Assembly (NCBI GenBank): GCA_943736015.1
Contig: OX031070.1
Coordinates: 20,977,673-21,041,672 of the forward strand
Reading direction: 5' to 3'
DNA from: Tridacna crocea
Lineage: Eukaryota > Mollusca > Bivalvia > Cardiida > Cardiidae
DNA: 64,000 bases
The notes under the pieces are model-generated. The model was not told the origin of the DNA. It saw only the letters and a program-made list of their open reading frames with translations, and searched no databases. This document shows positions 1-64,000 of the stretch, one piece after another (the first letter of the stretch is position 1; each line of letters opens with the position of its first letter). The position numbers and the translations under genes are program-made.

Positions 1-80
1 ATTGATTCACATTTATTTTGTCATCTGCAAATGGTTTTAATTGGACTAGTTCTATATTTAGTTGTTTGGTAAAGAGTTAA
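1..80 (+). repeat. Palindromic TTAA MITE, long-arm fragment
   Basis: Only the long arm of a copy cut by the window edge is present: CATCTGCAAATGGTTTTAATTGG, then a GTTTGGTAAAGAGTTAA terminus. Confidence 0.8.
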
Positions 81-364
81 ACATAAGGAATGACTTTGAT
101 ATCTTAATTTCAAGGCATCTAAGAAATACAGAGTAAAATCCATTGAAAGATGCAACATATTTGAGCCATCAAAAACATAGGTCTTTTTGTAAATGGCAAT
201 GGTGAGGCAATAGCTAATGTAAAGTACAGATAGGTAACAAACAACAAGGACATGAGCCATGCTCTGGTAAAGAGGGGCTTCAGTGTATCTCTGAAATAAA
301 TTGTAACAAACAAGATATCACATAATTATGGATCTATAAAATCCATTTTGTCAAACAAGCAACT

Positions 365-520
365 GAATCTCAAAGTAAGCTGGTCCTTTGCCATGCAGAA
401 AAATGACAAATAGCAGTTTTAACTCAGGTCAGCCTGCATTTGTAACACAGGCTAACCTGGGTCAATACTGTTGGAGTATTAATTAAACTCCACTTTTCAT
501 TGAGCATGGTTCGAATGAAA
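365..520. repeat. Interspersed repeat with CCATGCAGAAAAATGAC core
   Basis: The block holds TTTGCCATGCAGAAAAATGAC, a small inverted repeat (CAGGTCAGCCTG / CAGGCTAACCTG) and TTTTCATTGAGCATGG. Similar blocks occur at 19826-19975 and 39570-39720, so it is a dispersed repeat of unknown class. Confidence 0.45.
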
Positions 521-635
521 TGTTTGTATTTCAAGCAAAGTATAAAGGGAGTGATATGAAATGTTCGAGGCAAGATTTTGACATTTATTCAAACCCTTGA
601 TGAGAGATCCATAAACTGAGTTTCAAGACAAGCAA

Positions 636-2302
636 TTTCGTTGAAATGATATCCCCCGCCGAAAGACCTTTTTTGATACAAACATATAAGAGGTATTGTG
701 TTTTGCATGTACATGTGGCCTTTTTGTTATTGGTCCATGATGAAATTATACATTAAGCTCCCTTGTTCCATAGCACAGAATTTCATTACATAAAAAAAAT
801 ATAAAAGAGGTCCATAACAGGATTATGCATTAAGTACCCATGTCAGGATTTCATATATGTGGGGAAAAAAAATGTATCAACGGACTATCCAATGGAAAAC
901 ATGCATGAAGTTTCATCAATTTTTGTCAAGGACTTTAGAAGATATCCCTCTCACAATATAAGCCGCCACACTGCTGCCATTTCAAGTAGGTAGCTAGAAA
1001 CTAAAGTGTTGAAATTTGCAGGACCTGCCTGGGTAGCTGAATGGATACATGGTATTACTTGTGATCTAAAAGGTTTACGAACAGACTGATGCATAGAGAG
1101 ACGATTGCACAATTGACTCATTGGCCATTGGCTTTGATCAAGCAGTAAAAATTTGAAGTTCCATAAAAATATGTGCAAAAGTTGGAGATAAACTGAGAAA
1201 AAATTAAATTTGACATGGAGTCCCCTTTTTCCATGAGACAGTGATAAATTGCAAAACCCTGACATCATGTGCTAGGTCGCATGATCTGTGAAAATCTCAT
1301 CCAAATCTATTGAGATATATTCAGTAATTGAAGAGATTCTGCTGAAAAATGAAATTATAACATGAAGCCCCCTTATTCCATGATGCAGCTACAAATCCCA
1401 AAACCTTGACAATATGCCTTAGGTCACATGATCATGTGAAAATTCCTTTCAAATCTGCCAAGAAATGTGGGAGGCGTTGTGTTAGGTCACATGATAATGT
1501 GAAAATTCCATTCAAATCTGCCAAGAAATGTGGGAGGAGTTGCCTTCACAAGAAATAGAATGAAATAAAACATGAAGCCTCCTTTTTTCATGACGCAGCT
1601 ACAAATCGCAAAACCTTGAGAATATGCGATAGGTCAGATGATGAGAAACATTCTGTGAATTTTTTATTCAATTCTGTCAAGAAATATGGGATGAGTTGCA
1701 TTCACAAGAAATAAAATGAAATAAGACATGAAGCCCCCTTTTTTCATGACGCAGCTACAAATTGTAAAATGTTGACAATATGCAATAGGTCACATGACAG
1801 GAAATATTCTGTCAAAATTCTATTCAATTCTGTCAAGAAATGTGGAAGGAGTTGCCTTCAAAAGAAATGGAATGAAATATAACATGAAACCCCCTTTTTC
1901 CATGACACCTTATTACAAAAACAAGGTCAAATAACTGTGGTGTTGCACGGTCAATGTAGGTGGAACTTTATTTCCTGCATTTCCTAATGGAGGTTGACAG
2001 ATGTGACAAGTTCAATGTAAAAACTTTGTATAGTTTTGAAGACAAGGCTCCAAACATCAAAAGTGTAACTTAAGTGAAACTTAAAATCGCTCTCAGTCAG
2101 CCATTTTGCATCGAATCAAAAAAAAAAAAAAAAAAGGTGTCGGGAAAATGGGTCATTGTACATGTGTATAAAGGTTCACGAAATTCCGTGCAATGGTATT
2201 GGAGATATTTGCCAGGATGGACGGACAGACGGACGGACGGACGGAAGAATGGACAGACAACGCTAAAACTATATCCCTCTGCCTACGGCGGGGGATAAAA
2301 AA
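636..2302 (+). mobile_element. HINE/pearl-like element with internal tandem units
   Basis: The left end carries ATGATATCCCCCGCCG and the right end TGCCTACGGCGGGGGATAAA, which are partly inverted. Between them are tandem units of about 145-215 bp, each with CATGAAGCCCCCTT and CATGACGCAGCTACAAAT, starting near 1205, 1349, 1563, 1719 and 1874. An ACGG-type microsatellite lies at 2215-2260. This layout (left flank, core repeats, ACGG tail) is that of bivalve pearl elements, often viewed as Helitron derivatives. A short relative with the same ends lies at 52779-53010. No coding capacity is seen. Confidence 0.6.
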
Positions 2303-2424
2303 AAACCCCACTGATTTCTCCATATAATATCTGTAATTGCCTAAAACATAATCAAAAGCATACTGTTGTTGACTGACTATCATAAGGGGGTGGGGAGGGC
2401 TTTACGAAAATCTATCAATCAAAC

Positions 2425-2537
2425 CTTTTGATAGTGGGGCTCCATAATGGGAACACTTGGGTCCAATAGCATAGAAGTCGGATCCCTCTTTAATCAACAA
2501 GGCTGTCCCAGATCCACCCACATCTACTTCCTTCATC
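2425..2537 (-). CDS. AIFM3: AIFM3-like exon 3: first half of Rieske domain
   Basis: Read on the minus strand, this 113-bp exon follows a TTACATTTAG acceptor and ends at AAAAG before a GTTTGA donor. It encodes MKEVDVGGSGTALLIKEG, then FYAIGPKCSHYGAPLSKG. KCSHYGAPL is the first Rieske cluster motif (C-x-H) as found in AIFM3, an apoptosis-inducing-factor relative with an N-terminal Rieske [2Fe-2S] domain and a C-terminal FAD/NAD oxidoreductase. The exon takes two bases of a codon from the previous exon and leaves one for the next, so the join GA|G ATG is in frame. The second Rieske motif (C-x-x-H) and the oxidoreductase domain are not in the window and should lie to the left. Other Rieske oxygenase-type proteins are possible but fit less well. 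Confidence 0.82.
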
Positions 2538-2679
2538 CTAAATGTAATGTAACAAACTAAATGAAGATGTTGTTTAACAAAGTGGTTGTTTTTGTAAATG
2601 CGCATTCTGCAAAGTCAGAACTTGACCTGCAACTCCTGGATATGGCAGCTAGTGAGAGAAATCAGAACTACTTGTAGCT

Positions 2680-2910
2680 TTATTACTTTTTACCACACAA
2701 TCCCAACTTTTAACAACCCTGAGAAAGAGAGCCTTTGAAAATATTATGGGAAAAGGAGAAAATGCTGGTAACCAGCATTTCCTCCTTTTCCCACACTGTT
2801 TTCTACCCTTTCTAAATCAAATTTCAATTTATGACTCACATTTTATTTGTTGTCTGCAAATGCTTTCAATTTGGACCTGTCCAAAATTTTGTCATTTGGT
2901 AAAGAGTTAA
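2680..2910 (+). repeat. Palindromic TTAA MITE, subfamily I, full length
   Basis: Short arm, central palindrome (centre near 2770) and long arm are complete. The left TTAA has decayed to TTAT; the right end is AAAGAGTTAA. Confidence 0.88.
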
Positions 2911-2996
2911 TGCATTCTCAACAATGTTCTGCCAATAATTATTCACAGAGGGGAAATATGTCCGATAAGTTTGAAGAAGCTACGGAAATTAGCAAC

Positions 2997-3228
2997 TTAA
3001 CTCGTTACCTAACGACAATATTTTAGGGTTGTCCAAATCGAAAGCATTTGCAGAAGACAAAATAAAAGTGACTGAAAATTTGAAATTTGTTTAGTGAAGG
3101 GTAGAAAGCATTGTGGGAAAAAGGAGAAAATGCTGGTTACCAGCATTTTCTCCTTTTTCCACAATGTTTTCTAAAGGCTTCTTTCTCAGGGTAGTCAAAA
3201 GTAGGGATTGTGTGGTAATGGGTTAAAT
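2997..3228 (-). repeat. Palindromic TTAA MITE, subfamily I, full length
   Basis: TTAA flanks both ends (2997-3000 and 3225-3228). The long arm comes first. The palindrome is complete around GCTGGTTACCAGC. Confidence 0.9.
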
Positions 3229-3301
3229 GAGACATATAGGATCTGACATGAGATTGTGTATGAGATAGAATTTCGTTTCTACTAGTTTAGGGAAAATGTC
3301 C

Positions 3302-3528
3302 TTAACCCTTTCCCAAACGACAAATTTTTCGACTAGACCAAATTCAAAGCATTTGCAGACGACATATTAAAGGTGGCTGAAAAATTGGAATTTTCTCTGG
3401 GAAGGGTAGAAAACACTGTGGGAAAAGGAGAAAATGCTGGTTACAAGCACTTTCTCCTTTTCCTACAATGTTTGCAAAAGGCTTCTTTCTCAGGGGCGTC
3501 AAAAGTAGGGATTGAGTGGTAATGGGTT
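3302..3528 (-). repeat. Palindromic TTAA MITE, subfamily I
   Basis: The left TTAA is intact and the right end is GGTAATGGGTTC. The palindrome has a few mismatches (TTACAAGCAC). Confidence 0.87.
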
Positions 3529-3795
3529 CTTTGGTGAGCTTAAAATTTTTTTTCTAGACGAAATAAGTAAGATTTTTTTTATCACATAACCTCCCTGGTT
3601 TTCAGTGTGCCGGTAATATACCCATTACAAAGTTTCTTATGTAGGTTTGATATCACTATTTGTGATGTCATTTTTGATATCGTTTTGTATGTATTTCATA
3701 CAAGCAACTGAGTTTTATGTAAGATATATTAATGCAGTGCATCTATACATGGTTTTACATCCTCTGATCTATTGTTTGTGAATATTGTTATGTGA

Positions 3796-4022
3796 TTAAC
3801 CCATTACCACACAATCCCTACTTTGATGTCCCTGAGAAAGAGCCTTTTGAAAACACCGTAGGAAAAGGAGAAAATGCTGGTAACCAGCATTTTCCCCCTT
3901 TTCCCACAGTGTTTTCTACCCTTCCCAGAACAAATTTCCTTTTTTCAGTGACCTTTATTTTGTTGTCTGCGAATGCTTTCAAATGAACCAGTCTAAAATT
4001 TTGTTGTGTGGTAAAGAGTTAA
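3796..4022 (+). repeat. Palindromic TTAA MITE, subfamily I, full length
   Basis: TTAA at both ends (3796-3799, 4019-4022). The arms read ACACCGTAGG and CCCACAGTGT. Confidence 0.9.
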
Positions 4023-4047
4023 AAGAATCTGCCAAAGCCTTGTGTAA

Positions 4048-4283
4048 TTAACTCTTTACCAAACTACCAAACAAAAAAATTTGGACTTGTCAAAACTGAA
4101 AGCATTTGTAGACAACAAAATAAACGTGAATCAAAAATGGAAATTTGAACTGGTAAAGGTAGAAAACATCGTGGGAAAAGGAGAAAATGCTGGTTACCAG
4201 CATCTTCTCCTTTTCCCACAATGTTTTCAAAGGCTTTCTTTCTCAGGGTCATTAAAAGTCCAGATTGTGTGGTAAAGACTTAA
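4048..4283 (-). repeat. Palindromic TTAA MITE, subfamily I, full length
   Basis: TTAA at both ends, long arm first. It starts only 25 bp after the copy at 3796-4022 and points the opposite way. Confidence 0.9.
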
Positions 4284-4359
4284 TAACATTTTCCTAGACT
4301 GGTTTAATAAAATTTTATCTCAAGCACCAACTCATGTCAGATCCTACATCCAACAATAT

Positions 4360-4415
4360 AAGCTGTATTTATCTGTCATCTGCAAATGCTTTCGGTTGGA
4401 ACCAGTCTACAATTC
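4360..4415 (+). repeat. Palindromic TTAA MITE, long-arm scrap
   Basis: Only CATCTGCAAATGCTTTCGG and AACCAGTCTACAATT survive. Confidence 0.6.
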
Positions 4416-4756
4416 TGTTTGAAAGACAGTCCAATTTCATCAAACAGTTTGAGATGCTATATAATTGGATCTTTCTAATTAGAATAATGGAAATTTCAGT
4501 GAATACTACTTTGATGTGTATGTATATATATGACAACAATACATGTAATTACATCTATATGAAATCTGTACCTTCTTTTTCCTCTCGCTGTTGTCTTCAT
4601 GTAAAAAAAAAAACATGTCAAAAGAAGAAATTGCTAATGACAATCAGAGTTTCCTTTTGCTATGATGTTTTAACATTCATCCATGTATAAAACCCTATCG
4701 TATAGTATATATATTTTTTTCTCCAATTGTACATTGATGATTTCATAAAATGCAAA

Positions 4757-4971
4757 TTGGTTTTACTATATAATCCCTAGTTCAACGGACCTCCAAGAGA
4801 AAGGCTTTTCAAAACCTTGTGAGAAAAGAAGAAAATGATGGTCACCAGCATTTTCCCCTTTTCCAAAAATGTTTTCTACCCTTTCAAAGACAAATACATG
4901 TACCATCAATTGAGCGTTATTCAAGTTGTTGTCTACAAACATTGTCTGTCATTTAATAAAATGTTGATTAA
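4757..4971 (+). repeat. Palindromic TTAA MITE, decayed
   Basis: Both arms are recognisable (TCACCAGCATTTTCCCC; TTGTTGTCTACAAAC) with many substitutions. It abuts the next copy at the shared TTAA at 4968. Confidence 0.7.
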
Positions 4972-5196
4972 CCCTTAACTCCATAGATACTCATTTCTAC
5001 GCAATGCTTGTAGGAGTCTTTGGAAAACATTGTTGCAAAAGGTGAAATTGCTCATGACGAGCGATTTCACCCATTGCCACAGTGTTTTCTATGTTATCAA
5101 ACGGTGTCACATACACGTAAGAAATGGCTTCATCCTTGTTGTTATTTAGGGTCAATTAGACATACCATAGAAATGTCTTGTGGGGTAAAGGGTTAA
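4968..5196 (+). repeat. Palindromic TTAA MITE, subfamily III
   Basis: TTAA at both ends. The arms read TGCAAAAGGTGAAATTGCTC and GAGCGATTTCACCCATTGCC. Outside the palindrome the flanks (CATAGATACTCATTTCTACG; AAATGGCTTCATCCTTG) differ from subfamily I. Confidence 0.85.
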
Positions 5197-5228
5197 CATT
5201 ATAACAATATCAATAGCATTTTACTCAC

Positions 5229-5370
5229 TCTCCAGATTTCATCTCATCAACACCACACACTACTGCCTCAACCTGATCTGCTGCTGCCATATTTGTTGTT
5301 GTTGTTGAAAGTTTCCTTTTTATACCTGTGTCTTCTTCTTTCAGCTGTTTGACAGTGTACTTATTACTGC
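5229..5370 (-). CDS. AIFM3: AIFM3-like exon 2: linker before Rieske domain
   Basis: This 142-bp minus-strand exon lies between a CTTATTTCCAG acceptor and a GTGAGT donor. It encodes SNKYTVKQLKEEDTGIKRK, a Thr run (STTTTNMAAADQ), then VEAVVCGVDEMKSG, which is the start of the Rieske-domain fold as in human AIFM3 (AVCHVKDLENGQ). Phases match on both sides: it takes two bases from a codon opened by exon 1 (G|GC) and passes GA to exon 3. The intron to exon 1 is about 18.8 kb and consists almost entirely of repeats. I cannot exclude a small in-phase exon inside it. Confidence 0.8.
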
Positions 5371-5674
5371 CTGGAAATAAGAATAAATACATGTGACCTA
5401 TGCTCTATTAAAAGTATCTACATAACAGTCTATACAGGCCAACCATGCAGAAACTTTTCGCTATTGGTTAATTTTCTTTATATTCCAAGGACCAATTTAC
5501 CTCATAATTCAGTTCCTTGTTAGACTGTGTACAGTTTATAGATACATGAACATATTATGACAAGCTTCATTACATGCATCACAGATGCATTAAGCCCCTT
5601 TCACCAGAGCATATCTCATGCATCTGTTACTGCAATTACCGCTCAATCCTAACTTTGTTACTTTGTTGTTCAAG

Positions 5675-5830
5675 GCTCCTGAATGGCTAACTGATAAAGT
5701 GTATGACTGAAAACCTACAGGCCTAAAGGTTCAATCCTTGCTGCAATTGACCCTTCTGCCAATTTTGATTGACAGGTCTTCCCATGTCTTATCGGCCAAT
5801 GAAAAAGCAGCATTAGGCATCATGTAAACA
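5675..5830 (+). mobile_element. tRNA-derived SINE head
   Basis: An A box (TGGCTAACTGATAAAG, from 5684) and a B box (GGTTCAATCC, 5728-5737) are spaced as in a tRNA gene. No clover-leaf acceptor stem is evident, so this is a SINE-type Pol III promoter and not a tRNA gene. The 3' border is approximate. Confidence 0.6.
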
Positions 5831-6039
5831 AGAATGTCTGACACAGTCTGATATAGACATGCGATAATTTGATCGTGTCTATTTAATTATCAAAACAGCC
5901 AACACTATTCGAATCGATAAGAAATTTCATGAAAAAAAATGCTGTAATTAACCTAGAGTGACATACCAGAATAAAACTGAAATAAATGGTCTTTCTCTTT
6001 GTATTCGACGCCATTTTCTGGTTAGCCTGTAAGACTTGA

Positions 6040-6111
6040 TAAGTCACTTTTATCTAGTCGTCTGTAAATGCTTTAGACAAGCCAAAATTTTGTTGTTTGG
6101 TAACAAGTTAA
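6040..6111 (+). repeat. Palindromic TTAA MITE, long-arm fragment
   Basis: GTCGTCTGTAAATGCTTT and TTTTGTTGTTTGGTAAC lead to a TTAA at 6108-6111. Confidence 0.65.
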
Positions 6112-6288
6112 ATGCATTTTAACACCCATGTTGTTTACCAGGTTGCTAACTATCTTTACATCATTGTCTCACGAGTCCTTACTATGTCCTAGAGTTTTTT
6201 TTTTCCTATTCATGAAATTTCAAGATTGTGCCATAAAGATTTACCAAGTTAGAGTCTACTTCCAATGAAAAATGTGCATTTCCATCAT

Positions 6289-6592
6289 GGGTGGATCCAG
6301 AGGGGGGGGACCGGGGGTCTGGACCCCCCCCTGGAATTTTGGCAAAAATGTGGTTATCGGATTCGTGAAATGGTACTGGTTTGATATTGCACAGCATTTA
6401 TGTAAAATACATTCATAAATTTAAAAAAAAAGGTTCTAAATGTGAAGACCTCCTCATAGTTAGAACTGGAAACGTTGACTTTTCTTGTTAACAGCTTACA
6501 TCCACTGAAATCCGGAAACCAAAGTATCATATAACAAGATAAGTGCGCTTTCGGTGGGACCCCCCCTGAGAAAGATATCTGGATCCGCGCAT
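6289..6592. mobile_element. Small element with GGATCC-containing inverted ends and C/G runs
   Basis: The left end (CATGGGTGGATCCAGA, followed by G7-8 and CCCCCCC) mirrors the right end (CCCCCCTGAGAAAG, then TCTGGATCCGCGCATG). About 300 bp with no coding sequence; a MITE-like foldback of unassigned superfamily. Confidence 0.6.
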
Positions 6593-6725
6593 GTCCATTC
6601 ACTCATTCACATCAGAAATAGTCATTCGTCAAACAACAAACCTTCTTTTCACAAAAAAGAAAGACCTTAGATGAAAACCAAGTTTGATAAAATGTTATTT
6701 CTACAATAACACAATTCTAGACATC

Positions 6726-6950
6726 TTAACTCTTTCCAAAACAATCCCTTGTTTTACGGGTCTAGAATAGTAGCCTTTTGAAAACATTGTGGGAAAAGGA
6801 GAAAATGCTGGTAACCAGCATTTTCTCCTTTTCCCACAATGTTTTCTACCCTATCATAGACAGAAATATTTTCAGCAAGAGTTTAGTTTTCGTCTGCAAA
6901 TGCTGTCAATTTGGTCCAGTCCAAAAGTTTGTCATTTGGGAAAAGGTTAA
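6726..6950 (+). repeat. Palindromic TTAA MITE, subfamily I, full length
   Basis: TTAA at both ends; the palindrome is perfect around GCTGGTAACCAGC. The ends are of the CTCTTTCC / GGGAAAAGG variant. Confidence 0.92.
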
Positions 6951-7121
6951 AGCACTTGCTGAGAACAAAATACAGGTTTATAACAATCAAATAATGAGAT
7001 TGGTTTTTCAAAGGTTAGAAAATAATGTCTGGTTACAAGCATTTTCTCCTTTTCCAACAATATTTTCAAAGGGCTTCCTACTTCAGGTTGTTTAAGAATG
7101 GAAATATTTTGTAAGGGTTAA
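6947..7121 (-). repeat. Palindromic TTAA MITE, decayed, sharing TTAA with its neighbour
   Basis: It starts in the same TTAA that ends the previous copy. The left arm of the palindrome is largely lost; GGTTACAAGCATTTTCTCC remains. Confidence 0.75.
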
Positions 7122-7290
7122 GTAAATATGATATCATGCAAAAGTGATTATCTTGCCGAAACAGTCATAAATATCTCAATATTATTTTAAGTATACAAAG
7201 CTATAAAATGTATGTATCCATTTGCATGGAAATTCAATCTGGGCCTTCTACCAAACTTAAAACTCTAGGTAAACTGAGTGCTAAAGGTGC

Positions 7291-7519
7291 TTAACCCATT
7301 ACCACACAGTCCCTACTTTTGACGCCCCTCAGAATGAAGCCTTTAGAAAACATTGTGGGAAAAGAAGAAAATGCTGGTAACCAGCATTTTCTCCTTTTCC
7401 TACAATGTTTTCTACCCTTCACAAAACAAATTTCAAATTTTCAGTCATTTTTATTTTGTCATCTGCAAATGCTTTCAACTCTGACCAGTCTAAAATTTTG
7501 TCGTTTGGTAATGGGTTAA
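7291..7519 (+). repeat. Palindromic TTAA MITE, subfamily I, full length
   Basis: TTAA at both ends, with termini TTAACCCATTACCACAC and GTTTGGTAATGGGTTAA. Confidence 0.92.
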
Positions 7520-7583
7520 GCAGACAGCACTGATCAAGATCTGACTGCACAGACCAAGCTGTCTGATTGTGGATCAGCACTCT
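7518..7583. repeat. GATCAGACTGCACA foldback repeat
   Basis: A small inverted repeat (CTGATCAAGATCTGACTGCA / AGCTGTCTGATTGTGGATCAG) of a family also seen at 9108, 28540, 40797, 50835 and 53737. Confidence 0.45.
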
Positions 7584-7870
7584 TAGATACTCTGTTAGAC
7601 ATTCTAACTGATACAGCCTTAAAATATCAGGATATTGGTCATATTTGTTGGCCAAAAATATTTTTTCCCATTTATTTCTCAGTCTAAGGGACAGCACAAG
7701 TCTGTTTATGACATGGATATCTTATTTCAATAAAAAAAAACATCCTGTTACATGAAAACTTTTCCACCCACATTTCCACCCGATAACAGGATGCCGGATA
7801 TTCTTCTTACTATCAATTACTAATTTGACTGTAGAAATGTGCACCTGTCAACTATGACTACTTCTGATCC

Positions 7871-8060
7871 TTAACCACACAATCCCAAGCCTTAATGACC
7901 AGGGTGGAGTGGGGGAGGATAGGCATTTGAAAACAAGCAATTTATTCTTTTCCCTACAATGTTTTCTACACTTCTGAACCCAATTTTCAATTCTCGAGTC
8001 ACATTAATTTTAATGCTTTCAATTTGGACAAGTCAAAAATTTTGTCGATTGGTAAAGGGT
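7871..8060 (+). repeat. Palindromic TTAA MITE, decayed
   Basis: TTAACCACACAATCCCAAG at the left and TTTGTCGATTGGTAAAGGG at the right. Most of the left palindrome arm is gone. Confidence 0.75.
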
Positions 8061-8264
8061 GATAACAAGGAATCTCTATTCCCCCAAAAAAACACTTTCT
8101 ACCTTTTCCCAAAACAATTTAAATTATTTGGGCTGCATTTAACTTTCAAGGCACTTTTTCCAACTGTAGATACTTTTGCAACAAATGTAGATCAAGATCA
8201 CATCCCACAAAACATAAAGTATAATCTCTGATCTACAATGTCTGCTGTGCCTGATTCTGGACAA

Positions 8265-8440
8265 ATTCCCGGCTTTCTCATACCAGTACTAACACCACTT
8301 TCTTCCCAAAGCAACCGACTACTTTTCTCACATGCTTCAACAGAGGTGAGAGGTAAAAATACGTCAGAAAGAAAGTTCGCCTCTACCGGGTATCAAACTC
8401 ACAACCACCAGGTCATGAGTCCAATGCCAGGGCAGGCTAT
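8265..8440 (-). mobile_element. tRNA-related SINE, family X
   Basis: Minus-strand order is a tRNA-like head (CATGACCTGGTGGTTGTGAG, B-like TTTGATACC), then TTTTACCTCTCACCTCTG, then GAAAAGTAGTCGGTTGCTT. The same body is at 12571-12793 and 61235-61425. Confidence 0.6.
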
Positions 8441-8469
8441 TAACAGTCTTCTATATTTACAATGTCTAT

Positions 8470-9060
8470 TGGGTTATCTTATCTTGCTCTCTAGACTTAA
8501 CACGGGTTTATCTTGCTCTCTAAAGGTTAACACCGGTTTATCTTGCTCTCTACAGTTTAACATGGGTTTATCTTGCTCTCTAAAGTTTAACATGGGTTTA
8601 TCTTGCTCTCTAAAATTTAACATGGTTTATCTCTCTCTACAGGTTAACATGGTTTATCTTGCCCTCTACAGGTTTACACTGGTTTATCTTGCTCTCTACA
8701 GGTTCTACAGGTTAACATGGTTTATCTTGCTCTGTACAGATAAACACTGGTTTATCTTGCTCTCTACAGGCTAACATGGTTCATCTTGCTCTCTACAGGT
8801 TAACATAGTTTATCTTACTCTCTAAAAGTTATCACTGGTTTATCTTGCTCTCTGATCTTGCTCTCTAAAGATTCACACTGGTTATCTTGTTCTCTAAAGG
8901 TTAACATGGTTTATCTTACTCTAAAAGTTATCATTGGTTTATCTTGCTCTCTAAAGTTTAACATTGTTTATCTTGCTCTCAACAGATTAACATGGTTTAT
9001 CTTGCTCTGTACAGAATAACATGGTTTATCTTGCTCTCTATAGGTTAACATGGTGTTCGT
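8470..9060 (+). repeat. Minisatellite, ~27-30-bp unit, ~20 copies
   Basis: Repeats of GGTTTATCTTGCTCTCTA plus CAGGTTAACAT, with single-base variants and unit lengths of about 25-31 bp. Units abut directly, with no unique spacers. Confidence 0.9.
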
Positions 9061-9107
9061 TAATGCTTTTAACCCTTTTAGCACCTATTAATAGTTGTGT
9101 TTGCAGC

Positions 9108-9167
9108 CAATGTAGAAACAAAGATCAGGCTGCACACAACATGCAGCCTGATCTTTGGTCCACATTG
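9108..9167. repeat. GATCAGACTGCACA foldback repeat, strong hairpin
   Basis: CAAAGATCAGGCTGCA and TGCAGCCTGATCTTTG pair around a 7-base loop, with outer CAATGT / ACATTG extending the stem. Confidence 0.65.
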
Positions 9168-9380
9168 TATGCTTTGCTAAACCACTATAGACAAGAGAAA
9201 CTCTTGTCACCGGTACCAGGCTAGGCATGTGAAGTGTCTTGCCACAAGACAGTGGCAAAAATGCTATGATCAAAGTAAAGATTAGAGCCAAGGTCTCCTG
9301 ATCATAAAGCCGCATACTGGCTGAACCCCGGACAAACTTAAAAGAGTAGGCTGTCACTGTGATACTACCAAAATACTATC

Positions 9381-9545
9381 AATCTGTTACTACACAATCC
9401 CCAGTTTTAATGCTCTTGTGGAAGACACCTGTTGAAAACATTGTGGAAATGACATTTTCTCCTTTTTCCACAATATTTTCTTCCCAACCAAAGGCCAGGT
9501 TTTGTCTGCAAATGCTTTCAATTTTCTAATTTTCTGAAGTCAAGA
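9381..9545 (+). repeat. Palindromic TTAA MITE, decayed
   Basis: The short-arm end (CTGTTACTACACAATCCCC), a shrunken palindrome and CTGCAAATGCTTTCAATTTT are present. Confidence 0.7.
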
Positions 9546-9546
9546 A

Positions 9547-9779
9547 CTATACAACCCTTTCCAACACATTGAAGACTTTTAACAACCAAGAGAAAAGTGT
9601 CTTTTGAAAACATTGTGGGAAAAGGAGAAAATGCTGGTAACCAGCATTTTCTCCTTTTCCCATAAAGTTTTCTACCCAATCAAAGCAATATTGCACCATT
9701 TGAGTCACTTTGACATTGTCGTCTGCAAATGCTTTCAATTTGGATAGGTCTAATATTTTGCCATGTGGTAATGGGTTAA
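9547..9779 (+). repeat. Palindromic TTAA MITE, subfamily I
   Basis: The left TTAA is lost and the right end is AATGGGTTAA. The palindrome is complete. Confidence 0.88.
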
Positions 9780-9785
9780 AACATT

Positions 9786-9995
9786 CATCTCTTTACCAGA
9801 AGACAAGATTAGCATAATCCAGCTTGCAAGTGTTTGCAGACAACAAATTGAATATTAAAAACATAAAAAATTTGTAGTAGATCTAAACATTGTGACAAAA
9901 AGGAGAAAATGCTGGTTACAGACATCTCATTCAGACTACTTTATCATAACCCTTCTTTCTTAGACGAAATAAACCTCAGGATTGCTCGATAAAAA
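9786..9995 (-). repeat. Palindromic TTAA MITE, decayed
   Basis: Long arm (GTGTTTGCAGACAACAAA) and left palindrome arm (GGAGAAAATGCTGGTTAC) are visible; the right half is degraded. Confidence 0.6.
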
Positions 9996-10224
9996 GACAG
10001 AATTTTTAAACACTTCTTCAGTGCAAAAGAAACAGCTTACCCAAGTTTTATCTATCCGAAATGTCCCTATAACCAAACTGAGTTCACCGATATTACTTTA
10101 CACTTAACTGCGATAAAAGCAGAACAGATAAGAGTGATTATCTAAACAGCTAATGCACATATCATTACTTTTGTTGCCTTTGCACTCAATGTAGATCAAG
10201 ATCAGACTGCACTGTAGAGCTGTT

Positions 10225-10453
10225 TTAACCCATTACCACACAATCCCTACTTGTGACGCCCCTAAGAAAGAAGCCTTTTGAAAACACTGTAGGAAAAGGA
10301 GAAAATGCTGGTAACCAGCATTTTCTCCTTTTCCCACAGTGTTTTCTACCCTTTCCAGAACAAATTTCAATTTTTCAGTCACCTTTATTTTGTCGTCTGC
10401 AAATGCTCTCAATTTGGACCAGTCCTAAATTTTGTCGTTTGGTAAAGAGTTAA
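10225..10453 (+). repeat. Palindromic TTAA MITE, subfamily I, full length
   Basis: TTAA at both ends. The arm variant ACACTGTAGG pairs with CCCACAGTGT. Confidence 0.92.
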
Positions 10454-10897
10454 CTCTTTCATAAACAACTGCAGAAATTCTCATCCCCCCCACCCCCGTT
10501 CTAAAAATAGAAACACACTGGCAATGAAAACTTTTGTCATATAATAAGATGGCTGATGGTGTAGAATCAAGACCAGACTGTACGTTCTGCGCAGTCTTAT
10601 CTTAATTTAGCCACCTGTATAGCTACTGCAGTTATTCTAGGAGGTACGGTAGTTAAATGGTTAATTTTGTTATCTGTAAAATTTTGACTTGTGTTAAAAA
10701 AGGTTAACCCATAGGTGACTTTCAAAACTACAGTTACCTTTGTGGACAATGTAGATCAAGATCAGACTGCACAAAATGTGCAGTGTGCTGTTATGATTCA
10801 CACTTACCACCCAGCTTAGACATTCAACTTACACAGCCATGATACTTCAACTAATTGGGCCTTATGTCTTGATTGAAAATACATGTATCTGTCAAGT
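10454..10897. other. Intronic spacer
   Basis: No coding sequence. It holds a C-run and two traces of the GATCAGACTGCACA repeat (10560-10610, 10736-10790). Confidence 0.5.
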
Positions 10898-11126
10898 TTA
10901 ACCCTTTACCCCATTAGGCATTTCTATGGTATCCTTAATTAGCCCTAAATAACAGCAAGGATGAAGCTGTTTCTTATGTGTATATGACACCTTTTGATAG
11001 CATAGAAAACATTGTGGCAAAAGGTGAAATTGCTCGTCATGAGCAATTTCACCTTTTGCCACAATGTTTTCCAAAGGCTCCTACAAGCAATGCGAAGAAA
11101 TGAGTATCTGTGGAGTAAAGGGTTAA
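10898..11126 (-). repeat. Palindromic TTAA MITE, subfamily III, near-intact
   Basis: TTAA at both ends, long arm first. The arms GTGGCAAAAGGTGAAATTGC and GCAATTTCACCTTTTGCCAC are exact complements. This is the best subfamily III reference here. Confidence 0.92.
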
Positions 11127-11532
11127 TTTCATCCCATAACGAATCAAATGGAATGGATAACACCATTACCTTTCAAAGGTGAGATAAATAGGTCAAACTT
11201 TTAACTCCCATAAATACCTAACTTGTGTTTATCTTTTGAGCATCAAAAGTAAAGAAATTGGAAATATTTTCTACCATGAAATGAAACCCTGAATACATGT
11301 AGTGAAAATTCCAAAACTTGGCAAAATACCTATAGAGTGTCAGACCGTGTAGTTATTGATCATACTACAAAATATGTAGCCTGATCTCTATCATCTACAT
11401 CTGGGAAAATAACCTGGCTTTTCCCTTTTCTTCATGAGATCGGAATATTTAATGTAAACTTAGGTAAAGGTTTGACTTGAGCCACTGTACTGTATTTTGA
11501 CATTATCAAATTTCTTTCCACTTATAGCTATG
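11127..11532. other. Intronic spacer
   Basis: Nothing recognisable beyond one weak GATCAGACTGCACA-type repeat near 11340-11400. Confidence 0.4.
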
Positions 11533-11732
11533 AAATTGACTCTTTACAAAATAATCTTATAACTTAATGACCTATGAAAGAAGGCCTTTGAAAACATTGT
11601 GGTGAAAGGGGAAAATGCTGGTTACTACCATTTTCTCCTTTTGCCATTCCAAGAATTTTCTCCTTTTCCTACAATGTTTTCAAAGGCCTTCTTTTAGGGT
11701 CATTAAAACTCAGGATTGTGTGGTAAAGTTTA
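11533..11732. repeat. Palindromic TTAA MITE, fold-back form with two short arms
   Basis: Both flanks are of the short-arm type: CTTAATGACCTATGAAAG on the left and GGGTCATTAAAACTCAGG inverted on the right. No long arm is present. Confidence 0.75.
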
Positions 11733-11947
11733 ACCCTTTCCCAAACAATCCCTGATTTTTACTAATCTGGAATAATAGCCTTATGAAAACATTGTGGGAA
11801 AAGGAGAAAATGCTGGTAACCATTTTCCCACAATGTTTTCTACCCTCTCATAGACAGAAATCATCTTTTCAGCAAGAGCTAAATTGTTGTCTGCAAATGC
11901 TTTCAATTTGGTCTAGTCCAAAAGTTTGTCGTTTGGGAAAGGATTAA
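11729..11947 (+). repeat. Palindromic TTAA MITE, subfamily I
   Basis: It starts in the TTAA that ends the previous element. The right palindrome arm has lost GCATTTTCTCC (GGTAACC runs into ATTTTCCC). Confidence 0.88.
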
Positions 11948-12012
11948 CCATGTGATACAACCCTCTAGTCACACGTCATGTCTCATGCACTCCTCTGCAG
12001 TGATATGAAAGT

Positions 12013-12240
12013 AAACTTATTACCAAACGAAAATATTTTAGCCTTGTCAAAGTCAAAAGCATTTGCAGACAACAAAATAAAAGTGACTCAAAATTTGCAA
12101 TTTGTTTTGTGAAGGGTAGAAAACATTTTAGGAAAAGGAGAAAATGCTGGCTACCAGCATTTTTTCCTTTTCCCACAATGTTTTCTAAAGGCTTCTTTCC
12201 TAGGTCTGTCAAAAGTAGGGACTGTGTGGTAATGAGTGAA
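12013..12240 (-). repeat. Palindromic TTAA MITE, subfamily I
   Basis: Long arm first. The terminal TTAAs are decayed (TTAT; GTGA). Confidence 0.85.
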
Positions 12241-12464
12241 ACATGATTTACAATTCTCTTAACATTTGACAAAAAAACTGAAATGTACAAAAACTGTCTT
12301 AACTACAAAAACCACTTTTACATACAATTGCTCCTTTTAACACAATATTTTCCTCACCATTCATAAAAGTTATTTGCCTGTTCGCTTCTATTTTTTCTAT
12401 TTGCTATTTATACTATGATAGTGAGTATGGTATGTTTAAAATCAATAAACCTCTCTTCAAACGA

Positions 12465-12570
12465 TTAAAAGTTTTAAAGACCCTTATTAAGGTAGGCTTT
12501 TAAAAGCATTGTAGAAAAAGGAGAAAATGCTAGCAATGTCCATTCCCCACAATGTTTTCTACCCATTCTT
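12465..12570 (+). repeat. Palindromic TTAA MITE, fragment cut by a SINE
   Basis: Short arm and a reduced palindrome end at TTTTCTACCCATTCTTA, where the SINE at 12571 begins. Confidence 0.65.
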
Positions 12571-12793
12571 AGTAGCCTAGCTGGGTCACCAGGGTGACTC
12601 AGTTGCCACTAGCTAGCTTATCTGACTAGTGACCTGGTGTTGTGGGTACAAAACTAGGTTAAAGCAAACTTTCTCTATGGCAATTTTTCACCTCTCACCT
12701 CTGATGCATATGTGAAAAGTAGTCAATGGATTGGAAAGAAGGTTGTGTCATTAATGGTATGAAACACATGAGTAGGTGCTGTGGCTGCTGTGA
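12571..12793 (+). mobile_element. tRNA-related SINE, family X
   Basis: The head is GCCTAGCTGGGTCACCAGG, followed by TTTTTCACCTCTCACCTC and AAAAGTAGTCAATGGATTGG. It shares this body with 8265-8440 (opposite strand) and 61235-61425. Confidence 0.6.
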
Positions 12794-12807
12794 TATTACC
12801 CAAATTG

Positions 12808-13019
12808 ATAACTCTTTCCCAAACAAGTCTGCAGTAAAAGTCTTTTGAAAACACTGTGGGAAAAGGAGAAATTGCTCGTAACGAGCAATTTCTCCTTTTC
12901 CCACAGTGTTTTCTACCCTTTTTGAGAACTTTCTGGCATTTTCTCGAAATATAAAATTGTTGTCTGCTAACTCTTTTGGTTTGGAAGAGTCCAAAATTTG
13001 TCGTTTGGGAAAGTGTTAA
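12808..13019 (+). repeat. Palindromic TTAA MITE, subfamily II, near-intact
   Basis: The centre is TTGCTCGTAACGAGCAA and the arms carry the paired variant ACACTGTGGG / CCCACAGTGT. The long arm differs from subfamily I (GAGAACTTTCTGGCATTTTC). Confidence 0.9.
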
Positions 13020-13029
13020 AATGGTATTA

Positions 13030-13250
13030 GAAACCTTTACCACATAACAAAATTGTTGACTGGCTTTTAATGAAAGCATTTGTACAGGAAAAACTAGACA
13101 TGTTTCAAATGATGGAATTTGTTACTGAAAGGGTAGAAAACATTTTGGGAAAAGGAGAAAATGCTGGTTACCAGCATTTTTTCCTTCTCCCAAAATGTTT
13201 TCAAAGGCTTTCCTCCTCTGGACTGTTTAAAGCCGGGATTGTGTGGTAAA
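13030..13250 (-). repeat. Palindromic TTAA MITE, subfamily I
   Basis: The palindrome carries the matched change ACATTTTGGG / CCCAAAATGT. The terminal TTAA has decayed. Confidence 0.83.
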
Positions 13251-13621
13251 TCAAAAACAAACAAAGGGAAATTCCATTACTCCCCCCAACATTTCCTGTC
13301 TGGTCAACTCCAAAAGTTTTGCTGTTTGGCACAGAGTCAGTATATCACATGTTTAAAGTAAAATATTCTAAAAAAGGTTTAAAATTTGAGAATTTTGCAG
13401 TAAAACAAAGAAAACATGCATAAAATTTAGATGTCAGATATGTAAAGACCTTGTGGCAAATGGAGAAATCATTTTCAATTATATCACGGCAATAGCTCAC
13501 TAATGCATGTTTTTCTTGGGTACACAACTATGGCTCACTCAGGTGTCTTACCAAACGACACTTGCTTAGTGCTGCAAACAAAATCAGACTGGGATTTCCT
13601 GATGTCAAATACCATAACATC

Positions 13622-13730
13622 CCTCTACCAAATAATCCTGTGATTTCTTGTGCCCTGAGGCAGAAGTCATATGAAAACATCACGGGTAAACAAGAGAATG
13701 CAGGTAACTATTATTTTGTTGTTAGTTTAC
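13622..13730 (+). repeat. Palindromic TTAA MITE, fragment cut by a HINE-like element
   Basis: CTCTACCAAATAATCCTG and a weakened left palindrome run up to the 5' end of the element at 13731. Confidence 0.55.
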
Positions 13731-15394
13731 ATCAACAAGAGGGCCATGATGGCCCTGTATCGCTCCACTGGTTTTTTCACCCTTAACCACACAAATTGAA
13801 GTGTTCATGACCATGAAAAAGAGGGCCTTCAACCACAATGAACACTGTCAGGCAATACAAGCAGGTTAATTCATTAGCATGAAAGGTAAAATCCTTCGAA
13901 AAATAAGCTGAATGATAGAAACCTTACTCTGAATTTGTTATTCACCTCATGTGAGCATAACTATTAGCATCAAAATGAATCACACTTGAAAACAGAATAT
14001 TTTCTATCAAAAAACTTAATGTCTAGCACCAATCATGTATCAATGCAGTTTGATAATCAAGGGAGGTAAATAGTACCACACTTTATCTTTCATAAAAGAG
14101 TTATTTCCCTTGATTAATGTTTAAATTGAAGTGACTATATTTTGAAGCCCATGTTGAACTTGTTATCCCTGGATGGAGCCAATTTTGACCCCAGACCTGC
14201 AATATGAAACTAGAATATGTGGTTATAAAGATGAAGATTTTTTAATCTTGCCCAATAAAAAGCCCTGTACAACAAGTTTACTCAATAAAAGGCACTGTAA
14301 ATTATGTGACTCATGAGGCAGGTTTATAAAGCCAATGTAAAACTTGTGACCCCTGGGGTGGGGTCAAACTTGACCCCTCAAAGTTAAAATTTGGACCCTC
14401 TTGGTAGAGGCCCATTAGATAGAGCTATATGCAAAATTTGGTAGCCCTAGGCCTTACGGCTATGTACAAGTAGATTATTAAAGTTTCCCTATATAAGCCC
14501 ATAAGAAACTTGTGACCCCCTGTGACGGGACTAAATTTGACTCCAGGGCTATAATTTGGGCACCCTTGGTAGAGAACCCCTAGATAAAGCTACATGCAAA
14601 ATTTGATAGCCCTAGCCCTTATAGCTAGGTGCGAGAGGATTTTGAAAGTTTTCCCTATATAAGCCCATGTAAAATTTGTTAAACCCTGGGGTGTGGCCAA
14701 ATTTGACCCCTGGGCTATAATTTGGACACCCTTGGTAGAGGTCCACTAGATAAAGTTACATGCCAAATTTGGTAGCCCTAGGCCCTATGGCTAGGTGGAA
14801 GAAGAATTTTAAAGTTCTCCCTATATAAGCCCATGTAAAACTTGTTACCCCCGGGGCGGGGTCAATTTTAACATTTAGACACTCTTTGTAGAGGTCCACT
14901 AGATAAAACAACATGCCAAATTTGGTAGCCCTAGGCCTTATGCCTAGGTAGAAGAGGAATTTTAAAGTTCTCCCTAAATAAGCCCATGTAAAACTTGTGA
15001 CCCCCGGGGCGGGGCCAATTTTGACCCCAGGGCTATAATTTGAAGAAACTTGGTAGAGGTTTACTAGAAAAAGCTACATGCCAAATTTGGTAGCCCTAGG
15101 CCTTACCGTTTCAGACAAGAAGATTTTCAAAGATTTTCAAAATTTTTCAGTTTTGTTGCCATGGCAACCAGAGTTTTCGAAGGAATTACATTCTTTCAAA
15201 AAATTCTGAAGAGGACCATGGCAGGATCATTTCTGTGAAGTTTCATCAAAATTGGATGGGTAGTTTCAGAGAAGAAGATGTTTAAAGAAAAAGTTAACGC
15301 ACGGACAGAAGGACGGACGGACGGACGGACGGACACACGACGGACAACGGGCCATGACATAAGCCCGCTGGCCTTTGGCCAGTGGAGCTAAAAA
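13731..15394 (+). mobile_element. HINE/pearl-like element, ~1.66 kb, six tandem units
   Basis: The 5' end is ATCAACAAGAGGGCCATGAT followed by GGCCCT (a palindrome). The core has about six units of 153-177 bp starting near 14148, 14325, 14499, 14662, 14827 and 14980, each with TAAGCCCATGTAAAACTTGT and GGTAGCCCTAGGCC. The tail has an (ACGG)n run, then a terminal hairpin (GCTGGCC-TTT-GGCCAGT) and GGAGCTAAAAA. A 3' subterminal hairpin, no TIRs and core repeats fit non-autonomous Helitron-type elements. A MITE scrap lies near 13785-13835. Confidence 0.72.
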
Positions 15395-15506
15395 CCACAA
15401 AACTACAGCCTGAAACAAGCTGTATTTATGAGGTTTTTGAAGTAGACCGACGATATTTCCCCTATTCCACAGTATTTCCCACTGTTTCCTTTGACAATCC
15501 TATCAT

Positions 15507-15686
15507 TTAACTCTTTCCCAAACAAGCCCTGGTTTTTATGTTGCTCGTAACGAGCGATTTCTCCTTTTCCCACAGTGTTTTCTGGCCTATCGGAAAACTT
15601 TCTGGCATTCTCATCAAATTCAAAATTGTCATCTGCAAACACCGAGTTTGGGACAGTCTAAAATTTGTCATTTGGGAAAGGGTTAA
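15507..15686 (+). repeat. Palindromic TTAA MITE, subfamily II, one palindrome arm deleted
   Basis: TTAA at both ends. The left palindrome arm is missing: TTTTTATG runs straight into TTGCTCGTAACGAGCG. Confidence 0.88.
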
Positions 15687-16299
15687 GCATACATTTTCAC
15701 TCATTTTCATCCAGTTTTAACTCTTCTTTTCTTTATTTTATGAAACTGTAATCACTCCTGTATCTTCATGCCAAATATTGCCCCTGATGGTTGCAAGGTT
15801 GCATAGATAGAAAATGGATTTCATGCTATTGTCGCAAGCCATGGTTGTACCAACCACAGTTTCCGGTTGATAACATAGACAAATCTCTACAGTTTCTTTA
15901 CCCAAAACACTTTCTATTGATTTTTTTATCTATGTTTACACAGCTGACTAGATTCTAACACAATCAAATTTTAATAGCATTTGTTTTCCCTCTGGCTGTA
16001 AATATGTCTCTTTAATCTTATTATCTTCAATTCATTTTAGTATGAAAAAGTAGACAACTCTGGGCCACTAGGAGGATTAAACATGTTGAACCCTTTGATT
16101 CATTTTCACCAATTGTCCCCACGGACATTCTTGGTCTAACTATGGAATTTGAAAATAATACAACTTTTGAAGTTCTTTTACATACAAATTTTGTAAATTC
16201 TTGACAGTAACACAAAAAATGTTTTGAAGAACAGTTGGTGAATATGGGCGCTTCAACTCTAGGGCCTAAACCCTTATCAAATGTTCTTAGTATGCCTTT
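15687..16299. other. Intronic spacer
   Basis: AT-rich, no coding sequence or repeat family recognised. Confidence 0.4.
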
Positions 16300-16400
16300 A
16301 CAACTGTAAGGAAGATGGCCTTTCAAAACATTGTGAAAAAAGCAGACATACTGGTAACCATTAACTTTCTCCTTTACTGATCTTTCTATTCTTTCACTGA
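16300..16400 (+). repeat. Palindromic TTAA MITE, decayed fragment
   Basis: AAAACATTGTGAAAAAAGC, CTGGTAACC and a later TTTCTCC trace. Confidence 0.45.
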
Positions 16401-16451
16401 CAACTCTGGTCCTATGTAATCCGAGGTGAAAGTGCAGGGTTGCGAAACTGG

Positions 16452-16505
16452 TACCTTCAGTCTAACAAAAATAGCAAAGGAGCAAGCCTTCAGACTGAAG
16501 GTAGG
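16452..16505 (-). repeat. Small hairpin element, ACCTTCAGTCT ends
   Basis: ACCTTCAGTCT and AGACTGAAGGT form perfect 11-bp inverted ends. The minus strand is homologous to the start of the element at 25303 (shared GCTATTTTTGT), so it looks like an internal-deletion copy. Confidence 0.6.
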
Positions 16506-16847
16506 AAAATGGCAGTCCTGGGATAGTACTTAACTCGATGTGCTGAGTATTTTGTGAGAATGTCTTTGGTAAAAACCATTCAACCAGTTACAGAAATATC
16601 CAATTATTTGAACCACGTTTATTCTGTTGACTGCAAAGATTGTGCCATCTGAACCTATATGCTTTAGCAAAAACTTTCTGTAATTTTAATATACATGTAC
16701 TATACCTACAAAAATGAAAATCATTTCTTCATCGAACTTACCCCTTTTCAAGCATGTACTTAATTCTTTCCCCATTCCTGAAGAGCTTTCAACACAAATG
16801 AATTGTAGAAACAAGATGTTTCAAACTTTGTGTGCATGTTTACACAA

Positions 16848-17207
16848 TAACAAGAGATCAAAAATCAAAGCGCTGTAAGTAATGCTTATCCATGAGTTGA
16901 TCTTAAAAAGTGACATAAGAAAAACCCTGGCATTTAGGACAATTCAACTGAAAATGGAGCCTCTACAGTGCACCAACAGTTTTCTAAGATTAATTTCAGT
17001 AACCTTTTTGACTCGACATGACCAAATTTCGCACTTGCTCATGATATCACAAACATCCTGACCAATTTTCTGACTAAAAATGTGGCAAACAAGGTAAGTG
17101 TTGCAGACTACGGGGCAGGTGACAAACACAAAAGACGGCATAGGACAGACACAGCAAGATCACACAAGCTAAAGTTGAACACTTTATGGTCAGGTGAACT
17201 AAAAGGG
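16848..17207 (+). mobile_element. Short HINE-like element
   Basis: It starts AACAAGAGATC and ends with GAACACTTTATGGTCAGG plus TGAACTAAAA, matching the 3' ends of the larger elements (hairpin, then GGTGAGCTAAAA). No tandem core. Confidence 0.5.
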
Positions 17208-17678
17208 ATACAACTGTATTTCATATATTTTGAGGATTCCTTGCTCTTTTAGTATGGGTTCCCCTCTTGATAGCTATAAACCAGCACATGTCTGATGGTA
17301 AAGTCTCCTGGGATATCTGAAAGTGCCACTTTATGCACAGACACAAACACTTACAAAAATCCCAACCAGGGCCTGTATTCACCAACCGAATGGTTTAGCC
17401 AATCAGAGGTTATATTAGTTACAAATTTAGAAAACCTTGGAGAATAAGACTAAGAATATTCTCAAGAATGGTTAGTGACCTCCATTCATAGAGTAATTTT
17501 TACTTGCATTAACTTTTTGATTTTATTCATAAAAATAAGACTGCAATGGAACATGCAGTCTGATTTTTGGACCGTACTGTCGGATGAATTGCGAGATATA
17601 CATAGTACATGACTGTACTTACCAAACATCATTAAATTTGCAATATTCAAGGGGGGAGGGGGTTTGGTTCCTGTCGAC
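17208..17678. other. Intronic spacer
   Basis: No coding sequence. A short inverted repeat (GACTGCAATGGAACATGCAG) lies near 17540-17570. Confidence 0.4.
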
Positions 17679-17907
17679 TTAACCCATTACCACACAATCC
17701 CTACTTTTGACGCCCCTGAGAAAGAAGCCTTTAGAAAACATTGTGGGAAAAGGAGAAAATGCTGGTAACCAGCATTTTCTCCTTTTCCCACAATGTTTTC
17801 TACCCTTCACAAAACAAATTTCAAATTTTCAGTCACTTTTATTTTGTCGTCTGCAAATGCTTTCAATTTAGACTAGTCTAAAATATTTTCATTTGGTAAT
17901 GGGTTAA
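17679..17907 (+). repeat. Palindromic TTAA MITE, subfamily I, near-consensus
   Basis: TTAA at both ends and a perfect palindrome. With 57468-57696 it is among the least diverged copies and a good reference for length (229 bp). Confidence 0.95.
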
Positions 17908-18049
17908 ATGCCTATTCCACTTGCACACACTTTCAGTCTCTAGAGTCATCATGTAATCATCATCATCCTCATCCTCATCAATGACATTAGCATCATCACA
18001 GAGCCAAAAAAAAAAAAAGGAAACCAAATTATTTGGAATTTAACAACAC

Positions 18050-18360
18050 TTTCAACTTTATTAGCCCAGGTATTTTTGAAGAAAACATAGGTCTTGTCAA
18101 AGCATTTGAAGATATTTTCCACTTTTTCAGAAACAAACACCATACTTTTAGCTGACTTTGTTGTTTATAAATGTTTTCAGTATGTATAACCCTGAGATGG
18201 GAGGCTGTTGAAAACTTTGTGGGAAAAGAGAAAAACCAGAATTTTCTCTTTTTCCCACAGTGTTTTCCACTATGTCAGACACAAACACCATAATTTTAGC
18301 CGAATTTGTTGTCTGCAACTGCTTTCAATTTGGACACCTTAAATTTTTTTGTTTGGTAAA
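18050..18360 (+). repeat. Palindromic TTAA MITE, decayed composite of two copies
   Basis: Two long-arm pieces with near-identical AGACACAAACACCATA / AGAAACAAACACCATA tracts flank a shrunken palindrome (TTGTGGGAAAAGAG / TTTTTCCCACAGTG). Confidence 0.6.
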
Positions 18361-18375
18361 GACAAGGCATCTTGT

Positions 18376-18604
18376 ATCTCCCTTTCCCAAACAATCCCTG
18401 GTTTTTACAGGTCTGGAATAGAAGCCTTTTGAAAACATTGTGGGAAAAGGAGAAAATGCTGGTAACCAGCATTTTCTCCTTTTCCCACAATATTTTCTAC
18501 CCTATCATAGACAGAAATCATCTTTTCAGCAAGAGTTGAATTGTTGTCTGTAAATGCTTTCAATTTGGTCTAGTTCAAGAGTTTGTCGTTTGGGAAAGGG
18601 TTAA
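18376..18604 (+). repeat. Palindromic TTAA MITE, subfamily I
   Basis: Perfect palindrome except CCACAATATT. It ends in the TTAA at 18601-18604. Confidence 0.92.
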
Positions 18605-18829
18605 CTCTTTACCACACGAGAAAATTTTAGACTGGTCCAAATTGAAAGCATTTGCAGACAACAAAATAAAGGTGACTAAAAATTAGAAATTTATTCTGGT
18701 AAGGGTAGAAAACACTGTGGGAAAAGGAGAAAATGCTGGTTACCAGCATTTTCTCCTTTTCCCATAGTGTTTTCAAAGGGCTTCTTTCTCAGGGGCGTCA
18801 AAAGTAGGGATTGTGTGGTAATGGGTTAA
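18601..18829 (-). repeat. Palindromic TTAA MITE, subfamily I, sharing TTAA with its neighbour
   Basis: It begins in the TTAA ending the previous copy and is oppositely oriented, so long arm meets long arm. Confidence 0.92.
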
Positions 18830-18998
18830 GCATGCTTAGATTTAGGTTTTCAAACCTGTACACAGTCTGGAGAGAACATTCCCCATTGTAGAACCAGTTG
18901 ACACTGTGATCACACTAACACAACTGTCAACCACAAATTACTTCTGATTTTTTGTTTTTTCATGAGCTTTCACCCCTTCACCTTTTATCACATGATCC

Positions 18999-19227
18999 TT
19001 AACTCTTTACCACATGGCAAAAGTTTAGACCTATCCAAATTGAAAGCATTTGCAGACGACAATTTCATAGTGGCTCAAATGACGCAATTTTCCCTTGATA
19101 GGGCATAAAACTTTGTGGGTAAAGGAGAAAATGCTGGTTACCAGCATTTTCTCCTTTTCCCACAATGTTTTCAAAAGACTTCTTCCCCGGGGTCGTTAAA
19201 AATTGTCATTGTTTGGTAAAGGGTTAA
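18999..19227 (-). repeat. Palindromic TTAA MITE, subfamily I
   Basis: TTAA at both ends. The short arm carries CCCCGGGGTCGTTAAAAATT. Confidence 0.92.
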
Positions 19228-19375
19228 AACAAAACAATAATTGAAAGCTTAAAAACCGAAATCATGTAGATGGCAATTAGATATGAGCAATACTCTGTGA
19301 ATAGGGAGCTTCATGCATCTCCGAAATGCACAAGTCAGTATAAAGAAAATGATCATAATTATATTCATGGCCATG

Positions 19376-19512
19376 TTAACTCATTACCGACAAAATTTTA
19401 GGCTTGTCCAAATTGAAAGCACTTGCAGACGACAAAGTAAAAGTGAATGAAAATTTGAAATTTGTTTTGTGAAGGGTAGAACACCTTGTGGGAAAAGGAG
19501 AAAATGTTGGTT
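19376..19512 (-). repeat. Palindromic TTAA MITE, half copy
   Basis: Long arm and left palindrome arm stop at the centre (AATGTTGGTTAAC). The next copy begins there, in a TTAA formed at the palindrome centre. Confidence 0.85.
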
Positions 19513-19823
19513 AACTTGTTACCAAAGGACAATATTTTAGGCTTGTCCAAATGGAAAGCATTTGCATACAACAAAGTAAAAGTGAATGAAAATTTGAAAT
19601 TTGTTTTGTGAATGGAAGAAAACATTGTGGGAAAAGGAGAAAATGCTGGTTACCAGCATTTTCTCCTTTTCCCACATGTTTTCTAAAGGCTTTTTTCTCA
19701 GAGTCGTCAAAAGTAGGTATTGTGTCATCTTCGCAAGCCAAGGATACTAAGGTAGTACGTAACAAACAAAGTGGAGTTAGTATCCTTGGCTTGCGAAGAT
19801 GGGATTGTGTGGTAATGTGTTAA
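19511..19823 (-). repeat. Palindromic TTAA MITE, subfamily I, carrying an insertion
   Basis: TTAA at both ends. The short arm is split by a 76-bp hairpin element at 19726-19801, flanked by duplicated ATTGTGT. Confidence 0.9.
19726..19801. mobile_element. 76-bp micro-MITE with ~24-bp perfect inverted ends
   Basis: CATCTTCGCAAGCCAAGGAT continues to ACTAA and is mirrored exactly at the right end. The ~27-bp middle is unique. The host sequence ATTGTGT is duplicated (19719-19725 and 19804-19810), giving an 8-9-bp target duplication with one mismatch. Confidence 0.8.
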
Positions 19824-19825
19824 AT

Positions 19826-19975
19826 CCAGTTTTTCATTGAACAGAGTAGATCTGGAGGTAGAAATGTCCTTTGCCATGCAGAAAAATGATTTATGGTAAA
19901 AAGTTTTGACCCATGTCAGCCAACCATGGCTATTTAGGCTGACCTTGGCCAATATGCTTTGCAGGTGCACTGAAC
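19826..19975. repeat. Interspersed repeat with CCATGCAGAAAAATGA core
   Basis: TTTTCATTGAACAGAG, CCTTTGCCATGCAGAAAAAT and TTTTGACCCATGTCAGCC match the block at 365-520 and, in part, 39570-39720. Confidence 0.45.
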
Positions 19976-20021
19976 CCTCTTTTTACATGGCACATATGTT
20001 TCAAATAATGAGCCTTGTCTT

Positions 20022-20230
20022 TTAACCCATTACCACACAATCCGGAGTTTAAACGACCCTGCAAGAGAAGGCTTTTGAAAACAATGTGGGAAAGGGAGAA
20101 AATGCCGGTAACCAGCATTTTCTCCTTTTCCCGCAATGTCTCCTACCCGATCCAAAACAAAAATCATCAGTTACATTTAATTTGTTGTCTGCAAATCCTT
20201 TCAATTTGGACCAGTCTAAATGTTTCTTAA
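20022..20230 (+). repeat. Palindromic TTAA MITE, subfamily I
   Basis: TTAA at both ends. Small mismatches in the palindrome (AATGCCGG; CCCGCAATG). Confidence 0.88.
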
Positions 20231-20464
20231 TTTTTACCAAACAACAAAATATTAGACTTGTCAAAATTGAAAGCATTAATTTTGCAGACAACAAAATTAA
20301 TGGGACTCAAAAATTGAAGATTGTTTTGGGAAGGGTACAAAACATTGTGGGAAAAAAGGGGAAAATGCTGGCTACCACCATTTCCTCTTTTTTCCACCAT
20401 GTTTTGGAAAGGCTTCTTCCTCAGGGTCGTGAAAATATTTAAGGGATTATTATGTAAAGGGTGA
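20227..20464 (-). repeat. Palindromic TTAA MITE, subfamily I, sharing TTAA with its neighbour
   Basis: It starts in the TTAA ending the previous copy. The palindrome has diverged (GCTGGCTACCACC). Confidence 0.85.
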
Positions 20465-20780
20465 AAGATGCATCTATACTTGTTTTCAAACCAGTTTTGT
20501 AACCAATTTTATCTTTCATTTATGAAATTGTAATTATTTTTTGTACCTTTATGCCACATGTTGCCCCTGACAGTTGCAAGGTTGCATAGTTTACGATAGA
20601 AAATTCAGTGCAATAAATTCTAGAAAAAAAAAGAGAACAAGTACATGGATCAAGAATTTTCCTACAACTCTGGTAAAAAGTTTTCACCTATTCCTAAAAT
20701 ATTTTTCAAAGCCTTCTACATGGGGTTGCTTGGGAATGGATTAAAAAGTAATCAATCATAAAACTTCTATAATTAACCTT

Positions 20781-20964
20781 TTAACTCTTTACCACACAAT
20801 CCTGAGTTTTAACGACCCTGGGGAAGCCTCTCCTTTTCCCACAATGTTTTCTACCCTATCACTTACAGAAATCGTCTCTTTAGCTAAATTCAATACATGT
20901 ATGTTGTCTGCAAATGCTTTGAATTTGGTCTAGGCCTGAATTTTGTCGTTCGGTAAAGAGTTAA
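20781..20964 (+). repeat. Palindromic TTAA MITE, one palindrome arm deleted
   Basis: TTAA at both ends. CCTGGGGAAGCC joins directly to TCTCCTTTTCCCACAATG, so the left arm and centre are gone. Confidence 0.88.
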
Positions 20965-21248
20965 GCAAGATTAAATTTTTTCTGACCTTTTCCAAAAAGA
21001 CCTACATGTATCACTCCAAACCCAAGCTTACGTTGTGTGGTTTTCTAGGCCTCTTCTAACATCATTTTAGTCATATTACAGTTACAGATCAGCCTTACTT
21101 TGTCTTCCCATTCAGGGATACCCTTAGGAAGAAAACCCCAGAGCCTCATCAAACCTGAACCCATCAGATTATGATTCCTACAGTGAGGCATGAAGGTCCA
21201 AGTTTTTTTAACAAAATAATTTTAACTTGCTCCTGGGGACAGTGTAGA

Positions 21249-21477
21249 TTAACCCTTTCTCAAACGACAAATTTTAGACTCTTTCAAAACCGAGCGCATC
21301 CACGAACAATGAATTCAGAGTTGGTAAAAATGAGCTTTAGGTCTCTGATAGAGTAGAAAACATTGTGGGAAACGGAGAAAATGCTGGTTACCAGCATTTT
21401 CTCCTTTTCCCTCAATGTTTTCAAAAGCCTTCTTTCCCACGTTCGTGAAAACCAGGGATTGTTTGGTAAAGGGTTAA
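21249..21477 (-). repeat. Palindromic TTAA MITE, subfamily I/II mosaic
   Basis: TTAA at both ends. The palindrome centre is subfamily I, but the long arm (AGACTCTTTCAAAACCGAG) resembles subfamily II. Confidence 0.85.
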
Positions 21478-21555
21478 AAGTCTGTCCAGACAACACACAT
21501 TTGCATTTTCTGATATTTTGTATGCTGTTTCTGAAAAAAAAAAACCAGCCTAAAA

Positions 21556-21741
21556 AATGACTCTTTACCAAACAACAAAATTTCAGACATTTTGGAATTC
21601 AAACAAACCAAATGTGGCTAAAACAGTATTTTTGTCTTTCAAAAGGTAGAAAATATTGTTGGAATAGGAGAAAATGCTGATTACCACCATTTTTTTTTTT
21701 TCACAATGTTTTGAAAGGGCATCTTTTCCATAGTTGTTTAA
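21556..21741 (-). repeat. Palindromic TTAA MITE, decayed
   Basis: Long arm and an eroded palindrome with a T-run. It ends at the TTAA that starts the next copy. Confidence 0.72.
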
Positions 21742-21964
21742 CCCTTTACCCCATAAGACATTTCTATGGTATCTCTAATTGACCCTAAATAACAGCAAGG
21801 ATGAAGCTGTTTCTTGTGTGTACATGGCACCTTTTGATAGCATAAAAAACATTGTAGAAAAAGGTGAAAGTGCTCATGATGAGCAATTTCACCTTTTGCC
21901 ACAATGTTTTTTTTTTCAAAGGCTCATACAAGCAATGCTTAGAAATGAGTATCTATGGGGTTAA
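21738..21964 (-). repeat. Palindromic TTAA MITE, subfamily III
   Basis: TTAA at both ends. Same flanks as 10898-11126. The palindrome has a few mismatches and a T-run expansion. Confidence 0.9.
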
Positions 21965-21982
21965 GGCTTAAGCTCAAGATTG

Positions 21983-22212
21983 GTAGCTCTTTCCCAAACA
22001 GTCCCTGGTTTTTACGGGTCTGGGATTGTAGCCTTTTGAAAACATTGTGGGAAAAGGAGAAAATGCTGGTGACCAGCATTTTCTCCTTTTCCCACAATGT
22101 TTTCTACCCTATCATAGACAGAAATAATCTTTTCGGCATGAGTTGAATCGTCGTCTGCAAATGCTTTCAATTTGGTTTAGTCCAAAAGTTTGTTGTTTGG
22201 GAATGGGCTAAT
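21983..22212 (+). repeat. Palindromic TTAA MITE, subfamily I
   Basis: Centre GCTGGTGACCAGC. The outer ends have decayed (TAGC; CTAA). Confidence 0.88.
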
Positions 22213-22253
22213 AAAGAGAGAATACAAAATGTCTATATGGCTTATTTTGGGCT

Positions 22254-22481
22254 TTAACTCTTTCCCAAACAATCCCTTGTTTTTATGGGTCAGGAATAGA
22301 AGCCTTTTGAAAACATTGTGGGAAAAAGGAGAAAATGCTGGTAACCAGCATTTTCTCCTTTTCCCACAATGTTTTCTACCCTATTATATCGAAAACATCT
22401 TTTTAGCAACTGTTGATTTGTCACCTGCAAAATGCTTTCAGTTTGGTCTGGTCCAAAATTTGCCATTTGGGAAAGGGTTAA
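22254..22481 (+). repeat. Palindromic TTAA MITE, subfamily I
   Basis: TTAA at both ends, with CTCTTTCCCAAACAATCC and TTTGGGAAAGGGTTAA termini. Confidence 0.92.
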
Positions 22482-22774
22482 GAGTTGACAACTATAATGT
22501 ACATTTCTATGATTATGGTAAATTTGACTTTTTTACTCAGAAGAAATCCTTTAAATAACTGTCCTGAATTTCTATATTCATTTTCTGTAATTAAGGACAG
22601 CATAAACTGTTCATGTCATGATTTACAAGGCGTGGGCTGTCATAACCTGTCAAAATTATATATGTCACTAAACATAGTAACAAACCGGTCATATTTAACC
22701 TTTACTGACCAGTGTTGCAGGTGTAAACAGACATTTTTTGCCCTTTTTTTGCAATGAACCCTTTTCTTACACAG

Positions 22775-22879
22775 ATTAACCTATTACACAATAATCTCGT
22801 ATTCTAACAATCTTGAGAAATAAGACTTTGAAAGAATCTGGTAAAAAGAACAAAAGGCCAGAAACAGCAAGGTAGTTAA
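22775..22879 (+). repeat. Palindromic TTAA MITE, short-arm fragment
   Basis: TTAACCTATTACACAATAAT and a remnant of the left arm, cut by the next copy at 22876. Confidence 0.6.
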
Positions 22880-23103
22880 CTCTTTACCACACAATCCTGA
22901 CTTTTAACGACCCTGAAAAAGAAGCCTTTGAAAACATTGCTGGAAAAAGAGAAAATGCTGGTAAGCAGCATTTTCTCCTTTTCCCACAATGTTTTCTTAC
23001 CTTTCCAAATTTATGTTCAATTTTTGATTCACATTTATTTTTTCATCTGCAAATGCTTTCAATTTGGACTAGCCCAAATTGAAAGCATTTGGTAAAGGGT
23101 TAA
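22876..23103 (+). repeat. Palindromic TTAA MITE, subfamily I
   Basis: TTAA at both ends. The centre has changed to GCTGGTAAGCAGC. Confidence 0.9.
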
Positions 23104-23632
23104 ACAGTATGGTAGAGGGTTAGAAATGTTGTCTATACATGTCATATTCTCCAAAGATTGGACCTGTCTCATTATGACACATCACTCCCCCAATATTGGG
23201 GTATTGTACTAATATGCGCTGTAAAGTAGCAATGGAGAAAATGGCTTTTATCAATATCTTTTAGGAAAAATCATGCTTGTTTTAGCTCCAGATTTCTCTA
23301 AACTGCTGACCATAGCTGTATGAATCGGAACAGGTAGTGTTTTATTGAGTAACCGTTTATTTTTAGTTTGAAATTCAAAGTGAGGGTTGTCGCATAGAAA
23401 ATCAGTCCTATTCTGTACCCAGGATGCCCAAATTAGATAGATGTCATTCATGTGTATAATGCCATCTAGCGGAAGATAATGGGGTTAGAAATATATAAAA
23501 AGAACAGTAAAATGAAATATGAAAAAGGACTTGTGAAGAGCTGAGGATTGTTACTGCTTCCACAGTATTCTCTGACAAGAACAGTTGCTATCATCACTCA
23601 TCAGCCACTATCTTAACTTCTAAAGTATATGT

Positions 23633-23770
23633 ATAGTCCTTTACCAAATATCTTGATTTTAAATTACCCTGATAGAAAAGACTGTTGAAATCAGCGGGGA
23701 TAAAGGAGGAAATGCTGGTAATCAGCATTTTTTCAATTTTTTTTCACACATTTTCTTCCCTGATGCATCA
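23633..23770 (+). repeat. Palindromic TTAA MITE, truncated
   Basis: Short arm and palindrome (GCTGGTAATCAGC) only. Confidence 0.68.
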
Positions 23771-23804
23771 AAATTAATGTAAAATGAATACATTACTATT
23801 AAGA

Positions 23805-24034
23805 TTAACCCTTTACTACACAATGACACCTTTTGACCCTCCTGGAAAAGAAGCCTTTCAAAAACATTGTGGGAGAAAGAGAAATTGCTGGTAACCAGCA
23901 ATTTCTCCTTTTTCCACAAAGTTTTCTAGCTTATCAAAGAAAAGCTGCCCGATTTGAACCACTATGAAATTGTCGTCTGCAAAATGCTTTCAATTTGGAT
24001 TGGTCTTAAAATTTGCCGCATGGTAAAAGGTTAA
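23805..24034 (+). repeat. Palindromic TTAA MITE, intermediate centre
   Basis: TTAA at both ends. The arms read GAAATTGCTGGTAACCAGCA then ATTTC, between the subfamily I and II centres and changed on both sides alike. Confidence 0.88.
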
Positions 24035-24150
24035 ATGAATGTAAATGTGCATTAAGACTGACCTATCTAAAAACATGATAGACTGCAGGACAACCAGACC
24101 ATCTACCATCCCAACTAAATACAATTATTTTCTAAGAGAATGTATATTAC

Positions 24151-24298
24151 CTTTCAAAGCTACTGAAGGCAAGGATCTGCTGAAGAATGAGAAAGTAGCC
24201 TTTGATAAATGTACAATTTCTGTTGTTCTAAGGTCTCTGCAAGCCACAAATCTGGATGCTTGTCTGACAATTCTACAACCACTTCTCACACATGCCAT
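24151..24298 (-). CDS. AIFM3: AIFM3-like first coding exon: mitochondrial-type presequence
   Basis: On the minus strand an ATG at 24298-24296 opens 49 codons: MACVRSGCRIVRQASRF, then VACRDLRTTEIVHLSKATF, then SFFSRSLPSVALK. They carry seven Arg and two Lys against one Asp and one Glu, as expected of a mitochondrial targeting peptide. An in-frame TAA lies directly upstream (TAA CTG ATG), so this is the first possible start in this frame. The exon ends AAAG before a GTAATA donor, and its single spare base completes GGC with exon 2 (G|GC AGT AAT). That phase match and the good splice site link it to the Rieske exons. The link is inference, as no transcript is available, and an upstream non-coding exon is possible. 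Confidence 0.62.
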
Positions 24299-24558
24299 CA
24301 GTTAAAAATCCTTCATCATGCTGAGATCTCTCGAAAAGAATTAGAGGTAAAGTAATCAATATTCAAGTGAGGAGAGTATGAAGCTGTAAACTGCTAAGTA
24401 TAACTCACTGACCTCATGCAGACGGTTACAATCAGACTGGACAGAACATGACTTTGATAGAGATAGGCCTTATTTCTACCAACAAATGACTTTTATGTAA
24501 ATATTATTTCGGTTTTAACTACAGGCTTAAAAGCTTCATTTAGTTAGCCCGATAAGGG

Positions 24559-24705
24559 TTAACTCTTTACCAAACAACAAAAATTTTGGACTAGTCCACA
24601 TTCAAAGCATTTGCAGACAACAAAATTGATATGAATCAATGTATGAAGTTAGATTTTGGAAGAGTAGATAACACTGTGGGAAGAGGAGAAACTGCTGTAA
24701 CCATG
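24559..24705 (-). repeat. Palindromic TTAA MITE, half copy
   Basis: Long arm from TTAACTCTTTACCAAAC and left palindrome arm ending at CTGCTGTAACC. Confidence 0.72.
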
Positions 24706-27700
24706 TTCAGTGTTCTCACTCATGCAAATCACTGCGTTAATCATGTTACAGAACTGAAATTCACATAACATATTTCAGTTACATGCGGGACCTTACGCAA
24801 GAAAAAATGTTAAAAAAAACCACTATCATTATCCACCTATCTTGTGTAAAATGACAGGTTTGAAGTAACTGCTTACCTGTATTGACAACTTCTAGTCAAA
24901 TCATGCAGAAATACTTTATCACACATTAACGGACATGAAAAAATGATTGATCTAAAAAGCGCTGAAACAAATGACACAACAAAATGTTCTTGCTGACATT
25001 GTCCGATCAGAGTCACTTCAGACTATCTTTATAGTTTTTTAATGACTTTCAGCTGCAAACTTCCACAAGTGTCTTGATATAACTTACTTTTTGGCTGCAA
25101 ATCATCAATATGAATTGTTTTAACTTTAGTTGAGAACCATTATTTTCATTCTCTCATATGTGAAATCTTACCCACAGATTTATTAGCTCAGGGGCTAAGT
25201 GTACCCTTGAAAAAAGCTAGTGAGAACATTGATATTTCCCTATCCTTGAAAATGCTAAGCTGTTGAAGCTCAGTCAGTAGCATGCAGGACTTGAGAACAG
25301 GGTACCTTCAGTCTGAAGGTGTCTGCTCCGATGCTATTTTTGTGACTAGTCTTCACATTCAAAGACCAGTCACAAAAATATCATCGGAACAGACAATTTT
25401 GACAAGGGGGGGGGGTGTAATTGCTACAAGATTCATTCCTCTCCCACCGCTAACCATTGTTTGGACGACGATTGTGTGGGAAAGCAGCCAGTGGATTGGA
25501 AGAAAATGTGCAAATTACTAGTAAACTGAGACTCCAGGAACGCATGGATACGTGCACAGGCTACCGTGATTAAACTGAAATAATATTGAAAACGGCGGTA
25601 AATACCATACAATCAATCACTCATTTATCAAACAACCTCGACATTTACTGTAGCTTCCCTGGGAAAATGCTTTTTGATAACTTTTTGGGAATATGCTTGT
25701 AAAGGCAATAGGCAGAAATGAAATGCAAATCAAGGTTTAAGTGAGAAGCGGGATAAGGCCTTACATCTTGATCGAAACTGAAACCACCCCAAACGAAAGT
25801 GAGATATGAATAAACTAAATATCCCCCAAAAAGTATTACAAAATGATACCGACCTTGTTTGGGGAATGGCGGCTTTGACTTCAGGGGAGGTAACTGCTAC
25901 ATTTCAAACTGCAGGTTTTATCGTCTGCATAAAATTGTCATCACATGTATGCCACGTGTATCCTAGTTGCTCTTGCACGCAGCTTTTGATAGGACAAAAC
26001 TGTACTTTACATACAGAATGAAATTAGAACTCTCTCCTCCCCCCCATTCCCTTCTCTCTCTCTTCCTCTCCTCACTTTCTAATTGATCCACTGAAAGGCC
26101 ATGGGAAAAGAAACAGATAAAAAAAAAAAACTTCATTCTTAAGCGTAGATTTGTTCCGGTGATAGATCTGTTTCTAATTTATTGTAAAACAAATTGCATC
26201 ATACGACTTTGAAGTATTATTTGAACGAGATGGTAATCCACACATAAATTGCAGGTTGCTTTGATACATGTTATCCCCTCTCATTATATATGACTCCTGT
26301 TACTTGAGCAGCAATCAGATTTCATATCTGAAGACAAAATATGGATAAACCTCTGATTGGGTGTAGAAAAACAACTAACTTTAACTTATTAAGGTCTACA
26401 TTTTCATTTGGAATAACTACCTATTTCGTGACATTTAATGGTCTAAGGGAGAAAACTCATACAAGCCTAAGTCTAGCTTTAAATCTGGGTTGTCTTCCTT
26501 GTAAATATGACCAATACAAAATGTAGATGAATAAAATGTGTTGCACACTAATTAAAGTCAAGCGATAATTGAGCGTGTTTTAGTGTATGATCTTACTGTA
26601 TAAAGTTCTAATTCTTTAGTCGTAACATATGACGATTTTATGACACCAGACAGAGGAAAGCATTTTAAAAATAAAAACATGTGATACCGATATATCGAAA
26701 CCAGACAGTTGTCTCCCTTGATTGTCATCTTGTGACTTTCTTTCATTTTTTAAGGTCATTCAGAGAAATTTATGAAATTTGTAGAGGTAGATTAGATCTA
26801 TTTCTCATTAAAGATTCAACACGAACTCCATGGTTTTAAGAGTTGAGGAGGACAACAGAACCAAATGTTTTCGTTTGATGGTCAGAAACTGAAAAAGCAG
26901 GTCAATGAGGGTTGGATTTTACATGTTGATGTACTACATACACATTTATACGCCTAAGAGCGGAAATTTAATGTATACGTAAGTTGTTATATCTATATAC
27001 TGTATACTGCCGTTTTCTAAAAACTCTGATTCTAGAATTCCGATTTCGTCTACGTTTGACCCACTAGTGTCACTCACTGTATGTGTGCTAAGAGAGTTAT
27101 ATGTTACTGTAAGGGAGGTCACTCTTAACAATTGGACTTTTGGCTGTGCGAGTTTCTTCCCTTTGACCATAAAAATGACAATCCAATCAGGGCGCTTAAT
27201 ATTAGTGTGGCTTAGTTACTGAAAATTTATCGTTTAGTAAATGGTAAAATTAAACACTATTCAAGTATCATTTCTATGTAAAAAAAAAAAGATAACAGTT
27301 ACAGATATTCCGTCAAAATAGCAGAATTTCGAAATGACTTTATTGTGCAAGTAAATACAACCTTGATAGAATTCCTGTACAATTTGCAGAGAGGATTCAT
27401 CATGCTTACTAATTTTGGGGTGGAGGAGATTTGTTTTTTAAATGATTAAAAATTTGACCCCTCATTTGTTGAACCGTTTGCACACCTTCCTATCAAAAAT
27501 GACTGTTTCAAGTCAGAAAATTTTATTTAAATGTAACATTCTGGTTTTTACAGACAATGATATGGAAATGCTACAGATTCTTTTTTAAAAATTACTAGAA
27601 TTGTCCGCACTGTTTTGTATCAATATCTTTATATATTTTGTTATGAAATTGACGATGCTGAATGTCAATTTCAACATTAATACCTGTTTTGATTTGTCTA

Positions 27701-28033
27701 GCGAGTAACTAATTTTTTTCGATTAAAGAAGTGGGCAGTTTTCAACAAGGGAGGTCATTCTTTATATATATATTTGACATTATTAAAGTAAGAGTTACTT
27801 CCCTTAGACCATTAAAATTCTGGTTTTGCGGGAGTGTCAAAATAGTTGAAAAAACGTTTTTTTTTTCTTTTCTTTCTTGGCTACATACAATTAAAGAATC
27901 TCATTTTGAATGGTGTGATATGTATGAAATATCTAAGTTAAGATGTGACTATGATTAAAAAAAGAACTGAATGTCAAAATATATGGATGCAATAAACCCT
28001 TAGCGCTTTATTACCGTTATAGACTTTTTCGAC
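24706..28033. other. MITE-poor region upstream of the AIFM3-like first exon
   Basis: About 3.3 kb with no recognised gene and no clear palindromic MITE copy, apart from a doubtful trace near 25615. It holds a hairpin element (25303-25394) and a pyrimidine-rich tract (26035-26085). Its position just upstream of the first coding exon would suit a promoter, but I see no diagnostic motif. Confidence 0.4.
25303..25394 (+). repeat. Hairpin element, ACCTTCAGTCTGAAGG family
   Basis: A short palindrome (ACCTTCAGTCTGAAGGT) is followed by a long hairpin: GTCTGCTCCGATGCTATTTT on one side and ATATCATCGGAACAGAC on the other, with TTTGTGACT / AGTCACAAA inside. Confidence 0.65.
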
Positions 28034-28243
28034 TTAACCCTTTCCCAAACAAGCCCTTGTTTTTAAGTGTCTGCAGTACAGGTCTTTTGAAAACACTGTG
28101 GGAAATGGAGAAATTGCTTGTTAACGAGCAACTTCTCCTTTTGCCACATTGTTTTCTGCCCATTCGGATAATTTTCTGCCATTCTTATGAAAGTTAAAAT
28201 TGTCCGCAAACTCTTTCAGTTTGGAAGAGTATAAAAGGGTTAA
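28034..28243 (+). repeat. Palindromic TTAA MITE, subfamily II
   Basis: TTAA at both ends; centre TTGCTTGTTAACGAGCAA. Confidence 0.88.
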
Positions 28244-28467
28244 CCCTTTACCAAACAATCTCTTTTTTTTACCATCCTGGAAAAGAAGGATTTTGAAAAC
28301 TTTGTGGAAAAAGGAAAAAATGCTGGTAACCAGCATTTTCTCCTTTTCCCACATTGCTTTCTGACCCATCAGAGAGCTCAAATTCATTTACACAGTTTTG
28401 GATCTATTTTCTGCAGATGTTTCTGAAATATATAGAGTCCAAAATTTGATGTTTGAGAAAGGGTTAA
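28240..28467 (+). repeat. Palindromic TTAA MITE, subfamily I centre with II-like long arm
   Basis: It shares the TTAA at 28240-28243 with the preceding copy, in the same orientation. The centre is GCTGGTAACCAGC. Confidence 0.87.
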
Positions 28468-28539
28468 GGCAATATATCATTCCAAGACTGTTACATATTT
28501 TTTGGCCAGGATATGTAACAAAGTACATATAGCAGAAAG

Positions 28540-28610
28540 TGTAGTAACTAAATCAGACTGCACATTCTGTGTAATCTGATCTTAACCTACACTGTTTGCA
28601 GAAACTACTT
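28540..28610. repeat. GATCAGACTGCACA foldback repeat
   Basis: AATCAGACTGCACATTCTGT and GTAATCTGATCTTAACC pair imperfectly; outer GTGTAGT / CTACACTG. Confidence 0.5.
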
Positions 28611-28799
28611 CAGTTGGTTTTGGCACTTTATGTGTTAAAGTTTCTGTCTTTAGAGTAGTTTCAACATTGTGTAGTCTGTCGAATCAAAATAAGCGCAAAT
28701 AAAGAAGACAACAAAATAAATGTAATTCAAAATTTTTCCCGCCATAGAATCTAGTCATGGATTGAATTATGTTAATGAAACACCATTTTCTACATGATT

Positions 28800-29035
28800 T
28801 CAGTTATAATGCAGTGGTGAGAACACTTACCCATGCTTTCCTGGATTTCTTTTAAACCAGTATCTTCAACAATATCCTGAGCCACTGGCTGCTACCCCAC
28901 ATAACCATCCTCAACACAAGTAGACAGTAGAGAGAGGTGTTAATCTTGCTGAAATTCTCCAAGCTAGGGATTCAAACTAGTCACCGTAGTGTCAAGTTTT
29001 CTATGATACTGAATGCTGAACTTGGTTCTACATAT
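28800..29035 (-). repeat. SINE-like repeat, family Y
   Basis: CACTTACCCATGCTTTCCTG with a Pol III-type GGGATTCAAAC tract. Its left part resembles 49780-50055 (CACTTATCCATGC). Confidence 0.4.
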
Positions 29036-30545
29036 GGCCTACAAGTCGTGAAAAAGGGCATTTGGACATTTGCGTAAAGTGTCGTCTCAGATCAGCCTGC
29101 ACAGTCGGCCCGTGCAGGCCAATTCGAAACATTTTCCGTTTTTATGCAAATTTTTGTTTTACGCAAGTTTACTGTAGCACAAAATTTAATGTAGTCGTAA
29201 TAGTCTAAGGCCTGGCAAGCTGGATTCAATTTTTTTTCAATCCATCTGGTAGAAAAATTTCATTGGTACCAGGTGATAGTACAGCTATATAGAAGTCAAA
29301 TTAGGGTGGATGCCAGAAACAAAAGTGGTGCAGATTTTCCTCAGACGCCATTTTGTTACCCCACCCACTGAAAATGCATTGAATTGAGCTTATGTGCATA
29401 AACAACAAAATTTCAATATCTTCCGAAGTATATTGATTGCAAATAGGTCTAATTGATAGTTAAGCACATAAGCAATGGTAAAATTCAGTTACAGGAGAAG
29501 ATAAAATACATTGGGTGTCCTGGTGTTACCCCACCTGCCAAATTTGCATACATTTTTTGAAAATCATGAGCAACTTAATATCATTTAAGACTGTGGTGTT
29601 TCAACTTCCTGTGAAAGGGTTTGATGAGAACTAAATGCTTACTATTGTACTAAATTGCTGCTTTGTATATTTGTTACGGTTTTGCTTATCTTTTACCCCA
29701 CCCACTAATGTATATTCATGGCTATCTATGAGCTATTATATAATTATGGCAGATTTTAGGAGACACGATTTTTGAAAATTAAGTTGGATTTTTTTGTTTG
29801 ATAAGGTTCCTTATATCCACACTGGAATATTGTCTACTGTGATACAATGCTAGTCATAACACATTGACATGTCCTTCATGTAACAAAATTGTAAAGTAAA
29901 AGAAATTCCATTCTAATTTAGAAAAATGAATATTTTCTGGTTCAGATTATAATATTTCACTTCGAATCATCTGTATAACACATATTTGTTTTATATTAAT
30001 TGAGTATTTTGGAACAAAATTTTGGCACGTTATATGTCAGAGAAGATCAGTGTTTTGCAACTATTTTAATTTCTTGAAAAAGTTATATAGATCTAGTAAA
30101 TGATTCCTCGCTATTTGTACTTAAAATGTAACTGATTTTCCGTTTTGTTCCCAGAAATTTGTTTTTATTAAAATAAACGTTGCGGCTTATTTTCATGAGC
30201 ATTTTTTATCATTGTTATAATTATAAATGACTCAGGTTTTACAGCAATGACACAAAATGTTACAGTGCAGACACATACATGTATAAGTATCAAAAAAGGT
30301 TTGTACTTACTGCCTTTATTTGAGAAAAATCAAATGAAACAATAATTAAATAGTTACACATGAAATGAAGAAAAGTCATTTGCACCAAAAATACTGTCTT
30401 GTTGACAAGTTAAAACTTTCAATGTTATTTACAATTACATTTAAGTTATTTCAATTACTCATAAGTACCCACTGTTAACTATATTCATGTTATATGCATT
30501 AAAATATCATTGTTATGTAGGAAATAAATCTGCTACATCATGACA

Positions 30546-31513
30546 TTTCAACAAGAGGGACATTGGCCCTGGAGTGCTCACCTGAGACTAGCTTTATTTC
30601 CCTCATGTTTATGTGATGAACTTTAAACTAACCTGTGACCCCAGGGGCAGGGCCAGTTTTGACCCCAAGGGCATGATATGAACAAACTTGGGAGAGGTCC
30701 GCTAGGAATTGCTACATGCCAAATATCAAAGCTCTATGTCTTCTGGGTTTAGAGAAGAAGAATTTTTATAATTTTCTGTCTTTGTTCCTATGTTTGAACT
30801 TGTGACCCCCAGGGCAGGGCCAGTTTTGACCCCAGGGGCATCATATGAACAAACTTGGTAGAGGTCTACTAGAAGATGCTACATACAAAATATCAAAGCT
30901 CTACACCATCAAGTTTCAGAGAATAATTTTTTTCAAAGTTTTCCTTCTTTGTTCCTGTGTTCGAACTTATGACCCCTGAGGCAGGGCTACTTTTGAACCC
31001 AAGGGCATCATATGAACGACTTGGTAGAGGTCCACTAGGAGATGTTACATTCCAAATATCAAAGCTCTATGCCTTTTACTTTGTGAGAAGAAGAATATTA
31101 AAGTTTTCATTCTTTGTTCCTATGTTTGAACTTGTGACCCCCGGGGTGGGGCCAGTTTTGACCCCAGTCGCATTATTTGAACAAACTTGGTAGAGGTCCA
31201 CTAGGAGATGGCCACATACTAAATATCAAAGCTCTATGCCTTCTACTTTCAGAGAAGAAGATTTTCACGGATTTTGTATTTTTTTCCTTTTTGCGGCCAT
31301 GGCAACTAGAATTGAGTGGAATTCTGTTTTTTGAACAATTTTGGTTGAGCTTCACCCAATGAACATCCCTGCCAAGTTTCATCAAGATTTGCCCAGTGAT
31401 TTAGGAGAAGACGTTTAAAGAAATTGTTGACGGACGACAGACTCTGGACGCCGGACATAGGACGATCACAATAGCTCACGTTTAGCACTTTGTGCTAAGG
31501 TGAGCTGAAAAAA
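30546..31513 (+). mobile_element. HINE/pearl-like element, four tandem units
   Basis: The 5' end is CAACAAGAGGGACATTGGCC. Four units of 163-173 bp (near 30626, 30799, 30962, 31127) carry TTGTGACCCCCAGGGCAGGG and GGTAGAGGTCCACTAGGAGA. The 3' end is a hairpin AGCACTTTGTGCT, then AAGGTGAGCTGAAAAA. Confidence 0.7.
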
Positions 31514-31527
31514 AGAACCCAGAAAAA

Positions 31528-31592
31528 CACCCACATCCACATCCACACCCACACACACACACACCGACATACACACACCCACATACACAAAC
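31528..31592 (+). repeat. CA-rich simple repeat
   Basis: Imperfect (CA)n and (CCCACA)n tract directly downstream of the element at 30546. Confidence 0.8.
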
Positions 31593-31700
31593 AATGCAGT
31601 TGTACTGTCAATGCAGCAAACAAAGAAACTGATGAATGATCATACGTCACAATTATGCTGAATGAATAGCGCATTTGTTACTTTTAAGTCAGCAATAGGA

Positions 31701-32813
31701 TTTTAGCTCCACTGGTGGAAGGCCAGCGGGATAATTTCATGGCCCGCTGTCCATCGTGTGTCTGTCCGTATGTGCATTAACTTATATTTCAAACATCTCC
31801 TCTGACACTACCCATCCAAACTTGATGAAACTTCACAGAAATGATCCTGCCATGGCTTTCTTCAGAATTTCTTGAATGAAGCTGATTCCTTCAAAAGCTC
31901 TGTTTGCCATGGCAACAAAACTGAAAAATATTGAAATATTTGAATATAAATTCTTCTTATCTGAAAGCATAAGGCCTAGGGCTACCATACTTGGCATGTA
32001 GCTCTATGTTGTGAACCTCTACCAAGTTCTTTCAAATAATAGCCCTGAAGTTGAAATTGGCCCCGCCCCAAGTGTCACAAGTTTTACACGGGATTATATA
32101 GGGAAAACTTTAAAATCCTTCCTTAGGGCCTTGGGCTACCAAATTTGGCATGTATCTTTATCAACTGGGCGTCTACCAAGAGTGTCCAACTTATAGTCCT
32201 GGGGTCAAATTTTGCCCAGCCCCGGGGTCACAAGTTTTACATGGGCTTATATTGGGAAAGCCTTTAAAAATCTACCAGTACATAGCCCCAAGGGTATGAC
32301 TACCAAATTTTGGATGTAACTTTAATCTAGTGGGCCTCTACCAGAAGGGCTCAAATTATAGCCTTGGGGTTAAGTTTGTCCCCACACCAGGGGTCACAAG
32401 TTTTACCTTGGCTTTTGTGTTGAAATTTTTATTAATGATCTTTTTACTAACCATAATAAAGCCTAGGGCCAAATTTAGCCCTGTTTCATGGGTCTCATGT
32501 TATACATGGCCTTTTTTCTTTTAGGAAACTTTGGAAATCTTCTTGTTTATAACACAACATTCTAGACCTGTATTATTTGATACGGGGGTTTATCTTGTGG
32601 ACCTCCACCAGGATTCAAGTAATTATAGCTTTGTGGTCAATAATGGCTTTGCCCAGGGGTCGAGGGGTCATAACTTTCTCGTAGGATTTTATAGACAAAA
32701 AAATTGTATGTCTTCAAGTTTAAAAACAATTGCCCAGAGTAGTAATATTTGGCTTGTAGTGTTTTCACGTATTAGCCAGTGGCACAATAGGGCCGTCATG
32801 GCCCTCGTGTGTT
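31701..32813 (-). mobile_element. HINE/pearl-like element, minus strand
   Basis: The minus-strand 3' end (at 31701) carries the same GGCC-hairpin and GGAGCTAAAA end as 13731-15394, and its core units match (GGTAGCCCAAGGCC, CATGTAAAACTTGTGACCC). The 5' palindrome (GAGGGCCATGACGGCCCT) lies near 32790-32810. It belongs to the same family as 13731-15394. Confidence 0.68.
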
Positions 32814-32905
32814 TATTTATATCCCCTATTGCATCAGTGAACTTGAGAAACAGATGAATGAAAAAAAGAAATAGGGCCCTTTTTTGACCTGGGCCTTAGC
32901 CTATT

Positions 32906-33268
32906 CATCCTCGGATACCCCAGGGTCTCCCTATTTGCTACGCTACATCGACCCTGGGACAATTGACTAATAAAACTTTGAATCAGCCGCCGAAAATCGA
33001 TACGAAACGTCATACCGTACAGTCCACTCGCCCATCACAAAATGATGATAGAACCAATGAAAAGCCAGCATTCGGCCAGCGGTAAAGCGAGCCGCCGAAA
33101 ATCGATACGAAACGTCATAGCGTACAGTACACTCGCCCATCACAAAATGATGATGGAACCAATGAAAAGCCAGCATTCGGCCAGCGGTAAAGCGAAGGAA
33201 ATTCAACTAATTGTCCCAGGGGTCGATGTAGCGTATCAAATAGGGAGACCCCGGGGTATCCGAGGATG
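32906..33268. mobile_element. MULE-like non-autonomous element, ~65-bp TIRs, 9-bp TSD
   Basis: The ends are CATCCTCGGATACCCC and GGGGTATCCGAGGATG. The TIR continues inward through GTCTCCCTATTTG and CGCTACATCGACCC to GGGACAATT. The 9-bp TAGCCTATT is repeated exactly at 32897-32905 and 33269-33277. The interior is two tandem 105-bp units (32986-33090, 33091-33195). Long TIRs with a 9-bp TSD are the Mutator-like signature. No ORF. Confidence 0.8.
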
Positions 33269-33342
33269 TAGCCTATTGTATGTCTTCAAGTTTGAAACCA
33301 TTTGGCCGGAGTTGTAAAGTTTGGCTTGTAGTGTTTTCACTT

Positions 33343-33385
33343 ATTACCCAGTGGAGCGATACAGGGCCATCATGACCCTCTTGTT
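33343..33385 (-). repeat. HINE-like 5'-end duplicate
   Basis: CCAGTGGAGCGATACAGGGC with the CATCATGACCCTCTTGTT palindrome. The flanking 33277-33418 repeats 32700-32850, on the other side of the MULE-like insertion. Confidence 0.55.
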
Positions 33386-34278
33386 TCAAGTCATATCCCC
33401 TATTGCATCTGTGAAATAGATTACCGGTAACAGAGTAGGAGGGTAAGAATAACAAAGGAAAAAAAGCATCTTAAGTAATGAAAATAGCCAAATCTTAGTG
33501 TTAGCATACTTATGGTTACAGTTGTGAATATACATGTATAATGAAATAACGAAATCAAAGGGTAGTTTGCAACAACAAATTCTACTGTTGCACCTCACTT
33601 TTGAGGTGCTAAATGCTAAAACTCCATAACTGTTCTTAATTCTGGTCCTCTATGTCTGTCCTAGTAGCTCTAGCCAAAACTGTGAAAAAATCTAGCCAGA
33701 AATATTAATACATTCAATGTGAAGAATGAAAATCAGAGATTGTTTTCAATTCATTCTGCAAGGAACATTTATTAGGTTTTTTACGCTATGTGAAATTGGT
33801 CAGACTTGATTTAATATAAGTCTTACATACATGTAAATGTGGATTTTTAAGAGCATCTTAAATTCAAAAGATTTGTCAAAAAGATTGCATTATTTCATTG
33901 TTTTTTTCATTATTGTGAACTTAGGAAAAGTTCAATTTTTGTTATAGGCAAATTTGGGATAGGCGCGTTCATTAGCATATAAAAAAAATCTGCACCACTT
34001 TCAGATCTGGCATCCATGCTTAAAGTGACTCTAATAGGCTATTCTAACTCACTGAACCATTTGAATTTTTCTACCAGATGGATTGAAAAAAAATTAAAAA
34101 TAGGGCCCTTTTTTGATCTGGGCCTTAGCCTATAAAGTGCACAGACTGCGCAGGCTGATCTGAGATGACACTTTACGCAAATGTCCGAATGCCCCTTATC
34201 GCGTGTTGCAAGCCATATACAATCCTTTTCTCCAATAAAAAATCTACTCCACTACAAAACACTAAGCAATTATTTTGA

Positions 34279-34475
34279 AAAGTACAAAGCCTGTCCCTCA
34301 TTTGCATTAATTTCTCTTGCAAGGAAATTTTGGGCAGATTTATTTTTTTACCATTTGCATTCGTTGGGACCACTGGTCAAGAAATGGACAAAGCCTGTCT
34401 CTCATTTGCATTTCTCTTGTAAGGCAGATTTAATTTTTCAGCTTTGCATTTGTTGGGATCACAGATCAAAAATTG
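34279..34475 (+). repeat. Two-copy tandem duplication, ~100 bp
   Basis: AAAGCCTGTCCCTCATTTGC and AAAGCCTGTCTCTCATTTGC start two units that both run to TTTGCATTYGTTGGGAYCAC. Confidence 0.75.
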
Positions 34476-34643
34476 GACACTTCTAGCTATTACAACCTGA
34501 ATGTTTCAATTGCTCGTTTGACATTAACTCATTACCAAACAGCAATATTTTAGGCTTGTCCAAATCAAAAACATTTGCAGACAACATAATAAAAGTGACT
34601 GAAAATTTGAAATTTGTTTTGTGAAGGGGAGAAAACATTGTGG

Positions 34644-34851
34644 TCTTACGAACGAAGTCCGTAACAAAGAAACAAATGAATAAATGCATGGCAGAAATAA
34701 GGATCGGAGTGGGATTCGAACTCCGAACTCCCGGACGCAAAGCCAATACCCTAACCACTGAGCCAAAGAGATATCTCCCTGATGCAGTAGCCAGGTATTG
34801 TATTTAAATCGGGAGTATATGCCATGCAGGAAGGAGTGGTCTCCCGTAACA
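34644..34851 (-). repeat. TRIM 3' LTR
   Basis: 208 bp; on the minus strand it begins TGTTACGGGAG and ends TTCGTTCGTAAGA. ~99% identical to the 5' LTR. Confidence 0.9.
34700..34772 (-). promoter_or_regulatory. tRNA-like Pol III promoter in 3' LTR
   Basis: A box TGGCTCAGTGG (34755-34765) and B box GTTCGAATCCC (34711-34721) sit at tRNA positions 8 and 52. CGGAGT / ACTCCG closes a stem around the B box. The acceptor stem and anticodon arm are poor, so it is tRNA-derived and not a tRNA gene. Confidence 0.8.
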
Positions 34852-34862
34852 CACCCCCTCTT
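34852..34862 (-). promoter_or_regulatory. TRIM polypurine tract
   Basis: Minus-strand AAGAGGGGGTG abuts the 3' LTR start (TGTTACGG), the place where plus-strand priming is expected. Confidence 0.8.
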
Positions 34863-34949
34863 AAAGTCATCATTTATTGATGACTCAAAGCCTTATTAGG
34901 CAGGAAGTCCGATTTTGGACAACAAATGGGATTAATGGCTCAATGGCCA

Positions 34950-34967
34950 ATCCCGGACGAGCCCCCA
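34950..34967 (-). promoter_or_regulatory. TRIM primer binding site, tRNA-Pro type
   Basis: TGGGGGCTCGTCCGGGAT on the minus strand, directly after the 5' LTR with no gap. It is the known 18-nt complement of the tRNA-Pro 3' end used by many gammaretroviruses and ERVs. Confidence 0.88.
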
Positions 34968-35175
34968 TCTTACGAACGAAGTCCGTAACAAAGAAACAAA
35001 TGAATAAATGCATGGCAGAAATAAGGATCGGAGCGGGATTCGAACTCCGAACTCCCGGACGCAAAGCCAATACCCTAACCACTGAGCCAAAGAGATATCT
35101 CCCTGACGCAGTAGCCAGGTATTGTATTTAAATCGGGAGTATATGCCATGCAGGAAGGAGTGGTCTCCCGTAACA
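34968..35175 (-). repeat. TRIM 5' LTR
   Basis: 208 bp, same boundaries as the 3' LTR. Its outer end meets the GTGG duplication at 35176. Confidence 0.9.
35024..35096 (-). promoter_or_regulatory. tRNA-like Pol III promoter in 5' LTR
   Basis: A box at 35079-35089 and B box at 35035-35045. The closing stem has one T-G pair in place of T-A. A transcript from here meets no TTTT until the flanking MITE near 34632. Confidence 0.8.
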
Positions 35176-35583
35176 GTGGAAAAAGGAGAAAATGCTGGTT
35201 ACCAGCATTTTCTCCTTTTTCCACAATGGTTTTTTGAGGCTTCTTTCTCAGGGTTGTCAAAAGTAGGGATTGTGTGGTAATGGGTTAAATGGGTATTTTA
35301 CGGTGTTTTCAACATCATTTCAGTCACACCAAGGCCAAAGCTCACATACGCATGTTGTCCTCAGGTTTCAAGAGTATTTGGCAACAGTGTTGAAGTGTCT
35401 TGCTCAAGGATACTCCTACGAAAAACCTCATGGATCCAGTGATGCCAAAACTTGAGGCTTCCATGTCACCAATCCAACACTTTACCACACTGGACCCCAG
35501 TCTAGGCGATATAGACATTTGAGATCAAAGAACAGATTGCACATTGTGCAATGGCTTCAAAAGCAGCAAGTTTGTAAGTTACA

Positions 35584-35812
35584 TTAACCCATTAACACAC
35601 AATCCCTACTTTTGAGGCCCCCAAGAAAGAAGCCTTTTGAAAACACTGTAGGAAAAGGAGAAAATGCTGGTAACCAGCATTTTCTCCTTTTCCCACAGTG
35701 TTTTCTACCCTTCCCAGAACAAATTTCAATTTTTCAGTCACCTTTACTTTGTTGTCTGCAAATGCTTTCAATTTGAACCAGTCTAAAATTTTGTCTTGTG
35801 GTAAAGAGTTAA
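35584..35812 (+). repeat. Palindromic TTAA MITE, subfamily I
   Basis: TTAA at both ends; ACACTGTAGG / CCCACAGTGT arms as at 10225. Confidence 0.92.
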
Positions 35813-36568
35813 ATAATAATGTTAACTAAAATTCAGCCAAACTTTTATATGCATGTAACAAATAACCAACAACAGATACTTTAATTACTTTTATTTTTGC
35901 ACCTGCCAACATATGTGACAAAGGTACCAATGACTATGTTTCAATCAATGATTTACTTACACAATGATGCCAATAAAAAATCAGACTGACATCCTCTCTA
36001 TTCTAATAGATCATACATATATATAATATATACATACACACACAAAAAATGACTATTTTTTTTTTCATTGTACAAAAATCAATTCATAACCAAAATTTAA
36101 CAGGTGATTCTATTAACAAACATGATACTTTTTACAGAGGCCTAAAAATAACGACCATCTGAATTTATACACACGCTGTAACAACTACGGTTTTGTCTAC
36201 TTTTGTTGTACCAATTATAAAAGATCTATTCTTTCAAATCAAGTTCATGAAATTATCCATCAATGCTATATATTATTCATCAATGGCAACCCTTCACATG
36301 TTTTAAAATTACTTCGTTCTTCTGTGAAAAGAATACTGATCTGAGAGCAATACTATTTCATTTACCTTGAATGAATAATATCATGTTGCTAGAACAAAAT
36401 GTATGTGTATATTTGTTAGACATCTTAAGTTCACATAGACGCACACTTAACTCATTCATTGATAGTTGTTCAAGGATCATGATCCAAAATGCAGAATAAA
36501 GCCAATAACTTAATTTTCAACACCATTATTTAATCTTGAAATTATTTCAAGAACACTTTGGTTCACAG
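35813..36568. other. AT-rich intergenic spacer
   Basis: Short AT and CA runs near 36010-36060; no gene or repeat family recognised. Confidence 0.4.
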
Positions 36569-36667
36569 TATATCGATGGGTGAGTGCAACACTGTTCTAA
36601 GTGCCTGTACATTCTACAGGCAAATGTACAGGCACTTAGAATAGTGTTGCACTCACCTACTGATATA
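36569..36667. repeat. 99-bp near-perfect hairpin element
   Basis: Arms of ~44 bp (GGGTGAGTGCAACACTGTTC, TAAGTGCCTGTACATT and their complements) around the 10-base loop CTACAGGCAA. Outer ends TATATCGATG / CTACTGATATA have diverged slightly. Confidence 0.8.
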
Positions 36668-36870
36668 ACCCTTAGGCTCATAAGCTCACAACTTTTGGCA
36701 CTTTTTTCGGACAGTGAAGATGAAAATAAGACTGCACAAAATGAGCAGAATCTTCAATCTACACTGCCCAGTCACATATTTTCTTTCCAGTGATACCAAC
36801 TTTGAATGCACAGTATTTGGTTTTTACACTAGAGTGGAAATTTCCATTTCATCTACCAGTACTTAGCAGC

Positions 36871-37069
36871 TTAAAGAACCCTTTACTAAACAACCCTGAA
36901 AACATTGTACAAAAAGGAGAAAATGCTGGTTACCAGCATTTTCTACTTTTCCCACAATGTTTTCTACCCCGCTCAAAACAAATTTCAATTTTCTAGTTCC
37001 TTTAATTTTTCCTTTAAAAGTGCTTTCAATTTGGACCAGTTCAGAATTTTGTCATTTGGTAAAGATTAA
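36871..37069 (+). repeat. Palindromic TTAA MITE, shortened short arm
   Basis: CCTTTACTAAACAACCCTG runs straight into AAAACATTGTAC, with ~25 bp of short arm missing. Confidence 0.83.
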
Positions 37070-37495
37070 GTTTATTGTCACCTTGTTGATGTGATGTGGT
37101 TTGATGAAACCATTTACCTTTATAGTGCCAAATAAGTGGTTATTTATTTTAAAACAAGACGCCATTATACCATAACATAGTGCCTGTTCAAACAAGTATA
37201 CCTAATGCCAAGATTGGACCACTAACTTGACTTGTATACCTAAATTTGACCATTTTGTATTTCTTTCAATTCAGAATTCCAAACAGAAGGATCTGCACTA
37301 AGAAAATCATCCTGAACATAGATTTATGACCCTAATCTTTCAACAATAGACATTCTGTTAAACATAAACTTTTGAAAATGTGGAAAAAAGGAAAAGATAA
37401 AACCTTAAATGTCTCTTGAAGTTATCTGCAAATACTTTTATTTTTAAGTGTTAAGTCAATGTGTTAAGTCAAACTTTTAAATGTAAGATCAAGAG
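37070..37495. other. Intergenic spacer
   Basis: No feature recognised. Confidence 0.4.
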
Positions 37496-37722
37496 TTAAC
37501 CCTTTACCATATGAAAAATTTACAGTGGTCCAAATTGAAAGCATTTGCAGACAACAAAATAAAAGTAACTGAAAATTTGAAATTTGTTTTGTGAAGGGTA
37601 GAAAACATTGTGTGAAAAGGAGAAAATGCTGGTTACCAGCATTTCCTCCTTTTCCCACAATGTTTTCAAAAGGCTTCTTTCTCAGGGCTGTTAAAAGTCA
37701 GGATTGTGTGGTAAAGTGTTAA
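37496..37722 (-). repeat. Palindromic TTAA MITE, subfamily I
   Basis: TTAA at both ends, long arm first. Confidence 0.92.
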
Positions 37723-38355
37723 GCTTGGATTTTAAGTAGAAAATTTATTTACAGATTATTACATGATGCTAAACAAAAACAGTCATTCAAATAAATGCAT
37801 GCGAAATGAGTTACAACACAGAGGAGAAAAAAAAAAATAGTGCATATACGTTTTATAATACATATGTAAAATCTGGAATCATAAAATTCAGGAATATTCG
37901 TATAAACGACAACATGTGCAAATTAACATAGTAACAGTTTCTATTTCATACGTCTGCAGGTTTTTTTTTTTAAACCATAAATATCTCACTATTAACAAAA
38001 GGCAATAACTGGCCTTTGTGACAAACACTCTGTCATCTCAAAATATTGAAATGGCGAAATGCAGCTGACAAGGCGGATACATTTTGGTAATTAGGTATGC
38101 CATGGTCAAGTGATCTGAGATACATTTTACTTATATGGCAAAATAGAGTGCTCCAGTTTTTCTTTTCAATTTTTGTAAACGAATCACATTCTGTTAATAC
38201 AAATGAATGGTGAATAAAATAACACACCATGAGGGTTTGTAACTGATATGGCCTTAGTAATATATAAACTTGGACAACCCTCTCCTGCCCTCTTCCAAGT
38301 ATATTTTCCTGTCCAAAGTTATAAAGATGCATAGCTAGTCACAATAATTCATCTT
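37723..38355. other. Intergenic spacer
   Basis: AT-rich; open frames here lack any recognisable protein. Confidence 0.4.
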
Positions 38356-38584
38356 TTAACCCTTCACCAAACAATCCCTGGTTTTAATGACCCTGAGATA
38401 GAAGTCTTTTGGAAACATTGTGGGAAAAGGAGAAAATGCTGGTAACCAGCATTTTCTCCTGTTCCTACAATGTTTTCCTCCTTACTAGAAACAAATTTCA
38501 ATTTTTGAATTATATTTATTTTGTTGTCTGCAAGTGCTTTCAATTCGGACAAGTCTAAAATTTTGTCGTTTGGTTAAGGGTTAA
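38356..38584 (+). repeat. Palindromic TTAA MITE, subfamily I
   Basis: TTAA at both ends; small changes CTCCTGTTCCTACAATG in the right arm. Confidence 0.91.
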
Positions 38585-38921
38585 ACCTGTCAGCAAATAT
38601 CTTCTTTAGGATCTTATTTCTGGCTCTCAAAATCTTTGATGATAGCAGTTTTTGACTGCTTTTAGTAATTAAATGTTCATTTCATTTCTTTGCTAAATAA
38701 GTAAAATGCTCATGTTTTGACCAGGGTACTGTCTGGGAAATTCACCCAATGTTTGTGAAGTATCTTACAGGTCATAGGCTTGAAACACCCAATGTATAAT
38801 CTTCTCAGTGAATGAATGAAATGCTATGAAAATAACTGTTGTTCAACATTATGGCTATTGCATTTTTCCGTAGTTTCAAAAATAGAGTGTTTCTTCAGTC
38901 TTTAGACAGACACCAGATTAG

Positions 38922-39110
38922 ACCTTTTAAACACAGCCCTGAGGACAAAGGCTTTTGAAAACATGGAGGGAAAAGGAAGAAATGCTAGTCACCAGCATTT
39001 TCTACTTTGCCCATAGCATATATGAAAACTTCTGCTCATTTACACTAATTTACAGATTTTTAGTCCAAAGCATCTTTCAGTTTGGAAGAGTCTATATTTG
39101 TCATTTGGTT
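38922..39110 (+). repeat. Palindromic TTAA MITE, decayed
   Basis: AATGCTAGTCACCAGCATTT centre and an eroded II-like long arm (TTTGGAAGAGTC). Confidence 0.68.
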
Positions 39111-39219
39111 TAAAAAAAAATCAAGTTATCTGTATATACATTTAAACAGCTTACAAAATACTAGAAAATATAGTCCATCATTTGCTTTAAATTTCTAATA
39201 CATAAAAACACTTTCAATC

Positions 39220-39350
39220 AAGGTTACACATATAACAACCCTGCAAAATCATAACTTTTATGTTATGAAAGCTTTTGAAATAGTGGCAAAAGGAGCTATT
39301 GCTCTTGACCAGTGATTGCTCTTTTACCAATAATGTTTTCCTTGTCATTA
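39220..39350 (+). repeat. Palindromic TTAA MITE, decayed subfamily II/III
   Basis: GTGGCAAAAGGAGCTATTGC and GATTGCTCTTTTACCAATAA are weakened palindrome arms. Confidence 0.5.
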
Positions 39351-39569
39351 ATTCAGAAACAAGAGTGTTCCAAGTTTTGCTGAATGATTGGTCTAGGATA
39401 CATATCTTTCTTGTTGAGGCCTGGATCATGAATAATTAATTCTGACCAGAATTCAATGAGACAGAGGCACTCTGCCAAAAGGGACTTTGATGCATTTCTG
39501 TGCTGCAAACCAAGCAAGTCATAACATGACTGGTGCCCTAAAATCTTTTTCATCTAACCTACAGAATTA

Positions 39570-39720
39570 TTAGATAGAATAGTCCTTTGACATGCAGGAA
39601 ACTGACCAATAGCAAAAGCATTTTGACCCCCTTCAGCCTGTGTCAACAGCAGACCAACATGGGTCAGTTCTATTTTGGAGAAGCATTGAAATGCCTTTTA
39701 TCAGAGCATGGCTTGTATTT
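39570..39720. repeat. Interspersed repeat with CATGCAGGAAACTGACC core
   Basis: GTCCTTTGACATGCAGGAAA, TTTTGACCCCCTTCAGCC and a CATGGGTCAGTTC tract resemble 365-520 and 19826-19975. Confidence 0.4.
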
Positions 39721-39899
39721 TTGTTCAGACCAATCCTGAAGATAACTCGACGAGTGGCAAAACTATACTAATTACTATGTCTAAGCCACTTCACAACATG
39801 GGTATTCTAATGGTGTTTAAAGTTAAACCATAATTTTTGTTCTAAAAAATCTTAGCAGTACAAATTAAAGTATCAAAAATTCCCTAAATGTCCCTAAAT

Positions 39900-40062
39900 G
39901 ATCCTAGAGAATAGCCACCAAAGTGAAGTTGTCTTGGAAGGGGTAGAACACTGACGGAAAAAGAGTAAATACCAGTTACCAGCATTTTATCCTTTTCTCT
40001 CCATTTTTTTGGAAGGCTTTCTTTCTCATGGATGTTAATAGTCAGGATTGTGAACTAAAAGG
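39900..40062 (-). repeat. Palindromic TTAA MITE, decayed
   Basis: CAGTTACCAGCATTTTATCC centre and a short arm ending GTTAATAGTCAGGATTGTG. Confidence 0.6.
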
Positions 40063-40065
40063 TCA

Positions 40066-40265
40066 ACAGCCCCAAAACACTTTCAAAATCATTGTGGAAA
40101 ATGGAGAAAATGCTTGAAAAGAGCATTTTCTCATTAAATAAGAAAAAGAAGACAATGCTAATTACAAGCATTTTCTCCTTTTCCCACAACCTAGTCCCAA
40201 ACAATTGTTTTACAATAGTTTGTTGTCTGCAAATGCTTTCAGATTAAGAAATTTAAAATTTTATC
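40066..40265 (+). repeat. Palindromic TTAA MITE, rearranged
   Basis: Two partial palindromes (AAATGCTTG...AGCATTTTC; AATGCTAATTACAAGCATTT) precede a long arm with CTGCAAATGCTTTCAG. Confidence 0.6.
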
Positions 40266-40506
40266 AACCGTAATGGTCTTAAGATATTCTGAAGCATACA
40301 AATTTTTCTGGCATTAAAATCCTGTGAAAAGTCTGTAATGAGAATTACTTCTGCAAGCTAGTGAGTGATAAATAATAAAAAAATATCTACAAAGCTCAGA
40401 GTAAATAAATAACAAAAATATTTCTACAAAAATTTGAGAGAGTGACATCTCAGTACATGTGACACCAGTTTAACCCTTACCCTGATAAATTAGTGAAATG
40501 AATCTT

Positions 40507-40732
40507 TTAACCCTTTACCAGATGACAAAATTTCAGCCTTGTCTAAGATGAAATCATTTGCAGACAACAATTCCAGTTGCTCAAAAGATGCAACTTACTT
40601 TTATAGAGTAAAAAACATTGTGGGAAAAAGAGAAAATCCCGGTTACCAGTATTTTCTCCTTTTCTCACAATGTTTTCAAAAGGGTTAAATCTCAGGGGTG
40701 TTAAAAGTCATTATTGTGTGGTAAAAGGTTAA
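40507..40732 (-). repeat. Palindromic TTAA MITE, subfamily I
   Basis: TTAA at both ends; centre changed to CCCGGTTACCAG. Confidence 0.88.
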
Positions 40733-40796
40733 GCTGATAGTAAAAATCCAAATTTTACTATTTCAAAGATGTTTCTTTATTGAAGGATAATGTCCT

Positions 40797-40860
40797 TATT
40801 GGACAGTGTAGATCCAAGATTGGACTGCAGAGTGCTGTCTAATCTTGGTCCTTGAGTAGC
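40797..40860. repeat. GATCAGACTGCACA foldback repeat
   Basis: GATCCAAGATTGGACTGCAG and GTCTAATCTTGGTCC pair around a short loop. Confidence 0.55.
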
Positions 40861-41174
40861 ACTAAGCAGACTAATGACCAGCCATGTCTTCTTTTGCTGC
40901 TAAATCTTGACACATGTTCATCTTGATCAGCTAAATTTCAAAATGATATTTTTTTAAAAAGTCTGGTTCAGGAAATGAAATGAACATATTACGGATTTTG
41001 ACACTTCACCAGATTGCGAGAAGATCTATTGCCAAAAAACAGTAAATAAATCAACACAGCCGAGGACGTGACTGATGGAAACCACATTGCATTTTTGTAA
41101 AGCATAAAAAGTCAAAGTAGGCCAGAAGATATCCTGTAATCTTATAACCATAGAGATACATGTACACAGATGCA

Positions 41175-41400
41175 TCCCTTACCATTTACAACACAATCAT
41201 GTGTTTAAATTATCATGAAGAAGTCTTCGAAAAAACTGTGAGAAAAGGAGAAAATACTGCTCAGCAGCATTTTCTCCCTTTTCCAACTTGCTTTCTAAAA
41301 TTTCAACAACTTATCTTCTATATAATCACATGTAATTTGTTATTTGCATTTGTTCTCAATTTTCTGGAGTCCAATATATTATTGTCTGGTACAGAGTTAT
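41175..41400 (+). repeat. Palindromic TTAA MITE, decayed
   Basis: TTTACAACACAATCATG, GAGAAAATACTGCTCAGCAG and GTCTGGTACAGAGTTA mark the order. Confidence 0.68.
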
Positions 41401-41517
41401 GTAAAAGGTCAATTTCTCTGAATTTTGATGAGAAATGATATCCAACTCTTTACAAAACAAAATTCAATTTTTCTGCTGTAATTCTGCTACATTGTTTTCA
41501 AGTTGTCATCCAGGGTC

Positions 41518-41746
41518 TTAACTCTTTAACACACAATCCTGACTTTTAACGACCCTGAGAAAGAAGCCTTTTAAAACCATTGTGGGAAAAGGAGAAAATG
41601 CTGGAAACCAGCATTTTCTCCTTTTCCTACCATGTTTTCTACCCTTCCTAAAACAAATTTCAATTTTTCAGTCAGATTTAATTTGATATCTGCAAATGCT
41701 TTCAATCTGGACTAGTCTAAAATTTTCTCATATGGTAAAGAGTTAA
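41518..41746 (+). repeat. Palindromic TTAA MITE, subfamily I
   Basis: TTAA at both ends; centre GCTGGAAACCAGC. A scrap of another copy precedes it (41445-41510). Confidence 0.91.
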
Positions 41747-42339
41747 AAACATGACCATGTTTAGTAAATGATTATGTTCTGCAAAGAATTTAGAAAATAC
41801 CGGTACCCTGTGGATTGTGTCTAAAAATGTGATCTATCATTAAACAAATACATTTGTGGATGAAAGTATAGAACAATACACATTTATCATGTTAGATATT
41901 TGAAATAATTTAACAATAAATTACAATACTATATCTTAATAATTTAATGATTCAGACAGTTATGCCTACTGTTTTTTCTATAATAAATAACTGCATCTCA
42001 TTAACTCCTTTTCTGCACTTGGCAGATCCTTTAGCAAAATGTACGGTTTTTATAAGGCTACATTTTTTGTTGGGGTGGGGCTGCCAAAATACGGAATTTT
42101 AACCATTCCCCTAGGTTGCCAGAGTTCTGGATGTATGTCGACTCATCTGCATTGACCAATCTCCTAAAACCATGTGATAAAAGCAACAAGTGGCATATTG
42201 TTTTAGACCACGGAAAACATTCTGTACCTGCATAACCTTTAGCCTCTTTTGTCCAATATCTAGTTTTCAAATAATTTGTAATGGGACGTGACAATAATCT
42301 CCAATATGTAGGGGGTAAGGTCAACATCAACAGAGCATC

Positions 42340-42409
42340 ATGATCCAAAAGTCTTGCAAACACTATCAATTTAGAAGATTCAAGATATTTGTCATTTGGT
42401 AAAGAGTTA
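42340..42409 (+). repeat. Palindromic TTAA MITE, long-arm scrap
   Basis: TTGCAAACACTATCAATTTA and TTTGTCATTTGGTAAAGAG before a TTAA. Confidence 0.55.
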
Positions 42410-42879
42410 AAGGAATACCTGGGATTAAGCATTAAACAAATTTTGCCACATAATAATTTCCAGACACCTATTCTTCAAGGTTGAAGTTTTTATTAAGTTT
42501 TAGCTTTATGTAATAGAAATATGCACAAAATATTTCTAATCAGGATGAAAAAGAAATTGGGTTGTTCTCATCTCAAAGAACTGCAATTTTTCATTAATAC
42601 TTGAAATGAAGTTGCTTTGTTTTAGCCAGGGACTTTCAATGATTAGAACGGTTTTATAGAATATCAATAATATCTTAAGTTAAATATCACAGCCGCTATA
42701 TTTCCTCCTAAAACTGTGTCAACACATACAAGTTCTCTACCTTCAGCACATTACAACCTGCAAAAATACCCAGCTGACCAGCCACGGAAAATATTGTAGT
42801 AAAAGGAGAAAATTGGATATAAAAGAATCTTACTTCTTTCTCATGTATGAACCCTACACAAATCTGTCCAATCATAACA

Positions 42880-43045
42880 ATGCAGAGAAAGAGGACTTTG
42901 GAAAAAATGTGAGAAAAGGAGAAAACCCTCATTACAAAGCCATTGGCCAGCATTTTCTGTAAGTATTTTCAAACCTTTCAAATACAATCTCTCTATGATT
43001 ATCTCATCAAATATTATTCATTTCCTACAGATGCCTTCAAGATGG
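42880..43045 (+). repeat. Palindromic TTAA MITE, decayed
   Basis: GAGAAAGAGGACTTTGGAAA, GGCCAGCATTTTCTG and a weak long arm. Confidence 0.5.
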
Positions 43046-43049
43046 ATAC

Positions 43050-43278
43050 TTAACCCATTACCACACAATCCCTACTTTTGACGCCCCTGAGAGAGAAGCC
43101 TTTTGAAAACACTACGGGAAAAGGAGAAAATGCTGGTAACCAGCATTTTCTCCTTTTCCCACAGTGTTTTCTACCCTTCCCAGAACAAATTTCAATTTTT
43201 CGGTCACCTTTATTTTGTAGTCTGCAAATGCGTTCAGTTTGGACCAGTCCAAAATTTTCTCGTGTGTTAATGAGTTAA
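43050..43278 (+). repeat. Palindromic TTAA MITE, subfamily I
   Basis: TTAA at both ends; same arm variants as 10225 and 35584. Confidence 0.92.
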
Positions 43279-43317
43279 AAATCTTGTCAACTGGCACGAG
43301 ATCAAGCTGTGTACTAA

Positions 43318-43533
43318 CCCTGACCCTTACAATCCAAAATGATGAACCTGAATAAGCCTTTTGAAAAAGATATTGGGACATTAACAAAATGCTGTTAATC
43401 ATCATTTTCTCTGTTTCCCAAAAAGTTTTCTGCACTATGACAAGCCTGTTTCATCTTCTAAGTAACATTTACTTAATCATATACAAGTGTTTTCAATTTG
43501 TTAGGGTATAAAATTTTGTCATTGGGGTAAAAA
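43318..43533 (+). repeat. Palindromic TTAA MITE, decayed
   Basis: AATGCTGTTAATCATCATTT centre; both arms heavily substituted. Confidence 0.6.
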
Positions 43534-44161
43534 GGATCCTCGGAACCCAGGTTTAAGCATTACGTTACAATCCATGCATTACCCCTGGTAAAATGACTAG
43601 CAAATCTTCGTTTTACATGAATATTCATATGATCGGAAAGTACTCCAATAGCAAATCGAAAGATCGGTAACATATTCATTCTCTCTAGTACGGAGAGCAA
43701 TTTTATTTCGTCAGTTACTAAAAATAGAAATGACTATATATTTGTGATAAAAATAGTTTAAATTTTCTCAGAGAAAAACTGAGATGACCAATCAAAATGC
43801 TTCATGAATAATTCATGAGAACGAGATAATGCCAGCCAAATAACCCAGGGTTGATTACAGTATGAATCGAAACTGGCTCAAGATGGGTAAAAACATAAGC
43901 TGCTTTACTTCATCCACTTCATTTTAGAATCTTTACAACTGAAAGCTTTGTCAGACAGTAAATTAAATGAAACTTGAAAGATGATGCAGAAAACGTAGTG
44001 GGAAAAGGAAAAGATGAAGATAACCAGCATTACTTGACACAGGATAGTTTGGTAAAGCCTTACTCATATAAATTCCCTATACTTCCGAGATATTTTGCTT
44101 CAGTAATAAGTTTTTACAGGTAGTAATATGCTAAAGAAGGTTCTAATACTGGAATGAAATG
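43534..44161. other. 3' flank of MED13
   Basis: Probably includes the MED13 3' UTR, whose end I cannot place. A decayed minus-strand MITE lies at 43900-44060 (GGGAAAAGG...GATAACCAGCAT). Confidence 0.4.
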
Positions 44162-44294
44162 TTAGACTAATGCATTCATGGCGTGGTACATCTGCATGAG
44201 CACCATGAAGTGGATTGGTAAACAGGACTGGCGGTCGTTGCGTGCTGGATTAAACGTTAACCAGGATAAAGCGTTGTACTTTTCAAGGACAAAT
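44162..44294 (-). CDS. MED13: MED13 last coding exon
   Basis: After a CTCTTTTCAG acceptor it encodes [19 protein letters not shown], then [18 protein letters not shown] and AMNALV, then TAA (44164-44162). The first base completes AG|A (Arg) from the previous exon. SCLPIHF and the short hydrophobic tail are the conserved MED13 C-terminus. Confidence 0.93.
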
Positions 44295-47200
44295 CTGAAA
44301 AGAGAATACCAATTCATTTTGAATCTCTATTTCAAGTAAATTTTTTTCCAAAATATGAACCATTCTTCATATAAAAGGGGGCATTAATGCATTTGCAAAG
44401 TTTCGACCCCGTTCAGCCCTAAAAATCTTTTCACTATTCACCAGTTTTCTGCTTGTCAAAAGATCTGTCTACCTCATGGTTAAGTCTGCTGCTATAAAAG
44501 TTGCTGTCATTCATCCAAAAGTATGTGATGGCTTGCTTACGATAAGTCATAACCCTTTACCAAACAATCCCTGTTTTTTTACGACCCAGCGAAAGAAGCC
44601 TTCTGAAAACATTATGGGAAAAGAAGAAAATGCTGGTAACCAGCATTTTCTCCTTTTCCCACAATGTTTTCTACCCTCCACAAAAGAAATTTCAAATTTT
44701 CAGTCACTATTACCTTGTCTGCAAATGTGGAATGTGGAAACAAGTTAAAACCTTTTTTGCCAGATCATCACCCATGTATACAATATCTTCTTTTGGCAAG
44801 ACTGTCAAACTCAGAAACAAGCCGACAGTTTTCAGAATTACTGCAAACTTTTGAAACTTTATGTTAGCATGCAATACACTTTACCATCAGGCTGCACATA
44901 CAAGAATGTTTGACCTGATGCCCACACTATCTTTTTCTTTGATAATCTATTACAACCTTGAAATCTACTTTTTTCTCTTTACCACACAACAGACTTTCAG
45001 ATTTGCCTAAAAAATTGAAGGCAGATTGTAAGTTAAATGTAGCTAAAATGTGATTGGTCTCTGAAAGGCTAGAAACATTATGGGAAAAAGACAGCATTTT
45101 CTCCTTTTCCACAATGTTTTCAAAGGATTTTTCCCTCTTGGTAGTTATAACTCAGAAATGTATTCTAAAAGTCTTTAATACATGCATTACTTTTTTTTTC
45201 CCCTTGGTTCTTTACTTTGACAGTTTTGGTGAAAAATCGGTCCAAGTGCTAGTTGGTACTGGAAAAATAAATTCAAAATTATAGAAAAAAGCTGCCAAAT
45301 TGCTCCATCTTATGCTTATTTCTTTATTTTTTTTTCATTATCAGAATTGTTTTAGGATGAAATACCCAAAGCATGGTAGGGAGTTGTTGATAGCATGATG
45401 ACTTACCTAAGTACATCACAAGTCAAATTGGAATCTAGTGGGTGTGTATTACGAGTATTGGCCTGATGCATGAAGTCATCCTGGTTGGTTGAACTGTGTA
45501 TGTGTAATGCTGACTGAAATTCAATGGGAAAAACAGGTTAATATAAACTAATTTCGCTCTTGAAAAATCATGCAAGTTTTAGACTGGTACATACTGAAAG
45601 CTTTAGCAGATGAAAATTCAAATCTAATGAAAACATAGGAAAAGGAGAAAATGCTTGTAACTAGCATTTTCTCCTTTTCCCACAATGTTTTCTGCCCTGC
45701 TGGGAACAAATTTCAATTTTTGAATAACGTTCATTTTGTAATCCACAAAGGTTTTCACTTTGGACCAATCTGAAATTTTGTCGATAGGTAAATAAAGACT
45801 TAACCCTTTACCAAACAATCCCTGGTTTTTACGACCCTGAGATAGAAGCCTTTTGAAAACATTGTGGGAAAAGGAGAAAATGCTGGTAACCAGCATTTTC
45901 TCCTTTTTCCACAGTGTTTTCTACTTTTCTCGAAACAAGTTTCAGTTTTTGAGTTACATTTATATTGTCATCTGCAACTGCTTTGAATTTGGACCAGTCT
46001 AAAAGTTTGTGGTTTGGTAAAGAGTTAAGAAGCACTTTAATTTCCAAAAATTTCACGATGGTTCTTACACCTCAAGATTGAGTGGGTAAACTCTGCACTA
46101 CAAGAAACAGTTTTAAACTTTCAAAAGAACTTGCAAAAAAAAAAAAATTCAATGCGGCTAACACAATTGGATTTGTGTTCAAAAGGGTAAATAATATTGT
46201 TTGAAAAGAAGGAAATAGTGTACTAGAACAATTATAATCTTTTCCATTCGTTTGCAAGTAGGTTATGTGGAATAGTAGTATAATATTTCCATTAGTCTTC
46301 CAGAATATGATAAAACTCCTTCTTATTTACATGCATGAAGCAAAGTTTTAGGATGCATTACAAACATACTCTGGGAAAACAGGGCTTAACCCATTACCAC
46401 ACAATTCCTACTTTTGATGACCCCGAGAAAGAAGCCTTTAGAAAAAATTGTGGTAACCAACATTTTCTCCTTTTCCCACAATGTTTTCTACCCTTCACAA
46501 AACAGATTTCAAATTTTCAGTCTCTTTTATTTCGTCCTCTGCAAATGCTTTCGATTTAGTCAAGCCCAAAATATTGTTGTGAAGTAATGAGTTAATATTT
46601 CTACAAAAGGTATTAAATGATCTCAGCCTGTGGCAGAACATGGGTCTAATCTATTTGCAATTGGTCAAGTTTCTGCATACCGAAGGACTATTCTATCTCA
46701 AGATTCAATTCCTTTTTAGATAAAATGGATTTAACTCATTACTAAACAAAATTTTTGGTTTGTCCAAATTGAAAGCATTTCCAGACGGCAAAATAAAAGT
46801 GACCTAAAATTTGAAATTTGTTTTGTGAAGTAAAGGGTAGAAAACGTGGGAGAAGGAGAAAATGATGATAACCAGCATTTTCTCCTTTTCCCACAATGTT
46901 TTCTAAAGGCTTCTTTCTCAGGGTCGTCAAAGTAGGGATTGCAGGTTAATGGATACAAATTGATGTAGTCTTGCATGGTTACATGCACCATGGTGAGGTA
47001 TTATACTAACATCTTTTTTGCCAGAGTGTGCCCCAATTCTTTTGTAATGTACAGCATTTTTAACAGATGTGAAAACTGGGCTATGTGTTACTGTTTCCAC
47101 AAGGACAATTGCACACAAAAAACCTTACCTTAAAGCACTTGACTGGTGATAGTTCATTTTCTGGACACACAGACCAGAACCACTTGGGCAAAGGTCCAGT

Positions 47201-50200
47201 CTGGGCTGTAGATATGTAGTAACCCATGGCCAGGGGCTGTTGTAGAAGGTTTGGGTCATCTTGTGGGTCATTGGTTGCAGAACTGGGATTTGCCTGTTTT
47301 AAAAGATGCAAAACAAGTCTTATACCAGTTTCAAAAGCCATATATGTGAAATTAAACTCCTTTATATTTGACACTATTTCCACTCACAGTTATGTCATTG
47401 TGAAACCTCTCTTTTGCATATTTGGTACAAAAAAGAGAACAGCCTGCATGTAACTAGTAAACTGCATCACTGCATCCCAATAAATGTGCCACTGCTAGTA
47501 TAGAGAGTTACACTTGACCATTTCATATATGTTGCACAGATGGTCTCCGTAATTAAGTAAAAGCATGTCTTTCACTAGCAAAGTTCTACTTACCATGTAA
47601 TCAAGAAAATTACGAACCCTATGACACAATTTGTAAATATTGCAGGTAAAGAAGAAATTGCTGGAAACTATCATTTACTGCTTTCCATATAATGTTTTCT
47701 GCTTTTTGGGGTCAAAATTACTGAATCTTATGCGAAAGCTTTTAATTTGGCTCAGTGTAAAATTTTGTAGTTTGGTAAAGTGCAACATCACACAGGTTTC
47801 ATCATTTTCAAAAGAATGGTGAAATCTATACCATGTGACTTACCATGGAGATTCCATTCAGTTTATTTGGAGATGTTCGTCCCAGATCCATGAGTCCAGG
47901 GGATCCAGGATTATCCTGCCTTGGGGACCCTGGTGGTGAATTTGTCATGGAAACAAACACATCCATAAGACTCCCGAAGTCATCATTATTGTTTTCAAAA
48001 TCGGACAGATCCACACCAAATTCCAGATTATGTCCTCCCAAATCTATTCCTCCAGTAGAATCCAGCTGTATTTGATTAGTGTTTGCCTGAGCTGTGGCTG
48101 ATGTAGGGAACACAAGGATATGGGAGCAGGAGCAGTCCCTGGGGGTCTGTAGAGGACAATTACTACCCTGTTTCTCCTCGGGGTTCACACAGTCGGGTAA
48201 AACAAGAAAGGAGTTTTGCTGTTCAATGGAAGTGAGACAGGCACTAACAATGTATGGGTAATCTCCGTTAGTTTGATATGAACACTGAGAGCACATTTCA
48301 CGCATTCGTTTACTGCATTGCTGAATGTTTTTCTTGCTTAAAAGTCCCGACCATCCTGTAATATACAAAATACTTTACATATTTGAATTAATATACATTT
48401 TTCTATTCAAACCTTTACAAAACCGTCATTAACCAGCATTTTCTTTTTTCCCACACTGTTTTCTTTCCTATCAAACACCAATCTGATGATATGAGCAATA
48501 TCTAATTTGTTATCTACAAATGCTTTCAAATTGGACCAGACAGAAATTCTGTCTTTTGTACCAGAACTAGTTTAAGAACCTAGAAATTATTAGAACTATC
48601 CATCAAGAAATTTTGAATCAGCAAAAAATAATCAGTTTCTCAGTCTTACACCATATTGGTTCATCTACAATATGGTGCGAATAGTGATGTATTATTCTAT
48701 TTCTTAAGCATCTATATCTAATATACATAGTAATTTCAGTCACTAGACTGCCAAACAAATGAAAGAGACATTCCAGGGTGTAAAAAAACCATAGAACATT
48801 GCAATTGTAACTTTATTGGGGACATACAAAATTTAGCATTTATACCTTTTTTTGACAGTGACAGCCAAAAACATTATCTTTTAAAGATAAACCTAAACGG
48901 CTGGTCTAAGGTAAATGGTGTACATACTTTGCAGTCCAATCTTGGTTTACCTAATCACTGGGGCTTCTTTAATAGTCTTAGGCTGTTTGAGTTAGAATAT
49001 CTACAGAAGATAACATTTTCTGTGCATTCTTGGAACAACTTGCATAGTCCAGATGAAGCTTAAGATATGCACATACCTTCTTAATGCCAATCAACATTTG
49101 GTCAGCAAGTTGTAATGCAAAAGGAGTTTTTCACCTGATCATGCAAATTATCAAAGTGTCCCCCCCTCCCCCTTAACTCTTTACCACACGACAAAATTTT
49201 AGACTGGTTCAAATTGAAAGCATTTGCAGATGACAAAATAAAGCTGATTGAAAAATTGAAATTTGTTATGGGGAGGGTAGAAAACACTGTGGGAAAAGGA
49301 GAAAATGCTGGTTACCAGCATTTTCTCCTTTTCCTACAGTGTTTTCAAAAGGCTTCTTTCTCAGGGGCGTCAAAAGTAGGGATTGTGTGGTAATGAGTTA
49401 AATGAGGTTATCTTATGAAGTGATGTATTTAACAGCAGGGAAGTTCAGTGTTTACATTACGTGACACCTTTCATAAATAGATGTTTGCAATAGATAACAG
49501 ATACTACACAGAAGTGAAAACATGAAACAAACTATATGAACTTGTCTTACCCTTTAGTTCTCCGTGACCGATACGTCCAAACCGACAGATCACAACTCTG
49601 CACGGTTTAGATGACATTGAAATCACACCTTGAATAAACTCCCACAGTTTACCCAAACCAATTTTTCTTGCAGATGTTTTCTTTCTTCGATTCCTGAAAT
49701 GGTAATAATAGTTATCAACTGAAAATATACATTTACTTACTTTTTATGGTGCTTTAGGTCATTTCATCATTGTATCATTTATGTCATTTTCTCCTGTACA
49801 CTTATCCATGCTTTTCTCGAGTTTCTTTACCATTACTTTGTACAATGTTCTTTCTAAGCCTCTGTCTACTTTCCCACATATCCGTCATTGAAACAATGAT
49901 CAGCAGTGAGATAAAAATGAATCCTGTAGCTATGATTATTGGCAGTCCTTAGAAAAAAAAAACTACCAGCTGGGAATTAGAGACAGAAACCCTTTGGTTT
50001 CATGTTTGGTTTTACTTGTCACTGAACTACTGATCTCAATGGACTTCTACATAAACATGTCACTTTTTCATTCCTCTAGAATATATCTTCAACGAGTAGT
50101 AAAATATGCTCATGTATTTTATCTTCACTTTCACTAACAATAAGGACTTGAGTACCTTTGGCAAAATGGAGGTCAAGATCAGACTGCACAAAATGCACAG

Positions 50201-53200
50201 TTGAATTCTACAATATGATAAAAATCATCTTGGCCTGCATTCATAAGGTACTTAAAAAGCTCGAAAAAAAGAGTGCTCATCATAGGTTACTGATACATCT
50301 AAAAGTCTGAAAAAAAAGAAAATGAGTTAGATTCGGAGTTATTGAGAAATGCTCTAAGGAGAAATAACACATGTACACAAGTAAATCATAGGAGGAATCC
50401 CCCACCTGTTTGGTATATCAATGTTTATTGTGCAGGTCTCCACAGTTTCTCCCCTTTCATCTGTACAACAAGCAAGCAACCAGCGCTGATCTTCAGACAA
50501 ACAGTAGACACACAACAAGATAGTACTATCGTCTTTCTTCTCACTGCAGGACTCTGCCAGCTGTTCTTGCTTGTCTTTGATAGGTGCAAGCACAAATGGT
50601 GGACTGTAGAGTTTATATGTTTCACTCTGAAACATTGAAGTAAAACAGTAAGAAACCATTTCAGTGACACATTTATAAAATATTCCAGCCAATAAAAATG
50701 AGCAAACTGTTAAACTCTTTTGGTGTCATGTGTATGAAATCCACCTCTTTCAATGACTTAAAAAGTAACCCCAAAAATACTCATATACATTCTTTTTTTT
50801 GTAATATAGTCTAAACTTTACAAGCTGCAGCATAGATCCAAGGTAAAACTGCATTCTGTGCAGTCTGATCTTGACCTATGCCGTCCTCAAAACTCCAAGT
50901 ATGTTGCTGAAAGGGTTAAAGGCTAAAAACATGCTTCAAGAATTCTTTCGTAATATAAAAGCACCAAAGCATGACATTCCTAAAAGTTCTTTTTCTGTAA
51001 TTCTTTATCATACAATCCTGAGTTTTAACAACCGTACGAAAAAAAGCTTTTGAAACATTGTGGGAAAAGGAGAAAATGCTGGTAACCAGCATTTTCTCTT
51101 TTTCCCATAATGTTTTCTTATCTTTTACAGACAAATCCCATTACCTGTGCCACATTTACCATGTCCTTTGGAAATGCTTTCAATTTGGATCTGTCTAAAG
51201 TTTGTTATGTGGTACAGAGTGAACCAGTACCTTTAAGGACAACACTGTTGAAAGGCACAGGTCCATCTATCCGTTTACCAAGGAAAGCCTTTGAAAATAT
51301 TATTTTCCAGAATTTGTTTCTGCTCTTTCAACAACAAATCTGCATATGAATCCAGAAGGAAAATATAAACTTTGGGGAGGAGGGGGTGGTGAGGAGGGAA
51401 GAACCCTTTGGAGTGGAAGAGTTTTCCACCATATGCATGCTTTAGACATCATAAACAAACCACTGCGAATAGTCGACATAAATTTCTTCTTCAACTCATA
51501 AATACCTACCCCAGTTCGCCGTTTCAGCATGGACTCGGCAGCTGCTGCAGGACCAAACCCTGTGAGGGAGCGACCTAGAACTGTGTGACTAAGGTTCCAT
51601 CTACAGCTTGTAAATACTGAGAAGGCAATATTCTGTAATAACTGGAACTGGGTATTACTGTCTTTGAAATCCATGACGGTTTGTAATGGCACAATCTGAA
51701 AACAGCAATGAATGGTCTTTCAAGATGAGCTGACTACAAAGATAATGTAGCAAAGTAAAATGATTTCAAGCAAAAGGATATAACACTGATCCCAAACAGT
51801 GCCACAAAAATGAAATTGTAATCTTAGTCAAGACATAACTGTCAGACATTTTTTTGGGGGCTAGATTGTCCCATATCAGCTCACATTGTAGATCCGAGCT
51901 TAGATTGTGCATTTTGATCTTGACCTGCACTGAATGCACAAACAGCTGAAAATTTGAAAGGATAGTTATTGTAAAGTCCTCTACATCAATGTAAAGGAAG
52001 TTGTCAACAGACAAAAATGTGTCAAACTTGTCACTTGTTTCATGCTACTCTCCGGTTTTTGGGCGATTCCTTTTCGCCTAGTAGTAGTAGAAATTTTTAA
52101 TCATTAGCCTAAAAAAAGGCTTATCATAATTTTTTGCAGTATTTCTATGGCACAGAAACTATGACTTTTAAGATTACATCATAGACATTTAACCTTCAAA
52201 ACCTGACATTAATAATGTTGAAAAATTTAACCTTTTACCACGCAATGCCGACATTTCTTTAATATCAAGGAAAAAATCAAACCATTTGGGCCACACTTCA
52301 ATTGTCATCTTCAAATACTTTCAATTAGGACAGGGCTGAAATTTTGTTGTGTGGTACAGGGTTAAATAAACAGGGTGCAAAGGATTTATATGGTTCAAGT
52401 GAAAAATGCTATTTCGCTTTCATCTCGAAGAAACGTTTCGTTCAGAGGATTTTGTAACCTATACACCTCCTTAACTTTGTTGGGTTTTGAGGGGATGGAG
52501 AATAGAGAGAGGAACGAGAAAGTATTGCACCAAAGAAACAAAATATTTACTCACTTGTAAGTAGACATTACTCTGCATGATTTCAGGCAGTTTTGGCACA
52601 ATTTCTTGATAGCACTTCAATAAGCCGATAACAGCCAGTCGGTTGAGATCATCCCAGTCTTGGGCATAGGTAAACGGGTTAATAAGATATATCACAATGG
52701 CTGGACATTCATGGCTGTCCGGTAGATCGTCATGGGTATCACGCTGACCAGTACTCTCACCCTGAGAACTCTCTGTAAACAAGCAATTTCATTGAAATGA
52801 TTTCCACTGCCGAAAAGTTTACTTGACTGTGTAATTTAAAAATCGCTCCCAGTTGACCATTTTGATCACGTCAAAAAATCAGCCGAAAGGATAGTTGTAC
52901 ACATGTATAAAGTTTCATGAAATTTCATCCAATGGCATTGGAGATATTCTCCAGAACAGATAGACGGACAATGCTAAAACTATATCCCTCTGCCTTCCGT
53001 GTGGAATAATAACAATATGTGAGCTGTGCTCTAGCAAGATGGGGCTTAGTGCATCTCTGCCAGGCATTATACCAATAACAGGAGTTGAATTCTTTCAAGA
53101 AATTCTGGAGGACCATAGCAGGATTATTTCGGTGAAGCTTAGTGAAAAATGGATGGGTAATTAGAGAGATGTTTGAAATTTAAGACCTGTCACTTGTGCC

Positions 53201-56200
53201 ACACTGAATGTTGCCTGTACTTTCCAACTTTCAAAAAATTTGTATTGTTTGGTAAAGGGTTTAACCCATTACAACACAATCCCTACTTTTGACGACCCTG
53301 AAAAAGAAGCCTTTAGAAAACATGGTGGGAAAAGGTGAAAATGCTGGAAACCAGAATTTTCTCCTTTTCCCACAATGTTTTCTACTCTATACAAAACAAA
53401 TTTTGCTTCTATTTTGCCATCTGCAAATGCTTTCGATTTGGACAAGCCTAAAATTTTGTCGTGTGGTAAAGGATTTAACTCCTTCTCCCACAAAAATTTC
53501 AGTTTTTGACAACACTGATAGAGAAGTCTTAGGGTAACACTGCGGGAAAAAGGAGAAAACGCATTATCTCATTTTCAAAGACGAACCTGATGATTGGAGT
53601 CCAATTATTTTAGCAACATGTATAAAAACAGTGCTGAAAAAATATAATGGACTAGATCTATTTCAATTATGAAAAACATCCGAAATATGGAATTTATCAT
53701 TGCTGCTATGGCCAGAATATGTGACAAAGTAGCAGATGGTGCAGATCTAAGATCAGACTGCACATTCTGTGTACTTCTGATCTTGATCTACACTCTGCAA
53801 AAACAACTTAAATCAGTTCCAGAAGGTTAAACTTTGTTGTATGGTAAGAGATTAAGATAAAATGTATGATTTACCTCTTTCCTCTGAACTAGAATTATTT
53901 AGAGTATCTGAGTTGGTGTTTACTTCTGGAGGTCTGTGAGGAGGTGCACGCTGACTAGATTTACTCGCCGCAAACATACTTTTCAGATCCTGCTGGGCCA
54001 AAAATGGAGCTGGAAATGAAATATACTTCCAAATTCAGTGCTAAAATACATGAAAAAAGGCATTTTTTGTGGGTATAATCCAGTAAAAACCCACTGGCAT
54101 ATTGTAATATCAAGGCAGTTTTTCATTAAACAGCATAGAGCAAGTCTCAAACCAGAATCAACAAAATGTGCTCTCTGACCTTTATCTCCTTACCATACAA
54201 TCCAGAGTTTAAACAACACTGAAGAATGCTTTCCAAAACACTGAGATAGGAGGAGAAAAGGCTTGAAGCAAACGTTTTCTTCTTTTCCATTTTTTTTTTT
54301 TAAAAACTCTATAATCAATGGCAGAAATTATCATTTGCGCTACTTTTATTATTCTGTCTCCATAATGCTTTCACTTTGGCCTAGCCTAAAAGATTGGTGT
54401 TTTGTACCAAGATAATTTTCTCTGTTAACCCTTTACTCCGTACTCATTTCTATGCATTGCATGTAGGAGCTTTAGGATAAAATTGTGGCAAAAGGTGAAA
54501 TAGCTTGTCACAAGCTTTTATATGCTATCAAAAGGTGTCATATACACATAAGAAACAGCTTCATCCTCGCTGGGTCAATTTAGGGTCAATTACAGATACC
54601 ATAAAAGTGCCTTATGGGGTAAAGGGTTAAAAGGTAATGGTCCTTGGCAATCTGTATTAAAGCCAAAACAAATTGTCCTTGAGCAATCTTTTTAAGCACA
54701 TCGCTCCAAATTCTCTACTGGCTACATTTTCATATAAACATACTCAACACAATGTGACAGAAGAATTATTTCAGGTGGAAGAAACTAGACAGGGAATCTG
54801 ATTTTCTGAGTCAGTCTCATATAAATCTGTTTGCTATTGAATTATTAGTACTAATATCTATGTATAGTAAGAATATATCATTTTTCTTTGTGTAAACACT
54901 TGTGTGGCGTCTGTGGCTGTGAGTTAGAGTGTCATCCTCATAACTAAAAGGTCCTGAGTTCGATACTCGGGAGAGGGTATCAACTTTGGGATTTTTCATT
55001 GGCCCACACATTCGGCGCGAGTACTGGTATAGTTCAAAGGAAGCAGAATCGAAACAGGTGAGTATAAGTTGTTAGAACTTGTTTCTCAATTGATGTTTCA
55101 CTTTGGCCTAGCCTATGGACATTTCGTACCAAAACCATTTCATACCAGTCATTTCGTACCATAGGATTGGTCATTTCGTACCATGAAATTACCATTTCGT
55201 ACCATAGGATTGGTCATTTCGTACCATGATATTAACAATTCATACCATATGTGTGGTCATCTTAAATCATGATTTCACCGAGAAAAGCTATTTAGATAAT
55301 AGAAAATGACAGTCGAACTTAGATGTAGAAAAGTTTATTTGATTAGATAATAGTACTTGCAATATAAAATAAGTTTATAATAGATATAAACGAAAACATA
55401 ATGGAAGAATGTATGGATGAATGTTGCAATGATGATTTTTTCCCTTTCACATTCGACGTTTCTGTTTCAATTTTGTAACAAATATAATCAATGGCAAACA
55501 CCAAACAAATTATTTTCAAATTCTTGATACCAATCTTGTAACAAACATTAACCAAACAATGTGATTATCTATCATCTGTTTCAAACATCGATTGTTTCCT
55601 TTAATTGATTGGCGAATATTTAATTCATATACATATGCAACAAACTTTAAAACTTTTTGCAATTATAAAAGCAACATGTTTTTTTTTCTTAAAAAAAATC
55701 ACCGAAAAATACTTTGTAATAATCGTTTGGTAAATAAACTATAAACTTGGTACAAATTCTAAGTTATGGTACGAAATTGTAATATTATGGTACGAAATGG
55801 CCAATGCATGGTACGAAATGGTAATTCTTTGGTACGAAATGGTAATATACTATATGGTACGAAATGGTTATGGTACGAAAAGACTGTATACCAAATAAAT
55901 ACGTTTAAATTAAACTAAACACTTCAACTTACTCATCTTCAAGAGCCCTGGATCGCTCACCTGAATTTTTGTAAGGACCATAGCCATTTTTTTTTTTTTT
56001 TGAGGTATTGAAACATTGGAAATAAAATCATTATTTTGCCAAGCAATTTTCAAAAGGTCATCTATGAAAGTCATTTCAAAATCTGACTAGCAGAAAAGAA
56101 GATTTTTTAGGAGTGTCTTAATTTCCGTACATAGTGCAAGTAACCCCCATTCACCAGAGCCATGTTTCTTGACCTATCAAAATTTCGCAAACAATTTTTG

Positions 56201-59200
56201 AAAAGCATCATTCAAGGAACACCACTGTGAAATTATTTTAAAATCCGACTTTTCGTTTCAGAGAAGAAGAATTTTCGAGAATTTCTTCATGTCCGTAGAG
56301 TGCAAGTAGCCCCCATTCACCAGAGCCATGTTTCTTGAAGGATCAAAATTTCATGAACAAATTTTGAAAAGGGTCACCCAAGGAACATCTCTGTGAAATT
56401 ATTTCAAAATCTGACAAGCAATTTCATCAAAGAAGACCTTTGAAGAATTTCTTCATTTCTGTACAGTGCAAGTAGCCCCCATTCACCAGAGCCATGTTTC
56501 TTGACCAATCAAAATTTCACAAATAGTTTTTGAAAAGGGTCACCAGCAAAACATCTCTGTGAAATTATTTCAAAATCTGACCAGCGGTTTCAGAGGAGAA
56601 GAATTTTTAAGAATTTCTTCATTTCTGTATAGTGCAAGTAGCCCCCACTGACCAGAGCCATGTTTCTTGACGGATCAAAATTTCACTCACAATTTTTGAA
56701 AAAGGTCACCCAAGGAACATCTCTGTGAAATTATTTTGAAATCTGGCCAGCGGTTTTAGAGAAGAAGATTTTTATAGAATTTCTTTTGTGAAAAATTTTT
56801 AAAGAGAACCTCCCAAGGAACATTCCAGCCAAGTTTGGCCCAAATTAGCTCAGCAGTTTAGGAGGAGTTGATGTTTAAAGAATTGTTGATGACACAAGAC
56901 GGACACCGGGTGATCCCAAAAGCTCCCCTTGAGCACGTTGTTGTTTAACATACCTAGTTGATGTTTACAGGCCTTTGCATACAGCCGTAACTTGGATGCA
57001 ATGTCACCATCCCCTATAAACTTGAACCAATCATCACAATCTAAATCACCAACTTTCTCTGCTGTGACTTTTCCCACTCGTAAAATACCATCCCTGAGTT
57101 TGTCTGAGACTGGACAATGGCGTCCCAAACGGCTCCACTCATAAACAGTGCCGAGTTCTTTGAAGAAGGATCGAACACCATTCATGACAAAATCATTCTC
57201 AGGTGTAACAATGACATAGGCTATGTCCCTGCGATGCCCATAAGGCTCCAACAAATTTTTGTCCTGTCAAAGAGATAGCATGAAAAACTTTTGTTAGATT
57301 TTTTGTTTAATATTTTAATTATTTTTCTTTTTTAAAAGTTACTGTATATAATTTTGATTTTTTTTTTTATGTCACATTTTTTTAACTCTAATAGTGCCAA
57401 AGATTTTCAATCTAGAAGTAACATTCAAATAATTGGTATCTCATGATTGCTTTTGTTTAGTGTTTCCTTAACCCATTACCACACAATCCCTACTTTTGAT
57501 GCCCCTGAGAAAGATGCCTTTAGAAAACATTGTGGGAAAAGGAGAAAATGCTGGTAACTAGCATTTTCTCCTTTTCCTACAATGTTTTCTACCATTCACA
57601 AAATAAATTTCAAATTTTCAGTCACTTTTATTTTGTCGTCTGCAAACGCTTTCAATTTGGACCTGTCTAAAATATTGTCGTTTGGTAATGGGTTAAAGAT
57701 ACGTGTGTGGATAAAAGATGATATTGCATGTATATTGGACACCGACTTTGACCTTCCCATGCTGCAAAAGCAACTTACATTGTAAAAGAAACATTTTTGC
57801 CTCTTCCACAATGTATTCAACAGTTTTCTTCCTTGAGGTTCATAAAATCTTTAATAAACTATAAAATTTTAATCTTGTCCATATTCAAGGCATTTGCAGA
57901 CAACAAAATAAAAGTGACTCAAAAACTTGAATTTTCTTTGGAAAGGTAGACTATTAGTGGGAAAAAGAGAAAATGCTTGTTATCAAAGGCTTTTTTTCTT
58001 GGAGTTTGTGCGTCAGAATTGAAGAGAGGTTAGAGAGTTAACTCATTACCAGGCAACATTATTTTAGACTTGTCCAGATCAAAAGCATTTGCAGATGACA
58101 AAATGAACATGACTGAAATTTTAAAATTTGTTTTGTGAAGGGTAGAAAACATTGTGGGGAAAGGAGAAAATGCTGGTTACCAGCTTTTTCTCCTTTTCCC
58201 ACAATGTTTTCAAAACGCTTCTTTTCAAGGGGCGTCAAAAGTAGGGATTGTGTGGTAATGGGAAAAACATAAGTTTGTTAGAGAAAATGTTAGGTCCATT
58301 ATGATGCTACCTAAAGGGTATAATAAATGAACATAGTAATCCAATAAACAGCTGAAATTTACAGAGAGCTGGGCTTGGCTAGCTTTAACCTTATATCAAA
58401 CTCCCAATTTTTAAAAACACAGGAAAAAGGCTTACAAAAACATTGTAGAAAAAGAGATATAGTGGTAAGCAGCATCTCCTCCTTTTACCACACTTTAAAT
58501 AACAGATTTATTATCTGAGCAACATAGATTATGTAGTACGGAAACATTTAGATAAGACCAGTCTTAAAGTTTTATTATTTGGAAATCCAATTACTCCTAT
58601 ACATCCCACTGAAAAAAGAATAACTGTCGGCGATGAAAAATATTCCACTTACCCAATATCTGACCGCAAACGGAGAAATATGTGCAGCATCTTTCTCACA
58701 GCCCACAAGTAATGATGGAATTGGCTGAGGCTCACTGTTCTCATCTGAACCTGTAAGGGGACAAATATTTGCCAAACTATTCATAGATTTTTGCATGCCG
58801 ATTCTGATTCCTAATTGTTAAGTCTATATGGACATTTTCTGAGTTGTTCTTATGCAAATTTGTGACAAGATATGGCTGCTAAAAGCCCTTATTTAACCCT
58901 ATACCACACAATCCTGACTTCTAACATCCCTGAATAAGAAACCTTTTTAAAAAACACTCTTAACCAGCATTTTCTCCTTTCCCACTATATTTTTTACCCT
59001 TTCCAAAACAATAATTGAAATTCAAGTCAATTTTATTCTGTCCTCTGCAAGTGCTTTTAATTTGGACCAGTCTATATAATTTCGTTGTTTGGTAAACAAT
59101 TAGGGTAGTATGCTACCACTCATCTACTTGGACTAGGTTAAAACTGCAACACACACACAAATTCAATGCACATTAAAAGTACATGTATATTAAATAATGC

Positions 59201-60908
59201 TCAAACTGTTCAAGAAACCAAGGGAAAAGATAAATCTACATAAAGCAAATTTAAGCCTACCTAAACATAGCAGACAGTGAAAATCTAGCTTCAGTCTACA
59301 TGTTCTTGCAGTCAGACCTTGATCTACAATGTCTACATTAGCAGCTATAGATATGAATATTCTTTTTAACCCATTCCTAAGCAATTGCATGTTTGAATTA
59401 TTCAGAAAAGATGACTCAAAAAAAAAAAAAACATTGGGAAAATGAGAGTAATTGCAGTCTTCAACAGTTTTTCGTTTCCCGCAGTGTCTGATGGCAACAA
59501 AATCCATCATTTGACACACACTGAATTCATCGTCTGCAATTCCATTCAATCTGGACGACTCCACAATTTCATGCATGTACACTTTTCATCATTTAGCTCT
59601 TTACCAAACAAAGTTTTTTACTTGTCTTAATCCAAAATACATGTAGATGACAACTTAATGTAGCTAAGTGAAAATATTTACAGACGATTAACTTGAATCA
59701 CACTAAAAAGATGAAATTTGTCCATGATAGCATGTGTGAGCAAGGAAGGGAATATCGGTTACCTTTTTCAACAATGTTACTAAAGCCTGTCTTCCTCTTA
59801 GCATTTAACCTTTTCCCAAACGACAAATTTTAGACTCTTCCACACTGAAAGTTTGCAGACGAAAATTTTAACTTTCATAACAACGGCAGAAAATAATCCA
59901 AAGGGGCAGAAAACACTGTGGGAAAAGGAGAAATTGCTCGTTACGAGTAATTTTTCCTTTTCCCACAGTGTTTTCAAAAGACTTGTCCTGCAGACATGTA
60001 AAAACAAGGGCTTGTTTGGGAAAGGGTTAAACCTGCTATAGTATATAAAGGGCTGAATGAGTCTACTCTACCCAACAATTTGCTGAAACTTACCTCTACC
60101 AGCCAGCTGATGAAATTCAATCCAAGTGAGAGGGCCTTGTAACTTGTAGGTATGTTCCCACAATCGGGTTACACGCTTGTTTTGGATGGCATCCTGGAGT
60201 ATTGGCTGTAAGCTTTTCAACAAGCGGACACAATCTACAGAATTTTGTGGAATCAAGGAGGGCCCTACAAAAGCATGACAGGTAAATAATGCTAAGTTGG
60301 AGATAAACAAAATTATCAAAAATATTTTAGTCATCAGATTTTACTCTACTTCACTAGTTTGCCCAATAGCATCAAGCCAGACTAAGAAGTATATGACTCA
60401 AGGTCTGTATGTTAATAGTGTAGAATGACTTTTATCAAGGCAATGAAAATAGAGGATCAGGTTTACTATGTATTTGTAAAGTCTTCATCAAACAATTCTC
60501 AGTTTTAATGTCTGTGATAAAAAAAAAATGAAAAAAAAAAAGAAAAATAAGAGAAGGAGAAATCTCTGATAATTTTCTTTTTGATCAGTTGAGCAACATC
60601 CAATTTAGTGGCCTTCAAATGCTTTCAAACAGACAAGCATGAAATATTCTTGTCTGATTAAAGGTTAAAGAAATATCATATACATGTAAATTACTATTTC
60701 AGAATAAAAGTATTGGAAACAGTATCAAAACCAAAAGAAGAGCTTCTCAGAGAAATGAGGAAAAAAAGGGCCTAAAGAATACCTTGTAAATGTGTCCATT
60801 TATGCAGGCAGGTTGATTTCATAACATTATCTTCCAATTTGTTTGGATGACAATGTTCCATAGCTTGTCTACCTTGATCTAGAGCACCATACGTCACCTC
60901 ATTGCCAT
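44162..60908 (-). CDS. MED13: MED13 gene, 13 visible 3' exons (gene span)
   Basis: MED13 is the large scaffold of the Mediator CDK8 kinase module. It tethers CDK8, cyclin C and MED12 to core Mediator in the nucleus, and its C-terminal half folds as an Argonaute-like MID/PIWI region. The 13 exons listed separately total 2525 bp, or about 840 residues, and correspond to roughly the last 40% of the ~2170-residue vertebrate protein. Every junction has GT/AG ends and compatible phase, and the frame stays open to the stop. Conserved blocks occur in the expected order: [85 protein letters not shown] and SCLPIHF. The Ser/Thr-rich linker after the PYGHRRD domain is far shorter than in vertebrates. A paralogue such as MED13L is excluded only in vertebrates; invertebrates usually have one gene. 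Introns are packed with MITEs. Confidence 0.93.
44549..44748 (+). repeat. Palindromic TTAA MITE, shortened long arm
   Basis: Palindrome intact; long arm cut after CTGCAAATG; right TTAA at 44745-44748. Confidence 0.87.
44972..45160 (-). repeat. Palindromic TTAA MITE, left palindrome arm reduced
   Basis: GGGAAAAAGACAGCATTTTC lacks the GGAGAAAATGCTGGTTACC stretch. Confidence 0.75.
45407..45513 (-). CDS. MED13: MED13 exon
   Basis: 107 bp between AATTTCAG and GTAAGT. It encodes [17 protein letters not shown], then [14 protein letters not shown] plus two bases of the Arg codon finished in the last exon. The HPLDSN-TxDVLRFVLE block is strongly conserved in MED13. Confidence 0.93.
45575..45803. repeat. 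Palindromic TTAA MITE, fold-back form with two long arms
   Basis: The left flank (TTAGACTGGTACATACTGAA) and right flank (GACCAATCTGAAATTTTG) are both long-arm ends in inverted order; no short arm. Confidence 0.7.
45800..46028 (+). repeat. Palindromic TTAA MITE, subfamily I
   Basis: It shares its left TTAA with the fold-back element; full palindrome. Confidence 0.92.
46080..46250 (-). repeat. Palindromic TTAA MITE, strongly decayed
   Basis: AAGGGTAAATAATATTGTTT and an A-run are the main traces. Confidence 0.4.
46386..46595 (+). repeat. Palindromic TTAA MITE, palindrome arm internally deleted
   Basis: TTAA at both ends. ATTGTGG jumps to TAACCAACATTTTCTCC, losing ~20 bp of the left arm. Confidence 0.88.
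46731..46951 (-). repeat. Palindromic TTAA MITE, subfamily I
   Basis: Long arm first; left TTAA intact; the right end (GGTTAATGG) is altered. Confidence 0.85.
47129..47293 (-). CDS. MED13: MED13 exon
   Basis: 165 bp, phase 0 at both ends, between TTTAAAACAG and GTAAGG. It encodes [18 protein letters not shown], then [19 protein letters not shown] and [11 protein letters not shown]. LLQQPLAxGYxxSTAxxGPLPxWFW is a hallmark of the MED13 PIWI-like C-terminus. Confidence 0.94.
47640..47783 (+). repeat. Palindromic TTAA MITE, decayed right half
   Basis: AAATTGCTGGAAACTATCAT and AAAATTTTGTAGTTTGGTAA. Confidence 0.55.
47844..48355 (-). CDS. MED13: MED13 exon, 512 bp
   Basis: Between TATATTACAG and GTAAGTC. 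It continues [22 protein letters not shown], then [34 protein letters not shown] and a Gly/Asp-rich acidic stretch ending [14 protein letters not shown]. The order matches MED13: Cys-containing segment, [13 protein letters not shown], acidic loop, SPxGSP. It takes two bases from an interrupted Gly codon and ends in phase 0 at ATG. Confidence 0.95.
48410..48575 (+). repeat. Palindromic TTAA MITE, right part
   Basis: TTAACCAGCATTTTCTTTT, then CTACAAATGCTTTCAAATTG; left arm lost. Confidence 0.65.
48576..49172. other. MED13 intron sequence
   Basis: Contains a short inverted repeat (ACACCATATTGG...CTACAATATGGTG near 48648); otherwise unremarkable. Confidence 0.4.
49173..49401 (-). repeat. Palindromic TTAA MITE, subfamily I
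   Basis: TTAA at both ends; ACACTGTGGG / CCTACAGTGT arms. Confidence 0.92.
49551..49693 (-). CDS. MED13: MED13 exon
   Basis: 143 bp between ATTTCAG and GTAAGAC. It encodes [19 protein letters not shown], then [11 protein letters not shown], then [18 protein letters not shown]. The basic RRKKxSARKxGLxKLWxW block and RVVIxRxGRxGHGELK are diagnostic of MED13. Confidence 0.95.
49780..50055 (-). repeat. SINE-like repeat, family Y
   Basis: CACTTATCCATGCTTTTCTC with CTGTCTACTTTCCCACA. Its start is similar to 28800-29035. Confidence 0.4.
50406..50626 (-). CDS. MED13: MED13 exon
   Basis: 221 bp between ATGTTTCAG and GTGGGG. It encodes [19 protein letters not shown], a short acidic segment, [20 protein letters not shown], then [17 protein letters not shown]. 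YxPPFxLAPxKDKQ and CLSxDQRWxLAxCTD are conserved MED13 blocks. It ends with two bases of Arg. Confidence 0.95.
50835..50890. repeat. GATCAGACTGCACA foldback repeat
   Basis: GATCCAAGGTAAAACTGCA and TGTGCAGTCTGATCTTGACC pair imperfectly. Confidence 0.5.
51000..51224 (+). repeat. Palindromic TTAA MITE, subfamily I
   Basis: Palindrome nearly perfect; outer ends decayed (TTCTTTATCATACAAT; GTGGTACAGAGTGAA). Confidence 0.87.
51510..51695 (-). CDS. MED13: MED13 exon
   Basis: 186 bp, phase 0 both ends, between GTTTTCAG and GTAGGT. It encodes [19 protein letters not shown], then [15 protein letters not shown], then [19 protein letters not shown]. IxPLQxxL, LAFSVFxxCR and LTGFGPA match MED13. Confidence 0.94.
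52227..52365 (+). repeat. Palindromic TTAA MITE, whole palindrome deleted
   Basis: TTAA at both ends with short- and long-arm termini, but only GGAAAAAATCAAACC lies between; ~139 bp. Confidence 0.78.
52555..52772 (-). CDS. MED13: MED13 exon
   Basis: 218 bp between TTTACAG and GTGAGT. It encodes [19 protein letters not shown], then [19 protein letters not shown], a helical stretch with [18 protein letters not shown], and VYLQ. PAIVxYxIxPFTY, followed by a helix and VxxQ-IVPLQ, is the MED13 pattern. A repeat begins only ~6 bp from its acceptor (see 52779). Confidence 0.95.
52779..53010 (+). mobile_element. Short relative of the 636-2302 element
   Basis: It starts ACAAGCAATTTCATTGAAAT (compare ACAAGCAATTTCGTTGAAAT at 631) and ends AACTATATCCCTCTGCC, like 2268-2284. 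The ACGG run and tandem core are reduced. The adjoining 53011-53165 carries further repeat sequence shared with 13731-15394. Confidence 0.65.
53261..53478 (+). repeat. Palindromic TTAA MITE, subfamily I
   Basis: TTAA at both ends; centre GCTGGAAACCAGA; preceded by a long-arm scrap at 53220-53260. Confidence 0.88.
53475..53600 (+). repeat. Palindromic TTAA MITE, decayed fragment
   Basis: GGGTAACACTGCGGGAAAAA and GGAGAAAACGCATTATCTC. Confidence 0.55.
53737..53801. repeat. GATCAGACTGCACA foldback repeat, clear hairpin
   Basis: GTGCAGATCTAAGATCAGAC and TCTGATCTTGATCTACAC pair with few mismatches. Confidence 0.65.
53875..54009 (-). CDS. MED13: MED13 exon (linker)
   Basis: 135 bp between ATTTCCAG and GTAAATC. 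It encodes [20 protein letters not shown], then [18 protein letters not shown] and SSSEERE. It has low complexity, as in other MED13 proteins where a long Ser/Thr-rich linker separates the two conserved regions, but here the linker is only ~65 residues. Called from its phase fit and its position between two conserved exons. Confidence 0.85.
54185..54410 (+). repeat. Palindromic TTAA MITE, decayed
   Basis: CTCCTTACCATACAATCC, GGAGGAGAAAAGGCTTG and ATAATGCTTTCACTTTGGCC. Confidence 0.62.
54424..54630 (+). repeat. Palindromic TTAA MITE, subfamily III, shortened palindrome
   Basis: TTAA at both ends. GTGGCAAAAGGTGAAATAGC is present, but the right arm is cut to CACAAGCTTTTATATGC. Confidence 0.85.
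54906..55065 (+). mobile_element. tRNA-derived SINE (Met-type anticodon loop)
   Basis: A box TGGCTGTGAGTTAGAG (from 54914) and B box GAGTTCGATACTC have exact tRNA spacing, and the anticodon region reads TCCTCATAACTA. The acceptor stem is not convincing and ~85 bp of non-tRNA tail follow (CATTGGCCCACACATTC), so it is a SINE. Confidence 0.65.
55118..55882. mobile_element. Fold-back element with iterated TACGAAATGG motif
   Basis: The left 140 bp hold at least five CATTTCGTACCA motifs (55121-55224) plus two variants at roughly 21-bp spacing. The right 120 bp hold six TGGTACGAAA motifs (55767-55880) in inverted order. About 500 bp of AT-rich non-coding DNA lies between. Iterated inverted ends are typical of FB-like elements. 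Confidence 0.72.
55945..56948 (+). mobile_element. HINE/pearl-like element, ~4 units, 3' end truncated
   Basis: The start is AAGAGCCCTGGATCGCTCAC and units of 165-170 bp (near 56138, 56307, 56473, 56636) share CCCCCATTCACCAGAGCC and ATGTTTCTTGA. The 3' end stops within the terminal hairpin (CTTGAGCACGTTGT), ~5 bp from the MED13 splice donor. Confidence 0.68.
56954..57263 (-). CDS. MED13: MED13 exon, 310 bp
   Basis: Between TTTGACAG and GTATGT. It encodes [19 protein letters not shown], then [34 protein letters not shown], a helical stretch, and [13 protein letters not shown]. LLEPYGxxRDxAYVxxxPEN, SFFxxL and RLGxHxPVS are the best-conserved MED13 block (MID-like part). Starts in phase 0 and leaves one base (G|CT, Ala). 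Confidence 0.96.
57468..57696 (+). repeat. Palindromic TTAA MITE, subfamily I, near-consensus
   Basis: TTAA at both ends; 229 bp; centre GCTGGTAACTAGC. Confidence 0.94.
57855..58030 (-). repeat. Palindromic TTAA MITE, decayed
   Basis: GGCATTTGCAGACAACAAAA and GAGAAAATGCTTGTTATC; right palindrome arm missing. Confidence 0.68.
58038..58263 (-). repeat. Palindromic TTAA MITE, subfamily I
   Basis: Left TTAA intact; right end GGTAATGGGAAAA; near-perfect palindrome. Confidence 0.9.
58384..58585 (+). repeat. Palindromic TTAA MITE, decayed
   Basis: TTTAACCTTATATCAAACTC, AAAACATTGTAGAAAAAGAG and GTGGTAAGCAGCATC. Confidence 0.62.
58653..58750 (-). CDS. MED13: MED13 exon
   Basis: 98 bp between CCTTACAG and GTAAGT. 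It encodes [20 protein letters not shown], then [12 protein letters not shown]. EPxPIPxxLxGx-SPFAxxYW is a conserved MED13 motif. Starts with two bases of an interrupted Gly codon and ends in phase 0. Confidence 0.94.
58893..59103 (+). repeat. Palindromic TTAA MITE, left arm deleted
   Basis: CACTCTTAACCAGCATTTTC lacks the left palindrome arm; long arm intact to GTTTGGTAAACAATTA. Confidence 0.75.
59366..59597 (+). repeat. Palindromic TTAA MITE, decayed
   Basis: TTAACCCATTCCTAAGC, an A-run in the left arm, and CATCGTCTGCAATTCCATTC. Confidence 0.6.
59594..59808 (-). repeat. Palindromic TTAA MITE, strongly decayed
   Basis: CTCTTTACCAAACAAAGTT, GGTTACCTTTTTCAACAATG and a TTAA at 59805. Confidence 0.5.
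59805..60030 (-). repeat. Palindromic TTAA MITE, subfamily II
   Basis: TTAA at both ends; arms ACACTGTGGGAAAAGGAG and centre TTGCTCGTTACGAGTAA. Confidence 0.9.
60094..60264 (-). CDS. MED13: MED13 exon
   Basis: 171 bp between CTTTTGTAG and GTAAGT. It encodes [36 protein letters not shown], then [18 protein letters not shown]. SLQPxLQDAIQxKR and xGPLTWxxFHxxAGRG are MED13-specific. It opens and closes inside Gly codons. Confidence 0.95.
60480..60667 (+). repeat. Palindromic TTAA MITE, decayed
   Basis: CATCAAACAATTCTCAG, A-rich left arm, and TTCAAATGCTTTCAAACAG before AAAGGTTAA. Confidence 0.6.
60783..60908 (-). CDS. MED13: MED13 exon, most 5' one visible
   Basis: 126 bp between TATTTGTAG and GTATTC. 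It encodes [19 protein letters not shown], then [20 protein letters not shown] and LQ. The ALxxGRQxMEH and VxKSxCLHxW pattern matches MED13 just upstream of SLQPxLQDAI. It starts with two bases of a split codon; the preceding exon was not found in 60909-64000 and is probably outside the window. Confidence 0.9.
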
Positions 60909-60963
60909 CTACAAATACAAAGAAACAACAGATTTAAAAAAAATTCCTATCTGAAATATATCT

Positions 60964-61164
60964 TTAACCCTTTATCACACAATTTTAAGTTTTAAAGACC
61001 CTGGGAAAAAGGCCTTTTCAAAACATTGTGGGAACCAGAATTTCCGTGTTTTCATACAATGTTTTCTTCACTGAGACTAATACCTTGTTTTCAGCCCGAG
61101 TGCAACATGTTGTTTGCAAATGTTTCCAGTATGAAAAACCTTTTCTTGTGTGGTACAAGGTTAA
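60964..61164 (+). repeat. Palindromic TTAA MITE, rightmost copy
   Basis: TTAA at both ends; palindrome reduced (ACATTGTGGGAACCAG; CATACAATGTTTTC). Confidence 0.82.
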
Positions 61165-61234
61165 AAATTCATCATGCAAAGAGTAATTTTTCAGGAATCT
61201 CTGTGTATACATAACACCTCTTTTGTGCTTGCAA

Positions 61235-61425
61235 AGCCTGCCTGGGTGGCTCCAGTGGTAATCATATTCGACTCGTTATCTGGTGGTTGCCAGTAACATA
61301 CCTGTTGAGGCAAACTTCCTGACAATTTTTCGCCTCTTACCTCCGATTCATCTGGAAAAAGTAGTCACCGACTTGGACAGAAAGTTATGTCAGTACAGCT
61401 GTGAGAAAGCCATGAAACATGTATG
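61235..61425 (+). mobile_element. tRNA-related SINE, family X
   Basis: The head is CCTGCCTGGGTGGCTCCAGT with an A-box-like TGGCTCCAGTGG, then CGCCTCTTACCTCCGATTCA and AAAAAGTAGTCACCGACTTG. Confidence 0.6.
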
Positions 61426-61647
61426 TAGGTGCATTTACCTCCATGAATTGACCCAAGCTGTAAAAACAATATTAAACTGCAGCACAATACAGTACTTTGC
61501 AGAATAATAAAGGTCAACACTACGAAAGTCCAGGAATCCTCATGGCAACAAAACTATAGAGGAGACAATTGAAGGTCAGCATTTCACGAGTGACATGCTG
61601 ATTTCAGGTTTCTTACAAATCATTATTATCTTTATTTGATAAGGATA

Positions 61648-61800
61648 CAGTGGAACCCCATTACAACGAAGTGCGTTTTAGCGCTGATTCCGTTATAACG
61701 CTGGTGTCCTTTGGCTCCCAAAATTTCGGGGGTTGACCATTTTCGAGTCTGATCCGAATCCACCGATCTTCGATGTAAAAAAAAAAAAAAGACCTCTTGG
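61648..61800 (+). mobile_element. pogo/Tigger-like terminal fragment
   Basis: TA then CAGTGGAACCCCATTACAAC, followed by GTTATAACGC, resembles pogo-like (Tc1/mariner group) termini, which begin CAGTNGAACC and insert at TA. The other end is not recognised. Confidence 0.55.
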
Positions 61801-61966
61801 TCAAATAAAAAATCGATACCGTCCACATAACGTGACAATTTTTCACACCTTTACCTTGTTGATTACATTTATCACCTATCGCTTTGCACAATTACTTTGA
61901 CAAATACACGCACAGTAGGTAACAAAAGGACCTCGTCCCATAATTGTCTTTGCAAACAATCTTGCA

Positions 61967-62251
61967 TTATACAAACTTTACGTCAAGCATGAAGTGTCCT
62001 GTTAGTGTTGCCCCCATAGTGTTTATTCTAGAGCGGAATAGCAGGGCGCGCCGCCCTGCCCCTTTTTCACTCCGCCCTTCTGCCCTCGAATCTGTGAGCA
62101 CCCGCCCTGTTGCCCTTATCAAATACATACAAAACTTGTTCGTGTATTGTTCTGGTTTCAGAACAAACCACCGGGCTACATGGGCAAAAAACTCATCTTC
62201 AGTGACTCGGCTCTGTCTCGTCAAGCTTTCACAGTCACAAAAAGTCGCCAT
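61967..62251 (-). CDS. Unidentified open frame, probably repeat-derived
   Basis: A 94-codon minus-strand frame begins MATFCDCESLTRQSRVTED and continues EFFAHVARWFVLKPEQYTN. The second half reads through a C-rich repeat tract (62040-62110) and is Arg/Gly-rich, so only the first ~45 residues look protein-like. I do not recognise a family and it has no MED13 similarity. It may be a fragment of a transposon gene or chance. Confidence 0.25.
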   Translation of the reverse strand: MATFCDCESLTRQSRVTEDEFFAHVARWFVLKPEQYTNKFCMYLIRATGRVLTDSRAEGRSEKGAGRRALLFRSRINTMGATLTGHFMLDVKFV

Positions 62252-63570
62252 AAATTTCTTCCGACCTGACTATATTCATGAAATACAGCCAATCTAAGAC
62301 TAAGGGTGACACTAATTATCCTTTATCAACTTCGTCAGTTAAGACAGGACAGCAGGGTGTTATAATCCTTCTCTATCATTAACTTAATAAACCATCCCTT
62401 TATCCCTCGAAACCCTGACTTTTTTCCCCCACAGGTACTTTAATAACGTCTGCAAATTTCTTTAAATGACGTCACACAATCAGTGAAATTTATCAATACT
62501 TGAATAGTTTTAAAATAAAGCTGAATTAACTCTTATTGCAGCTGGAGATTATCATTTCGTGTATTTTTTGCATAAATTACAAGTATGGATGGTAAACCAA
62601 AGTTGCCAACTATCTTGAAAATACTCGATGTTTGCTATTCAAGCATCGGCAATTTTTTTAAAGCAAAATCTGCATTGCAGTGTTCTATTTTTAGCAGTCT
62701 ATTTATAGAATGGCTATGCAGTAGTACACTACTCCATCAGTCGGCCTGCCTACACATTTTGTAATTCTTTCTATGTAATAATTAAGTTTTTTTGATTTTT
62801 TTAATCAAAATTATTGTCATTTCTTAAAACAGCTGAGTAGAAGGGTTTTTTTTTTTTATAATTACTCTGGCTATTTTTTTATTATCTGACGAGAAGTTAG
62901 GTAGTGGACCTGTAATAGAAAACAGCTTTTTCCACAATATTATTATCCCACAAAATTTGCTAAAATGAGTACTATTGTACTACTTTAACCTAGCCATTTT
63001 TTCCCTTTTTTCCTTCCTAGAATTATTATTTATAAATCCAAAACCATTGTACTCTCATTACAAAGCAAATTAATAATTACCTCCCTTTTCTGAAAACTAA
63101 CAAAAGTATCAACAATTGTTTTTAAGAGACATCAAAGGCATTTCTAGTCGGTCAAAAATATGCATAAGTATTTTATCTGTATAAATCTGTATTTATCAAC
63201 TATCAAGAACTTTTATTCCATGCTACACCAGAAGTGTTACGGGTCTACTACATTAAAGCTAAGTGTGACAGTGTATCATGGGATCATAAATTACATGGCA
63301 ATCAAAACCTGTATAGTCAGATTGTGTTGCTTTGAGTCTATGAGTTGATAAGAATCTTTTCTTATTCTTTTCTTTAATATGCAATTCATATCCAAAGTTA
63401 TAGTTAGAACTTGTTTCGAAAAGAGTGAAGGACACTGATTTGCCTTTATCTGATATGAGAAGTCATTCAACAAGGCAATGTTCCTCCCTGCCCCTTTTTC
63501 CTGCCTCCCTGCCCCTTTTTCCTGCCTCCCTGCCCTTTTGCCTGGTCTAGAATAATCACTATGCCCCCAT
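62000..63570. mobile_element. Possible element bounded by inverted CATAGTGNTTATTCTAGA segments
   Basis: CCCCCATAGTGTTTATTCTA at 62010 reads the same way as the complement of 63548-63572 (GGGGGCATAGTGATTATTC). Both are followed by GGGCAGG-type C/G-rich blocks. The 1.4 kb between is AT-rich with no gene recognised. Confidence 0.35.
63483..63541 (+). repeat. Minisatellite, ~22-bp unit
   Basis: Three units of CCTCCCTGCCCCTTTTTC; a related C-rich tract is at 62050-62110. Confidence 0.75.
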
Positions 63571-64000
63571 GATTACAAAAATACAGCATTATTGAAAACA
63601 AAACCTTGTTTTTCTTCTTCATTTATCGGCAACTAATCCGTTTAACTTAAACATCAAATGACGCATTTTTTTTAGTATCGGTCACAACAAAATTTTCAGA
63701 AAATAGCCGAATGACTCTCTTTCTACCGACTACACAACGTGCACATGACACGACTGTGGTACTCTTGCAATTATCATTACGATACGCAGAAGGGTTGTAT
63801 CAGAAAATATAAAGCAACAGAGATACTGGCTTATTGCGTGATTGCATAGTTTTGAATGGAAGTCAGCCTATAGCCAGGTGTAAATTTTTCGGGCGAAACG
63901 GTTTTAGTGTGTACGACAAACACTTGCACTTACAACCCTCTCGCTTTGCATTATTGGTGTGTTATGTCATACATGTACCAGTAATGCAAACTTTACTGCA

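Follow-up and report, generated by a model that had tools for sequence, protein, structure and literature searches.

A 64,000-nt stretch of the Tridacna crocea genome (hereafter the window) carries a short element with two LTRs, each containing sequences that resemble the A and B boxes of a tRNA-type Pol III promoter. Which polymerase would transcribe such an element, and is it a new animal parallel to the plant Cassandra retrotransposons, as a sequence-only reading of the locus had proposed?

A complete TRIM inserted into a MITE

The element occupies 34644-35175 on the minus strand, with its 5' end at 35175, and is a 532-bp terminal-repeat retrotransposon in miniature (TRIM; Table 1). The features that define a TRIM are all directly visible: two LTRs, a total length below 1 kb, a 116-bp interior, a primer-binding site (PBS), a polypurine tract (PPT) and a short target-site duplication (TSD) of the integrase type. 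The interior, judged by length and not by a domain search, is too short for a retrotransposon gene. The PBS TGGGGGCTCGTCCGGGAT can pair with the tRNA-Pro 3' end at 18 of 18 positions, CCA included. The same 18-mer is contained in an MLV-PBS probe, the site being described there as that of the proline tRNA (PMC4587795), and makes up bases 1-18 of a reverse primer for human tRNA-Pro-TGG (PMC12217144); on these two grounds, TGGGGGCTCGTCCGGGAT is a perfect tRNA-Pro site. Just upstream of the PPT lies a 9-bp hairpin, GAGTCATCA-ATAAA-TGATGACTT (34864-34886, minus strand), the loop and first stem pair of which are spanned by the sole AATAAA of the TRIM.

Table 1. Features of the TRIM and of its insertion site, in window positions
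Feature	Position	Strand	Remark
Complete TRIM	34644..35175	-	TGTTAC...GTAAGA; two-copy 208-nt direct repeat
5' LTR, 208 bp	34968..35175	-	direct-repeat detection
3' LTR, 208 bp	34644..34851	-	206/208 identical to 5' LTR
Internal region, 116 bp	34852..34967	-	between the LTRs
PBS TGGGGGCTCGTCCGGGAT	34950..34967	-	abuts 5' LTR edge; opens interior
PPT AAGAGGGGGTG, one T	34852..34862	-	abuts 3' LTR
tRNA-like segment, 5' LTR, bases 1-73	35024..35096	-	boxes and spacing
tRNA-like segment, 3' LTR	34700..34772	-	offset 324 from 5' LTR copy
A box TGGCTCAGTGG	35079..35089 (5' LTR); 34755-34765 (3' LTR)	-	sequence
B box GTTCGAATCCC	35035..35045 (5' LTR); 34711-34721 (3' LTR)	-	sequence
TATA-like TTTAAATA	35125..35132 (5' LTR); 34801-34808 (3' LTR)	-	putative function
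First TTTT downstream of TRIM, in host MITE	34632..34635	-	candidate Pol III stop
TSD GTGG, left	34640..34643	.	flanks TRIM
TSD GTGG, right	35176..35179	.	flanks TRIM
MITE copy split by TRIM	34524..35288	.	TTAA at both ends; 229 bp without insert

The LTR termini are TG...GA, the usual termini being TG...CA. The two LTRs differ at two of 208 bases, and at both positions the 5' LTR has CG and the 3' LTR has CA, which suggests CpG decay in a young element. Both differences fall outside the A and B boxes, and two changes prove nothing about the conservation of the boxes.

The TRIM lies within a MITE copy. We joined the two flanks with a single GTGG and compared the junction against the window. 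The junction was crossed by at least 15 bases on each side in 60 of the 152 alignments of the joined flanks, a number to be read with the partly palindromic structure of the MITE, which allows one copy to yield more than one alignment. The best empty-site alignment had 92% identity across 233 columns and a single 1-base gap, placed at the junction, and the second best had 90% over 229, ungapped. These alignments are to MITE copies, which shows the empty site directly in paralogues and identifies it as an ordinary copy of the family, 229 bp long and TTAA-ended. One subsequent insertion into the MITE accounts for the TRIM together with its 4-bp duplication.

The MITE family itself measures about 229 bp and has a central palindrome, AAAGGAGAAAATGCTGGTTACCAGCATTTTCTCCTTT; examples lie at 2997-3229, 17679-17907, 57468-57696 and 7291-7519. 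Matches with E <=1e-5 merge to 82 places covering 13,134 bases of the window, the TRIM flanks included. TTAA stands at both ends, at the printed coordinates, in three of the five copies whose ends were printed.

Elsewhere in the window, exons of MED13 are found at 47826-57266 on the minus strand, with MID_MedPIWI and Med13_C domains, and the TRIM lies outside the exons found. Four of the five open frames tried matched Pfam MED13 domains, three of them above the curated cut-off, while the fifth had no match; the frame at 56850-57266 also matches solved MED13 chains. The protein search gave 14 matches, two of them named (MED13 and a hypothetical protein). An inverted repeat of 45 bp with a 9-bp spacer and 91% complementarity is located at 36569-36667.

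No second copy of the TRIM was found in the 64,000-nt window. An exact-pattern search among viral contigs, in which records near the window's genome were possibly excluded, likewise found no copy. A scan of genome contigs gave one match, in a bacterial MAG, which we treat as a chance match; no tRNA was called there, and the surrounding 451 bases read by eye as bacterial coding sequence.

A tRNA-type box pair in each LTR

In each LTR, the starts of the A and B boxes are 44 bases apart. The sequence-only reading had described LTRs that each hold a tRNA-like promoter sequence, the boxes lying at canonical tRNA spacing. The LTR, PBS, PPT and TSD anatomy bears out the LTR element, and counting from 35096 as base 1 places the boxes at bases 8 and 52, as it had stated. 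The exact TGGCTCAGTGG/GTTCGAATCCC pair, with 28-45 bases between the boxes, occurs in the window only at the two LTR sites, and it occurred in none of 100 windows shuffled with dinucleotides preserved. A search with TRGYNNANNGG followed by GWTCRANNC, a loose consensus of the A and B boxes, returned only the same two sites, against a mean of 0.08 in shuffled sequence.

The boxes might nevertheless be chance matches, or the segment might encode a working tRNA. The tRNA spacing of the boxes would suit a working gene, and ARAGORN at lowered thresholds does return cloverleaves, namely a poor tRNA-Asn-like one with -ps60 and a poor tRNA-Ala with -ps50 and introns allowed. The shuffled windows speak against chance. 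As for a working gene, ARAGORN called no tRNA in the segment by default or with -ps80, and Rfam gave none at the gathering threshold nor among the 16 matches with E <=1 in 34500-35400. Counted by position, the acceptor stem retains two of seven pairs, the anticodon stem three of five and the T stem three of five, with only the D stem complete at four of four. The tRNA cloverleaf of the LTR segment is decayed. We thus rejected a functional tRNA gene for want of a default ARAGORN or Rfam call and for the large loss of its stems, and consider this pair of explanations very improbable. Since neither Rfam nor default ARAGORN recognises the segment, the boxes and their spacing are the evidence for a tRNA origin. 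Intact boxes combined with a lost fold are the pattern that would be expected of a captured promoter.

Repeats of about 200 bp with tRNA-like boxes look SINE-like, and the LTRs could on that account be two tandem copies of a tRNA-derived SINE. However, the tRNA-like part starts about 80 bases inside each repeat, not at its 5' end, a perfect tRNA-Pro PBS and a PPT adjoin the repeats, and a single 4-bp duplication brackets the whole 532-bp unit; we rejected a SINE dimer on these three observations. The sequence of the element also has no A-rich or simple tail. A SINE2 element is defined by a 5' tRNA head, a non-LTR tail and the lack of PBS and PPT, and the TRIM does not conform to this definition. 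A SINE dimer is accordingly scarcely credible.

A promoter of the Cassandra type was rejected as well, Rfam having given no 5S match at the gathering threshold nor among the 16 matches at E <=1 in 34500-35400.

T tracts, a TATA-like sequence and the choice of polymerase

On the transcribed strand, TTTT occurs nowhere in the 532-bp TRIM, and 8 bases separate the edge of the TRIM from the first flanking tract, which lies in the MITE. Both points agree with the sequence-only reading, and its proposal that a single Pol III transcript could span the TRIM is supported as a possibility.

We evaluated this absence on one LTR plus the interior, each taken once (324 nt), which corrects for the duplicated LTR. 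TTTT was absent from 19 of 2000 dinucleotide shuffles of the 324 nt (~1%) and from 115 of 2000 mononucleotide shuffles (~6%). Overlapping stretches of the window with similar T content, taken from both strands with the TRIM site excluded, lacked TTTT in 15 of 1434 cases. When the LTRs are treated as independent, TTTT is missing from nine of 1312 window stretches of any composition and from 11 of 2000 mononucleotide shuffles, a treatment that overstates the rarity. As an opposite-strand control, AAAA is present and not depleted, with 1129 of 2000 dinucleotide shuffles lacking it. The lack of TTTT in the TRIM is only moderately unusual, suggestive and not proof; as strong proof of Pol III selection it was downgraded, given the ~1% and ~6% obtained with the LTR counted once.

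The TATA-like box in U3 might instead serve as a Pol II promoter for the same TRIM, the tRNA-like stretch being the relic of a SINE that landed in an LTR. Pol II starts about 30 bases downstream of a TATA box. TTTAAATA begins at LTR position 44, which is 36 bases upstream of tRNA position 1, and a Pol II start about 30 bases past it would lie near the start expected for Pol III. AATAAA is also present once in the TRIM, in the interior. On the other hand, AATAAA is missing from both LTRs and ATTAAA from the entire TRIM; no ordinary LTR polyadenylation signal is thus apparent, which counts modestly against Pol II. The boxes are intact though the cloverleaf is gone, and TTTT is absent, neither of which favors a Pol II origin of the transcript. 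TATA-like sequences, moreover, can lie upstream of tRNA genes transcribed by Pol III too. Taken together, we regard Pol II transcription as unlikely, though it is the alternative to be taken most seriously.

Relation to Helenus and proposed transcription

The architecture had been taken for a new animal parallel to Cassandra, a claim that does not stand, as the design has already been published as Helenus, the name given to TRIMs with tRNA-derived sequence in their LTRs (Kojima 2024, PMC10886601). Helenus has been described there from six animal phyla, from fungi and from a lycophyte; it has a PBS and a PPT, measures 311-1263 bp, and in its animal families generates a 4-bp TSD; bivalve Helenus primers include tRNA-Pro, animal Helenus is linked to Gypsy, and conservation is seen around the boxes while the tRNAs are mostly non-functional (PMC10886601). 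The name TRIMp3 was proposed there for TRIMs of the Pol III type, and Pol III activity of Helenus is presented as lacking experimental validation as of 2024 (PMC10886601).

The element described here resembles Helenus in being a short, gene-less, two-LTR element with A and B boxes in each LTR, a PBS and a PPT. Its 532 bp fall within the published length range, its GTGG duplication has the 4 bp of the animal families, and a tRNA 3' end serves as the presumed primer in both, the tRNA-Pro PBS being shared with bivalve Helenus. A functional tRNA structure is unlikely in both. The tRNA-derived LTR sequence by which Helenus is named is represented here by the boxes and their spacing, without a tRNA profile match, whereas in the published families it was identified with Censor against tRNAs and SINE2 (PMC10886601). 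Neither published box motif is part of the naming rule: TGGCTCAGTGG agrees with TRGCY + YGG, the box A of most families, but the box B motif GGTTC, reported as conserved, is AGTTC here, and GGTTC occurs nowhere in the 532-bp TRIM. Compared by architecture through the published descriptions, the element thus looks like a member of Helenus, all of the traits tested fitting except the first base of the B box. It appears to be a further case, well preserved, of a known design and not a new invention.

Other TRIMs share part of this organization. The plant TRIM Cassandra also carries the promoter of a small Pol III RNA in each LTR, but there it is 5S rRNA sequence and here it is of the tRNA type; moreover, Cassandra is described as terminating in the 5S sequence of its 3' LTR, its RNA ends sharing an 18-bp repeat (PMC10886601), whereas the TRIM here has no T-tract stop in either LTR. 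Ajax, a nemertean TRIM, is likewise an animal element with a Pol III-type promoter sequence, but that promoter is 5S-derived and the TSD is 5 bp (PMC10886601). The animal elements biv-TRIM (PMC6934838) and PbTRIM (PMC3532108) have LTRs of similar size. PbTRIM shares the 4-bp TSDs but has a tRNA-Leu PBS (PMC3532108), while biv-TRIM differs in its interior of 77-80 bp, in having no clear PBS and in its conserved TGATCCCAAAGGAC, which is absent from the TRIM here (PMC6934838). The available texts of these two reports describe no tRNA-like LTR promoter for either element (PMC6934838, PMC3532108).

Pol III transcription is the likeliest reading of the TRIM; the anatomy, the empty site, the boxes and the lack of internal TTTT are observed directly, whereas the polymerase, start, stop and helper are inferred. 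We consider it probable that the element is a young Helenus-type TRIM transcribed by Pol III from a tRNA-type LTR promoter because it has the LTR, PBS, PPT and TSD anatomy, with a tRNA-Pro PBS and a clean empty site in MITE paralogues; because the A/B pair lies at tRNA spacing beyond chance, with the boxes kept and the fold lost; and because TTTT is absent while AAAA is not depleted, and the element fits the published traits of animal Helenus. Several points stand against this reading, namely the A before GTTC in the B box, the TATA-like box, the TG...GA ends, the failure of Rfam and default ARAGORN to recognise the segment, and the single copy.

If Pol III does transcribe the TRIM, the A and B boxes of the 5' LTR would be recognised by the Pol III factors of the host, and transcription would start near 35096, at about LTR position 75-80. 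The transcript would extend across the interior and all of the 3' LTR, and would probably end at the first flanking T tract. Minus-strand synthesis would then be primed at the PBS by tRNA-Pro and plus-strand synthesis at the PPT, while the R-U5 portion (~130 LTR bases common to both RNA ends) would permit strand transfer. An integrase of the Gypsy type acting in trans may insert the TRIM with its 4-bp duplication, to judge from structure and literature; both the size of the TSD and the published link between animal Helenus and Gypsy (PMC10886601) suggest a Gypsy helper. A further extension is possible, if rather doubtful: stop tracts may have been purged, such that the Pol III transcript, unlike that of Cassandra, spans the 3' LTR and takes a flanking terminator as SINEs do, the terminal redundancy then being the entire R-U5 of ~130 bases, and the TATA-like box, at a matching distance, may provide a combined Pol II/Pol III start.

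With LTRs that are 99% identical and a clean empty site, the TRIM is a structurally complete and little-diverged representative of the retrotransposons for which Pol III is the apparent polymerase. Being young and free of TTTT throughout its body, it would offer a good test case for Pol III transcription of Helenus. If Pol III drives it, the transcript would lack a cap and have its 3' end in flanking DNA, in contrast to the RNA of an ordinary LTR element.
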